Below, piece by piece: positions 1 to 43,775 of a DNA stretch of 43,775 nt. Position numbers and translations under genes: made by a program. The number at the start of each line of letters is the position of its first letter. Within the stretch, counting starts at the first letter, position 1. Source of the DNA: a bacterium (GTDB lineage: Bacteria; SZUA-79; Acidulodesulfobacterales; Acidulodesulfobacteraceae); the NCBI GenBank assembly GCA_003232385.1, contig QIJE01000037.1:1-43775 (forward strand), read 5' to 3'. Below the pieces are notes generated by a model. The model saw only the letters and a program-made list of their open reading frames with translations, searched no databases and had not been told where the DNA came from.

Positions 1-533
1 AAGCCGTCGGCATCCGTGTTAACCGCTATGCCGAGACCGAATTTGACGGGCATACGGCCTACCATAATAGCGCCTATCGGCGTTATAACCCTAAGATAAG
101 CCAGTCTTAAGCCGAATGTATTAAAATCATGATTAAAACCGAGAGGTGCAGGCGTTCCGCCAAGGGCATACCAGCCGTTACTCCCTAAACCGTTAGTAAT
201 TCCGTTATAGGCATTGGTTAAATCAAATTGAACGGCAAGCATGGCAAGCGGCATACCGTGGGAAAGCTTGTCATAACTGATCTTTGAGTTTATTCTTACC
301 CTCTGAAGAAGGGTCTGAAAGGTATTGCGACTCGCGCTCTTCGGACTGTTAGAAAATACCTGAGCCTGATTCTGCGCCCAAAGAAGTTTGCCGACATATT
401 GCCCGCTAAGTGAAAAGCTGACCCCCGCCTTATTTGCCTGCGAGGCGGCAAAAGACGGCGAAGTCGCCGCTAATGCTAAAAAACCGGCAATTGCAAATAC
501 AAACAATGCCAGCGCTAAAAAATTTTTTCTCAT
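1..533 (-). CDS. Porin-like outer-membrane beta-barrel protein, N-terminal part (runs off left edge)
   Basis: An open frame runs on the minus strand from an ATG at 531-533 to the left edge without a stop, about 177 codons. The start is preceded by a clean GGAGG ribosome binding site (539-543). Residues 1-30 form a typical Sec signal peptide (Lys/Arg start, Leu/Ala/Phe core, cleavage probably after SFA or FAA). The mature part has alternating polar/apolar stretches rich in Gly, Asn and aromatic residues, such as VSFSLSGQYVGKLLW and FGLRLAYLRVITPIG, like deltaproteobacterial porins that begin with a beta strand directly after the signal. The end GRMPVKFGLGIAVNTDADG resembles the motif of these porins in which a strand is followed by a turn. 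Family assignment is by overall look only; the C-terminal half is outside the window. It is divergent from the tetR gene and has its own promoter. Confidence 0.65.
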   Translation of the reverse strand, partial: MRKNFLALALFVFAIAGFLALAATSPSFAASQANKAGVSFSLSGQYVGKLLWAQNQAQVFSNSPKSASRNTFQTLLQRVRINSKISYDKLSHGMPLAMLAVQFDLTNAYNGITNGLGSNGWYALGGTPAPLGFNHDFNTFGLRLAYLRVITPIGAIMVGRMPVKFGLGIAVNTDADG

Positions 534-1089
534 CTTTACCTCCATATTAAATTAAATTTTTCCAAAAGTTAAAAACTTTGACTCAGATAATTGATATCCC
601 TCTCTCTAAATCACGCACTTTAAGTTAAAAATTATCATATATTAAACGCTATTGTCAAGAAAAATTATTCATTTTTTATAAAAATTTTATTTTAATACAT
701 ATTAAACTATTCAAATATTCTAATATAGCGATATTCCCCTATGTCTTTGTATAATAATTCCTTAACAATACTTAATGTTTGCAAAAAACATGCCGCTAAA
801 AAACAAAATTGTAACGGACCGGATCCTCTTCGTAATAAATTCATTGAATTTTATAGTAAAATAAAGCTATTAACGTTTTTATAAGACCCCAAAAGACTTA
901 ACGATAATTTCTATTTCATCGGTTTAGGGTAACATTTATCAGACTCTTTGTTCACAGCGGTTGCAAACAAAAATTCACATATTTATATTTACAAAAACAA
1001 AAAAGTTTGATTTAATACACTTAATGAGTTAAATATTATTTTATCATATCAGATTAAAGCAAAATTTCGAACATCTAAATTTTGGTATA
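534..1089. other. Divergent intergenic region between porin and tetR
   Basis: This 556-base AT-rich stretch contains the porin promoter (631-658). A weaker plus-strand candidate for tetR is TTGATT at 1007-1012 with TAAATA 17 bases later. I see no convincing gene, RNA or repeat in 660-1000. The tetR-proximal part has an imperfect dyad (ACT-TAATG-AGT within 1018-1030) that could be a TetR operator, but it is too short to be sure. Confidence 0.5.
631..658 (-). promoter_or_regulatory. Sigma70-type promoter of the porin gene
   Basis: On the minus strand TTGACA (653-658) is followed after 16 bases by GATAAT (631-636), five of six matches to the consensus -10. This predicts a transcript start near 624 and a leader of about 90 bases before the porin ATG. 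Confidence 0.6.
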
Positions 1090-1095
1090 TTGATT

Positions 1096-1689
1096 ATGGC
1101 TGATAACGACGGCATAAGAAACAGAATAATAAAAAAAAGTTATCTCCTTATATTGAATAAAGGATATAAAGGTACTACGATAGACGATATTTTAAATGAA
1201 GCAGGCGTATCTAAGGGCTCATTCTACTACTATTTTGCATCAAAAAGGGATATTGCAAAGGCGATTATCGATGAGATAATAAAAGAGGAGTTTCTCACGG
1301 TTTGGCGCAATGTTCATAAAGGCGAGGATCCGGTTAAAAATATAATAAAAAAAATCAATATGTCTTACGATAAAAAAGGTAATCATTATTCATCCACCGG
1401 ATGCCCTTTGGGTAACCTTATAGTAGAATTTTCTTCAGTAGATGTCGAATTTTCCAAAAAGACCGATTCCATCCTTAAAATGTGGTCGTCTTATATTAGG
1501 AAAGCCTTAGATAAATCATTAAGGCTCGGGATTTTAAATGCTAATTTCAATCCGGAGAAGGTAGCCGATTTTTTGGTCGCCTCAATGGAGGGATGCATTC
1601 TTGCGGCAAAATCATCTCATGATAAAAAAAAATTAAGGAATTGTTTCGATTCTATGATAAACTATTTAAAATCAATTTCCGACAACTGA
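1096..1689 (+). CDS. TetR/AcrR family transcriptional regulator
   Basis: Residues 10-57 (numbered from the upstream TTG) form the classical TetR N-terminal helix-turn-helix: the TTIDDILNEAGVSKGSFYYYF segment carries the conserved Gly-Val-Ser-x-Gly-Ser-Phe-Tyr-Tyr-Tyr-Phe signature. The C-terminal ligand domain contains a GCPLGNL motif and EGCILAAK helix typical of the LmrA/YxaF-like TetR subgroup. Length (about 197 residues) is normal. The frame can start at TTG 1090 or ATG 1096; neither has a clear ribosome binding site, and I prefer the ATG. The following cytochrome starts only 16 bases after the stop, so the two are probably one transcript and the regulator may control it and the divergent porin. 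The inducer is unknown. Confidence 0.88.
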   Translation: MADNDGIRNRIIKKSYLLILNKGYKGTTIDDILNEAGVSKGSFYYYFASKRDIAKAIIDEIIKEEFLTVWRNVHKGEDPVKNIIKKINMSYDKKGNHYSSTGCPLGNLIVEFSSVDVEFSKKTDSILKMWSSYIRKALDKSLRLGILNANFNPEKVADFLVASMEGCILAAKSSHDKKKLRNCFDSMINYLKSISDN

Positions 1690-1705
1690 TTTTTTTATCT
1701 TATTT

Positions 1706-2206
1706 ATGTATAAAGGAAAAAAATTATATCTGCCGATAGCTTTAGCTCTGGCTCTGCTTGTTTCCTTTTTTGTTTTGACCGCCTGCGCAAAAACAAAAAC
1801 CGAATCTAAGGGGGTTAATAAAAAATATTCATATTTAAAAAATCTTTCCGAAAATAAAAACACACATAAATTTCTAGACGCATACTGGAAGACCCCTGTC
1901 AATGAAGGGAAAACACCGCTTAACCGGCCGAAGATCCAAGAATCTCTTTCATCTTCTTCCTGTATGGCGTGCCATTATAAGCAATATACGGAATGGAAAA
2001 AATCAAGAATGGCGCATTCAATGGACGCCGGTGTAATAGGGCAGCTTTTATTGAAAAAGATGACCTCAAAACACTGGAGACCGTGGGTACTTAGCTGCCT
2101 GAGCTGCCATTCGCCGCTTGCCGGATATTACGTGCTGCATCCTGCCGAATATAAAGGACCGAGTGCAAAAGAAAAGAAAATCCTGCAAAGCGGCCAATGG
2201 TTATAG
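1706..2206 (+). CDS. Multiheme cytochrome c lipoprotein, N-terminal fragment (frameshifted)
   Basis: The protein has an N-terminal hydrophobic signal ending in a lipobox, LTAC, with the lipidated Cys at residue 27, so it would be anchored in a membrane facing the periplasm or cell surface. Two c-type heme motifs follow: CMACH (86-90) and CLSCH (131-135). The frame stops at 2204-2206 just after LQSGQWL, while the next frame, overlapping by 10 bases, carries three more heme motifs and no signal peptide. The two ORFs therefore read as one pentaheme cytochrome of about 430 residues interrupted by a shift from frame 2 to frame 1, probably in the A-rich run 2167-2180. It is either a recent pseudogene or a one-base sequence error. 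No good ribosome binding site is visible before the ATG. Confidence 0.8.
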   Translation: MYKGKKLYLPIALALALLVSFFVLTACAKTKTESKGVNKKYSYLKNLSENKNTHKFLDAYWKTPVNEGKTPLNRPKIQESLSSSSCMACHYKQYTEWKKSRMAHSMDAGVIGQLLLKKMTSKHWRPWVLSCLSCHSPLAGYYVLHPAEYKGPSAKEKKILQSGQWL

Positions 2207-3036
2207 CGTTGAATGCCTTAAAAATACCGATGGAAAACGGCGACTCAAGTGTTAGCTGCTCTTCCTGTCACGTCAGATACTTCCGCAGATTCGGTCCTCC
2301 GGTAGCAAAATACATTAAAGAAGGAAAGATTGCCCACAGGGGATTTGTTTCCTCTAAGGCCTTTTTAAGTTCTTACTTTTGCATAAAATGCCATCAACTT
2401 CCTCGGGATAATAGAAGGCTTAAAGGAAAATTATTCGAAAATACCTACTACGAATGGAAAAAGAGTATCTATGCAAAAAAGGGTATTTCATGCGAGACTT
2501 GTCATACTCCGCACGGTTCAATGGCTTTTAAAAGTATTTATAACAAGGATTTCATATTAAAAGCTATAACTATACGTCTTAAAAGGGTTAAAATTTATTC
2601 GGGCAGGGTAAATACGATTTTGAGCGTAACAAATTCCGGGGTAGGACATGATTTTCCCACATATACTACGCCTAAGGTTATTTTAAATATAGCGCAGGAG
2701 AAAGTAAACGGAAACATCATAGGTAAATCGGCCAAACATTACGTAATAGGCTGGAGCGTAAGTTTAAATCTAAAAAAACAATATTTCGACACACGGTTAA
2801 AACCTTTTCAAACCGGTATACTGATATATGATTATCCATTGCTTAACGGCTCTAGATATTTAAAGGCATGGATTACCGTTAAACCGGAATCTCACTATAC
2901 ACGGTTCTTCAAGGCATATTTAAAGATGAAACGGCTGCCTGAAATCATAAGGATCATGTTCTTGAAAGCCTTAAAGGGGGATAAGAGCAGTAAATATCTA
3001 CTCTGGAGAAAACGGGTAAGAATACCTCTTCGATAA
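2197..3036 (+). CDS. Multiheme cytochrome c, C-terminal fragment (frameshifted)
   Basis: This is the continuation of the preceding lipoprotein cytochrome. It carries three heme-binding motifs, CSSCH (21-25), CIKCH (62-66) and CETCH (99-103), then a beta-rich C-terminal domain with the motif NSGVGHDFPTYTTPK (146-160). A similar NxGxGHxFPTYxTP signature is known in multiheme cytochromes of deltaproteobacteria and relatives. As an independent product it would lack any export signal and its hemes could not be attached, so translation from ATG 2197 alone is unlikely to give a working protein. The section before the first heme (VIALNALKIPMENGDSSVS) looks like genuine coding sequence, which places the frameshift upstream of about 2200. 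The gene ends directly at a hairpin terminator. Confidence 0.8.
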   Translation: MVIALNALKIPMENGDSSVSCSSCHVRYFRRFGPPVAKYIKEGKIAHRGFVSSKAFLSSYFCIKCHQLPRDNRRLKGKLFENTYYEWKKSIYAKKGISCETCHTPHGSMAFKSIYNKDFILKAITIRLKRVKIYSGRVNTILSVTNSGVGHDFPTYTTPKVILNIAQEKVNGNIIGKSAKHYVIGWSVSLNLKKQYFDTRLKPFQTGILIYDYPLLNGSRYLKAWITVKPESHYTRFFKAYLKMKRLPEIIRIMFLKALKGDKSSKYLLWRKRVRIPLR

Positions 3037-3080
3037 AAGAGGGGGTCGGTTAATCCCCCCCCTCTTTACCTTTATTTTTT
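3036..3080. terminator. Bidirectional rho-independent terminator between convergent operons
   Basis: AAAGAGGGGG (3036-3045) pairs perfectly with CCCCCTCTTT (3058-3067). On the plus strand a T-rich tract follows to 3080, and on the minus strand the A-rich left side gives the T tract. It lies between the stop codons of the cytochrome (+) and the Spy-like gene (-). Confidence 0.85.
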
Positions 3081-3612
3081 AATGAATCATTTTCCGCATT
3101 TTTGCCGCCTTGATTTTTGCAAGCTTTAAATACGTTATTCTTTGAGATGTGTCAAGCAACCTATATGCTTTAATATGGGAGGGTATCATTATGTATCCGA
3201 GATATGTTTCCGCCTCCCCTACTGCTTTGGTACGGCCTATTAATTTTTTTATACTTGGATTTTTACGCATAGCCGCGGTTCTATACGCAAGTATCGCCTT
3301 TTTAAGTGTCTTGATGCCTTGTTTTGTATCGTTCATCATCTCCTTTGCAATCATCTTCTCCTGTAAAACTTGCACCGGCGTTAACTTCAAAACCTTGGCA
3401 TTTTTGTAAACCCAGAAAGGACCCGGATGAAATATGTAGAAATTAAATCTAAAGTTTAACGAATGCATCCTAAAAAATCTCTTCATATTCCGCGTTTTTT
3501 TTGTTTTGCTCATAGCACACGCATTAATAGGCATATTTGCACTTGCTCCGCTAATATTGAAACCTAAAAATACGGCCAAAAACAAAAATGCGGCCAAAAA
3601 AATCTTTTTCAT
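3079..3612 (-). CDS. Spy/CpxP-like periplasmic LTxxQ protein
   Basis: A signal peptide (residues 1-25, cleavage near ASA-N) is followed by a helical, Lys/Met-rich protein with LTPVQ at 77-81 and a second LTxxQ-like segment (LLDTSQRITYL) near 152. Paired LTxxQ motifs define the Spy/CpxP/ZraP group of periplasmic chaperones and metal-stress sensors. Length (177) is normal for the group. Two Cys at residues 32 and near the N-terminus are uncommon for Spy. It is the last gene of the minus-strand sulfur operon, 18 bases after the rhodanese stop, and may protect periplasmic proteins from damage linked to sulfur or metal stress. Function is inferred from motif and fold only. Confidence 0.7.
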   Translation of the reverse strand: MKKIFLAAFLFLAVFLGFNISGASANMPINACAMSKTKKTRNMKRFFRMHSLNFRFNFYIFHPGPFWVYKNAKVLKLTPVQVLQEKMIAKEMMNDTKQGIKTLKKAILAYRTAAMRKNPSIKKLIGRTKAVGEAETYLGYIMIPSHIKAYRLLDTSQRITYLKLAKIKAAKMRKMIH

Positions 3613-3630
3613 ACGGTTTTGCTCTCCTAT

Positions 3631-4581
3631 TTATTTTTTATAATTATGTATGTGTAAATCCACTATGGGAGCGTTGGGGAGCCTGGAATATTGCGTCCAT
3701 GAACCGTTATAGTCGGCTACATCATTTTTCCCGATCAAAAATTTAGTCACAAACCAGTCGAGGCTTGCCCAGTATCCCGTATTACAATATGTAATTACCG
3801 GCTTTCTAAAACTTACTCCCGCTTTTATCATTACAGCCCTTGCTTCCGCAGGGGTTACAAACTCATAATAGCCTGCACTATTCATTCTTTCAAACTTTTC
3901 AAACGGAACATTGATTGCCCCGGGTATGTGTCCGTGCTTCACGAACCTCTTATCATGGTCTATCCCCTCATACCATGCCGAGGGGCGGGCATCTATCAAA
4001 ACGGCATCGCGGGTCTCTAAATATTTCCATATGCGTTGATACGGAGCACGCGAATACAAATTAATATCGGCGATTTTAAAGTTACTTTCCGTAGGATGCG
4101 AAGGTTTAACGGTAATAGGCAGCTTGTCGTGCATCCACCTTGCTAATCCGCCGTTTAATATCGCCGTGTTTCTTAATCCGTAAAACCACGCCGTCCATAG
4201 CGCCCTGGTTTCACTGCTGTAACCGAGCGGAAATTCGGATAAGCCGCCCCCGGTGAAAACGATTATACTGCGGTCGGTTATACCGGCATGCCTATAAATA
4301 TCGGCCATTCTTTGCGGACTTGCAATGTTTCCGAGAACCTTAATGCCGACATAATCCTGCATTATAGAAGGAAACGGTATGTCTACCGCCCCGGGGATAT
4401 GTCCTGATGCATAGGCTTTTGGAGCCCTTATATCTACTATAACCATATTCTTATTATTTATATGGTTATAAACCCAGTGCGGCGAAACCAAATGATTCTT
4501 CGGAACATTAAGGGCGTAAATGCTACCCACCCATAAAAACATCACCGCAAAGGCAATTATTAAAATTTTTAACTTTTTCAT
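3631..4581 (-). CDS. Periplasmic tandem-rhodanese sulfurtransferase
   Basis: A signal peptide (about 1-23) is followed by two rhodanese domains. The first (about 30-155) has the conserved IVDIRAPKAYASGHIPGAVDIP strand-loop but FTGGGLSEF in place of a catalytic Cys. The second (about 175-305) has LIDARPSAWYEGI, HGHIPGAINVPF and the active-site loop CNTGYWA with Cys266. This inactive-plus-active arrangement is the thiosulfate/3-mercaptopyruvate sulfurtransferase type. It would form a Cys-persulfide from thiosulfate or polysulfide and pass it to an acceptor such as sulfite or cyanide. Export to the periplasm and position behind the TusA/DsrE genes suggest a role in external sulfur-compound turnover. 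The ATG start is supported by the signal peptide. Confidence 0.9.
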   Translation of the reverse strand: MKKLKILIIAFAVMFLWVGSIYALNVPKNHLVSPHWVYNHINNKNMVIVDIRAPKAYASGHIPGAVDIPFPSIMQDYVGIKVLGNIASPQRMADIYRHAGITDRSIIVFTGGGLSEFPLGYSSETRALWTAWFYGLRNTAILNGGLARWMHDKLPITVKPSHPTESNFKIADINLYSRAPYQRIWKYLETRDAVLIDARPSAWYEGIDHDKRFVKHGHIPGAINVPFEKFERMNSAGYYEFVTPAEARAVMIKAGVSFRKPVITYCNTGYWASLDWFVTKFLIGKNDVADYNGSWTQYSRLPNAPIVDLHIHNYKK

Positions 4582-4633
4582 GGCACTTTTCTCCTAAATT
4601 AAAAATTAAGTTTAATTACTTACGTTAACGCTC

Positions 4634-4825
4634 TCATAAACCCTTAACGACGATAGGAACGTCGCTCCATAAAATCTCATCTAAAATCATACTTTCGTCA
4701 TTATTTTTCATAATCTCTTTAACTTTCAAGCCTCTTTTTTTCAAATTTTCGGCTACCTTATGCATGATATTATCCCTCTCAATCTCCGAGCTATCAACGT
4801 ATAGAAACAAAAATTTTTTATTCAT
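4634..4825 (-). CDS. Small cytoplasmic protein of the sulfur cluster (unknown)
   Basis: A 63-residue protein whose start overlaps the previous stop by four bases (ATGA), so it is probably translationally coupled to the DsrE-like gene before it. It begins with a beta strand (KKFLFLYVD), an amphipathic Lys-rich helix and ends with VPIVVKGL, an alpha/beta pattern like one half of a DsrE/TusB fold, but it is far shorter than TusB/DsrH (about 95) and has no Cys. I do not recognise a family. Its fixed place inside the operon suggests a structural subunit for the neighbouring DsrE-like proteins. Confidence 0.6.
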   Translation of the reverse strand: MNKKFLFLYVDSSEIERDNIMHKVAENLKKRGLKVKEIMKNNDESMILDEILWSDVPIVVKGL

Positions 4826-5091
4826 AATATATACACCACATCCGCATTTTGTACTTCATCGGTTAAATTATTCAAATCAGAATCACTATCGGGATTTACG
4901 TACTGCAGCGGGATTTCACAGAACTCAATAGTCTCAAGTTGAATATTTATATTTTCGTTTTTTTCCAAATCACCGACAACAACGACCCTTACTTTGTCGT
5001 CCAATAACATTAAACCGTTCGCCATTCTCAACCCTTCATACTTTTTAAATTGCGATATTACCAATATATGTTTCGGCTCTTTATTTTCCAT
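4822..5091 (-). CDS. DsrE-fold-like small protein of the sulfur cluster
   Basis: 89 residues with the pattern of a DsrE/DsrF domain: strand KHILVIS, helix YEGLRMANGLMLL, strand VRVVVVGD, and a C-terminal ADVVYIL strand. The AN(G/A)LxxL helix after the first strand is common in DsrE-like proteins that form hexamers. Only one Cys (58) is present and it does not sit at the usual sulfur-carrier place, so it may be a structural partner like TusC/DsrF rather than a carrier. It lies 35 bases after the preceding DsrE-like gene and overlaps the next. Assignment is by secondary-structure pattern and context, not by a diagnostic motif. Confidence 0.6.
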   Translation of the reverse strand: MENKEPKHILVISQFKKYEGLRMANGLMLLDDKVRVVVVGDLEKNENINIQLETIEFCEIPLQYVNPDSDSDLNNLTDEVQNADVVYIL

Positions 5092-5126
5092 AATTTATCC
5101 TTGTTTTATCGTATAATTATATGAAT

Positions 5127-5435
5127 TTAGAATACGATTATCTTATCGGAGCGGTTAACCAATTCGGCATCCTGATATTGTCCGCCTATAACCGTCTTAT
5201 CTTTAAATTTTTCAATATTTTTAGTTTCCCCCAACCTATCAATAGAGTATTCGCAAACTGAGACCTTGCAACCGATCTGATCCGTTAAATCGGTAAAATT
5301 CGCAGAGTTCAGCAACAGAATACCCCTATCCGTCAAAAAACATTCAGTCTCAAAACCCTTTAAAGATGCTGTTCTTAATAAGTTTATCGCGTTATTCATA
5401 TATCTATCGTCGGTTATTACTATGCCGATGTGCAT
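5127..5435 (-). CDS. DsrE-like sulfur-relay protein
   Basis: 102 residues starting MHIGIVITDDRYMNNAINLLRTASLKGFETECFLTDRGIL in outline: an N-terminal strand, a helix with conserved Asn/Leu spacing, then a strand and Thr-Asp-Arg-Gly turn, characteristic of DsrE/DsrF superfamily domains. Cysteines at 32, 56 and 61 are candidates for sulfur binding; Cys56/Cys61 lie in the part where sulfur carriers hold their reactive Cys. The start is supported by a G-rich ribosome binding site (AGAGGGGGG, about 5442-5450). It lies directly downstream of tusA, the known partner of DsrE-type proteins in sulfur transfer. Confidence 0.7.
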   Translation of the reverse strand: MHIGIVITDDRYMNNAINLLRTASLKGFETECFLTDRGILLLNSANFTDLTDQIGCKVSVCEYSIDRLGETKNIEKFKDKTVIGGQYQDAELVNRSDKIIVF

Positions 5436-5480
5436 ATGAAACCCCCCTCTCTATATTATGATGCAAAATTCGTGATATCT

Positions 5481-5729
5481 TCATTTCACGATCTCAATAA
5501 TATAAATACCCTTCTCCAATATTTCATTCGCAACGGAATGGTCTTCGTTTTTGCACATCTGCAGTATGCTCTCGTGAGAGGAGGGATTGCTTATTTTAAT
5601 ATTTACATGATCGCCCTTATTTATCTTTTCTAAAACCTTTTTAGCATACATTTGAGGAACGGGACAAACATAACCCGTAACATCCAACACATAGTTGTTA
5701 TCGTCTATTTTTTCGAATTTTACCGCCAT
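5481..5729 (-). CDS. tusA: TusA/SirA-family sulfur carrier protein
   Basis: 82 residues, the normal TusA length. After an N-terminal strand (YVLDVTGY) comes the defining CPxP motif, Cys22-Pro-Val-Pro25, at the start of helix 1; Cys22 carries the persulfide. The rest shows the two-layer TusA fold with a C-terminal strand GIYIIEI. TusA proteins accept sulfur from desulfurases or rhodaneses and pass it to DsrE-type acceptors; here the gene lies between a TusA paralogue and a DsrE-like gene in one operon. It is a cytoplasmic protein without a signal. The symbol is used in the family sense; in this setting the role is likely dissimilatory rather than tRNA thiolation. Confidence 0.9.
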   Translation of the reverse strand: MAVKFEKIDDNNYVLDVTGYVCPVPQMYAKKVLEKINKGDHVNIKISNPSSHESILQMCKNEDHSVANEILEKGIYIIEIVK

Positions 5730-5761
5730 GATGTTTTATAGCCCCCTTTTTTAATTTAGTT

Positions 5762-6022
5762 TTATTCCTTGAGAATCTCGTATGTATACACTCCTTTCTC
5801 GTCGGTAACGCCTATTAATTCACATTTTTTTTCGACTTCGCACAATCCCGTAATGCCGAAACACTCGCCGCACGACGAGCCTTTTACCATTACCTTTAAA
5901 TGAAATCCGCCCTTGAGTTTACCTATCGCATTTTTAACATATACCTGCGTTCTTTTTTCGCTCATCTTTCTGCAATCAAGCACGTAAATATATTCGGATT
6001 GTTTTCGTAAGACCTCGCTCAT
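5762..6022 (-). CDS. Divergent TusA-like protein with Cys-rich insertion
   Basis: 86 residues aligning end to end with TusA in pattern: strand YIYVLDCRKM at the place of the CPxP loop, helix QVYVKNAIGKLKGG, strand HLKVMVKG and final strand GVYTYEI. The catalytic loop keeps the Cys (17) but loses both Pro (Cys-Arg-Lys-Met). Instead there is a loop with Cys51, Cys54 (SCGEC), Cys61 and Cys67. These four cysteines could bind a metal or Fe-S cluster or give disulfide/persulfide chemistry; this is inference. It stands 32 bases upstream of canonical tusA and 36 bases after the transporter gene, so it is expressed with them. Confidence 0.7.
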   Translation of the reverse strand: MSEVLRKQSEYIYVLDCRKMSEKRTQVYVKNAIGKLKGGFHLKVMVKGSSCGECFGITGLCEVEKKCELIGVTDEKGVYTYEILKE

Positions 6023-6058
6023 AATTTTTATCTCACCGTTGCATAATTACATAAAACC

Positions 6059-7516
6059 TTATATATTATCTAATCCCTTCAGCTCTTTGGCACTCTTATA
6101 ATTAATCCATTTACCGATTGTTTTAACCGCAAAATAACTTCCTATTATCATGCCGACAAAATAAAGCCAGCCGCTTGGGTCTCCATTGACAACGGGAACA
6201 AAGAATGCTCCGATATTGCATCCTAATCCGATTCTCACGCCGATGCCCATAAACCAACCGCCGAATGTTGCAAAAGCTATTGTTTCGAGATTTGGAATTT
6301 TCCAGCTAAATTCTTTAAAGGAAATCGCCATAATGGCCGCACCAATAATCGTTCCGAAAGACATTAACAGGGGCGGGTTAAGCAAGGGGTTAGGGATTCC
6401 GTTTACAAAACCGAAGGTCATGTTATTCATTAAATTCCATCCCAATTTTTGAAATATCCATGCCAATCCTTGAGCCTCCTGAGTTGCAATATACCAGTAA
6501 CCCGGGTCAAACACGCCTTGAAGTGCTATTCCATGGGTATAGCCTAATCTCTCAAGTACCTGTCCGAAATTTACAAAATGATATACTTTGCGAAGATCGC
6601 TCAGTACAAACATATTGAGTCCCGCAAAAACCCCGAGACCGATACCACCGTACACGGTCTTTTTAGCCTGTACGAGCATTGACCACATTCCTTTCAACTC
6701 ATTCTTAAATCCTATTTTTTTTGACGTAAATTTATTCTCGTGTATATAATGTTTTCTATGATACAAATAATATATTACGATAAGAACGATTACACACGGG
6801 ATAAAAACGTTAATAAAAGTATTGCTGATAAAAACGTTTGCCCATATATTGTGAAAATTGAGCAGATCCGCTATCGTATAGCCTTTATGCGTAAAAACAT
6901 AACCGGCCATAAAATAATCGTACCACGTGTGTAAATATTCCTTAGGTATTCCCTGATGAATAGCGGCTACCTTCCATGCTTTAGGAATAAAATAATTCAA
7001 AAAACCGAAACTGGTTGCCGCAAACACGATCTGCGACAATGCCAAATTGAAAAGGACTATCCACGAAGCCATGTTCCCTTCTCCCGACTTGTACAGCGTA
7101 CCGGATGAACAACCCCCGGCAAAAACAATACCGAACCCGAATATCGCCCCACCGATTAATTCGCTGACGGCGAATGGATTAGGCGAAAAAGTAAGGAAAT
7201 TAAATCCCGTAACTATTGCCGAAATGATACCGTAAACTATTATGGCGATCATCAGCCCCGCAGCAACTCTCACGACCTTAACGGCGAATATGTCTCGAAC
7301 GGCGGACGCCATGCAAAAATGGCCGTATTGAAGAAATAATCCGAATATTAACCCAAACCAGTAATAAGCGAGAAGATATATAAACACATGATGAACGTCA
7401 TACATTATTACCGAACCGATTATGCTTAAAACCAATAATGTTATTAAGCCCACCGGAAACTTTTTAATTTTAGGAGACTGCATGGCCCCAACACTGCAAG
7501 AACTATTATTTGACAC
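6059..7516 (-). CDS. YeeE/YedE-family sulfur transport membrane protein
   Basis: 485 residues with about ten hydrophobic segments and the three Cys-containing signatures of the YeeE/YedE (TsuA-like) family: YGHFCMAS (Cys68), FAGGCSSGTLYKSGEGN (Cys136) and GLGCNIGAF (Cys433). The family's characterised members move thiosulfate across the inner membrane by Cys-mediated relay. The protein is longer than typical bacterial TsuA (about 330-350), with a hydrophilic cytoplasmic loop near 260-290 separating two halves, as in fused YedE proteins. The start is GTG 7516, supported by a GGGAGGG site seven bases before it. Association with tusA and dsrE genes is the classical context for this family. Confidence 0.9.
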   Translation of the reverse strand: MSNNSSCSVGAMQSPKIKKFPVGLITLLVLSIIGSVIMYDVHHVFIYLLAYYWFGLIFGLFLQYGHFCMASAVRDIFAVKVVRVAAGLMIAIIVYGIISAIVTGFNFLTFSPNPFAVSELIGGAIFGFGIVFAGGCSSGTLYKSGEGNMASWIVLFNLALSQIVFAATSFGFLNYFIPKAWKVAAIHQGIPKEYLHTWYDYFMAGYVFTHKGYTIADLLNFHNIWANVFISNTFINVFIPCVIVLIVIYYLYHRKHYIHENKFTSKKIGFKNELKGMWSMLVQAKKTVYGGIGLGVFAGLNMFVLSDLRKVYHFVNFGQVLERLGYTHGIALQGVFDPGYWYIATQEAQGLAWIFQKLGWNLMNNMTFGFVNGIPNPLLNPPLLMSFGTIIGAAIMAISFKEFSWKIPNLETIAFATFGGWFMGIGVRIGLGCNIGAFFVPVVNGDPSGWLYFVGMIIGSYFAVKTIGKWINYKSAKELKGLDNI

Positions 7517-7590
7517 GACAAAACCCTCCCTTAGATTTTAATCATCAATATCTTTAACGTACATTGCAATATTTATCAAAAAACATCTAA

Positions 7591-8106
7591 TCAACCCTTA
7601 AGTTTCGGGGCATTTGGATGCGCCGCGTAAAACGCCTTTTCTTCAGATTCAGCTTTTTTAACTATTTGCGAAAGATCGGAGGCATGACATGCTTCGCACG
7701 AGAACTTAGGTGTCTTAAGGGGATCGGTTATTAAATTAGTATGCGCCATACCTTTCGCGATTGCAAAATGATTCCCTTTATGACAGGTAATACAACTTAT
7801 ATTGCGCACCGGACGATGAACATGGTGTATCGGCCCGAGATCCTTTTCCGCTATGCCCCCGCTATGGCATTCAACGCAGCTTGAGGGTGCAAGTCCGCAA
7901 GCGTTGGCAACGGGAGACTTAAAACCCTTTAGAACTTTGCCGGAAATAAGACCCAACGAAAGACTTTTAGACCGGGCTTTACGGCTGACCGCGACGTGTG
8001 ATTTGACGGAGTTGCTCATCCATAACCTGCTGAAAATAACCGCGCCGAAAATAAAAGGCACTACCAACGCAAATAAAAAAACTTTTTTCCATTTAATTTT
8101 TTTCAT
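7591..8106 (-). CDS. Membrane-anchored triheme cytochrome c
   Basis: 171 residues: a positively charged N-terminus and one uncleaved-looking membrane segment (about 9-27), followed by a periplasmic region with three heme motifs, CVECH (77-81), CITCH (105-109) and CEACH (137-141). Additional His (near 94-97, 113, 122) may be distal heme ligands. It looks like a small NapC/NrfH-unrelated electron-transfer protein similar to class III-type or split-Soret cytochromes, but I cannot name a subfamily. It is the first gene of the sulfur operon, 74 bases upstream of the transporter gene, and probably takes electrons from or gives them to periplasmic sulfur chemistry. Confidence 0.85.
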   Translation of the reverse strand: MKKIKWKKVFLFALVVPFIFGAVIFSRLWMSNSVKSHVAVSRKARSKSLSLGLISGKVLKGFKSPVANACGLAPSSCVECHSGGIAEKDLGPIHHVHRPVRNISCITCHKGNHFAIAKGMAHTNLITDPLKTPKFSCEACHASDLSQIVKKAESEEKAFYAAHPNAPKLKG

Positions 8107-8526
8107 CTATCCGCCCCTTATTTAAATGTGATTACAAAATTTTTATCTGCACCTAAAATGTAAACCGTTTAGTCTAATTTAATTAAAATTTAACATATTA
8201 CGATTATGTATGTCAATATAAAAATTTATTATTAAAAAATTATAAAAATAAAACATATATTTATTATAAAAACCTTTATTTTACCTGAATATTAGTATAC
8301 AAGTATATTCATATGATAGAATATTCTTTAATCCTCATATATCTGCATAACGCAAAAGAATATATCAAATTAAGGCCCTGCAAGAATAGGAAATTTTTAT
8401 ACTGACTTGACAAACAACAGCGACGTATGGCAAGATTATTCTCAATAAAAGATTCACTATATCACGTTAATATATAAACTTTAAAGAAGATTTGATTGAG
8501 CGCAAACACGTTTTTGTATAATTTCT
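8107..8526. other. AT-rich divergent intergenic region
   Basis: This 420-base stretch separates the sulfur operon (-) from the DUF996 gene (+). It contains the operon promoter at 8188-8216 and a TATAAT at 8517-8522 just before the DUF996 start. The middle (8225-8480) is very AT-rich; I see no supported gene, RNA or repeat there. Confidence 0.5.
8188..8216 (-). promoter_or_regulatory. Sigma70-type promoter of the sulfur operon
   Basis: On the minus strand a perfect TTGACA (8211-8216) is followed after 17 bases by TTAAAT (8188-8193). The predicted transcript start is near 8181, giving a leader of about 75 bases before the triheme cytochrome ATG, which is preceded by an AAGGGG ribosome site. 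Confidence 0.55.
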
Positions 8527-9081
8527 ATGGATTCATTAAAAACATTAAAGGTTTTGGGAGTTACGGGAAGCATATTAATCTTTCTGGGGGTAATACCCTA
8601 TTTTAGCGATATATTTAATTCGATAGGCGGTATATTATTTTTTATAGCTATATATAAAACCGGAAAGATTTTAAAAGATAAATCTATATTCCATAAATTT
8701 TTCACGGGGTTTGTTATAGAAATTTCAGGAATTTTTTTTGGGGTAGCGATCGTCCTTATCTTTTTTCCTAAGTTTTTTGAATTCAAATCATATATATCCG
8801 CAATAATCGGCTTCCTAATAATTTATCCCTTTATAATAATCGGCTCTAATTTTTATAAAAAAAGTTTTGCTTTAATTGCACTTCATACAAATAATAAATT
8901 TTTCAAATTGGCAGGGGATTTTATGCTCTGGGGTGCAGTGGGAATCATATTCTTCGGCCTGGGTTTGATTTTAATTTATGCGGGGTGGTTTATCCTTATC
9001 AGGGCCTTTTTATCTTTACCGAATACGACCCGAAAAGAAGAATCGGGGCGTGCCGATGCCAATACAGCTGTTAATACTTGA
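8527..9081 (+). CDS. DUF996 family integral membrane protein
   Basis: 184 residues with about four or five hydrophobic spans (roughly 9-30, 34-46, 58-78, 88-110, 132-162) and a polar C-terminal tail ending in Asp-Ala-Asn. The start TLKVLGVTGSILIFLG and the loop IYKTGKILKDKSIFHKF match the look of DUF996 proteins, which are found in archaea and anaerobic bacteria and have no known function. The ATG is only four bases after a TATAAT (8517-8522) and has no ribosome site, so the mRNA may be leaderless, or the TATAAT is chance. The tail DANTAVNT is not membrane-like. It is probably separate from ffh, which has its own promoter. Confidence 0.7.
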   Translation: MDSLKTLKVLGVTGSILIFLGVIPYFSDIFNSIGGILFFIAIYKTGKILKDKSIFHKFFTGFVIEISGIFFGVAIVLIFFPKFFEFKSYISAIIGFLIIYPFIIIGSNFYKKSFALIALHTNNKFFKLAGDFMLWGAVGIIFFGLGLILIYAGWFILIRAFLSLPNTTRKEESGRADANTAVNT

Positions 9082-9114
9082 TTCTACCGGTAACTTCAGG
9101 GGTATTCTGCGGGC

Positions 9115-9143
9115 TTGACATATTTTCCGAAAAATAATAAAAT
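9115..9143 (+). promoter_or_regulatory. Strong sigma70-type promoter of the ffh-rpsP operon
   Basis: TTGACA (9115-9120), spacer of exactly 17 bases, and TAAAAT (9138-9143). The predicted start near 9150 leaves a leader of about 50 bases before the ffh ATG at 9199. This is the best promoter match I saw in the window. Confidence 0.75.
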
Positions 9144-9198
9144 AGCAGTTTTAATATCCTTGACGTTGTTTGTATTTAAACTTATATAAAATATCAAA

Positions 9199-10569
9199 AT
9201 GTTTGATGGATTAAGTTCAAAGCTCGAAAGAGTATTTAAAAATCTTAGGGGTTACGGAAAGCTATCCGAGAAAAATATTGAAGGTAGTCTTAAAGAAATA
9301 AAACTATCTTTATTGGAAGCCGATGTAAACTACCTTACCGTAAAAGAATTTATTGAGAACGTAAAAAATAAGGCCTTAGGCGAAAAAGTTGCTGACAGCT
9401 TGAACCCCGCCCAGCAGATAATAAAAATAATAAGAGACGAGATGGTCGTTCTATTGGGCGGCAACGAACCCCTCAATATTAAAGCTAAACCGCCTGTAAT
9501 TATCATGCTTATAGGGCTTCAGGGCTCCGGTAAGACTACTACCGCGGGCAAGCTTGCATTATATCTGCACAGAATGAAACGTAAGGTTTATTTGGTTCCG
9601 GCGGATGTTTACAGACCTGCCGCAATACTGCAGTTAAAAAAAATAGGTGCAAGTATTAATATACCCGTTTACGAACCGTCCGAAGAAAACGGAGAAGTTA
9701 CACAAAATCCGGAAAATATTCTGCAAAATGCATTAAATATTGCCGAAAAACAGGCTTACGATACGGTGATAGTCGATACGGCAGGAAGACTTGAAATCGA
9801 CGAACCGCTTATGAACGAGCTTAAATTGCTTAACAATAAATTTAATCCGCAAGAAATTTTATTCGTTGCGGATTCCATGCTGGGTCAAAGTGCCGTCACG
9901 GTAGCAAAGGCTTTTAACGATGCACTGAATATTTCAGGTATTATCTTGACTAAGGTTGACGGGGATTCAAGGGGCGGAGCGGCACTGTCTATTAAAAAAA
10001 CAGTGAATAAACCGATAAAATTTATCGGAACAGGTGAAAAATTAAGCGATTTTGAGGTTTTTTACGGTGATAGAATTGCCGATAGGATACTCGGCATGGG
10101 AGATATTATTGGCTTGATAGAAAAGGCGCAGGAATCTATAGACGAGAAATCCGCGCAATCTATCGAGAATTCTCTCAATAAAAAAAACTTTACCGTAAAA
10201 GATTTTGCGGAACAGCTTAAAATGATGTCTAAAATAGGTGGCATTACTAAAATAGCAGGAATGATTCCGGGCTTTTCCAAAATAAAAGATAAATTTAATC
10301 CCGAATTAGCAGAAAAAGAAATATCTAAAATTAAAGCGATAATAAACTCTATGACCGAGAAAGAACGTATAAACCCGGGCATTCTTAACGGTGGCAGAAG
10401 GAAAAGAATTGCAGCGGGAAGCGGAACGGCGGTAAGCGACGTCAATATATTTATAAATAAGTTCGAAGAAGTTAAGAAAATGATGAAAGCATTTAAAAAG
10501 AATAAATCGGGTTCTTTAAGAAACGTAAATAATATTAAAAACATATTTAACAAGGGAGATTTCAAGTGA
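9199..10569 (+). CDS. ffh: Signal recognition particle protein Ffh
   Basis: 456 residues, normal for Ffh. The N domain (about 1-85) is followed by the GTPase G domain with the P-loop GLQGSGKTT (106-114), DTAGR (193-197) and TKVDGDSRGGAALS (about 250-263), then the Met-rich M domain from about 325 (KDFAEQLKMMSKIGG; PGFSKIKDKFNPELAEKE), which binds 4.5S RNA and signal peptides. It targets nascent membrane proteins to FtsY and the Sec/YidC machinery. The stop TGA overlaps the rpsP start by four bases. The ffh-rpsP-rimM-trmD-rplS order is widespread in bacteria. Confidence 0.98.
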   Translation: MFDGLSSKLERVFKNLRGYGKLSEKNIEGSLKEIKLSLLEADVNYLTVKEFIENVKNKALGEKVADSLNPAQQIIKIIRDEMVVLLGGNEPLNIKAKPPVIIMLIGLQGSGKTTTAGKLALYLHRMKRKVYLVPADVYRPAAILQLKKIGASINIPVYEPSEENGEVTQNPENILQNALNIAEKQAYDTVIVDTAGRLEIDEPLMNELKLLNNKFNPQEILFVADSMLGQSAVTVAKAFNDALNISGIILTKVDGDSRGGAALSIKKTVNKPIKFIGTGEKLSDFEVFYGDRIADRILGMGDIIGLIEKAQESIDEKSAQSIENSLNKKNFTVKDFAEQLKMMSKIGGITKIAGMIPGFSKIKDKFNPELAEKEISKIKAIINSMTEKERINPGILNGGRRKRIAAGSGTAVSDVNIFINKFEEVKKMMKAFKKNKSGSLRNVNNIKNIFNKGDFK

Positions 10570-10805
10570 CGGTAGCAATTAGGCTTACGAGAGTAGGTTC
10601 TCACAAAAAACCTGTTTACAGAATTGTAGCGGCTTCAAAAGAAAAAGCGGTTCAAAAAAAGTTTATTGAGATATTGGGCGTGTATAATCCGTGCTCAAGC
10701 ACTAATCAATTTACTATTAATAAAGATAAATTCGACAAGTGGATAAGTCTGGGGGCAAAACCTAGCGATACCGTTATGTCTTTGGTCAAAAAACAAGGAA
10801 AATGA
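10566..10805 (+). CDS. rpsP: 30S ribosomal protein S16
   Basis: 79 residues starting TVAIRLTRVGSHKKPVYRIV, the universal S16 N-terminus, with the later GVYNP and KPSDTV segments. It begins at a GTG (10566-10568) that overlaps the ffh stop (GTGA), with a GGGAG ribosome site about seven bases upstream inside ffh, so it is translationally coupled. Its own stop overlaps the rimM start. S16 is an early assembly protein of the 30S 5' domain. The khpA (KH-domain) gene that often sits between rpsP and rimM is absent here. Confidence 0.97.
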   Translation: MTVAIRLTRVGSHKKPVYRIVAASKEKAVQKKFIEILGVYNPCSSTNQFTINKDKFDKWISLGAKPSDTVMSLVKKQGK

Positions 10806-11335
10806 ACGACAACCGTGAAAACGGCGATAATTGTACAGGCGGCTATATAAGTATTGGGGAGTTTGCAAAACCACACGGAATTTATGGCGAGCTTCTGTTT
10901 ATCCCCTATAATCCCGCAACGGATGCAATGGGGTTGAATGTTTCTTTATTTATAAAAAAAACCGCCTGTTACTCACTCATAGACATCGAAAAAATAAGAC
11001 CGGTAAACAAGGGATATCTTATTAAAATTTGCGGCGTTAATTCTATAGAGGAAGCTGAAAAGTTTAAAAAAGTTCCGATATTTATAAAAAAAACAGATAT
11101 TATCATCGATAAAGACGAATATTTAATTTCCGATTTAATCGGATTAAACTGTTATAACGAGACCGGTAAAAATATCGGAACCGTTTCGGAAATTTACCCC
11201 GGCGAAACCGATGTTGTAGGAGTTAAGTCGGATAGAGGCATATACTTGATCCCCATGACTGAAAATAATATAGAATCCATAGATATAAAAAGTTCAGAGA
11301 TAAACGTAAAAAATGAAGAAGACTACAAAATATGA
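10802..11335 (+). CDS. rimM: Ribosome maturation factor RimM
   Basis: 177 residues. The start region YISIGEFAKPHGIYGELLFIPY is the conserved RimM N-terminal beta-barrel signature (GxxxxxHGxxGE). The C-terminal PRC-barrel part includes DLIGLNCYNETGKNIGTVSEIY and YLIPMTENNIESID, matching the usual LIGxxV...GxVxxI and PF/MxxxxI patterns. RimM binds S19 and helps mature the 30S head. It overlaps rpsP by ATGA and trmD by ATGA, the usual tight coupling of this operon. Confidence 0.95.
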   Translation: MNDNRENGDNCTGGYISIGEFAKPHGIYGELLFIPYNPATDAMGLNVSLFIKKTACYSLIDIEKIRPVNKGYLIKICGVNSIEEAEKFKKVPIFIKKTDIIIDKDEYLISDLIGLNCYNETGKNIGTVSEIYPGETDVVGVKSDRGIYLIPMTENNIESIDIKSSEINVKNEEDYKI

Positions 11336-12102
11336 ACGATAAGAGTAAGGCGATCCAAAATATAAAAGTTATTGATATAATTTCGATTATGCCCGAATAT
11401 TTTGATTCTTTTATGAAGGTCGGGCTTATCGGAAGGGCTGTTAAAAACGGCCTTATCCGAATAAATATTATTAATCCGAGAAATTTTTCGGAAGACAGGC
11501 ACGGAAGGGTAGACGACAAGATTTACGGAGGGGGTGCGGGGCAGCTTTTAATGGCAGAACCGATTATCAAGGCATACGAGTATTCTATAAACGAATACAA
11601 TAGACACTATTTAAATGATTGTGAACTTAAAGATGATAAAATCATTACCGTAATAATGTCGGCTTCGGGGAGGCTGCTAAATTCAAAGATAGCACGTGAT
11701 TTTTCCGACTGCAACCATATTATAATAATTTGCGGAAGATATGAAGGGATAGATGCAAGGGTGCCGGAGATTGTAAACGGAATGGAAATATCTATAGGTG
11801 ACTATATTTTATCCGGAGGAGAAATAGCCTCTATTATTTTAGTGGAGACGATAAGCCGTTACTTTAAGGGATTTCTCGGAAATTCAGAATCGTTAAAAGA
11901 GGAAAGCCTTTCCGGAGATATTGAAAAAATGTTAGAATACCCTCAATATACAAAACCGCCGGTCGTAAAAGACTATGCCGTTCCGGATGTTCTTCTCAGC
12001 GGAAACCATAAATTGATTAACGGTTGGAGAATGAATGAGGCTTTAAAGAAAACGGCAGAAAACAGGTTGGATTTGCTTGACAAAAAAACGGAACAGGTTT
12101 AG
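11332..12102 (+). CDS. trmD: tRNA (guanine-N1)-methyltransferase TrmD
   Basis: 256 residues. Recognised by the N-terminal IDIISIMPEYFDSFMKVGLIGRA, NPRNFSED-HGRVDDKIYGGGAGQL, and the SAM-binding trefoil-knot segments IIICGRYEGIDARV and EISIGDYILSGGEIA. The C-terminal domain contains EYPQYTKPPV, also typical. TrmD makes m1G37 in tRNAs with G at position 36 and prevents frameshifting. The ATG overlaps the rimM stop. A 41-base gap with its own ribosome site follows before rplS. Confidence 0.97.
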   Translation: MNDKSKAIQNIKVIDIISIMPEYFDSFMKVGLIGRAVKNGLIRINIINPRNFSEDRHGRVDDKIYGGGAGQLLMAEPIIKAYEYSINEYNRHYLNDCELKDDKIITVIMSASGRLLNSKIARDFSDCNHIIIICGRYEGIDARVPEIVNGMEISIGDYILSGGEIASIILVETISRYFKGFLGNSESLKEESLSGDIEKMLEYPQYTKPPVVKDYAVPDVLLSGNHKLINGWRMNEALKKTAENRLDLLDKKTEQV

Positions 12103-12143
12103 TTTTCGCTATAAATATAAAATAAATACGAAAGGAGACTTAA

Positions 12144-12503
12144 ATGAATATCATTGAAAAAATTGAAAGTTTATCTCTAAAAACAGATATTCCGACATTT
12201 AAACCGGGAGATACCGTAAAGGTGCACCAGAAAATAAAAGAAGGAGACAAGGAAAGGATTCAGGTTTTTGAAGGCGTAGTTATAGCAAAAAAAGCCGGCG
12301 GCCTGCGCTCCTCTTTTACCGTGAGAAAAAACTCTTACGGCGTAGGTGTAGAAAAAATCTTCTTAATTCATTCGCCCTTAATCGATAAAATAGAATTACT
12401 TTATCGCGGAAAAATAAGGAGAGCAAAACTGTATTATTTAAGAAAGAAAAAGGGTAAGGAAGCCAAAATAAAGAGATTGGATTTAAATACATACGCCAAA
12501 TAA
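12144..12503 (+). CDS. rplS: 50S ribosomal protein L19
   Basis: 119 residues, normal for L19. Conserved elements: [26 protein letters not shown], the [19 protein letters not shown] centre and the basic [17 protein letters not shown] end that reaches the 30S-50S interface. An AAGGAG ribosome site (12133-12138) precedes the ATG by five bases. This is the last ribosomal gene of the operon; acylphosphatase follows 25 bases later, while rnhB, which commonly comes next in this operon, lies 3 kb away on the other strand. Confidence 0.97.
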
Positions 12504-12528
12504 AAATATTAACTTATACCGATAGACA

Positions 12529-12807
12529 ATGGCTGTAAAATCATATAAGGCTGTAATAAAAGGTATCGTCCAAGGGGTTAATTTCAGAAATTTTACCAAA
12601 CTTGAGGCAGATAGAATAGGTATAAAGGGTTATGTCAGGAACACCGCCGACGGTCATGTAGAGGCTTTTTTAGAGGGCGAAGAAGACCTGATAAGAGAAA
12701 TAGTTTCCATAGTTCATACGGGACCGCTTCATTCTACAGTAAATGAAGTCAAGCTTTATGAACAGAAAAATCTGTCGAACTTTAAAGATTTTAAAGTTAT
12801 TCGATAA
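12529..12807 (+). CDS. acyP: Acylphosphatase
   Basis: 92 residues, the normal size. Motif 1, KGIVQGVNFRNF, carries the phosphate-binding Arg20, and motif 2, GIKGYVRNTADGHVEAFLEG, carries catalytic Asn38. The usual GVGFR reads GVNFR here, an accepted variant. It hydrolyses carboxyl-phosphate bonds such as those in acetyl- or carbamoyl-phosphate. The start lies 25 bases after rplS with no strong ribosome site (GATAGACA), so it is likely read through with the ribosomal operon. It converges with rsmI with only 17 bases between them. Confidence 0.93.
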   Translation: MAVKSYKAVIKGIVQGVNFRNFTKLEADRIGIKGYVRNTADGHVEAFLEGEEDLIREIVSIVHTGPLHSTVNEVKLYEQKNLSNFKDFKVIR

Positions 12808-12824
12808 ACCGCCGCGATAAGGCC

Positions 12825-13502
12825 TTATTGAAGAGGTTCTATAAGCAGCGTTATTTCTCCCTTCAATAATTCGGGAGAGTTCCTAATTTCATCCTTTAGC
12901 GTTTCTATATCTTGGGTTCTTATAAATTCATAAATTTTAGTAAGCTCTTTAGCGTAACAAATTTTTACGTTTCCCAATATCTCCGTGATGTCCTCAAGTA
13001 ATTTTTCGACGCTTCTTGCGGGTTCGAACACGATAAAAACCCTTTCTTCTTCTTTAAGTTTGGCAAGAAATTTTTTTCTCTTGCCTCTCTTTTTCGGCAA
13101 AAATCCTACAAACGTAAACCTTGCAACGTCAAGACCCGATACCGACAGGGCGCTCAAAACGCTTGAAGCACCGGGTATGGGGATGACTTTAATGCTTTGT
13201 TCCACGCATAACCTCACCAAATATGAACCCGGATCGGATACTAAAGGGGTTCCGGCTTCGCTCACTAAGGCGATGTCTTTCCCCTTTTTTATATTGGCAA
13301 CAATGCCGTCTGCCGCCTTTCTCTTATTGTACTCGTGATAAGCAATCAAGCGTGTTTTTATGTGATAATGCGAGGTCAATATTCTTGTTTTTCTCGTATC
13401 TTCGCAGGCTATAAAATTTACCCGTCTCATTACTTTAAGTGCCCTTATAGTAATATCCTCAAGATTCCCTATGGGAGTGGCAACAACGTATAAAGCGGAC
13501 AT
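12825..13502 (-). CDS. rsmI: 16S rRNA (cytidine-1402-2'-O)-methyltransferase RsmI
   Basis: 225 residues, matching RsmI. Starts LYVVATPIGNLEDITIRALKVM, the hallmark of the family, followed by ACEDTRKT, LVSEAGTPLVSDPG (SAM binding, GTPxxSDPG) and PIPGASSVLSALSVSG. These are the signature motifs of the SAM-dependent tetrapyrrole-methylase fold. It methylates the ribose of C1402 in the decoding centre. It lies four bases after nadE on the minus strand, apparently in the same transcript. Confidence 0.96.
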   Translation of the reverse strand: MSALYVVATPIGNLEDITIRALKVMRRVNFIACEDTRKTRILTSHYHIKTRLIAYHEYNKRKAADGIVANIKKGKDIALVSEAGTPLVSDPGSYLVRLCVEQSIKVIPIPGASSVLSALSVSGLDVARFTFVGFLPKKRGKRKKFLAKLKEEERVFIVFEPARSVEKLLEDITEILGNVKICYAKELTKIYEFIRTQDIETLKDEIRNSPELLKGEITLLIEPLQ

Positions 13503-13506
13503 CCGA

Positions 13507-14355
13507 TTAAGACCAGTCCCTTAAATATCTGAAATCTATATTTATAGTTCGTTCCGATATTTTGGCTATTATCGGCATGCGCCTTTTATATTGAGACTTT
13601 TTTATTTTGCGGTATATTTTATTTACAAGATTTTCATCATAACCTAAAGATACTATAACTTTCGGCTTATACATCTTATCTATCAAAAGATACATTATGC
13701 CGTCGGCAAGTTCGTAAGAAAAACCTAATTCTGCTTCATCCGACTGCTCAGCCCATAAATCTGCTGAAGGCGGTTTCTTTATTATGCTTTCCGGAACCCT
13801 CAGATGTTTTGCAAGCCGATATATCTGAGTTTTATAAATATCTCCGATGGGATTTAAAGCCGACGCCATATCACCGTAAATCGTACCGTAACCCAAAAGC
13901 AATTCCGATTTATTGCTCGTTCCTAAAACCAAAGATTTTAATTTATATGAATAATCATATAAAACGGACATTCTTTCCCTCGCCATCTTATTTCCTATCC
14001 TGACCTTGATATCGTCCAAGGGAGTATCGTTTTTTTCTGCCGAAAAATAACCGTCTATCTGTTTTGTGATATCAATCGTATAATAATTAATTCCAAGTTC
14101 ATCCACTACCTTCAACGCATCTTTTAAGCTTGCCTCGGAACTGCTCTTATACGGCATAAGCAGAGCGGAGACATTATCTTTTCCAAGAGCGGCGGAGGCC
14201 AAATAACAGGCCACAGCGGAGTCTATGCCGCCGGAAAGCCCTAATACTACCCTATTCGTCCCGGTTTTCAAGACCTCATCTTTTATAAAATAAGCAAGAT
14301 GTTTAAAGATAATAGGAAAATTATGTTCGTCTATTTCAGGAAGTTCTTTTTTCAT
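13507..14355 (-). CDS. nadE: NAD+ synthetase, synthetase domain only
   Basis: 282 residues. The adenylating site SGGIDS (41-46, preceded by LGL) and later LVLGTSNKSELLLGYGTIYGDMASALNPIGD and KPPSADLW segments are the NadE signatures. It converts deamido-NAD+ to NAD+ using ATP and ammonia. The length corresponds to the ammonia-dependent type without a glutaminase domain, but the gene overlaps by 20 bases a separate amidase gene (14336-15214) whose sequence resembles the glutaminase half of glutamine-dependent enzymes. The two products probably form a two-chain glutamine-dependent synthetase. Confidence 0.94.
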   Translation of the reverse strand: MKKELPEIDEHNFPIIFKHLAYFIKDEVLKTGTNRVVLGLSGGIDSAVACYLASAALGKDNVSALLMPYKSSSEASLKDALKVVDELGINYYTIDITKQIDGYFSAEKNDTPLDDIKVRIGNKMARERMSVLYDYSYKLKSLVLGTSNKSELLLGYGTIYGDMASALNPIGDIYKTQIYRLAKHLRVPESIIKKPPSADLWAEQSDEAELGFSYELADGIMYLLIDKMYKPKVIVSLGYDENLVNKIYRKIKKSQYKRRMPIIAKISERTINIDFRYLRDWS

Positions 14356-15214
14356 TTAAGATACCTTCGATTTCTTTCATGGTCAAATTTAAATTTTCAT
14401 CTCTTATCAGGGGTGTTTTAAATCTTTCAATATTTAAAACGTCCAAATTTATTTCGACTTTCATCGTTCCCTCTTCAAGATAATCCATCATCCGTTCCAT
14501 TTCTCCCGAAGGATTGAATATACATGAACCGCCCGAAAATCCGATACCGTCTTCATAACCTACCCTATTAACGTATATTACGTAACTTTTATAATAAAAA
14601 GCAATTACCGAAAGCAATTCCTCCCACATATTTATTGAGCTAAACCTATTTAAGCCCTCCACAATACCCCTTGTCGGAGAAGCGGAGTTTACTATAATAA
14701 CATGTGCGCCCTTATTAATGGCTATATAAGACGACGAAAGATGCCATGCATCTTCACATGTCAAAATGGAGGTCTTAATGCCGCCTATGTCAAAAACGCC
14801 AAACTCTCCGCCCGGCTTAAAATATCTCGACTCTTCGAACATTCCGTATGTAGGCAGATAAACTTTCCTATGAACATGTATAATTTTTCCGTCTGAAACG
14901 CAAAGAGAAGAGTTGTAAAAATTATAATCCTCGTCTTTTTCGATAAAGCCGGCAATAATGGACATATTCAGGTCCATGCTCGCCTTAAAAATGGGCTCCA
15001 ACACTAATGCATCTTCACGGTTATTAATATTTATACCGATATCGTAAACGCTATCTTTTAAAAAATAACCGGTTAAAGAAAGTTCCGGAAAAACGACGAG
15101 GCTTACCCCTTCATCTTTTGCTTTTGAAATAATATCAAGATGATTCTCTATATTTTTCTTTAAATCTCCAACTACCGGACTTGTCTGTGCAAGCAGTATT
15201 TTTATAGAATTCAT
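14336..15214 (-). CDS. Nitrilase-superfamily amidase, probable NadE glutaminase subunit
   Basis: 292 residues with the complete Glu-Lys-Cys triad of the carbon-nitrogen hydrolase fold: Glu44 in VVFPELSLTGYF, Lys117 in HRKVYLPTYGMFEE and Cys153 in LTCEDAWH. The N-terminus IKILLAQTSPVVGDLKKN and the CEDxWH form resemble the glutaminase domain of bacterial glutamine-dependent NAD synthetases. It would release ammonia from glutamine for the adjoining NadE. The nadE start lies 20 bases inside this gene, giving tight coupling. A different amidase of the same superfamily cannot be fully excluded. Confidence 0.85.
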   Translation of the reverse strand: MNSIKILLAQTSPVVGDLKKNIENHLDIISKAKDEGVSLVVFPELSLTGYFLKDSVYDIGININNREDALVLEPIFKASMDLNMSIIAGFIEKDEDYNFYNSSLCVSDGKIIHVHRKVYLPTYGMFEESRYFKPGGEFGVFDIGGIKTSILTCEDAWHLSSSYIAINKGAHVIIVNSASPTRGIVEGLNRFSSINMWEELLSVIAFYYKSYVIYVNRVGYEDGIGFSGGSCIFNPSGEMERMMDYLEEGTMKVEINLDVLNIERFKTPLIRDENLNLTMKEIEGILNEKRTS

Positions 15215-15609
15215 TATTCAAATATATTTTCAAAAAAAATTAGTTTGATCGAATTGCACTCTATATATTCTATAGAAATAATACCGTAATTTATGAGTCT
15301 TTTTTCTCTGTCGATATTGTAATTCATCAAAAAAAAATTAGATGCGTTTATTATTCTATTTAATCTCTTTTTATCTGCCGATTCATACGGTTTTCCTAAT
15401 TTGCTCTCAAACCTTGTTTCAACTTCTATAAAATTCAGTACTCCGCTTTTGCTTTCCGCGATAATATCTATTTCACTGCATCCTTTTCTGAATTTTGTTT
15501 TTATAATCTTATATCCTATTTTTTCTAAAAACCCGGCAGCTATTATCTCACCATTATCTCCTTTAGCTTTATTTAAAGATTTGCCGCTGATTTTACTGTA
15601 TTTATTCAT
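15214..15609 (-). CDS. YraN/UPF0102 family nuclease-like protein
   Basis: 131 residues of the restriction-endonuclease-like fold: KAKGDNGEIIAAGFLEKIGYKIIKTKFRKGCSEIDIIAESKSGVLNFIEVETR. The conserved Glu (GE), Asp (EIDII) and Glu-x-x (FIEVETR) are present; the typical EVK/EVR lysine is replaced by E-T, a family-level variation. A YraN protein is found in most bacteria, often next to rnhB and rsmI as here; its role is thought to lie in DNA uptake or processing but is not settled. Start overlaps the amidase gene by one base at its stop. Confidence 0.85.
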   Translation of the reverse strand: MNKYSKISGKSLNKAKGDNGEIIAAGFLEKIGYKIIKTKFRKGCSEIDIIAESKSGVLNFIEVETRFESKLGKPYESADKKRLNRIINASNFFLMNYNIDREKRLINYGIISIEYIECNSIKLIFFENIFE

Positions 15610-15628
15610 TTTCTACAGGTTATGCATA

Positions 15629-16192
15629 TTAAAATTTAAAAGTTTTCCTGTGAATTTCACTTAATCCGTATTTCATTAGATTTTTTTTGTGCTCTAAGGT
15701 TGCATAACCTTTATGTTTCTTAAAACCGTACCGCGGATATTTTTCGTCTAACAAAAGCATTATTTCATCTCTGTACACCTTGGCTATTACGGAAGCACAA
15801 GAAACCACCCTAACCCTATCGTCTCCTTTAATAACCGAAATAGCCTTTAATCCGAAAACATCATTCAAACCTTCCGGTATAGTCGGGCCATCTATAATTG
15901 CTATATCCGGTTTAACGGATAAACCGTCAAAAGCCCTTTGCATAGAAAGCATAGCCGCTCTTAAAATATTAATTTTATCTATTTCCACATGAGATGCAAT
16001 ACCGACGGAATAAGAAACGGCTTCCGAAATAAGTATTTTATAATATTCGTTTCTTCTCGCCTCCGTCAATCGTTTTGAGTCCTTAACGCCGGAAGGAATT
16101 TTATCTTTATCGATTATTATTGCCGCCGAAACTACCGGACCGGCAAGGCAACCTCTGCCTGCTTCATCTATACCGCATATTTTTAGGGGCAT
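15629..16192 (-). CDS. rnhB: Ribonuclease HII
   Basis: 187 residues. ICGIDEAGRGCLAGPVVSAAII holds catalytic Asp9-Glu10 (DEAGRG), PDIAIIDGPTIP the third Asp, and VRVVSCASVIAKVYRDEIM and YGFKKHKGYATLEH the remaining RNase HII signatures. It removes single ribonucleotides and RNA strands from RNA-DNA hybrids. The C-terminus is slightly short but complete (ends IHRKTFKF). It is 19 bases upstream of yraN and 27 bases after gltX on the minus strand, consistent with one transcript. Confidence 0.97.
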   Translation of the reverse strand: MPLKICGIDEAGRGCLAGPVVSAAIIIDKDKIPSGVKDSKRLTEARRNEYYKILISEAVSYSVGIASHVEIDKINILRAAMLSMQRAFDGLSVKPDIAIIDGPTIPEGLNDVFGLKAISVIKGDDRVRVVSCASVIAKVYRDEIMLLLDEKYPRYGFKKHKGYATLEHKKNLMKYGLSEIHRKTFKF

Positions 16193-16219
16193 TTTAAATT
16201 TAAGATATAATTTGGTTCA

Positions 16220-17713
16220 TTAACGTTTAATATCTATGTAATCGCAAAATTTATCTATCCTTCGGATACACCTCTCTTTTCCAACAGCAAATATAACCTC
16301 GTATAACGGCGGACTTATTTTTTCTCCCGTAAGAGCCAATCTTATTATCGTCGCTTTTTCCTTCATAGTCCAACTGTTTTTAGACAAGAAATCGTTAAAC
16401 TCCCCCTTTATGGATTCTACGGAATTCTTCAGCATTTCGAGGGCTTCATTCTTCTTGCTCAAATCGACATCGCATTCAAAAATTTTAGAATTTAATCCAT
16501 TTAAAAAACCCTTAAATGCCTTCAAGAAAATAAGGCTATTTTCGTCAAAAGTAAATTCATTCAAGATTTCACTTTTATATTCGATAGATTCGTTTATAAA
16601 AAAGTCCAATTTTTGCCTAAGTTCTACAAGCGTTTTAATCCTGGATTTAAGAGATTCTACAAGTGCAACGGTTCTTATATCGTTAACTAAAGGTTTTTGG
16701 GAAATATCTCGTATATCGTTTGCCAGGTCTATTAAAACAAATGGGTCTTTAGATCTTATGTGACGAGAGTTCAACCATAAAAGCTTTTCAGTATTAAATA
16801 CCGCGGCAGACTTGCTTATATTTTTCAAATCAAAATATTTTATCATATCATTCATGTAAAATATTTCATCGTTTCCATGCGACCACCCGAGCCTTATCAA
16901 ATAATTGTTTAGAGCCTCCGGCAAAAATCCGTCTTTCTTATACTGACTTACGGAAGCGGCGCCATGCCTCTTAGAGAGCCTTTTCCCGTCCGAACCGAGT
17001 ATCATTGAGACATGCGCAAACTCCGGAACATTAAACCCCATCGCATTATAAAGCATTATCTGTTTAGGGGTATTGCTTACGTGGTCGTCGCCCCTTATAA
17101 TATGCGTTATTTCCATAAGGGCATCGTCTATAACGACGGCAAAATTATACGTAGGAATACCGTCTCCGCGAACAATTACAAAGTCGTCTATTTCATTATT
17201 ATTGAAGTTTATGAACCGGTTTCTCGCCAAGTCCTTAAAGCCGGTCCTGAGACCTTCCCCTCTTTCCGCCTTAAATCTTATAACATGAGGCATAGAACAA
17301 TCTTTTTCCTCAGGCCTTAAGTTCCTGCATCTGCCTGAATACATAGGCTTTTTTCCTTCAGATGCAAACCTGTTCCTATCTTCTTCTATGAGTTCTTTAG
17401 AACAAAAGCATAAATAAGCCTTGCCCTCTTTCAACAGCCTATCCGCATAAGATTTATAAATTTCAAGCCGATTGGATTGATAAACGGCATCTTCGTCCGG
17501 AGTAATCGAAAGCCATTTAAGGCTGTCTAATATATCGAACTCAAACTCCTTCCGAGAACGGTCCAAGTCAGTGTCTTCAATTCTTAAAAAAAACTTTCCG
17601 CCGAAATGTTTTGCGTAAACATAGTTAAAGAGTGCCGTCCTCACCCCTCCGATATGCAAATATCCTGTCGGACTCGGAGCAAATCTTGTCCTTACTTCAT
17701 TATTATTGTTCAT
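16220..17713 (-). CDS. gltX: Glutamyl-tRNA synthetase
   Basis: 497 residues, normal for a bacterial GluRS. The class I HIGH motif appears as LHIGG (19-23) in APSPTGYLHIGGVRTALFNY, and the KMSKS loop as KRLSKRHG. The segment AYLCFCSKELIEEDR with CFC and CRNLRPEEKD lies where some bacterial GluRS bind zinc. The C-terminal helical domain recognises the anticodon. Start: an Asn-rich tail MNNNNEVRTRF with a weak ribosome site; the position is supported by homology. Whether it is discriminating or also charges tRNA-Gln cannot be told from sequence here, though a tRNA-Gln gene is present at 32712. Confidence 0.96.
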   Translation of the reverse strand: MNNNNEVRTRFAPSPTGYLHIGGVRTALFNYVYAKHFGGKFFLRIEDTDLDRSRKEFEFDILDSLKWLSITPDEDAVYQSNRLEIYKSYADRLLKEGKAYLCFCSKELIEEDRNRFASEGKKPMYSGRCRNLRPEEKDCSMPHVIRFKAERGEGLRTGFKDLARNRFINFNNNEIDDFVIVRGDGIPTYNFAVVIDDALMEITHIIRGDDHVSNTPKQIMLYNAMGFNVPEFAHVSMILGSDGKRLSKRHGAASVSQYKKDGFLPEALNNYLIRLGWSHGNDEIFYMNDMIKYFDLKNISKSAAVFNTEKLLWLNSRHIRSKDPFVLIDLANDIRDISQKPLVNDIRTVALVESLKSRIKTLVELRQKLDFFINESIEYKSEILNEFTFDENSLIFLKAFKGFLNGLNSKIFECDVDLSKKNEALEMLKNSVESIKGEFNDFLSKNSWTMKEKATIIRLALTGEKISPPLYEVIFAVGKERCIRRIDKFCDYIDIKR

Positions 17714-17741
17714 TTATTTCACCGTATCGTTAAAAAATGAT

Positions 17742-18557
17742 TTAATACACGACGATAGAAGAATATCCGACGACGCTCGTATAATCCCCGGTAACTTCCC
17801 CTGAATTAGTATATTCTATCAGTCTTGCATTAGTACGGCCCGCCATTTTGGCAACATTAAGCATTATAGCCGCCGGAATAAAGCCGCACATGGAAATTTT
17901 ATATTCTCTCACTTTATCGTATAAACCGGAAGGATTTAAATCCAAAATTTCCTTAATGGCTATATCGTCTTTAAGTTTGGCGGACTCCGCAGGTTCATAA
18001 TGAGTCATATCCGAACTTGCAACTATTAAAACATCGCTTAGCAGATCTAACCTTTTTATTGCGTTAAATATTGCCGCAGAAGCATTTAATACATCGCTGT
18101 ATCTCATAAAAGAGACTATGATGGGAACTATAGAAAAATCTTTTTTAAAATTATACAAGAGCGGTATTTGTACTTCGACGGAGTGTTCTTTTGTATGGGC
18201 AATCTCATCAGGAACAAACGGACTGCCTTTATCCTTTATTACGGCGTCCGCCAACTCGGAATTAATGGAAATATTAAAGTCTCCAAAACCATACTTACCC
18301 TCGTCCATCACCGAATAATCGGCACCCATACCCGTGTGATTCGGGCCTATAATGATAATATTATTTTTTACGTTAATCTTTGAATATCCGGCGTAAGCAG
18401 TCTTTCCGGAGTATACGTAACCGGCATGCGGCGATATTACACCGAAAGCATCTATTTTTTCTTTTGCCGGGACAACGTTAAAGGAATCAAGCAAATTTCC
18501 TATATTGCTTAAGCCTTCAGGGTAAAAATAACCCATTGCAACAGGTTCTCTGATCAA
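17742..18557 (-). CDS. AmmeMemoRadiSam system protein B (MEMO1 family)
   Basis: 271 residues from a TTG start at 18555-18557, chosen because a strong GGGAGGTG ribosome site lies about eight bases upstream; a longer frame opens at 18614 but adds 19 residues before the family's usual start (IREPVAMGYFYP). Family marks: GVISPHAGYVYSGKTAYAGYS, IIIGPNHTGMG, HTKEHSVEVQIPLLYNF, VASSDMTHYEP and ISMCGFIPAAIML. The two His (PHAG, PNHTG) and Cys (MCG) equal the metal-binding triad of human MEMO1. The bacterial role is unknown. A radical SAM enzyme of the same system is at 32999-34024, and the AMMECR1 component is not in the window. Confidence 0.9.
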   Translation of the reverse strand: MIREPVAMGYFYPEGLSNIGNLLDSFNVVPAKEKIDAFGVISPHAGYVYSGKTAYAGYSKINVKNNIIIIGPNHTGMGADYSVMDEGKYGFGDFNISINSELADAVIKDKGSPFVPDEIAHTKEHSVEVQIPLLYNFKKDFSIVPIIVSFMRYSDVLNASAAIFNAIKRLDLLSDVLIVASSDMTHYEPAESAKLKDDIAIKEILDLNPSGLYDKVREYKISMCGFIPAAIMLNVAKMAGRTNARLIEYTNSGEVTGDYTSVVGYSSIVVY

Positions 18558-18688
18558 ATTGCTTTCACCTCCCTTTTTTATCGCGCATAGCGGCAAACGA
18601 GACACGCACGGCAAAGCTCTTCGGCACTTTCACTATTCACGCACACCATAAAACCGTAAAAGGCAAACGTATCCTGTAAACATATTTA

Positions 18689-20581
18689 TTACGTATCACA
18701 CGCCTTTACGTAAATTAAAGTTTCGTCCGGATTAACACTATCTCCTTCTTTTACATATATTTCTCTAATTATGCCGTCAATAGGGGTATGAATTTCATTT
18801 TCCATCTTCATAGCCTCAACAATCAAAATCGTATCACCCGTCCTTACAGAGTCACCCTCCTTAACCATAATTTTAGTAATCCTACCGGGCATCGGGGCAT
18901 AAACATCCCCTTCCCTCTTAGGAGACGGTCTCTTAGACCTTGCAATGCTTTCTCCGACTATTTCGCCTCCCGCGCTGGGAACTATCTCCGTAAGAGATTC
19001 TATAATAACCTCTTCCAATACTCCGTCGACATTCAGGAAAAAAGGCCTTTTTTGATCAGACTTATGCCCTACGCCCGCAATCTTTATTTTATAGCTTTCG
19101 CCGTGAACGGTTACGTTAAACTCACTCGGCGCAAGTCCGCCGTCTCTCTTTAATTCCTGAGGCAGAGAATCCTGCAAAACGAATCCCTTTTGGGTAGGCT
19201 TAGAGTAATCCGGAAGTTTATCTTCCTTCCTATCCCTAAAAAATTCTAATGCAACATTCGGAAACAGGACATAGGTGATAAGGTCTTCATCGGATATGCT
19301 ATATTTCTCAATTTCTTCATATTCGACAGAGAGCTCTGGCGCAATAAGATCTGCCGGCCTTACTTTAATGACATCCTCTCCGCCCAACACGGATTTTTGT
19401 ACATCTTTATTGATGGGTGCCGGCGGTTTGCCGTAATGACCCTTGAGATAATTTTTAGTTTCGCTTGTCACCACTTTATATTTTTCACGCGTAATGACGT
19501 TAAGGGCCGCCTGCGTTCCGACGATTTGAGAGGTGGGCGTAACAAGCGGAGGAAAGCCAAAATCCTCTCTTACCTGCGGAACTTCATATAGAACCTCGTC
19601 CATCCTATCTAATGCATTTTGTTCTTTGAGCTGGCTTGCCAAATTGGACATCATGCCCCCGGGAACCTGAGTCACGATAATGTCGGCGTTAATACTCGTA
19701 TATTCACTTTCCAAAGAACGATATTTTTTTCTAACCTCTCTAAAATAATCTGCAACTTCCTTTAACTTTTCCAAATCAAGGTCAATGTCGTAACCCATCT
19801 CTGATAGGGCAAAAACCATCGACTCGGTAGGGGGATGAGATGTTCCGCAAGACATTGAGGAAATCGCGGTGTCAATGATATCTGCCCCGGCTTCAACCGC
19901 CTTTAGCAAAGACATTGGGGCAAAACCGCTGGTAGAATGAGAATGGACGTGGATAGGAATACCGACTCTTTTCTTTATCATTGACACAAGATTATAAGCA
20001 TTGCCGGGAGACAGAAGCCCTGCCATATCTTTTATGCAAATAATATCCGAACCCATTTCTTCAAGTTCTACCGCCATGTTGGTAAAAAGTTCGTTTGTAT
20101 GAACCGGACTCGTGGTATAGCAAATTGTCGTTTCAACCGTTTTCTTTTTCTTCTTTGCAGTTTCTACCGCTTTTCTAATATTCCTAAAATCATTTAGAGA
20201 ATCAAATATCCTAAAAACATCTATTCCGTTGTCGGCGCTTAGAGAAACAAATTTTTCTACTACATCATCCGCATAATGCCTGTATCCCACGAGGTTCTGT
20301 CCTCTCAAAAGCATCTGCAGCCTTGAATTCTTGTAAGCCTTTCTAATTCTCTTGAGTCTTTCCCACGGGTCTTCCCTTAAAAATCTTAGACATGAATCAA
20401 ACGTTGCACCTCCCCATACCTCTAACGACCAGAACCCTATATTATCCAAAATATGCGCTATCCCAAGAATATCAGGGGTAGTCATCCTCGTAGCCAAAAG
20501 AGATTGATGGGCGTCCCTTAAAACCGTTTCCATTATGTCTACTTTTCCAATATACTTTTTTTCTTCCATGTATGTACCCAT
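18689..20581 (-). CDS. pycB: Pyruvate carboxylase subunit B (carboxyltransferase plus biotin carrier)
   Basis: 630 residues. The carboxyltransferase TIM barrel (about 12-300) starts TVLRDAHQSLLATRMTTPD, the DxHQS signature, with HVHSHSTSGFAP (metal-binding His) and SMSCGTSHPPTES; a PYC_OADA middle region follows; the C-terminal biotinyl domain (about 560-630) has EAMKMENEI with biotinylated Lys592. Together with the next gene upstream (biotin carboxylase) it makes a two-subunit acetyl-CoA-independent pyruvate carboxylase, converting pyruvate plus bicarbonate to oxaloacetate. Oxaloacetate decarboxylase alpha has a similar build, but no beta or gamma subunits are here. Two possible starts four codons apart; the first has no strong ribosome site. 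Confidence 0.92.
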   Translation of the reverse strand: MGTYMEEKKYIGKVDIMETVLRDAHQSLLATRMTTPDILGIAHILDNIGFWSLEVWGGATFDSCLRFLREDPWERLKRIRKAYKNSRLQMLLRGQNLVGYRHYADDVVEKFVSLSADNGIDVFRIFDSLNDFRNIRKAVETAKKKKKTVETTICYTTSPVHTNELFTNMAVELEEMGSDIICIKDMAGLLSPGNAYNLVSMIKKRVGIPIHVHSHSTSGFAPMSLLKAVEAGADIIDTAISSMSCGTSHPPTESMVFALSEMGYDIDLDLEKLKEVADYFREVRKKYRSLESEYTSINADIIVTQVPGGMMSNLASQLKEQNALDRMDEVLYEVPQVREDFGFPPLVTPTSQIVGTQAALNVITREKYKVVTSETKNYLKGHYGKPPAPINKDVQKSVLGGEDVIKVRPADLIAPELSVEYEEIEKYSISDEDLITYVLFPNVALEFFRDRKEDKLPDYSKPTQKGFVLQDSLPQELKRDGGLAPSEFNVTVHGESYKIKIAGVGHKSDQKRPFFLNVDGVLEEVIIESLTEIVPSAGGEIVGESIARSKRPSPKREGDVYAPMPGRITKIMVKEGDSVRTGDTILIVEAMKMENEIHTPIDGIIREIYVKEGDSVNPDETLIYVKACDT

Positions 20582-20637
20582 AATGATTAAATTACTTACT
20601 TTATGTGTGCACTAAACAAACTTAATCGGACCCGTGT

Positions 20638-22062
20638 CTAAATCCCGTAATAGGTAGCAATAGACGCAGAAATTGCAAGTATTTTATCGAACGGGTCTCT
20701 TTGCAACTTATAATCTCTTAAATACAACCTCTCATCTACAAAGTGCGTGTCGAAATTACCTTTAATAAAGTCTTCGTCCCGAACTATTTTAAGATGAAAA
20801 GGAATTGTAGTTTTAATACCTTTTATTACAAACTCATCCAACGCTCTTTGCGCCCTTCTAACCGTTTCTTCCCAAGTCCTTCCTCCGACGGTCAGCTTTG
20901 CAATCATTGAATCATAAAACGGCTGAATAACATAGTCCTTATAAACCGCGCCGTCTATCCTAACACCTATGCCGCCCGGTGAATAATAAGCGGTGATTCT
21001 TCCGGTATTCGGAACGAAACCTTTTCTTGGGTTTTCAGCATTTATCCGACACTCTATGGCATACCCCCTCATTGAAACGTCTTCCTGTTTAATGTCAAGC
21101 TTTTTGCCCATGGCTATCTGAATCTGCTCTCCCACGATATCGACCCCGGTAACAATTTCGGTTACGGAATGCTCTACCTGTATTCTGGTATTCATCTCCA
21201 TAAAATAGTAATTGCCGTTCTTGTCGACGATATATTCTATCGTTCCCGCATTGCTATAATTGCACGCCTTAGCCGCCTTAATCGAAGATTCTCCCATTTT
21301 TTTGCGAAGTTCATCATTCAAAATGAGAGATGGGGCTATTTCAATAAGTTTTTGATGCCTTCTTTGAATAGAGCAATCTCTTTCGCCGAGATGTATAATA
21401 TTCCCATAATTATCGGCAAGTATTTGAAACTCTATGTGATGAGGCCTTTCAATATATTTTTCTATAAAAACTTCCGGATTGCCGAATGATTTTTCTGCCT
21501 CCGAACGAGATAAGAAAAATCCTTTAATCAATTCGTCATTGTTGAAACAAATTCTTATGCCCTTCCCTCCCCCGCCTGCAGAGGCCTTAATCATAACCGG
21601 ATAACCTATCTTTTCCGAGATCGAAATTGCTTCCTCCTCAGATTCCACACCGCTTTCGGAGCCCTCAACCACAGGAACACCGACGGACCGCATCAGCCTT
21701 TTAGACTCTATTTTATCTCCCATCATCGCAATAGTTTTATGCGACGGACCGATAAATATTACGCCTCTTTTCTCGCAAACATCCGGAAATTTAGGATTTT
21801 CGGATAAAAATCCATACCCGGGATGTATTGCATCCGCACCGGCATTAATTGCTAAATCCACGATTCTATTAATATTTAGATAGCCCGATATAGGCCCCGG
21901 TCCCACGAGATATGCTTCGTCGGCTTTTTTCACGTGCAAAGCATGACTGTCGGCTTCGGAATAGATTGCAACGGTTTTAATATCTAACTCTTTGCATGCC
22001 CTTATTATCCTTGAAGCAATCTCTCCTCTGTTGGCTATTAATACTTTATTAAATTTTTTCAT
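20638..22062 (-). CDS. pycA: Pyruvate carboxylase subunit A (biotin carboxylase)
   Basis: 474 residues of the biotin carboxylase fold: KVLIANRGEIASRIIRACKELDI at the N-terminus, the ATP-grasp phosphate loop KASAGGGGKGIR, RDCSIQRRHQKLIEIAP, MEMNTRIQVEHSVTE (metal and bicarbonate site) and ECRINAENP. This subunit carboxylates biotin on PycB using ATP. AccC of acetyl-CoA carboxylase is similar, but the gene is next to pycB (56 bases apart) with no accB, which decides for pyruvate carboxylase. The C-terminal tail (about 450-474) is like PycA of archaea and deltaproteobacteria. Confidence 0.92.
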   Translation of the reverse strand: MKKFNKVLIANRGEIASRIIRACKELDIKTVAIYSEADSHALHVKKADEAYLVGPGPISGYLNINRIVDLAINAGADAIHPGYGFLSENPKFPDVCEKRGVIFIGPSHKTIAMMGDKIESKRLMRSVGVPVVEGSESGVESEEEAISISEKIGYPVMIKASAGGGGKGIRICFNNDELIKGFFLSRSEAEKSFGNPEVFIEKYIERPHHIEFQILADNYGNIIHLGERDCSIQRRHQKLIEIAPSLILNDELRKKMGESSIKAAKACNYSNAGTIEYIVDKNGNYYFMEMNTRIQVEHSVTEIVTGVDIVGEQIQIAMGKKLDIKQEDVSMRGYAIECRINAENPRKGFVPNTGRITAYYSPGGIGVRIDGAVYKDYVIQPFYDSMIAKLTVGGRTWEETVRRAQRALDEFVIKGIKTTIPFHLKIVRDEDFIKGNFDTHFVDERLYLRDYKLQRDPFDKILAISASIATYYGI

Positions 22063-22197
22063 AAAATTACAAACTTACGGTAATGTTTTCTTAGTAAACG
22101 GCAAAGACAAACTGCACTGGCAGAAAATAAACGGCAATAAGCTTTTTATAAACAATAGTCTATGACTAATTTTAAACCATTTCTTAAGAAAAGTCAA

Positions 22198-22812
22198 TTA
22201 ACCGCTAAATCCTAACCGTGATAGTTCCCCTTTCGTAGATTCATAATCAATGTGCCTAAAGGCATTGAACCCGAGTTTGATCGCCGTTTCCACGTTAAAA
22301 GTTCTATCGTCTATAAAAATGGATTCTTCCGGTTTTGTGTAAGATAAATTCAAAGCAAGCTTGAAAATGCTTTCATCCGGTTTTCTTATGTGGACGAAAC
22401 ATGACGTTATGAAAAAATCAAATAATGTGTCGAGAGAAAATTTGTCTACCCTGTAGACCGATAACTCAAAACCTTCATTATTAACCGAAACCAATTTAAA
22501 TTTATATTTATCCTTTAGACGGGTAAACAGGTCTATCATTTTCGAATACGGTTGAGACTGGGCAAACATAAAGGTCTTAAACTCATCTGCGGAAAAAGAA
22601 CGTTCTTTGTAAAATACGGTTTTATCAAGGTAATAATCTAATGTAGCCTTACCTTCTTCATATAAGGCAAATATATCTTCATGTCTCGGTTCAAAATCTT
22701 CGCTGTTCAGATTAAATTTTTCTAAGGCAAGTTTTCTTGATTTTCTATCCCATCCGTTAGTAAGCAATACGCTCCCGATATCTAAAAAAATCGTTTTTAT
22801 ATGCATAGACAT
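22198..22812 (-). CDS. HAD-superfamily hydrolase (subfamily IA-like)
   Basis: 204 residues with the four HAD motifs: IFLDIGSVLL (motif I, nucleophile Asp with Gly in place of the second Asp, common in the YihX-like group), VSVNNEG (motif II), RKPDESIF (motif III Lys) and IFIDDRTFNVETA (motif IV). The cap inserted after motif I is helical. The substrate cannot be read from sequence; members act on small phosphates such as glucose-1-phosphate or on haloacids. It lies 118 bases downstream of hisS on the minus strand, so co-transcription is uncertain. Confidence 0.88.
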   Translation of the reverse strand: MSMHIKTIFLDIGSVLLTNGWDRKSRKLALEKFNLNSEDFEPRHEDIFALYEEGKATLDYYLDKTVFYKERSFSADEFKTFMFAQSQPYSKMIDLFTRLKDKYKFKLVSVNNEGFELSVYRVDKFSLDTLFDFFITSCFVHIRKPDESIFKLALNLSYTKPEESIFIDDRTFNVETAIKLGFNAFRHIDYESTKGELSRLGFSG

Positions 22813-22930
22813 TTTTGCGCCTCCCTGATTTTGACCCTTCTGTTATAAAATTAGTTTTGCCGCCGGTATATCGAAACACTAATTTTATGCAATTATCTGC
22901 CGACACATATTTATAAAAGCGGGCATTATC

Positions 22931-24271
22931 CTACCTATCGTTATTAAATAATTTGACGGTTTCTTCTACGGTCAAAAACCTTTCCTCTCTCGTTTTTAAG
23001 TTTTTTAGGGTAAGTTTTCTTTCAAAGGCTTCTTTTTCACCTATTACGGCAACGTATTCTATCCCTTTCTTATCGGCATATTTTATCTCTTTTCCGATAT
23101 TAGGCCGGTTAGAGATGCATAATTCGGTATTTATCCCGTTTAAACGGAGGGCTTCGGCATTCTTATAGGCGTACGACCGTTCGTCTTCGCTTAAATAAAT
23201 AACATATAATTTTACGGGAAAAGCCTGCAACTCAAGTGTTTTTCCATCCCTTTCCTTTATTATATCTATTATTCTTTCTACACCGAAGGATATCCCGCAA
23301 GCGCCTTCCGGACGGGCGCCGTATAATTCTACTAAATTATCGTATCTTCCGCCGGCGGCGAAACTGCCGATACTTACGTCTTTAGATTTGATTTCAAAAA
23401 TAGGCCCCGTGTAATACCCGAGCCCCCTGACTAAAAGAGGATCATACGTTATAAAGTCTAAGCCGATTGCCTCTGCATTTTTCAGTATTGATAAAAGTTC
23501 CTCAATTCCTTCTAAGGCTTTATTTTTAATAAATTCGTCCTTAACGGCGGCGTTAATGCGTCCACCTAAAGCAGATAGTTTTCCTATATCGCTCAGGTCT
23601 TTATCCAATTCAATAAATTCCATAAAAGACTTATAATTATCCTCGGCTATACCGTTTTCCGCAAACTCCTTTATTACCCCTTGTTCCCCTATTTTTGCCA
23701 TTTTATCTACCGCGCGAAGGGCTGTATCTTTTTTATCTTCGCCTATTCCTGCGGCATTAACGATTCCGTCGAGTATCTTTCTGTCGTTGATAAAAATTTC
23801 GTAATCGCCGAATCCCAATTTAGACAAGGTAAAAATTGCTAAATTTAACAGCTCAAGCTCTACGTTCATCGAATAAGAGCCTATAATGTCGGCATCCGCC
23901 TGATAAAACTCCCTATATCTTCCCGCCTGAGTATTTTCGTATCTATAGACTTTGCCGATTACGTATCTTTTAAACGGCTTAACGAGTCTGCTGCGATTAG
24001 CCGCATAATACCTTCCCAGCGGAGAAGTAAACTCAAACCTTAATCCCAACTTTCTTTTAGCCTTATCATCGAAAGTATATATCTCTTTTTCTATTTCACT
24101 GCCGCATTTCCTTGAAAGAAGCTCAAAGTATTCAAAAACCGGAGAATCTATCTCAATAAAACCGTAAAGTGCAAAGCACTCCCTTAGGGTCTCAATAACC
24201 TTTCCCCTCAATAACATTTCTTCCGGCAGAAAATCTCTCGTACCCTTTGGGGGCTGAACGGGTCTATTCAT
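22931..24271 (-). CDS. hisS: Histidyl-tRNA synthetase
   Basis: 446 residues. Class II motifs: PPKGTRDFLPEEMLLRGKVI at the N-terminus, RYENTQAGRYREFYQADADIIG (motif 2) and the histidine-specific LVRGLGYYTGPIFEI with AAGGRYDNLVELYG and CGISFGVERI (motif 3). The C-terminal anticodon-binding domain (about 350-440) follows. It attaches histidine to tRNA-His. HisZ is excluded by the intact histidine motifs. It starts 22 bases after the DsrE-like gene. Confidence 0.96.
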   Translation of the reverse strand: MNRPVQPPKGTRDFLPEEMLLRGKVIETLRECFALYGFIEIDSPVFEYFELLSRKCGSEIEKEIYTFDDKAKRKLGLRFEFTSPLGRYYAANRSRLVKPFKRYVIGKVYRYENTQAGRYREFYQADADIIGSYSMNVELELLNLAIFTLSKLGFGDYEIFINDRKILDGIVNAAGIGEDKKDTALRAVDKMAKIGEQGVIKEFAENGIAEDNYKSFMEFIELDKDLSDIGKLSALGGRINAAVKDEFIKNKALEGIEELLSILKNAEAIGLDFITYDPLLVRGLGYYTGPIFEIKSKDVSIGSFAAGGRYDNLVELYGARPEGACGISFGVERIIDIIKERDGKTLELQAFPVKLYVIYLSEDERSYAYKNAEALRLNGINTELCISNRPNIGKEIKYADKKGIEYVAVIGEKEAFERKLTLKNLKTREERFLTVEETVKLFNNDR

Positions 24272-24293
24272 GAATAAATAATTTAACTTAATT

Positions 24294-24623
24294 TTATAGG
24301 GCTATATAGACACAACCTTCTTTGGAAAGTTTGGCGATTTTTTCCACACCGGCGGGAACTACCTGAGCATAATCCGGAATATCCCCGTCCTTAAGTTCAA
24401 ACATATTCATCGCGTTACGACAAACAAAAACATTTACCTTATCCGTAATAACGACCCTTAACTGTTCTTTGAGCTTAGAATGGTGAAGAAACGAAACGAC
24501 GGAGGGACCGAACATTACGACGTTTACCTCTTCCGTTTCATCAATTGTGCTTATGTTTTTAATTACGTTAATCAAAAGACCCGGCATTATCGTTCCGTTT
24601 GTGAACTGAATGACATACTTCAT
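24294..24623 (-). CDS. DsrE-family protein
   Basis: 109 residues with the DsrE/DsrF pattern: KYVIQFTNG strand, VIKNISTI helix, VNVVMFGPSV strand, then VFVCRNAMNM with Cys68 followed by a helix, the usual site of the reactive Cys in this family (xxxC.NxL-type), and a final GVEKIAKLSKEGCVYIAL. Many such stand-alone DsrE proteins are cytoplasmic sulfur-carrier or peroxiredoxin-like proteins of unclear role. It is preceded by a GGAGGT ribosome site and lies between tpiA and hisS, so it is linked to neither the TusA cluster nor a recognised pathway. Confidence 0.8.
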   Translation of the reverse strand: MKYVIQFTNGTIMPGLLINVIKNISTIDETEEVNVVMFGPSVVSFLHHSKLKEQLRVVITDKVNVFVCRNAMNMFELKDGDIPDYAQVVPAGVEKIAKLSKEGCVYIAL

Positions 24624-24673
24624 TTGGATACCTCCTTTTTATTTTTTTTGTTAAATAATATATCTCGTAAACA

Positions 24674-25468
24674 TTAAGCATTGGAGAGTCTGATGATATT
24701 TAAAAAAACAGAGGGGTCTAAACTTGCTCCGCCCACTAATACGCCGTTTATATAAGGCTCGTCCATCAACTCTTTTATATTTGATTCCTTAACGCTGCCG
24801 CCGTATATAATTCTTAATTCATCAACCTCATAATTTGAACTGACATAATCGTATATAAACCTATGCATCTTATCGCCGTCTTCCGGTCTGATCGGTAAAT
24901 CCGTCCCAATTGCCCATACGGGCTCATAGGCAATTATTAAAGAATGAACTTTTCCGCTTTTTGCTTTTAGCGGCTCAAGGTCGGTTTTCAGTTGCTTTTT
25001 TACAAAATCATACTGCATATTTTTTTCTCTAGCTTCTTTGTTTTCTCCGACACATAATATTGGAGTTATCCCCTCGCTGCTATAAACGGCGCTCATTTTT
25101 TTTGCTATCGTTTCATCGGTTTCATTAAAAATCCGGCGTCTTTCAGAATGCCCTACTATTGTATATTCGCAACCGCAGTCCTTAACCATATCTATGGAAA
25201 TTTCGCCGGTATATGCCCCGTTCTTTTCAAAATAAATATCCTGAGCGGAAAGCTTTATGAAGTCTCCGTAAGGCTTTATGATTTTATAAGATTCACAAAG
25301 CGAGGTGAGCGGGGGGGCAAAAACGGCTTCCAAATTTAAACCTATATCTTCAAAAAGACCTTTGCCTTTAAATTCATTCATGTTGCTCACAAAAATATTG
25401 AAATATTTCTCTATATCTCGATTTGTTTTATTCATTTTAAAATTTGCGGCAATTATCTTTTTTTTCAT
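24674..25468 (-). CDS. tpiA: Triosephosphate isomerase
   Basis: About 264 residues from the ATG at 25468; the frame also opens two codons upstream at a TTG (25474) that I regard as unlikely. Catalytic residues are all present: Lys in IAANFKMNK, His in TIVGHSERRR and Glu in AYEPVWAIGT, plus the phosphate-binding loop YGGSVKESNIKEL. It interconverts dihydroxyacetone phosphate and glyceraldehyde 3-phosphate in glycolysis and gluconeogenesis. Length is slightly more than the family mean owing to a few loop insertions. Confidence 0.96.
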   Translation of the reverse strand: MKKKIIAANFKMNKTNRDIEKYFNIFVSNMNEFKGKGLFEDIGLNLEAVFAPPLTSLCESYKIIKPYGDFIKLSAQDIYFEKNGAYTGEISIDMVKDCGCEYTIVGHSERRRIFNETDETIAKKMSAVYSSEGITPILCVGENKEAREKNMQYDFVKKQLKTDLEPLKAKSGKVHSLIIAYEPVWAIGTDLPIRPEDGDKMHRFIYDYVSSNYEVDELRIIYGGSVKESNIKELMDEPYINGVLVGGASLDPSVFLNIIRLSNA

Positions 25469-25499
25469 AATCAAGTATTATAGTTATATTAATTATATC

Positions 25500-28301
25500 T
25501 TATATTCCATGAGAATTTGCAAGCACACCGCTGCACCTGTCGCATACATCCGCATAATCGGAATGGCTCCCTACGCTAACATCATATTTCCAACACCTTG
25601 CGCATTTTTCTCCGCCTGCCTTCTCTACAGTCGCTTCCGTAATATCCACATTCAGTGTACTGTTTTTTTTCAAGACGACGCCGGATACTATGAGTAAATC
25701 CTTTAAATCTTCGCCGTCTAACCCGCTCAATAAATCATAATCCCCGCTGTTTGCGTTTAAAACAACCATAGCTTCAAGCGAACTGCCTATGACCTTGTCA
25801 TTCCTTGCTTTTTCAAGCGCGGATAAAACAATGCCCCTTATTCCTATTAACCTATCGAATTTTTCTTCAATATCAAAATTAACTAAATTTTCATCAGGTT
25901 CGTCAAATTTTTCAAAAAAGATATTTTCCCGCTTTTCTCCCTTTTTAAAGTATCCCCATGCTTCCGATGTACTGAACGGTATTATCGGGGACAGGAACTT
26001 TATAAAAATATTTAAAGCGAAATGCATCACGGTTTGAACGGCCCTTCTTTTAATCGAATCCTTCCCTTCCGTATAGAGCGTATCTTTAACGATATCAATA
26101 TAAAAAGAAGAAAATTCAATAAGAAACTTATATATACCATGGTATACCAGATGAAAATCATAATTTTCATAATATTTTAAAATATTCTGAGAGAGCAGCG
26201 TCAATCTGTGCAGCGCATATTTATCCAGTTCGGCAATATTTTCATATTTAATCGAATTTATATTCTCATCAAAATCATATAGATTGCCAAGCATAAAACG
26301 CAGGGTATTTCTTATTTTTCTGTATCCCTCAGAAAGCCTCTGCAATATCTCGGCAGATATCCTCATATCGTTTTTATAATCCTCAGATGCGACCCATAAT
26401 CTTAAAATATCTGCCCCGTATTTGTTTATAATTTCATCGGGGCTTATGACATTACCCAACGACTTAGACATCTTTTTACCGGAACTATCGACAACAAATC
26501 CATGCGTGAGAACGGTTTTATAGGGTGCGCCGTCGTCTGTTCCTACTCCTATCAGAAGACTTGAATGAAACCAGCCTCTATGCTGGTCAGAACCCTCAAG
26601 GTATAAATCTGCCGGAAAACCGATATCTTTTACTTCCTCATCGCTTTTCAACACGCAGAAATAACTGACTCCGCTATCAAACCATACGTCAAGTATATCC
26701 TCTTCCTTTCCAAATTCTTTCGAACCGCACTTTTCGCATTTAACTTCTTTTTCGCTTAAATTTAAAAAATAATCTGCCGGCTTTTCAAACCATAAATCCG
26801 CTCCGTATTTTTCAAATTCATCGGCTATTTTAAGAAAAATATCATAATCTATAAATGCTTCTCCGCAATTTTTGCAGTAAAATGCCGTTATTGGAACACC
26901 CCATGATCTCTGTCTCGAAACACACCAATCGGGCCTCGTTTCAAGCATACCTGAAATCCTATCTATGCCCCATTTAGGAATCCACCTGACGTTTTCCAAT
27001 TCTTTAAGGGATTTGTCCCTCAAAGAATTTATGTCCATAGAAATAAACCATTGCTTGGTCGACCTCAAAATAACGGGGCTGCCACACCGCCAGCAGTGGG
27101 GATATGAATGTTCTATTTTTCCTTCTAAAATCAGCGCCCCGACGTCTTTAAGCTTTTCGATCACATAAGGATCAGATTCAAATACGTGCATCCCCGCAAA
27201 GATATCTACGTCATTCAGAAACTTCCCTTCATCGTTAACCGGAGCATAGGCCGGAAGATTATATTTAAGCCCTACGGCATAATCGTCGTCCCCATGACCC
27301 GGAGCCGTATGAACAAGCCCCGTTCCGGTATCTTTCTTAACATGAGAGCCTAATATTAAAATAGAATCCCTCTCTATAAAGGGGTGAGCGGCGATTTTAT
27401 TTTCTAAATTTTTACCCTGCGTTTTTGCTACGACCTTATAATCTTGATATCCGAATTTTTTCATTAATTCTTCGGAAAGACTTCCTTCAAGAATAAAAAT
27501 ATCCTTTCCGTTATCTATAAAATAGTATTCGAAGTCGGGATTTAACGAAATCGCAAGGTTCGACGGGACAGTCCATGGTGTCGTCGTCCAGATTACGGCA
27601 AAAATATCCTTATCGCCTATTTCGGTACAATCAATAATATTATTTAAATCGGATTTAATTCTAAATTTTATATAAACCGAAGGGGATACCCGTTCGGCAT
27701 ATTCTACTTCTGCCTCCGCAAGGGCGGTTTTGCAGGATGAACACCAATATATAGGCTTATTTGCCTTGTAAAGCCCTCCGTTTTTGACGAAATCGGCTAA
27801 CTTCCTAACCGTATTAGCCTCATAAGAATAGTCCATGGTAAGATAAGGGTTATCGTATCTTCCGATACTTCCCAATCTCTTAAATTCAGCTTTCTGAACA
27901 TCCACAAACTTAGCGGCATATTTGCGACACAGTTTTCTCTTTTCGTTTTTAGCGATAGAATCTTTAAATTCTAAAGTTTTATCTACGTTATGTTCTATCG
28001 GAAGCCCGTGACAATCCCACCCCGGTATAAACGGAACATGAAATCCGGACATTAATTTAAACCGAACTATTATATCTTTTAAAATCTTATTTAAAGCCGT
28101 CCCTATGTGAATATGACCATTGGCATACGGCGGTCCGTCGTGAAGAATAAATTTCTTTTTACTATTCTTCGTATGTTCATAGATATTTTTGTAGAGTTCG
28201 CTTTCTCCCCACTCACTAAGAAGTTTTTCTTCGGTAACTTTTAAATTTGCCTTCATCGGAAAATCAGTCTTCGGAAGGTTTAAAGAATCTTTGTAATCCA
28301 T
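25500..28301 (-). CDS. ileS: Isoleucyl-tRNA synthetase
   Basis: 933 residues, type 1 (bacterial) IleRS. The HIGH motif is HIHIG (63-67) in GPPYANGHIHIGTALNK, followed by GFHVPFIPGWDCHGLPIE; the editing CP1 domain includes VIWTTTPWTVPSN and HTAPGHGDDDY; the KMSKS loop is KKMSKSLGN near residue 600. The C-terminus carries the Zn site CARCWKY...CDRC. It charges tRNA-Ile and edits Val-tRNA-Ile. The stop is 26 bases upstream of the tpiA region, suggesting co-transcription, and the start is 12 bases after the dehydrogenase gene. Confidence 0.97.
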   Translation of the reverse strand: MDYKDSLNLPKTDFPMKANLKVTEEKLLSEWGESELYKNIYEHTKNSKKKFILHDGPPYANGHIHIGTALNKILKDIIVRFKLMSGFHVPFIPGWDCHGLPIEHNVDKTLEFKDSIAKNEKRKLCRKYAAKFVDVQKAEFKRLGSIGRYDNPYLTMDYSYEANTVRKLADFVKNGGLYKANKPIYWCSSCKTALAEAEVEYAERVSPSVYIKFRIKSDLNNIIDCTEIGDKDIFAVIWTTTPWTVPSNLAISLNPDFEYYFIDNGKDIFILEGSLSEELMKKFGYQDYKVVAKTQGKNLENKIAAHPFIERDSILILGSHVKKDTGTGLVHTAPGHGDDDYAVGLKYNLPAYAPVNDEGKFLNDVDIFAGMHVFESDPYVIEKLKDVGALILEGKIEHSYPHCWRCGSPVILRSTKQWFISMDINSLRDKSLKELENVRWIPKWGIDRISGMLETRPDWCVSRQRSWGVPITAFYCKNCGEAFIDYDIFLKIADEFEKYGADLWFEKPADYFLNLSEKEVKCEKCGSKEFGKEEDILDVWFDSGVSYFCVLKSDEEVKDIGFPADLYLEGSDQHRGWFHSSLLIGVGTDDGAPYKTVLTHGFVVDSSGKKMSKSLGNVISPDEIINKYGADILRLWVASEDYKNDMRISAEILQRLSEGYRKIRNTLRFMLGNLYDFDENINSIKYENIAELDKYALHRLTLLSQNILKYYENYDFHLVYHGIYKFLIEFSSFYIDIVKDTLYTEGKDSIKRRAVQTVMHFALNIFIKFLSPIIPFSTSEAWGYFKKGEKRENIFFEKFDEPDENLVNFDIEEKFDRLIGIRGIVLSALEKARNDKVIGSSLEAMVVLNANSGDYDLLSGLDGEDLKDLLIVSGVVLKKNSTLNVDITEATVEKAGGEKCARCWKYDVSVGSHSDYADVCDRCSGVLANSHGI

Positions 28302-28312
28302 AATAATCCCGT

Positions 28313-29317
28313 TTAGTTTTTTGTAATTAAATCTTTATTCACGCAGTTTGTTAAATCATCTTTTTCAAGCCAGCCGGTTATATTTTCGGCACATATGCGC
28401 GAAATATCTCCGATAGATTCATACGTCGCTCCACCTATATGCGGCGTAGCAATAACGTTAAAATGAAATATTTCATCGCTTATATGGACGGGTTCCTTCC
28501 AATACACGTCAAGACCCGCTCCTTTTATTTTACCGCTTTTTAATCCGTTTATAAGAGAGCTTTTTTTAATCAATCCCGCTCTTCCGGCATTTATAATGTA
28601 CGCGCCGGTCTTCATCAAGCCCACGGTTTCGTCATTAATAAGATTTTCCGTATTTTTTTCCAAAGGAACGGCAAAAATAACATAATCCACAAGCGGTAAT
28701 ATATATTTAAAATCGTTATCTATCGTTCCTGCAAACTTAATTCCGAGGTTTTTGGCATAATCATCTGCAGGTTTACTATGCTTTAGACCGTAAATCTCGC
28801 CCCCTACGGCTTTTAATAATCTGACGATTTCAAGCCCAACCCCTCCGAGCCCGACTATTCCGAATTTCTTTCCAAAGATACTGCTGCCCATCGGCTGATT
28901 GGCAATACCGTGATTAATGGCATTTATACAGCCGTTATAATCCCTCGCAAGTGCAATAATAAAAAATAGAGCAAGTTCCGCAACGGAAACGGCGTTATAG
29001 GTTCCTGCCGTCGGGGTATTAAATACGGGTATCCCTTTTTCGGAAGCATAATCTATATCAACATTCTCATAGCCGACACCGAACTGCTGAATCAGTTTGA
29101 TTCCGACAAACGACAAAACGTCTTTATCGATCTCTATTCCCGCATTAACAATTAATATTAAATCATCCGCTAAAACCGATAAATTTTTATGACCGGCATC
29201 TTTGATATCATCCAGAAAATCTTTTTTATCGGTATAATGAGCAACATTATATCCCGGAAGATGCGACTTTAAAATGCCGAACATCTCTTTTGACCTTAAT
29301 ATCGCAATAATATTCAT
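28313..29317 (-). CDS. D-isomer-specific 2-hydroxyacid dehydrogenase
   Basis: 334 residues with the family's two domains. The NAD-binding signature is VGLGGVGLEIVRLLKAVGGE (about 178), with catalytic Arg in INAGRAGLI, Glu in GAGLDVYWKEPV and His in ATPHIGGATYES. FGVGYENVDIDYASEKGIPVFNTP and AELALFFIIAL are also typical. It oxidises or reduces a 2-hydroxy/2-oxo acid with NAD(H); D-3-phosphoglycerate, glyoxylate and hydroxypyruvate are all possible substrates. The lack of an ACT domain argues against canonical SerA. It starts without a clear ribosome site, just downstream of the small secreted-protein gene. Confidence 0.92.
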   Translation of the reverse strand: MNIIAILRSKEMFGILKSHLPGYNVAHYTDKKDFLDDIKDAGHKNLSVLADDLILIVNAGIEIDKDVLSFVGIKLIQQFGVGYENVDIDYASEKGIPVFNTPTAGTYNAVSVAELALFFIIALARDYNGCINAINHGIANQPMGSSIFGKKFGIVGLGGVGLEIVRLLKAVGGEIYGLKHSKPADDYAKNLGIKFAGTIDNDFKYILPLVDYVIFAVPLEKNTENLINDETVGLMKTGAYIINAGRAGLIKKSSLINGLKSGKIKGAGLDVYWKEPVHISDEIFHFNVIATPHIGGATYESIGDISRICAENITGWLEKDDLTNCVNKDLITKN

Positions 29318-29371
29318 TTATTTTTAACGCTTTTGCACGGTTAATTTTTTCCTATTTTTTTAAATTATTGA

Positions 29372-29707
29372 TTATTTTTGCACAATAGGTTCAACGGTCG
29401 GCTGAGCGGTGTTTCCCTTAAAATGTCCCGTACCTTCGCAAAGTTGCATTTTCTTCGAATATACATATCCGTTCGGACATGTATAGGTACGGTTTTTTTC
29501 TTTAAACACGTTTATTTTAGTGGAAGGAATGGCGTTGTACCCTTTCAAGCCCTTCTTTCCGACGCAAAGATGTATTTTAGAGTTATAAGAATATCCGAGC
29601 GGACAATAGAATTTGGCGAAAGACACGCCTGAAAAAACGGGTATAACCAAGGAAATAGCGAAAATAGATAAAAAAATCCGAAGTGCTAAAATTTTAAGGC
29701 TTTTCAT
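29372..29707 (-). CDS. Small secreted protein with two Cys-pair repeats
   Basis: 111 residues: a long signal peptide (about 1-31) then two tandem units of about 40 residues, YCPLGYSYNSKIHLCVG... and YTCPNGYVYSKKMQLCEG... . Each unit contains the pattern C-P-x-G-Y-x-Y-x(2)-K-x(2)-L-C-x-G followed by KG, about 11 residues between the two Cys, then a Pro/Ala-containing linker. I do not recognise the family; the spacing suggests a small disulfide-bonded repeat that is exported. A GGAGGG ribosome site (about 29714-29719) precedes the ATG. It lies in the minus-strand series between the dehydrogenase and a pseudopilin gene. Confidence 0.7.
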   Translation of the reverse strand: MKSLKILALRIFLSIFAISLVIPVFSGVSFAKFYCPLGYSYNSKIHLCVGKKGLKGYNAIPSTKINVFKEKNRTYTCPNGYVYSKKMQLCEGTGHFKGNTAQPTVEPIVQK

Positions 29708-29798
29708 AGATTAAATCCCTCCTTAGTATTTTTAAAAATTATTTTGCTTATTATACCACCCGTAGATTAATTTGTGAACCTTTTTAATGCAATATAAA

Positions 29799-30359
29799 CT
29801 ACTGCAAATTCCCGCTATAGCTCACAAGACCGGTTACCGGATAGATATAAAAGGTTAAAGACGACAAAACGCCGAAAGACGAATGAATCGTTTTATCGAA
29901 CGGCGTAAAACTAGAGCATGTATCCACGAATACCCCCGGCTCCCCTGCGGAATTAAAAGCAATATAATTATGGTCGGTACTTATTTTATAATTTATACCG
30001 TAATTCATGGCAACGTAAAAATTATCCGTCGTTTGCGCCAGCGGGTTTGCAAGCGGTTCCGGTTTACTTATAGCAGGATTGCAGGCACACACGGCATAAC
30101 CGGAATAGCTTACGCCGCTACTGCCCAGAACACAGGAAGGATTTGATCCCGAAGCGGAAAATACGACTGCGGTGTACGTAAAATGGCTCATTGCATAATT
30201 TTGGGCATACCTAATCGCGGATTGAAGCTGTTTTTCATACATGCCACTATCCCCCGAGACCGCCGAATTAAGACCCGTCGTCCCGAGAATGCCTAAAACT
30301 CCCAGAAGAATAATCACCATTATTATTTCGACTAAGGTAAAGCCGCTTCTTCTTTTCAT
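29799..30359 (-). CDS. Type IV pseudopilin (GspH/MSHA-like)
   Basis: 186 residues. The N-terminus KRRSG-FTLVEIIMVIILLGVLGILG is a prepilin peptidase site: cleavage after Gly6, N-methyl-Phe and conserved Glu at mature position 5. The globular part is Ser/Tyr-rich with four or five Cys. Such proteins are minor pilins of type II secretion or type IV pili; no other pilus gene is next to it, though a PilY1 gene lies at the right end of the window. The start has no good ribosome site, but the location at the prepilin leader is convincing. Confidence 0.9.
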   Translation of the reverse strand: MKRRSGFTLVEIIMVIILLGVLGILGTTGLNSAVSGDSGMYEKQLQSAIRYAQNYAMSHFTYTAVVFSASGSNPSCVLGSSGVSYSGYAVCACNPAISKPEPLANPLAQTTDNFYVAMNYGINYKISTDHNYIAFNSAGEPGVFVDTCSSFTPFDKTIHSSFGVLSSLTFYIYPVTGLVSYSGNLQ

Positions 30360-30428
30360 GTCTTAATTTCCAGTAAATGATTATCGGCTATCAGTTTATA
30401 ATTATATCATTATTCATAATATTTTTGT

Positions 30429-30444
30429 GTTCGATATTTCGAAC
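30429..30444. promoter_or_regulatory. Perfect 6+4+6 inverted repeat
   Basis: GTTCGA-TATT-TCGAAC is an exact 16-base palindrome with a 4-base spacer in the 209-base gap between the divergent pseudopilin (-) and RmlC-like (+) genes. It could be an operator for a dimeric regulator. It is not followed by a T-run, so a terminator is unlikely. Confidence 0.4.
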
Positions 30445-30568
30445 CCGATCCCCTTCGTTTTTGTTCGTCCGCTTGAAATTAAAAATTCGATAGCATATAC
30501 TGTAATCTGATAGTACCTTTACTTAATCGTTTCACCAAAACAATTTAATGTAAATAAGTCAAATTTAA

Positions 30569-31051
30569 ATGGATTTTAGTTTCAAAATAGCTGAAATTAA
30601 CGATGTATTTATTAGGTATATTAAAAAGCATGTCGACGAAAGGGGCTGGCTTGCCGAGCTTTTTAGAAGCGACGAGATAGATAAATCTGCCTTTCCTGAA
30701 ATGGCATACGTATCTCTTACCATGCCGAATATCAAAAGGGGTCCTCACGAGCATACCTATCAAACGGATTATTTTTGTTTCTTGGGACCGTCCGACTTTA
30801 AAATCATATTATGGGACAACAGAAAAGACTCACCTACCTATCTTCATAAAACCGTGCTATTTCTTGGAGAAAATATACCTGCCGCGCTTATAGTTCCTCC
30901 CGGCATAGTTCACGCTTATAAAAATATCGGCGGAAAAGACGGCCTGGTAATTAATGCCGCAAACAAGCTGTATGCGGGGAAAAATAAAAAAGAGCCGGTT
31001 GATGAAATAAGACACGAAAGCGACGTCAATACTATTTTTATATTTGATTAA
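30569..31051 (+). CDS. RmlC-like dTDP-sugar epimerase family protein
   Basis: 160 residues of a cupin-like sugar epimerase: GWLAELFRSDEI, the conserved RGPHEHTYQTDYFCFLG (His60/His62 near the catalytic position of RmlC), DNRKDSPTYLHKTVLFLG and LIVPPGIVHAYKNIG. It is about 20 residues shorter than dTDP-4-dehydrorhamnose 3,5-epimerase and lacks the strict RGLHYQ motif, so it may act on another nucleotide sugar. It probably acts in polysaccharide sugar conversion, but no rmlA, B or D gene is nearby. It starts a three-gene plus-strand cluster with gloA 11 bases downstream. Confidence 0.8.
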   Translation: MDFSFKIAEINDVFIRYIKKHVDERGWLAELFRSDEIDKSAFPEMAYVSLTMPNIKRGPHEHTYQTDYFCFLGPSDFKIILWDNRKDSPTYLHKTVLFLGENIPAALIVPPGIVHAYKNIGGKDGLVINAANKLYAGKNKKEPVDEIRHESDVNTIFIFD

Positions 31052-31062
31052 AAGGCGGTTAA

Positions 31063-31446
31063 ATGAAATTTATTCACTCTGCAATAAGAACTGGAAATTT
31101 GAACAAATCCATAGATTTTTACGTCAAGGTCTTTGGACTGACAGTGCGTGAGAAAAGATACATAGAGGCTCATAGGACTACGTTAGTTTTCCTGAAGGAT
31201 ACCACTACCGACTTTGAAATAGAACTCATAGCGGAGGATAATCCGAAACTGCTTGCCCAATGCGAAAACTCTTTTGCCCATTTTGCTTTCATGACGGATG
31301 ATATAGATAGGGATGTGAAAAGCATTAAAGAGAATGGAGTAACTTTCTCAAAAGAACCCTTTTATTCCATGGACAAAAGTATGAAAATTGCTTTTCTTAA
31401 CGACCCCAACGGCATTATGATAGAACTCATAGAGTATTTACTCTAA
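31063..31446 (+). CDS. gloA: Glyoxalase I family protein (VOC fold)
   Basis: 127 residues of the vicinal-oxygen-chelate fold. Metal-binding residues are His5 (MKFIH), Glu54 (FEIEL), His73 (SFAHFAF) and Glu121 (MIELIEY), the GloA set, with RTGNLNKSIDFYVKVFGL and LNDPNGIMIEL around them. It isomerises the hemithioacetal of methylglyoxal and glutathione (or another thiol) to a lactoyl thioester. Normal length. An AAGGCGG site precedes the ATG. The class label gloA rests on the motif pattern; related VOC enzymes cannot be excluded. Confidence 0.82.
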   Translation: MKFIHSAIRTGNLNKSIDFYVKVFGLTVREKRYIEAHRTTLVFLKDTTTDFEIELIAEDNPKLLAQCENSFAHFAFMTDDIDRDVKSIKENGVTFSKEPFYSMDKSMKIAFLNDPNGIMIELIEYLL

Positions 31447-31470
31447 TTAATATAGACAATCTTTTATTTT

Positions 31471-32622
31471 ATGGACACACGGCACACTTTGGAAACCGAA
31501 AAATTATATGATGAAATTAGAAATGAACTTTTCAGCGCTATAAAATTAAAAAAGTGTAAGAAATGCGGATGCATGGTTTACGGGTTAGGCGATGTTATCG
31601 AAAATCTTAAGATAATAGAAAATGAAACCTCTGACGGCTTAGCACGTAAGTTATCGGACGAGGTAGAAAAATTAAAATTAGAACTAAAACCGGTCGAGTA
31701 TTCATGCCTCGGCTGCAAACACTGCCACCCCGCCGTAGCTGCCAATTTTATAGCCGATGCCGTCATATATTTAATTCAAAACGATTCCTTGAACGATAGC
31801 GGCAACCATAATTCCTTAGAATTTTTAGATTCATGGCCGGTTTCTCCCGGCGAATATAGCGCCTTTTGTGACGGCGAAGGGTGTCCGGTTGCAGTATCTA
31901 CTCTTGCCAGCTTAGATTTATACAGCGAATTATCAAAATTAAAACCGAAAGGACTTTGTATTATCGGAAAAACCGAGACTGAAAACATCGGGATAGATAA
32001 AATTATAAAAAATACTATAACTAATTCCACGCTGCATTATCTAATAGTATCGGGAAGGGAATCTGAAGGACATTACAGCGGTCAGACACTTATATCTTTA
32101 TATAAAAATGGCGTAGACAAGAATATGAGAATAATCGGTTCGAACGGTAAAAAACCGATTCTTAAAAACGTAACCTGCGAAGAGGTAGAACTTTTTAGAA
32201 AACAGGTTAAAGTTATAAACATGATCGGCTGCGAGGATACCGCCGTGATTACACTTAAAATAAGCGAGCTTTTAAAAGATTTTAAAAACTCCGAGCCACC
32301 CAAAATAACCGATAGAATTTTTAGTCCGTCCCCTATAGAAAAAATAATTGCAAAAAAACCGAAAAGGATAAAATTAGACAAAAAGGGGTACTTCGTAATA
32401 ATACCTTCGTTTGCAAATAAAACGATAACGGTTGAATTCTATAACTATCACAATGAATTATTAAATGTTATCGAGGGGGGCGATGTTCCTTCAATTTATT
32501 CAACAATAATAGAAAAAGAATTAATTTCCGAACTAACTCATGCCGCCTATATCGGAAAAGAATTAGAAAAAGCCAAATGGTGTATGGATTACAATATTAA
32601 ATATATTCAAGGCGAAGCATGA
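31471..32622 (+). CDS. MtrA-like corrinoid protein with DUF4346 domain
   Basis: 383 residues in three parts. N-terminal (1-110): two Cys clusters, C29-K-K-C32-G-C34 and C79-L-G-C82-K-H-C85, suggesting a metal or Fe-S site. Middle (about 118-245): strong similarity in outline to MtrA of methanogen methyl-tetrahydromethanopterin:coenzyme M methyltransferase, including SWPVSPGEY, CPVAVSTLASLD, IIGKTETENIGIDKII, SGRESEGHYSGQTL and EELFRKQVKVINMIG-type ends. His201 of GHYSGQ equals MtrA His84, the cobalamin ligand. C-terminal (about 290-383): PSPIEKIIAKKPKRIKLDKKGYF and LISELTHAAYIGKELEKAK, the DUF4346 pattern. It has no membrane helix. Such proteins occur in non-methanogenic bacteria; a methyl-transfer role is inferred. 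Confidence 0.85.
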   Translation: MDTRHTLETEKLYDEIRNELFSAIKLKKCKKCGCMVYGLGDVIENLKIIENETSDGLARKLSDEVEKLKLELKPVEYSCLGCKHCHPAVAANFIADAVIYLIQNDSLNDSGNHNSLEFLDSWPVSPGEYSAFCDGEGCPVAVSTLASLDLYSELSKLKPKGLCIIGKTETENIGIDKIIKNTITNSTLHYLIVSGRESEGHYSGQTLISLYKNGVDKNMRIIGSNGKKPILKNVTCEEVELFRKQVKVINMIGCEDTAVITLKISELLKDFKNSEPPKITDRIFSPSPIEKIIAKKPKRIKLDKKGYFVIIPSFANKTITVEFYNYHNELLNVIEGGDVPSIYSTIIEKELISELTHAAYIGKELEKAKWCMDYNIKYIQGEA

Positions 32623-32711
32623 TTTATTGTAATATTTCTTATAATTCAAGGCAACCATATTATATAGTCGATAGATAAAGGGCTTTTACATACTTTGCAT
32701 CCATCTTTGAA

Positions 32712-32785
32712 TGGCTGGGGGAGGAGGATTCGAACCTCCGTAATGGGAGTCAGAGTCCCAGATCCTGCCGCTAGACGATCCCCCA
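32712..32785 (-). tRNA. tRNA-Gln (anticodon CUG)
   Basis: The minus strand folds into a standard tRNA: acceptor TGGGGGA/TCCCCCA, D-arm with GTCTAGCGGCAGGAT, anticodon stem TGGGA/TCCCA with loop CTCTGAC (anticodon CTG for Gln CAG), T-arm GGAGG-TTCGAAT-CCTCC, discriminator G and an encoded 3' CCA (32712-32714). Total 74 bases. It is followed within the window by no other tRNA. Confidence 0.95.
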
Positions 32786-32805
32786 AATAAATGAATAGCT
32801 TAATA

Positions 32806-32835
32806 ATTATATAATATTACGGTATCTTAATTCAA
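32806..32835 (-). promoter_or_regulatory. Sigma70-type promoter of the tRNA-Gln gene
   Basis: On the minus strand TTGAAT (32830-32835), an 18-base spacer and a perfect TATAAT (32806-32811) point at the tRNA, whose 5' end lies about 20 bases downstream. Confidence 0.6.
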
Positions 32836-32998
32836 GGAAATTTTAACAAATATTGCCGGGAATTCCCCTTTCTAAAGGCAGATGATAACAGGCAATACAA
32901 AATTGTTTATGTTTTTGACTTGACAATTCCAATTAAAATGTAAACATTACGGACATAAATGGATACCCTGAAAACCCGTAGTTCGCTAATAATGAGAA

Positions 32999-34024
32999 TT
33001 AAAACACTCCGTAAATTTTATATCCGCAAAACTTACAGTTACCGGAGACAATATTGTTTTCCGAGATATTATATCCGTCTCTTTTTATTAAAAGTCTTTC
33101 ACATGACGGACAATAGGTATTTTCATATTCATCCAATTTAACATTTCCCGCATAGATATACTTAAGCCCGGCAGTCTTGCCTATATTATATGCCTCTATA
33201 ATATTTTCCCCCCGAGTAACCTGCCCGCCCTTCATTTTGTAAAGCGGAAAAAATCTTGAGATATGCCACGGCAGATTTGGGTCTATTGATACGATAAAAT
33301 CCGCTATACCTCTAATTTCTGCCGAAGCGTCATTGTATCCGTCTATAAGCAGGGTAGTCAACTCAAGGTGTACGCCATTTTTATGAAACATCTTTACCGC
33401 TTCTAATACGGGCTCGAGCCTTCCGCCGCATATTCTTCTATAACTATCGTCGTTAAAAAATTTTATATCTATATTCGCGGCATCTAAAAGCCCCTTTGTC
33501 ATATTGACCGCCTCCTCGGTATAATAGCCGTTTGTAACAAATATGTTTTTTAAACCGTTTTTATGCGCGATCATCATTACGTCTATGCTATAGTCGAAAA
33601 AAGCGGCCGGGTCGGTGTATGTATATGAAATAGACTTACAATGTGCATTCAGAGCACTCTCTACGACTTCATCGGGAGATATTCTCCTTGTCCCTTCGTA
33701 ATATTCAAGATAGGTCTCATATGCGCCATCCCGATAGCTTTGCGATATATTCGCGTTTTGACACCCCAAGCACCTAAAATTGCAACCCGGCGAGGCGATA
33801 GAATAAGAAGAAGAACCGGGTAAAAAATGGAAAAGCGGCTTTTTTTCAATCGGGTCTGCGGCCTGCGCCACTAATATGCCGTAATTTATACTGTATAAAA
33901 CACCGTCTCTGTTTAGAATGGTTCGGCAAACTCCGACTTTCCCTTTTTTAATCTTGCATTTATGGGCACATATGAGGCATTGCATAAACTCGCTTTCTTT
34001 TCTAAAAAGCCTGATTGCAATCAT
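32999..34024 (-). CDS. amrS: AmmeMemoRadiSam system radical SAM enzyme
   Basis: 341 residues. Radical SAM cluster motif Cys81-x3-Cys85-x2-Cys88 (CNFRCLGC) follows SIASPG; an N-terminal CLICAHKCKIKKGKVGVC and a C-terminal Zn-like pair CPSC/CKFC are also present. GDGAYETYLEYYEGTRRISPDEVV, CKSISYTYTDPAAFFDYS and DLPWHISRFFPLYKM-like blocks match the family, which is related to pyruvate formate-lyase activating enzymes. Its partner, protein B, is encoded at 17742-18557, far away on the same strand, and no AMMECR1 gene is present here. Start is supported by GAGGGAGGG. The substrate is unknown. Confidence 0.92.
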   Translation of the reverse strand: MIAIRLFRKESEFMQCLICAHKCKIKKGKVGVCRTILNRDGVLYSINYGILVAQAADPIEKKPLFHFLPGSSSYSIASPGCNFRCLGCQNANISQSYRDGAYETYLEYYEGTRRISPDEVVESALNAHCKSISYTYTDPAAFFDYSIDVMMIAHKNGLKNIFVTNGYYTEEAVNMTKGLLDAANIDIKFFNDDSYRRICGGRLEPVLEAVKMFHKNGVHLELTTLLIDGYNDASAEIRGIADFIVSIDPNLPWHISRFFPLYKMKGGQVTRGENIIEAYNIGKTAGLKYIYAGNVKLDEYENTYCPSCERLLIKRDGYNISENNIVSGNCKFCGYKIYGVF

Positions 34025-34057
34025 TTTAATCCCTCCCTCTAAAATTACATATCTATC

Positions 34058-37000
34058 TTAACCGACGACGCTATCCCTTCCCATGTTCTTTGCCTTATAC
34101 AAATTTTCATCGGTAATCTTTAGAAGGCGATTCAAGATATCTTCGGCATCGTCGTTATTCTTTATAATCTTTTTACCCGAAAGATATTCTATACCGGAAA
34201 CACCTATGGACACGGTAATACTTAAATCGACATTATTTCCCAATGAATATACCTTATTTTTAATGAAAATTCTCAACTTTTTCATCAATTTAATAGCATT
34301 CAGTTTATCCGTATCCGGTAAAATTATAAAGAACTCGTCTCCGCCGTATCTTGTAACTATATCTTGATTTCTCATTACGATGTTCTTTAAATCCGCTGCG
34401 AATTCCTTCAATACGGCATCACCGGCTTGATGACCGTAATTGTCATTTATATTTTTAAAATTATCGATATCCAACATAGCCGTAGAGAGATGCGTCGAAT
34501 TCCTATATGCCCTTATAATCTCCCTTTTGGCAAGCTCGTATAGATACCTCCTGTTGTGAATTCCGGTTAACGCATCCGTAACCGCCATTTCTTTGTTAGC
34601 TTCAATTAATATAAGCTTTGCCAAAACAGGCGACGTTATGTTTATCATCTCCTTTATCAATGAGATTATTTCTTCGGTTAAAAAGTCCTTATTCGCTGAA
34701 TCCACGGAAACCGTTCCCGTTTTTTCTTCCCCTATCTTCAGAGAAAAACATTCATAGCTGCCTTCAGTATTATGAAATTCACAGTCGTTAAGCATATCAC
34801 GTTTTTTTTCGCCGTTTCTTAAAAGTTTGCAGTTTGATACGTAATCCTCATAATTAATATTATTCCTGGTTATGATAACTTTTCCGGGCAATTTGCTTCC
34901 GTTAACATCATCGGTTTTGTCCCCGTTTTTTATATAAATCAAAGATGTTACGGTTTTTTTGCTTACAGTATCGAATATATTTATATGCAGGGAATTTACT
35001 TCCCCGCCTTTTTCGTTCTTTATTGAGCATAATCCCTCCGAGAATGTTTTTAGCGCATACTCAAGCGTAAATACCGTTGATAATTTATGCGACAGTTTAT
35101 TTATTATATTAAGTCTCTTATTTAAATTTTCTATGTTTTTCGTATAATTCTTAGAATCGGTAATATTTACAAACACGAGAAGCCTTATTACATCATTATA
35201 CTTGGTTAGAAACAGGTTCGACTTTATGCTTAACACAATACCGCTTTTAAGGTCTATTTCTACGCCTTTTATTTCAGTTACGTATTTGTTTTTTATATAT
35301 ATTTCAAAGATGTTGCGAACGGAATTTTCGTCTTTAAAGGCCGGCTTTATACTGTCATAAAAATAGTCTAAATTTACGGGATTTAAAAATTTGTTTATGT
35401 TAAAAATCCCTGCAAAATAATCGTTGTAAAGGCTTACGGAGTTATCCGTCAAATTTATGGAAACGACCCCGAACTCGACCATCTTGTTTATTAAATTTTC
35501 TCTATTTTCCAATAATTCCAAAGATAGGTCTAATTTTTCAAAAAGCCGATTAATTTCAAAGTATGTAGCGAAAAGATTTATGCCGTCCCTGAAAAACCCT
35601 AAATCCTCGTCGTAAAAAGTGGCTTTTCTTTTTATTACGCCGGTTACCGCCAAATATCTTCTATTTTCCGTACCTTTGAATGCATAAATAATTACATTTT
35701 GTACGCCGATATGTTTAAAAAACCCCGTTGCAAATTCATCTTCCTGATAATTACCGGTGTACAACCTGTTTTTCATTATTCTTTTTCGGATAAAGGGGGT
35801 CGGGGTAGGCGCGGTACTACTCTTGCCTAAATTATAATCCCACCCCTTCGAAAACATACCCTCGACAATTTCATTCTTAATCTCGTCGTAAACTATAAAC
35901 TCCATAAAATCGGTTTGCAGATTGTCTTCTAAATTATTTAAGAATTCTTGATTGTCAGGCTTAATCCGGCTGTCTCCGTGCCTTGCCGATATTGAAAATA
36001 ATATCTGATCGGCCATTTCCGATAAGATTAATGACCTTTTAAGATTTTTCAAATAGATCATCAGATACGAAACATAATTAGTCAAATTAAAAATAGCTAT
36101 GGCTTTAATGACGCCGAAGGCGCCTTTTTTATCCGAATATATCTCAAGCAAGCCTGCGACCGAGCTGCCTGCCGAGCCGTACAGGATTAACGGAAATACC
36201 CCGACCGATAAAAATCCATGTTCTAAAAGCCTGCCCTTATACAGCGGGATCGTCTCGTCATTTTCCATATCATTTATTACCACGTAATTTTTAGATGCTA
36301 TTGCCCTTGCCGCTAAATTCTGCGAATATTTTGAGCCGTCATATTTAAGAATAAGATTTTTCGTATAATTTAAATCGTTATTATAAGCAGCGGTTATTTT
36401 GACCTCTCTGTTGCCTTCGTCTAAAACGCCGTACCATGCGTAGTTATAGCCCATCTCCTCTACGATTAAGTTTATAAGCTTAGAGATTATCGAATTCAAA
36501 TCATCCTGTCCCGAAATGATTTTGGAAAAATGGTTTATGCCGGATACGATAAGGCTGTTTTCTTCCTGCTTTTCTATTATCGCATCGTTTAGAGCGGTAA
36601 TAACCTTTGCGAGGGCATAATATTCAATTTCTCTGTTTTTATATTTATCGATTAATCCCAGCTTTTGAGGATTATTGGGGTCTATTTTCTCTATGCTGCT
36701 TAAAAGATCGTAGAATGGCGACACAAATTTTTTATTTGTCAATATAAAAATCAGGATAATAAAAAAAGCCAAGCCGAGGAAAAAAAGCACCGGGATATAA
36801 TAAATCTTCTTAAGATACTGAAACCACCTATCCCTTTCTATGCCGCTGCCTAAAATTCCTATTATCTTGCCGCTGTAGTTTCTTATAGGTTTATTGTATA
36901 TATAAAAGGATATGCCATTCACGATTACAGATGTATAAATACTTTTCCCGTTTTTCAAAACTAAAAGCTGTTTTTCCGTGGCGCTTTGACCTAAACCCAT

Positions 37001-37684
37001 ATATCTATTATTTATCACAACCGAAATTGCCGACCTCTTTGTCCCGTAATAAACCCCCAAATTCGCCGTCATATGATTTTTCAAGCGTATAGCCCTTAAA
37101 TAATCGCTCGTTATATGCTTGTTTAAGACGATTATAAACCCTGTTCTGTTATGCAAAAACCGGTAAATCACCCTGAGTTCAATAAGTTTATGGGATTTAT
37201 TCCTTCCGAATCCGGTAAATATACGCTTATTTTTTGCCGAAATGATTCCCGAAAATTTACTATAATCGTTTAATATTTTTCCCCCGTCATATTTATAATT
37301 AAATTTTTTAACATAATCGGGCATGCCGTCCTTTAACCTTATCAATATCACGCTTGATATTTTTTCCGTCCCCATAAACGGATATGAACTGTGAAGATTG
37401 CGGAATTTTCGCGGATAAAATATCTTTCGTATAAAATCGCTTTTAAAGTCGTGCATAGCAATATCATTAGCCATTTTAAGCATATATTCCCTATCGCCGA
37501 TAAACTTCATCCTCTCCGTCATCAACTGCGATTTTAGCCGTTCCCTTAAATATTTGCCGTTAAAAAACGTAATATTAAGGACGACTAAAAAGACGCCTAT
37601 TGAAATAACGATAAGGCTCAACGCAATAAAAATGAAAAATACCTTAAATTTTATGGAGTTCGTGTTTATTCTCATTTTAAACAT
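34058..37684 (-). CDS. Membrane sensor diguanylate cyclase with GAF/PAS modules
   Basis: 1208 residues. Membrane segments at about 13-37 and 296-316 flank a periplasmic sensor region (about 40-295, Cache-like). After a HAMP-like linker (317-370) come a GAF-like domain (385-545, KIISGQDDLNSIISKLINLIVEEMGY), a second (551-715), a PAS-like region (720-845) and a third GAF-like domain (855-1025). The catalytic domain (1034-1200) starts VTDALTGIHNRRYLYE and has an intact GGDEF site (1114-1118). The inhibitory RxxD I-site, RNQD, sits five residues before it (1105-1108). It should make c-di-GMP in answer to a periplasmic signal. Domain limits are estimates from pattern, and no EAL domain is present. 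An amrS gene follows 33 bases downstream. Confidence 0.9.
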   Translation of the reverse strand: MFKMRINTNSIKFKVFFIFIALSLIVISIGVFLVVLNITFFNGKYLRERLKSQLMTERMKFIGDREYMLKMANDIAMHDFKSDFIRKIFYPRKFRNLHSSYPFMGTEKISSVILIRLKDGMPDYVKKFNYKYDGGKILNDYSKFSGIISAKNKRIFTGFGRNKSHKLIELRVIYRFLHNRTGFIIVLNKHITSDYLRAIRLKNHMTANLGVYYGTKRSAISVVINNRYMGLGQSATEKQLLVLKNGKSIYTSVIVNGISFYIYNKPIRNYSGKIIGILGSGIERDRWFQYLKKIYYIPVLFFLGLAFFIILIFILTNKKFVSPFYDLLSSIEKIDPNNPQKLGLIDKYKNREIEYYALAKVITALNDAIIEKQEENSLIVSGINHFSKIISGQDDLNSIISKLINLIVEEMGYNYAWYGVLDEGNREVKITAAYNNDLNYTKNLILKYDGSKYSQNLAARAIASKNYVVINDMENDETIPLYKGRLLEHGFLSVGVFPLILYGSAGSSVAGLLEIYSDKKGAFGVIKAIAIFNLTNYVSYLMIYLKNLKRSLILSEMADQILFSISARHGDSRIKPDNQEFLNNLEDNLQTDFMEFIVYDEIKNEIVEGMFSKGWDYNLGKSSTAPTPTPFIRKRIMKNRLYTGNYQEDEFATGFFKHIGVQNVIIYAFKGTENRRYLAVTGVIKRKATFYDEDLGFFRDGINLFATYFEINRLFEKLDLSLELLENRENLINKMVEFGVVSINLTDNSVSLYNDYFAGIFNINKFLNPVNLDYFYDSIKPAFKDENSVRNIFEIYIKNKYVTEIKGVEIDLKSGIVLSIKSNLFLTKYNDVIRLLVFVNITDSKNYTKNIENLNKRLNIINKLSHKLSTVFTLEYALKTFSEGLCSIKNEKGGEVNSLHINIFDTVSKKTVTSLIYIKNGDKTDDVNGSKLPGKVIITRNNINYEDYVSNCKLLRNGEKKRDMLNDCEFHNTEGSYECFSLKIGEEKTGTVSVDSANKDFLTEEIISLIKEMINITSPVLAKLILIEANKEMAVTDALTGIHNRRYLYELAKREIIRAYRNSTHLSTAMLDIDNFKNINDNYGHQAGDAVLKEFAADLKNIVMRNQDIVTRYGGDEFFIILPDTDKLNAIKLMKKLRIFIKNKVYSLGNNVDLSITVSIGVSGIEYLSGKKIIKNNDDAEDILNRLLKITDENLYKAKNMGRDSVVG

Positions 37685-37869
37685 ATTTTGTTTTTTTGTG
37701 TCTCCCCCCGTTAAAAATAATACAATACGCCAATAATAATATATGACTTATGTATTATATCTTAATTTTTTAACTTTTTCTTAAATTGTATTTTATTCTT
37801 CATTCATGTAAAATTATATTGTTAAGCATATGCCTTTTATAAGAAAGAAGTAAAAATACACCAAATAAT

Positions 37870-37898
37870 TTGAATTTTAATGAAAATTGTTTTATACT
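37870..37898 (+). promoter_or_regulatory. Sigma70-type promoter of the 87-residue gene
   Basis: TTGAAT (37870-37875), spacer of 17 bases, TATACT (37893-37898). It is 41 bases upstream of the ATG at 37940, which has a GGAGG ribosome site. The upstream half of the gap (37685-37860) is AT-rich and holds the leader of the diguanylate cyclase gene. Confidence 0.65.
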
Positions 37899-37939
37899 GA
37901 TAAAGTATGTTAACATATCAAATATACGGAGGTTTTAAA

Positions 37940-38203
37940 ATGTTATCAAAAAACGGAAAATCATTTAGAGAAGAGAGATTTGAATTTAGACACAAGATCG
38001 TCGACGCTATATACGACAAAATTCCGGCAGATATGGTAAAACATTTAGGCAATGCTAACAAAGAGCTGATTTTTGCAATAGAAGGAGTCTTTAACGACAT
38101 CGTTAAAAGAATTGACGACAGAATTACAAAAACAGAGGAGCGCCATTCAATAATAGACAGGGGAGAAAACCCAGACAACGAAGAAGGGAAAGAAAAAGAC
38201 TAA
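37940..38203 (+). CDS. Small helical protein of unknown function
   Basis: 87 residues from the ATG at 37940, chosen over an upstream ATG because a GGAGG site lies eight bases before it and the promoter is directly upstream. The protein is charged and helical throughout: FREERFEFRHKIVDAIYDKIPADMVKHLGNANKELIFAIEGVFNDIVKRIDDRI, ending in an acidic tail DNEEGKEKD. The pattern of amphipathic helices suggests a small coiled-coil or DNA/protein-binding dimer; no Cys, no membrane segment. I do not recognise a family. It stands alone, convergent with a tiny mini-gene at 38297-38356. Confidence 0.75.
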   Translation: MLSKNGKSFREERFEFRHKIVDAIYDKIPADMVKHLGNANKELIFAIEGVFNDIVKRIDDRITKTEERHSIIDRGENPDNEEGKEKD

Positions 38204-38217
38204 TTAAAAAGCAAAAC

Positions 38218-38233
38218 GCCTTTAATTTAAGGC
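38218..38233 (-). terminator. Hairpin terminator, minus strand
   Basis: GCCTT (38218-38222) pairs with AAGGC (38229-38233) with a 6-base loop. On the minus strand it is followed by GTTTTGCTTTTT, a rho-independent pattern ending a transcript that would carry the 19-codon mini-gene. Confidence 0.5.
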
Positions 38234-38274
38234 ATATAAAACCTTAAAGATAAAAGCGCTTTAGCCTATAAACA

Positions 38275-38342
38275 GCCTAAAAGTTACGATTCATATTTAT
38301 TTGCTTTTTTCCTTTGTTTTGCTTTTAGGCGTTGATTTTTTT
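38275..38342 (+). terminator. Long-loop inverted repeat with T-run, plus strand
   Basis: GCCTAAAAG (38275-38283) is the exact reverse complement of CTTTTAGGC (38322-38330), which is followed by GTTGA and seven T (38336-38342). It may end the transcript of the 87-residue gene. A second 11-base inverted repeat, AAAAGCAAAAC (38207-38217) with GTTTTGCTTTT (38316-38326), competes with it. The loop of 38 bases is unusually long. Confidence 0.4.
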
Positions 38343-38356
38343 GAAGAGCAAGCCAT
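38297..38356 (-). CDS. 19-residue Lys/Ser-rich mini-protein
   Basis: A 20-codon frame encodes MACSSKKSTPKSKTKEKSK: seven Lys, six Ser, two Thr, one Cys, no hydrophobic core. It has an unusually complete expression signal set: an extended -10 promoter (38435-38443), a GGAGGTGA ribosome site (38363-38370) that matches the 16S anti-SD over eight bases, a six-base spacer and a downstream hairpin terminator. Low-complexity composition and the small size make the coding call uncertain, and the region overlaps the plus-strand terminator structure. I do not know a homologous family. It may be a small nucleic-acid-binding or ribosome-associated peptide, by analogy only. Confidence 0.6.
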   Translation of the reverse strand: MACSSKKSTPKSKTKEKSK

Positions 38357-38362
38357 CTTTAA

Positions 38363-38370
38363 TCACCTCC
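38363..38370 (-). promoter_or_regulatory. Perfect ribosome binding site of the mini-gene
   Basis: GGAGGTGA on the minus strand, six bases before the ATG at 38354-38356. It is the longest Shine-Dalgarno match I noticed in the window and is the main argument that the 19-residue frame is translated. Confidence 0.7.
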
Positions 38371-38434
38371 TCTGACCTTTTAAGAATTAAACGGGCAGAT
38401 TATGAAAATATTTTAAATTATTTACATTTCTTAA

Positions 38435-38443
38435 AGTATACCA
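38435..38443 (-). promoter_or_regulatory. Extended -10 promoter of the mini-gene
   Basis: TGGTATACT on the minus strand is a TGn-TATACT extended -10 without a good -35 element. It lies in the 120-base gap downstream of the RNase J stop and about 80 bases before the mini-gene ATG. Confidence 0.45.
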
Positions 38444-38475
38444 TACATTAAAATAAAAAAATCACGTCTGATATT

Positions 38476-40140
38476 TTAAACTTCCGTTATCATAGGGAAA
38501 ATAAAAGGGTGTCTGTCTATGGTTTTGTTTAAATATTTCTTTAAAGCCTTCCTGACGTCTTCTTTTACTTTAATCCAATCCACACTATCGTATTTTTGAT
38601 TTTCCTCTATAACGTGCACAACCAATTTATGAAGCGTTTCATTCAGCTCTTTAAAGTAATCTTCAAAAACAAATCCCTTAGAAACTATTTCCGGTCCGGA
38701 GATTATGCTTGATGTTTTAGCATCTACGACAAGTAAAACTATAATCATTCCGTTTTCCGAAAGATGCGCCCTTTCCTTTAACGTGTGAGTGCCGACATCG
38801 CCTATGCCCTTACCGTCGACAAAAATCCTACCGGCATAAACACGCTCGCTCGCATAACACTTCTCGTCATCGGTGAATATAAGACCGTTGCCGTTTTCTA
38901 AGATAAAAATATTGCTCGGCTGGATGCCGGAACTTATCGCAAGCTTTTTATGCTGATATAAATGCTTCAACTCTCCGTGAACCGGAATAAAATATTTCGG
39001 TTTGACGATATTCATCATGAGCTTGAGTTCTTCCTTGCCCGCATGACCGGAGACATGAATCTCCGATATACTTTCGTAATAAACCTCCGCCCCTCTTCTA
39101 TAGAGATTATTAATGATTTTTGATATAGCTTTTTCATTTCCGGGGATAAATTTTGACGATAAAAGGACAAGATCGTCGGGCTTAATTTTTATATATTTGT
39201 GGTCACCGACGGATATCCTCGAAAGGGCGGACATTGCCTCGCCCTGAGTCCCGGTCGTAAGTACCAAGAGCTCCTCCGGCTTATAGTAATCGATCGTCTC
39301 TTCATCTATCAAAATATCCTCGGGGATATTCAAATAGCCCAATTTTCTTGCGACCTTGGTATAAGTAATAAGGCTTCTTCCGCTAAATATAACCTTCTTT
39401 TTAAATTCTACGGCAAGGGAAAGAAGTTCGGAAATTCTATGGATGTTTGATGCGAAAAGGGCTACGATAATTCTTCCGCTATGGTCGCTAAAAATATTCC
39501 TGAATGTCTTTTTTATATCGTTTTCCGATATCGCAAACCCCTCCTTTTCGATATTGGTCGAATCGGAAAATAACGCCAGAACGCCTTTGTCTCCATAATG
39601 GGCAATTCTGTTAATATCGGTTATGGAGTCTTTATCCAGGGCCTGATCCAGTTTAAAATCACCGGTATGTATTATGATTCCTACGGGGGTCTTTATCGCA
39701 AGGCTCGCCCCGTCGATTATTGAGTGGGCTACCCTGATAAATTCAACTTCAAAATCTCCCAAGGTAATCGTATTTCCTACTTTAACAGTAAAAAGCGATA
39801 CCTTAAAAGGTAAATCGTGTTCCTTAAGTTTTTCTTTCAATATACCGAGAGTAAAAGGAGTTCCGAATATCGGAAGATTAAGCTCCCTTAACACGTAAGG
39901 TATGGCACCGATGTGGTCCTCGTGTCCATGCGTTAAAACAATTCCTCTAATTTTTTCTTTTTTTTCTGGGTCGTATAAATATCTTATATCGGGAATAACC
40001 ATATCTATCCCCAACATATAATCTTCGGGAAACATGATCCCGGAATCTACTATTATAATATCTTTTTCGGTCTCATAAACCATCATGTTAAGTCCGATCT
40101 CTCCTAAACCGCCGAGCGGTATCACTTTTAATCCTTCCAT
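38476..40140 (-). CDS. rnj: Ribonuclease J
   Basis: 554 residues, normal RNase J. It opens LKVIPLGGLGEIGLNM, the family hallmark, with the zinc motif HGHEDH at 71-76 and later AHSIIDGASLAI, HTGDFKLDQ, FSDSTN and the beta-CASP and C-terminal parts, including HVSGHAGKEELKLM and PKYFIPVHGELKHL. It is a 5'-exo- and endoribonuclease for mRNA turnover and rRNA maturation. The strong GGAGGAG site lies 23 bases before the ATG, too far for a standard start, yet no earlier in-frame start is available before conserved sequence begins; the leader may be translated from a non-canonical codon. Confidence 0.95.
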   Translation of the reverse strand: MEGLKVIPLGGLGEIGLNMMVYETEKDIIIVDSGIMFPEDYMLGIDMVIPDIRYLYDPEKKEKIRGIVLTHGHEDHIGAIPYVLRELNLPIFGTPFTLGILKEKLKEHDLPFKVSLFTVKVGNTITLGDFEVEFIRVAHSIIDGASLAIKTPVGIIIHTGDFKLDQALDKDSITDINRIAHYGDKGVLALFSDSTNIEKEGFAISENDIKKTFRNIFSDHSGRIIVALFASNIHRISELLSLAVEFKKKVIFSGRSLITYTKVARKLGYLNIPEDILIDEETIDYYKPEELLVLTTGTQGEAMSALSRISVGDHKYIKIKPDDLVLLSSKFIPGNEKAISKIINNLYRRGAEVYYESISEIHVSGHAGKEELKLMMNIVKPKYFIPVHGELKHLYQHKKLAISSGIQPSNIFILENGNGLIFTDDEKCYASERVYAGRIFVDGKGIGDVGTHTLKERAHLSENGMIIVLLVVDAKTSSIISGPEIVSKGFVFEDYFKELNETLHKLVVHVIEENQKYDSVDWIKVKEDVRKALKKYLNKTIDRHPFIFPMITEV

Positions 40141-40334
40141 ATAAATAGATTTATAACCTAAATCTCCTCCTTTAAAATTATATCTTTCTTAAACGATTTT
40201 ATCATTAAATTACCGTAATTCAACCGACAGATACACGGCCTTATTGAAAGCCGCCTAAATTATATTCATAATCCAATATTTTTTTCAGAATATATTCGTG
40301 ATTTATATTGCAAAATTAAGATATGGACAATATT

Positions 40335-41108
40335 TTATGATTTTAATGTATCTTCTATTTTCTTCTCTATATTTAGGACAAAATTTCCGGCAGGGTTTAT
40401 CTCTTTATCATCCGGTACGCTTATTTGATTTAGTATCGTAAGCCTTACAGGATTTTTCGGATAAATCATAACAGACCCCTTTTTCAAGATATTATATGTC
40501 CCGCTTATCGCAACCGGAAGTATATTATCACTGTTTGCCACCATTTTATTAAGTCCACCCCTTTTAAAACTGGCAAGTTTTCCGTCGGCCGAACGGGTAC
40601 CCTCCGGGAATATTAAAATAGACCTATATTTATCGGTTTCTAACATCGATTTTGCATTTTTAACGGTTTTAAGGGCATTTTTAAGATTTTTTCTATCTAT
40701 TGGAATATAGCCGAGCCTTTTCATGCTCCAGCCCAAAACCGGAATTTTAAAAAGAGATGCTTTTGCGATAAATTTAAAATTTAAATCCACATAGGCAAGC
40801 AAAACGAATATGTCAAAATAACTTTGATGATTGGAGATAATAAGATAAGATTTAGAAGGATTTAAATTTTCTATACCGTCAACTGAAACCTTAATGCCTA
40901 AGAGTTTTATTATTGTCTTTCCCCACAACCTTGCAACCTTTTGAGTATTTCCATCATTGCCGAAAAATGAGATAAAAATTGCGGCGACGCCGAAAAGAAT
41001 TGTGCAAACTGCAATTATAGCCCAAGACTTAATGCTAACGACTATATCCCTAATCTCTTTTGTAAACTCGCCCATTATATAATTAAGCGGGCAATACAAG
41101 ATCTTCAA
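40335..41108 (-). CDS. plsC: 1-acyl-sn-glycerol-3-phosphate acyltransferase
   Basis: 257 residues. Acyltransferase motif I, NHQSYFD (93-99, HX4D), motif III region FPEGTRSADGKLASFKRG and the first-half hydrophobic segment (about 27-49) are typical of PlsC. It acylates lysophosphatidate at sn-2 in membrane lipid synthesis on the inner face of the inner membrane. The start at TTG 41108 is doubtful: no ribosome site; an ATG 11 codons later (41075) is a good alternative and would leave the membrane segment intact. Confidence 0.92.
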   Translation of the reverse strand: MKILYCPLNYIMGEFTKEIRDIVVSIKSWAIIAVCTILFGVAAIFISFFGNDGNTQKVARLWGKTIIKLLGIKVSVDGIENLNPSKSYLIISNHQSYFDIFVLLAYVDLNFKFIAKASLFKIPVLGWSMKRLGYIPIDRKNLKNALKTVKNAKSMLETDKYRSILIFPEGTRSADGKLASFKRGGLNKMVANSDNILPVAISGTYNILKKGSVMIYPKNPVRLTILNQISVPDDKEINPAGNFVLNIEKKIEDTLKS

Positions 41109-41273
41109 GGGTCATTTTTTCTAAACACACCCCTGATATCCCTCTTTAATAAAAATCGGTCCCGCATGCCTTATTCTATACTATACCTTATTTCACTTAT
41201 TTTTAAAAACAAAATCTTTTTCACATTCAACCCCTCTCGACTTTGAATGGCTTTATCGGGTAGAATAAATCCT

Positions 41274-41651
41274 TTAAAAGAAAGCCTCTTTGATCTTGAC
41301 GGCAACTAATTGCCCGCTCACATTCTTGACAGCGGAGACAAACACGGTTTCGCCCTTAACGAAAGACGAACAGGGGACGGTTTGCATACTCATCATACTT
41401 CTGCCGGGCATAGGCGATGCAGGCGCCTTGCATATGGTTGAAGCCGTGATAATACAAGTTGCGCCATTATATAGGGTTATGGACGAACCGCTTATTTTTG
41501 TAATAGTACTTGCATAAAAATGCGTCCCGGGGGCAGACTTAGGCTTAATTAACGTCAGACCATCGGCTGCAAAAACAACGGAAGAAACGCCGAGTATTAT
41601 GAATGCGATAACAAGTAATCTTAGGGGAAATATTTTTCTTGTCGATATCAT
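41274..41651 (-). CDS. Exported small beta-rich protein next to pilY1
   Basis: 125 residues: signal peptide (about 1-28, ending VFAAD) followed by a region of short strands, TITKISGSSITLYNGATCIITAST and FVKGETVFVSAVKNVSGQLVAVKIKE, with three Cys (67, 74, 93 or thereabouts). The strand pattern with a terminal V-SGQLVAxKI ending resembles DUF5666-type barrels, but I cannot name a family. It is 49 bases downstream of the PilY1 gene, on the same strand, with a GAGG ribosome site, so it is probably co-transcribed and may assist pilus-tip function. Confidence 0.65.
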   Translation of the reverse strand: MISTRKIFPLRLLVIAFIILGVSSVVFAADGLTLIKPKSAPGTHFYASTITKISGSSITLYNGATCIITASTICKAPASPMPGRSMMSMQTVPCSSFVKGETVFVSAVKNVSGQLVAVKIKEAFF

Positions 41652-41700
41652 TTTAATTTTTCCTCATTAATTATAAATTTGCTATATTTTAAATCAATAT

Positions 41701-43775
41701 TTACGGCAACTGAAACCAAGAAGTATGTATAAATTTAGACGGCATCGATGGTATATTTTGAGTCAAAACTACTCCGCTTGATGTCGTTATTAAGATTTTT
41801 TTATGCGATACAACCGGGGTCGACGGTGCTCCGGAGCCTATAGTCAAAGACTGAACCGCTCCGCTGCCCAGCGCCGCCGTATTTGAAATCGTGACCGTTC
41901 CGCTGCTTGACGTGGTAATCGTTCCTCCGCCGTTTAAATAATAAACCGCATACAATTTCGCTGTTCCGGAGCCGCAGGCATTCACCGCCGCAGACGGTGT
42001 ATAAGTTACAAAATATACTATATTGTCATATACGATAGGCGTACCTACTACCTTTTCGCCGGAACTTAATTTTATATACCAACCATTGCTTCCTGCGGTT
42101 CCGATGCCGCTTGTACCGGTTTCATTAATTAAATCGGTTTCATTATAGGCGCCCGTAGCGCATTCACCGATTCCTGGAGTCCCCTTCGTATTTAATCCTA
42201 TTAATTCATTATCCCTCGTCGTGTTTACTTCCGTTAAGTTTTCCCTGTTACCCGTACCGAAATACAGCCATAAATTGCCGGAGGTATCATAAGAAATTGC
42301 CGGAGGAAAAAAGATATTTAACGGAACAGTCGTTGACGCATCAGAATCGAAAACCCTGCACCCCTTCCATTTAGACGGAACCGCCCCGTATGGTATATTA
42401 AACGCCCACATCTGACCCCCTAAATCTCCGACATAAAAGGCTTGAAGCCGAAAACTAGAGCTTAAAACAGGCGATACGGCAGACGGTATGGAATATTTCA
42501 TATTAGCATTATAGAACTTCCATAACTCTTGCTTGTTAATATAATTAGGAGCAGTGGTTCCGATATTCACCGGGTTAGGTTCAACATATAACGAATAGAC
42601 TGCCTGTCCCGCCGAGTTATTTGATGAATAACCTCCCCCCATAAAAGCGGCATAGGTCTTAACGAACTGCGGAGCAACCTCGGGACTCGGCGGAAGAGGA
42701 TTATTTCCGCATATCCCCGTGCCCGCGGTCTTGTAATTCGGATTCGGAAGGCATATATAAGCTATTAAGGGTTCCGACCATGTATTGCCCATCGGGTGGT
42801 CTTTTGAGGCCGAAGCATCCGAAAAGTCCCATAAAGGGTTGGGATAACCGTTTGTTAAGTTGGAAGGATCAGTCAGTCCCAAAGCATAATAAGCCCGCCC
42901 TCCGTTTCTTTCACCGTCGACTAATACCGTATGCCAGCTGCTTACAGGCGTGCCGGTCGTAGTTATCGGATAGTCGGACGTATCCGTACCGTTAGTCGTT
43001 CCGTTAAAAACATTGCCGAAGAACACGTCGCTTACATGCGGAGTAGAATCGACAAATTCAAAAATAGATGGTTTTGTGACCGACGTTTCATACCACTCAG
43101 TGATTTTGGGCAAGGTTGAAGAGCCGGCTGTATCTAAAAAATTAGGCGGGATATAACCGAAAAGCTCCGCCCCGGTTCCATCGGTATAAGAACTCGTGCT
43201 GCTATCCCACGTCCCCGCATCAAAACCGTGAAGCATGCCGTCGTTGGCTCCGACTGCCAAAACCTGTTGCCTTGTAGCATAGAGTTTTTTAAACGCCTGA
43301 TACGACGTGCTTGAATAGGGATACGGCGGCGGACCGACTAAGACGGGGTCGGAATGAAATATCGCTCCCAATTTCCAATTATCCGTAGCACTATCGGGAT
43401 TTAAAACAAAATTTATGATATCATCGGCGCAGGCGCTTTCCGATCTTTCCGATAAAGAATTCGGGCAGACCGTCGAATAATTACCCGCCGTTAATCCCAA
43501 TAATGATTCTAAATTTGCCGTATTGGATGTATTAAATTCGACGGCAGTATTTAAACCGGTAGTCGGATCAATTTTGGATGTGATTATATACCTTGACGAG
43601 GCGGGTTTCGTTTGAAGGGCGCCGCCTGCACCGTTGCCGTTATCCCAGTACGAATCACTGGTAATTATCTGTCCGCTGGCGTTGACGGCGAGGCCGTCGG
43701 GGCCTATTAACTGTCCCTGTGCGTTTAATTTAAAGAGAAAAACGTTGCCTTCTCCCCAAAGGGGCTGATTTAACG
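41701..43775 (-). CDS. pilY1: PilY1-like type IV pilus tip/adhesin protein, C-terminal part (runs off right edge)
   Basis: The open frame extends beyond the right edge; about 690 residues lie in the window (a TTG at 43500 is only an internal codon). The C-terminal beta-propeller of PilY1/PilC is recognised by WKLGAIFHSDPVLVG, QQVLAVGANDGMLHGFDAG, ELFGYIPPNFL, TWSEPLIAYI, YVGDLGGQMWAFNIPYG, YFGTGNRENL and NAVYYL-type blades. PilY1 sits at the tip of type IV pili and acts in adhesion and mechanosensing. The N-terminal, often von Willebrand-like, half is outside. Upstream piece starts QPLWGEGNVFLFKLNAQG, also typical. A pseudopilin is at 29799. Confidence 0.92.
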   Translation of the reverse strand, partial: LNQPLWGEGNVFLFKLNAQGQLIGPDGLAVNASGQIITSDSYWDNGNGAGGALQTKPASSRYIITSKIDPTTGLNTAVEFNTSNTANLESLLGLTAGNYSTVCPNSLSERSESACADDIINFVLNPDSATDNWKLGAIFHSDPVLVGPPPYPYSSTSYQAFKKLYATRQQVLAVGANDGMLHGFDAGTWDSSTSSYTDGTGAELFGYIPPNFLDTAGSSTLPKITEWYETSVTKPSIFEFVDSTPHVSDVFFGNVFNGTTNGTDTSDYPITTTGTPVSSWHTVLVDGERNGGRAYYALGLTDPSNLTNGYPNPLWDFSDASASKDHPMGNTWSEPLIAYICLPNPNYKTAGTGICGNNPLPPSPEVAPQFVKTYAAFMGGGYSSNNSAGQAVYSLYVEPNPVNIGTTAPNYINKQELWKFYNANMKYSIPSAVSPVLSSSFRLQAFYVGDLGGQMWAFNIPYGAVPSKWKGCRVFDSDASTTVPLNIFFPPAISYDTSGNLWLYFGTGNRENLTEVNTTRDNELIGLNTKGTPGIGECATGAYNETDLINETGTSGIGTAGSNGWYIKLSSGEKVVGTPIVYDNIVYFVTYTPSAAVNACGSGTAKLYAVYYLNGGGTITTSSSGTVTISNTAALGSGAVQSLTIGSGAPSTPVVSHKKILITTSSGVVLTQNIPSMPSKFIHTSWFQLP

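Follow-up and report, generated by a model that had tools for sequence, protein, structure and literature searches.

Does the gene run on the minus strand of the window, the 43,775-nucleotide stretch of bacterial DNA analyzed here, encode a YTD-type sulfur cluster, and what might such a cluster do with its sulfur and electrons? The source bacterium belongs to a small, mostly uncultured phylum. ORF calls and domain searches recovered every gene named by a previous sequence-only reading, and in the order given there, as an operon spanning positions 8106-3079: triheme cytochrome c, YeeE/YedE, a TusA-fold protein lacking the CPxP motif, TusA, DsrE, Chp1, Chp2, a double rhodanese and a Spy-like protein. 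The last of these, proposed as the end of the operon, is present in the run but lies at 3079-3612, outside the range of 3631-8106 assigned to the cluster. The operon has as its core the YTD cluster known from the literature and redefined in a 2026 study as yeeE-tusA-dsrEFH type II; the window cluster is a variant of it.

The operon is real. The entire block is present in the metagenome-assembled genome TL1-5.bin36 with 68-87% identity, and codon position 3 is the most divergent in every gene between this genome and the window (differences at positions 1/2/3 of 8/6/37% for Chp2 and 14/10/40% for DsrE), which argues that the genes are genuine. The gene order, whose conservation the sequence-only reading had made its touchstone, is kept in relatives: the block is conserved in loci L037 and L038, largely present in genome G010, and conserved in locus L076 with the exception of the Spy-like gene and a TetR gene. 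The flanks differ, with ffh/rpsP in the window and cob genes in G009/G010. A contig search using the single YedE sequence as query returned TL1-5.bin36 as its only genome. We count three window-type clusters, whereas canonical YTD clusters occur in 12 of 30 phylum genomes, and none of the 30 harbors both types. The putative promoter carries less weight than was first ascribed to it. The TTGACA-N17-TTAAAT string is there, reading from 8216 downwards, but constitutes weak evidence because such sites occur at chance frequency in the region (22 observed versus 20.8 expected in our scan); a terminator scan of the region likewise remained at chance level.

HMM searches bore out the YeeE, TusA and DsrE assignments; of the core of a YTD-type cluster, YeeE/YedE, TusA with CPxP, DsrE with Cys61, and Chp1 are present. 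The YeeE/YedE-family transporter (6059-7516, minus strand; 485 residues; PF04143, E=6e-45) has three cysteines, Cys68, Cys136 and Cys433, that line up with the three cysteines conserved in TsuA when the protein is aligned to S. thermophila TsuA (6LEO). By sequence, this YedE belongs to a distinct subfamily, an unusual feature of the cluster: its full-length relatives (43-44% identical) come from two genomes outside the phylum, G176 and G314, and a second, domain-wide sample contained no further YedE of the window-type subfamily. TusA (5481-5729, minus strand; PF01206, 9.7e-15) is a sulfur carrier with a CPVP motif at Cys22 and is 50% identical to the TusA adjoining the G314 YedE. The preceding gene (5762-6022, minus strand) encodes another unusual feature of the cluster, a TusA-fold protein without CPxP that Pfam TusA detects only at E=0.024 and that hhalign relates to a TusA profile (97.2%, E=3e-11); alignments place its cysteines at Cys17, in a CX2C pair (51/54), at Cys61 and at Cys67.

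The two small proteins following DsrE correspond to Chp1 and Chp2, the DsrF- and DsrH-like core members, Chp2 by position and size only. We used independent HMMs for DsrE, Chp1 and Chp2, made without window sequences and with the canonical cluster of relatives as reference. The DsrE of DsrEFH type II (5127-5435, minus strand) matched its HMM (E=1.6e-17), scores over the cut-off of PF02635 (1.8e-5) and matches the type I DsrE of the same genome (hhalign 75.6%, E=2.4e-5); its predicted active residue, Cys61, is invariant across seven sequences. Chp1 (4822-5091, minus strand) is supported by its HMM (E=4.8e-13) and by alignment, and its gene overlaps that of Chp2 (4634-4825, minus strand) by ATGA. 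The HMM of canonical Chp2 found no match to the latter protein, which is 86% identical in L038. An AF2 model of Chp1 from a two-row alignment reached a pLDDT of 40, and the AF2 model of Chp2 (pLDDT 72.8) had no PDB match. With hhalign, neither Chp1 nor Chp2 gave a match when compared directly with the DsrF and DsrH (type I) of the genome, nor did the Chp1 profile match the DsrE profile.

The exported rhodanese (3631-4581, minus strand; PF00581, 5.3e-27; 1UAR, E=5.5e-27) is double insofar as it comprises two domains, but has just one active site, Cys266 in the CNTGYWAS motif of the C-terminal domain, the N-terminal domain being devoid of cysteine. It had been viewed as a special addition to the cluster, a view we abandon because those canonical YTD clusters of relatives that we inspected also have a periplasmic rhodanese, directly after Chp2. 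The exported helical Spy-like protein (minus strand) is 35% identical (E=4e-31) to a protein of a relative that resides in a canonical YTD neighborhood. A TetR-family regulator (1090-1689, plus strand; PF00440, 3e-13) also adjoins the operon in L038 (5169-5768), and the canonical clusters L077, L078 and L080 have a TetR neighbor.

The triheme c-type cytochrome (7591-8106, minus strand) has an N-terminal membrane anchor, three CXXCH motifs (CVECH, CITCH and CEACH) and weak matches to Cytochrome_C7/C554. Homologues are found at L037 (1403-1918) and in L010/L076 at 72-74%. The proposed tie to the YTD core holds for the window-type variant, to which it is real and specific: the gene is present in all three window-type clusters and was found neither in the canonical clusters inspected nor at the G176 and G314 loci. 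Facing the operon is a pentaheme cytochrome c lipoprotein gene (1706-3036, plus strand), the frame of which is broken into two ORFs in the window, where about 16 bases are missing near 2195, and intact in L038 and L076 (one ORF of 446/456 residues). An MtrC/MtrF-like domain was seen in relatives.

The dsrAB, apr and sat genes, named beforehand as a check on a sulfur role, are present in the same genome, which encodes dsrA, dsrB, a dsrD-sized gene, dsrL-like, dsrC, dsrM, dsrK, type I dsrEFH and sat. Our coverage of the genome, a draft assembly, came from searches and from reading parts of it; dsrA, dsrB and sat score over their family cut-offs, and the aprBA-like genes that follow were called only by reading the sequence. 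An SQR-like gene sits beside TusA and DsrE genes, with 344 bits against a family cut-off of 525. As regards the MOLY cluster (MolyABC) of the disproportionation genotype, two molybdopterin oxidoreductases occur besides NuoG, neither of them over an equivalog cut-off.

We consider it probable that the operon imports sulfane sulfur to feed the Dsr pathway, run oxidatively. The exported rhodanese would process reduced sulfur in the periplasm (polysulfide or sulfane sulfur, possibly thiosulfate), YedE would carry sulfur across the membrane along its three cysteines, and Cys22 of TusA would take it up, with the CPxP-less paralogue perhaps acting as a docking or accessory partner of YedE. TusA would then pass sulfur to Cys61 of DsrE within a DsrEFH type II complex, and from there it would reach DsrC and the DsrAB-Apr-Sat enzymes of the genome, operating in the oxidative direction. 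Electrons released by sulfur chemistry in the periplasm, or coming from the membrane, are probably accepted by the triheme cytochrome, along with the pentaheme cytochrome that adjoins the operon in relatives. We infer the substrate and direction of this scheme, the formation of the complex and all of its electron steps, and with them the "complete module" handling electrons that had been suggested; the gene identities, order, conservation and key cysteines, and the Dsr, Apr, Sat and SQR-like genes of the genome, were directly observed. Biochemical work on the DsrEFH type II of cable bacteria and on SoxT/YeeE supports this reading (PMC13293266, PMC11582611): a cable-bacterial complex of DsrE, Chp1 and Chp2, named DsrEFH type II, was shown to act as a transferase delivering sulfur to DsrC (PMC13293266). 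In Desulfurivibrio alkaliphilus oxidizing sulfide with iron(III), Sqr, YeeE, Rhd and TusA are transcribed or upregulated (PMC12545173). Recognition of DsrE and Chp1 by independent models, the invariant DsrE catalytic cysteine and conservation of the block within changed flanks count in favor of sulfur import; a Chp2 unrecognizable by sequence, DsrF/H folds that modeling did not confirm and an SQR-like protein below its cut-off count against it. Since type I DsrEFH is already encoded in the dsr operon, the product of the cluster might serve something else.

One alternative is that the cluster is specific to sulfur disproportionation, importing S0 or thiosulfate sulfur to supply the oxidative half, with sulfide production taking place elsewhere. 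The YTD proteins of Desulfolithobacter are more abundant during thiosulfate disproportionation (PMC9751629), the genome has dsr, apr and sat, and YTD, cited in the sequence-only reading as a proposed marker of disproportionation, has been retained as a candidate one (PMC12998232). This marker role has nevertheless been judged poorly supported in a study that found dsrEFH type II in just 25 of the 63 disproportionators known, and also in many sulfate reducers that do not disproportionate (PMC13293266). Disproportionation is possible but not indicated, and a cluster dedicated to it is unlikely. The alignment of all three YedE cysteines with S. thermophila TsuA and the adjacent TusA also bring to mind a TsuA/TsuB (YeeE/YeeD)-type thiosulfate uptake pair, used for assimilation or to feed Dsr with thiosulfate. 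We regard this as quite unlikely, given that the curated NCBIfam cut-offs are missed by far (TsuA 95.5 versus 400 bits; TsuB 29.9 versus 147.5 bits), that assimilation does not need DsrEFH partners and that thiosulfate did not persulfidate cable-bacterial TusA and DsrEFH II (PMC13293266). A selenium or tellurium module, in which YedE would be a selenium transporter and the rhodanese and multiheme cytochrome would resemble Geobacter ext genes, is very improbable. The best NCBIfam match of YedE is indeed the selenium YedE/FdhT model, and there are weak matches of the rhodanese to ExtH and of the pentaheme cytochrome to ExtKL, but all of these scores fall far below the cut-offs (YedE, 101.6 versus 350 and 60.4 versus 200 bits; ExtH, 66 versus 200; ExtKL, 36-40 versus 250), no selenium gene lies near the operon, and DsrE, Chp1 and TusA point to sulfur. 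The genome does encode SelD, with an in-frame TGA, so we rejected the argument that absence of SelD excludes a selenium role.

The cytochrome could also be a mere neighbor with no functional tie to the sulfur genes, as might be suggested by its lack of a sulfur-specific domain and its absence from the canonical clusters inspected and the G176 and G314 loci. We deem this unlikely, since each of the three window-type clusters opens its same-strand run with this gene, while G000 has other flanking genes than G009/G010. At the other extreme, the operon might be one self-contained cassette in which sulfane sulfur enters by way of the rhodanese and YedE and the triheme and pentaheme cytochromes export the electrons set free, for example to iron(III). 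Under this rather improbable arrangement, a single operon would link the Dsr pathway inside the cell with an electron acceptor outside it, in habitats that are acidic and rich in iron.

Papers of 2026 disagree on whether YTD marks disproportionation or acts as a transferase in sulfur oxidation. The variant shows that the YTD core can use a different YedE and a cytochrome, with rhodanese as a regular partner, in a genome that encodes type I DsrEFH as well, and it offers a defined gene set, kept in a second genus, for probing the contributions of the uptake side and of the cytochrome.

The window cluster shares with TsuA/TsuB (YeeE/YeeD) and SoxT the YeeE fold, the three conserved cysteines and a TusA-family neighbor, but scores below the curated cut-offs and is linked to DsrEFH type II genes. 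The G314 and G176 loci resemble it in their YedE, adjacent TusA and periplasmic rhodanese, and G314 also has Chp1-Chp2-DsrE in line, whereas they differ in encoding universal stress proteins (and a second YedE in G314) and in lacking the triheme cytochrome and the CPxP-less TusA. The canonical YTD clusters of the phylum (e.g. G011/L077) likewise have DsrE-Chp1-Chp2 followed by an exported rhodanese, TetR nearby and, in several cases, a Spy-like protein; they are distinguished by a YedE of 392 residues, which matches the window type with a phmmer E of about 1e-19, by TusA placed before YedE, a 97-residue membrane protein, a single-domain rhodanese, an NHL-repeat protein and no triheme cytochrome. 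Finally, the published YTD clusters of Electronema aureum and Desulfolithobacter dissulfuricans share the YeeE/YedE, the CPxP TusA, a DsrE with one conserved catalytic cysteine and, after it, two small proteins (order DsrE-Chp1-Chp2), whereas the window has a YedE of a distinct 485-residue subfamily, an extra CPxP-less TusA paralogue, a very divergent Chp2 and, as part of the run itself, a triheme cytochrome and a rhodanese with two domains.

The minus-strand run at positions 8106-3079 comprises nine genes in the order claimed by the sequence-only reading: cytochrome c, YeeE/YedE, TusA-like, TusA, DsrE, Chp1, Chp2, rhodanese and Spy-like. Pfam searches identified YeeE/YedE (6e-45), TusA (9.7e-15), DsrE (1.8e-5, over the cut-off) and a two-domain rhodanese (5.3e-27) with a single active-site cysteine, located within its second domain. 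The cytochrome harbors three CXXCH motifs and has weak family matches. The 86-aa protein preceding TusA has the TusA fold and is a paralogue: hhalign matches its alignment to TusA at 97.2% and E=3e-11. Alignments show its CPxP motif to be substituted, with five conserved cysteines instead. YedE residues Cys 68, 136 and 433 align with the three cysteines conserved in TsuA of S. thermophila (6LEO), and two of the three YeeE/TsuA cysteines are reported to be indispensable (PMC11582611).

Published YTD clusters combine yedE, tusA and dsrE with two or three conserved genes for hypothetical proteins (PMC12998232, PMC8780430). The DsrE-like and two hypothetical proteins form DsrEFH type II, which is present in 985 genomes and transfers sulfur in vitro with one essential cysteine (PMC13293266, May 2026). 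As a reference, we used the canonical cluster of the phylum (TusA, 392-aa YedE, 97-aa membrane protein, DsrE, Chp1 and Chp2), and searched HMMs made without window-type rows against the 382 window reading frames. DsrE (1.6e-17) and Chp1 (4.8e-13) were each recovered as the sole clear match among these frames, whereas the Chp2 HMM had no match among them. Based on the DsrE and Chp1 matches, the operon core is YTD by sequence, as the sequence-only reading held, with Chp2 assigned solely from position and size.

The whole block recurs in MAG TL1-5.bin36, divided between contig L037 (cytochrome and YedE) and contig L038 (YedE end, TusA-like, TusA, DsrE, Chp1, Chp2, rhodanese and Spy-like, facing a pentaheme cytochrome and TetR). 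A third genome, G010, retains the genes from cytochrome to rhodanese in this order, facing the pentaheme cytochrome without the intervening Spy-like gene and TetR; its YedE gene (L010:1486-2946) has an in-frame TAA stop near the middle. Window and TL1-5.bin36 proteins share 68-87% identity, and each gene, even that for the 63-aa Chp2, has its substitutions concentrated at the third codon position. The flanks are ffh/rpsP in the window versus cobalamin genes in both relatives. The block is thus conserved, fully or mostly, amid changing surroundings, which is good evidence for a functional unit. It also disfavours the view that the operon cytochrome is an accidental neighbour, since this gene stays with the block despite the changed flanks.

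The pentaheme cytochrome lipoprotein gene (window 1706-3036) is split by a frameshift, with ~16 bases absent near 2195 relative to L038, reflecting either true decay or an assembly error; intact copies (446/456 aa) occur in L038 and the G010 locus L076. The MtrC/MtrF-like domain of the relatives' protein would be consistent with electrons being passed out of the cell, but is no proof of it. By eye, a large protein at 41701-43500 resembles pilus tip proteins of the PilY1 type, and a pilin-like gene lies at 29799-30359.

Elsewhere in the genome, one run on contig C1 (L069:7967-19001) reads dsrAB-dsrD-dsrL-dsrC-dsrMK-dsrEFH(type I)-sat-aprBA, in agreement with the dsr operon described in Ca. Acidulodesulfobacterales (PMC6776010), which suggests that the genome belongs to that lineage (SZUA-79 in GTDB). 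Among the sulfur genes that the sequence-only reading proposed to look for, dsrA (495.8 bits, cut-off 392.85) and dsrB (499 bits, cut-off 341.5) exceed their cut-offs, sat is found, and aprB and aprA were assigned by reading. DsrK (519 bits, cut-off 400) and type I DsrE, DsrF and DsrH are also over cut-off, DsrM (113 bits, cut-off 300) was assigned by position, and the run encodes a dsrD-like protein of 79 aa, an NAD(P)-binding protein resembling DsrL, and DsrC. A single genome therefore has both type I DsrEFH and a YTD-type cluster. On contig C18 (L070:3340-6384), genes for a type III SQR-like protein, TusA and a DsrE-family protein diverge from a Chp1-Chp2 pair, giving three DsrE-type sulfur-transfer loci (window operon, C1 and C18). 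In TL1-5.bin36 and G010 this pair likewise adjoins the aldolase and DUF255-like genes, with no SQR detected near it.

We propose that the rhodanese would handle periplasmic sulfur, which would cross the membrane via YedE, be accepted by TusA and, by way of DsrEFH type II, reach DsrC and the Dsr-Apr-Sat pathway. The triheme cytochrome may accept electrons released by sulfur reactions in the periplasm or supplied by a quinol enzyme. Single steps are established or proposed in cable bacteria and Hyphomicrobium (PMC13293266, PMC11582611). In Desulfurivibrio alkaliphilus oxidizing sulfide with iron(III), Sqr, YeeE, Rhd and TusA are transcribed or upregulated (PMC12545173). For the window organism, we infer the direction, the substrate and all electron steps.

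The cluster was initially linked to sulfur disproportionation. This no longer serves as the default. DsrEFH type II occurs in 25 of 63 known disproportionators and the marker idea was judged poorly supported (PMC13293266); a second study reached the same structural conclusion but favours disproportionation (PMC13047784), and the same proteins could act in the oxidative half of that process. Missed cut-offs speak against thiosulfate uptake of the TsuAB kind. A selenium role, to which the presence of SelD in the genome would lend itself, is likewise disfavoured, as cut-offs were missed and the neighbouring genes argue against it. The sulfur assignment of the operon is right. Separately, a TusA-family frame on contig C7 (C7:20145-20348; L075:5080-5400, minus strand) has an in-frame TGA at the expected CPxP site, reading LCUGPP if TGA encodes selenocysteine; since SelD (C2:74424) also contains an in-frame TGA, the organism probably makes selenoproteins.

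Window-type clusters occur in 3 of 30 phylum genomes (the window genome, TL1-5.bin36 and G010) and canonical YTD in 12, the two never together in any of the 30; the window genome has a single YeeE/YedE gene. Outside the phylum, full-length relatives of the window YedE are found in genomes G176 (44% identity) and G314 (43%), where TusA adjoins YedE and a periplasmic rhodanese lies close by. Rhodanese-Chp1-Chp2-DsrE immediately precedes YedE-TusA in G314, whose locus (L093:4992-9769) is one run with two different YedE, universal stress proteins, rhodanese, Chp1, Chp2, DsrE and TusA. The canonical clusters inspected in relatives carry an exported single-domain rhodanese after Chp2 (L077, L080, L082 and L084 by search, others by eye). 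The periplasmic rhodanese is therefore a regular companion and its link ordinary, rather than the special addition first supposed. Among the clusters inspected, neither the triheme cytochrome nor the CPxP-less TusA turned up outside the three window-type ones, and a limited literature search found no published description of a cytochrome-bearing YTD. Such a cluster, with its separate YedE subfamily, is novel, whereas the underlying YTD kind is already known.
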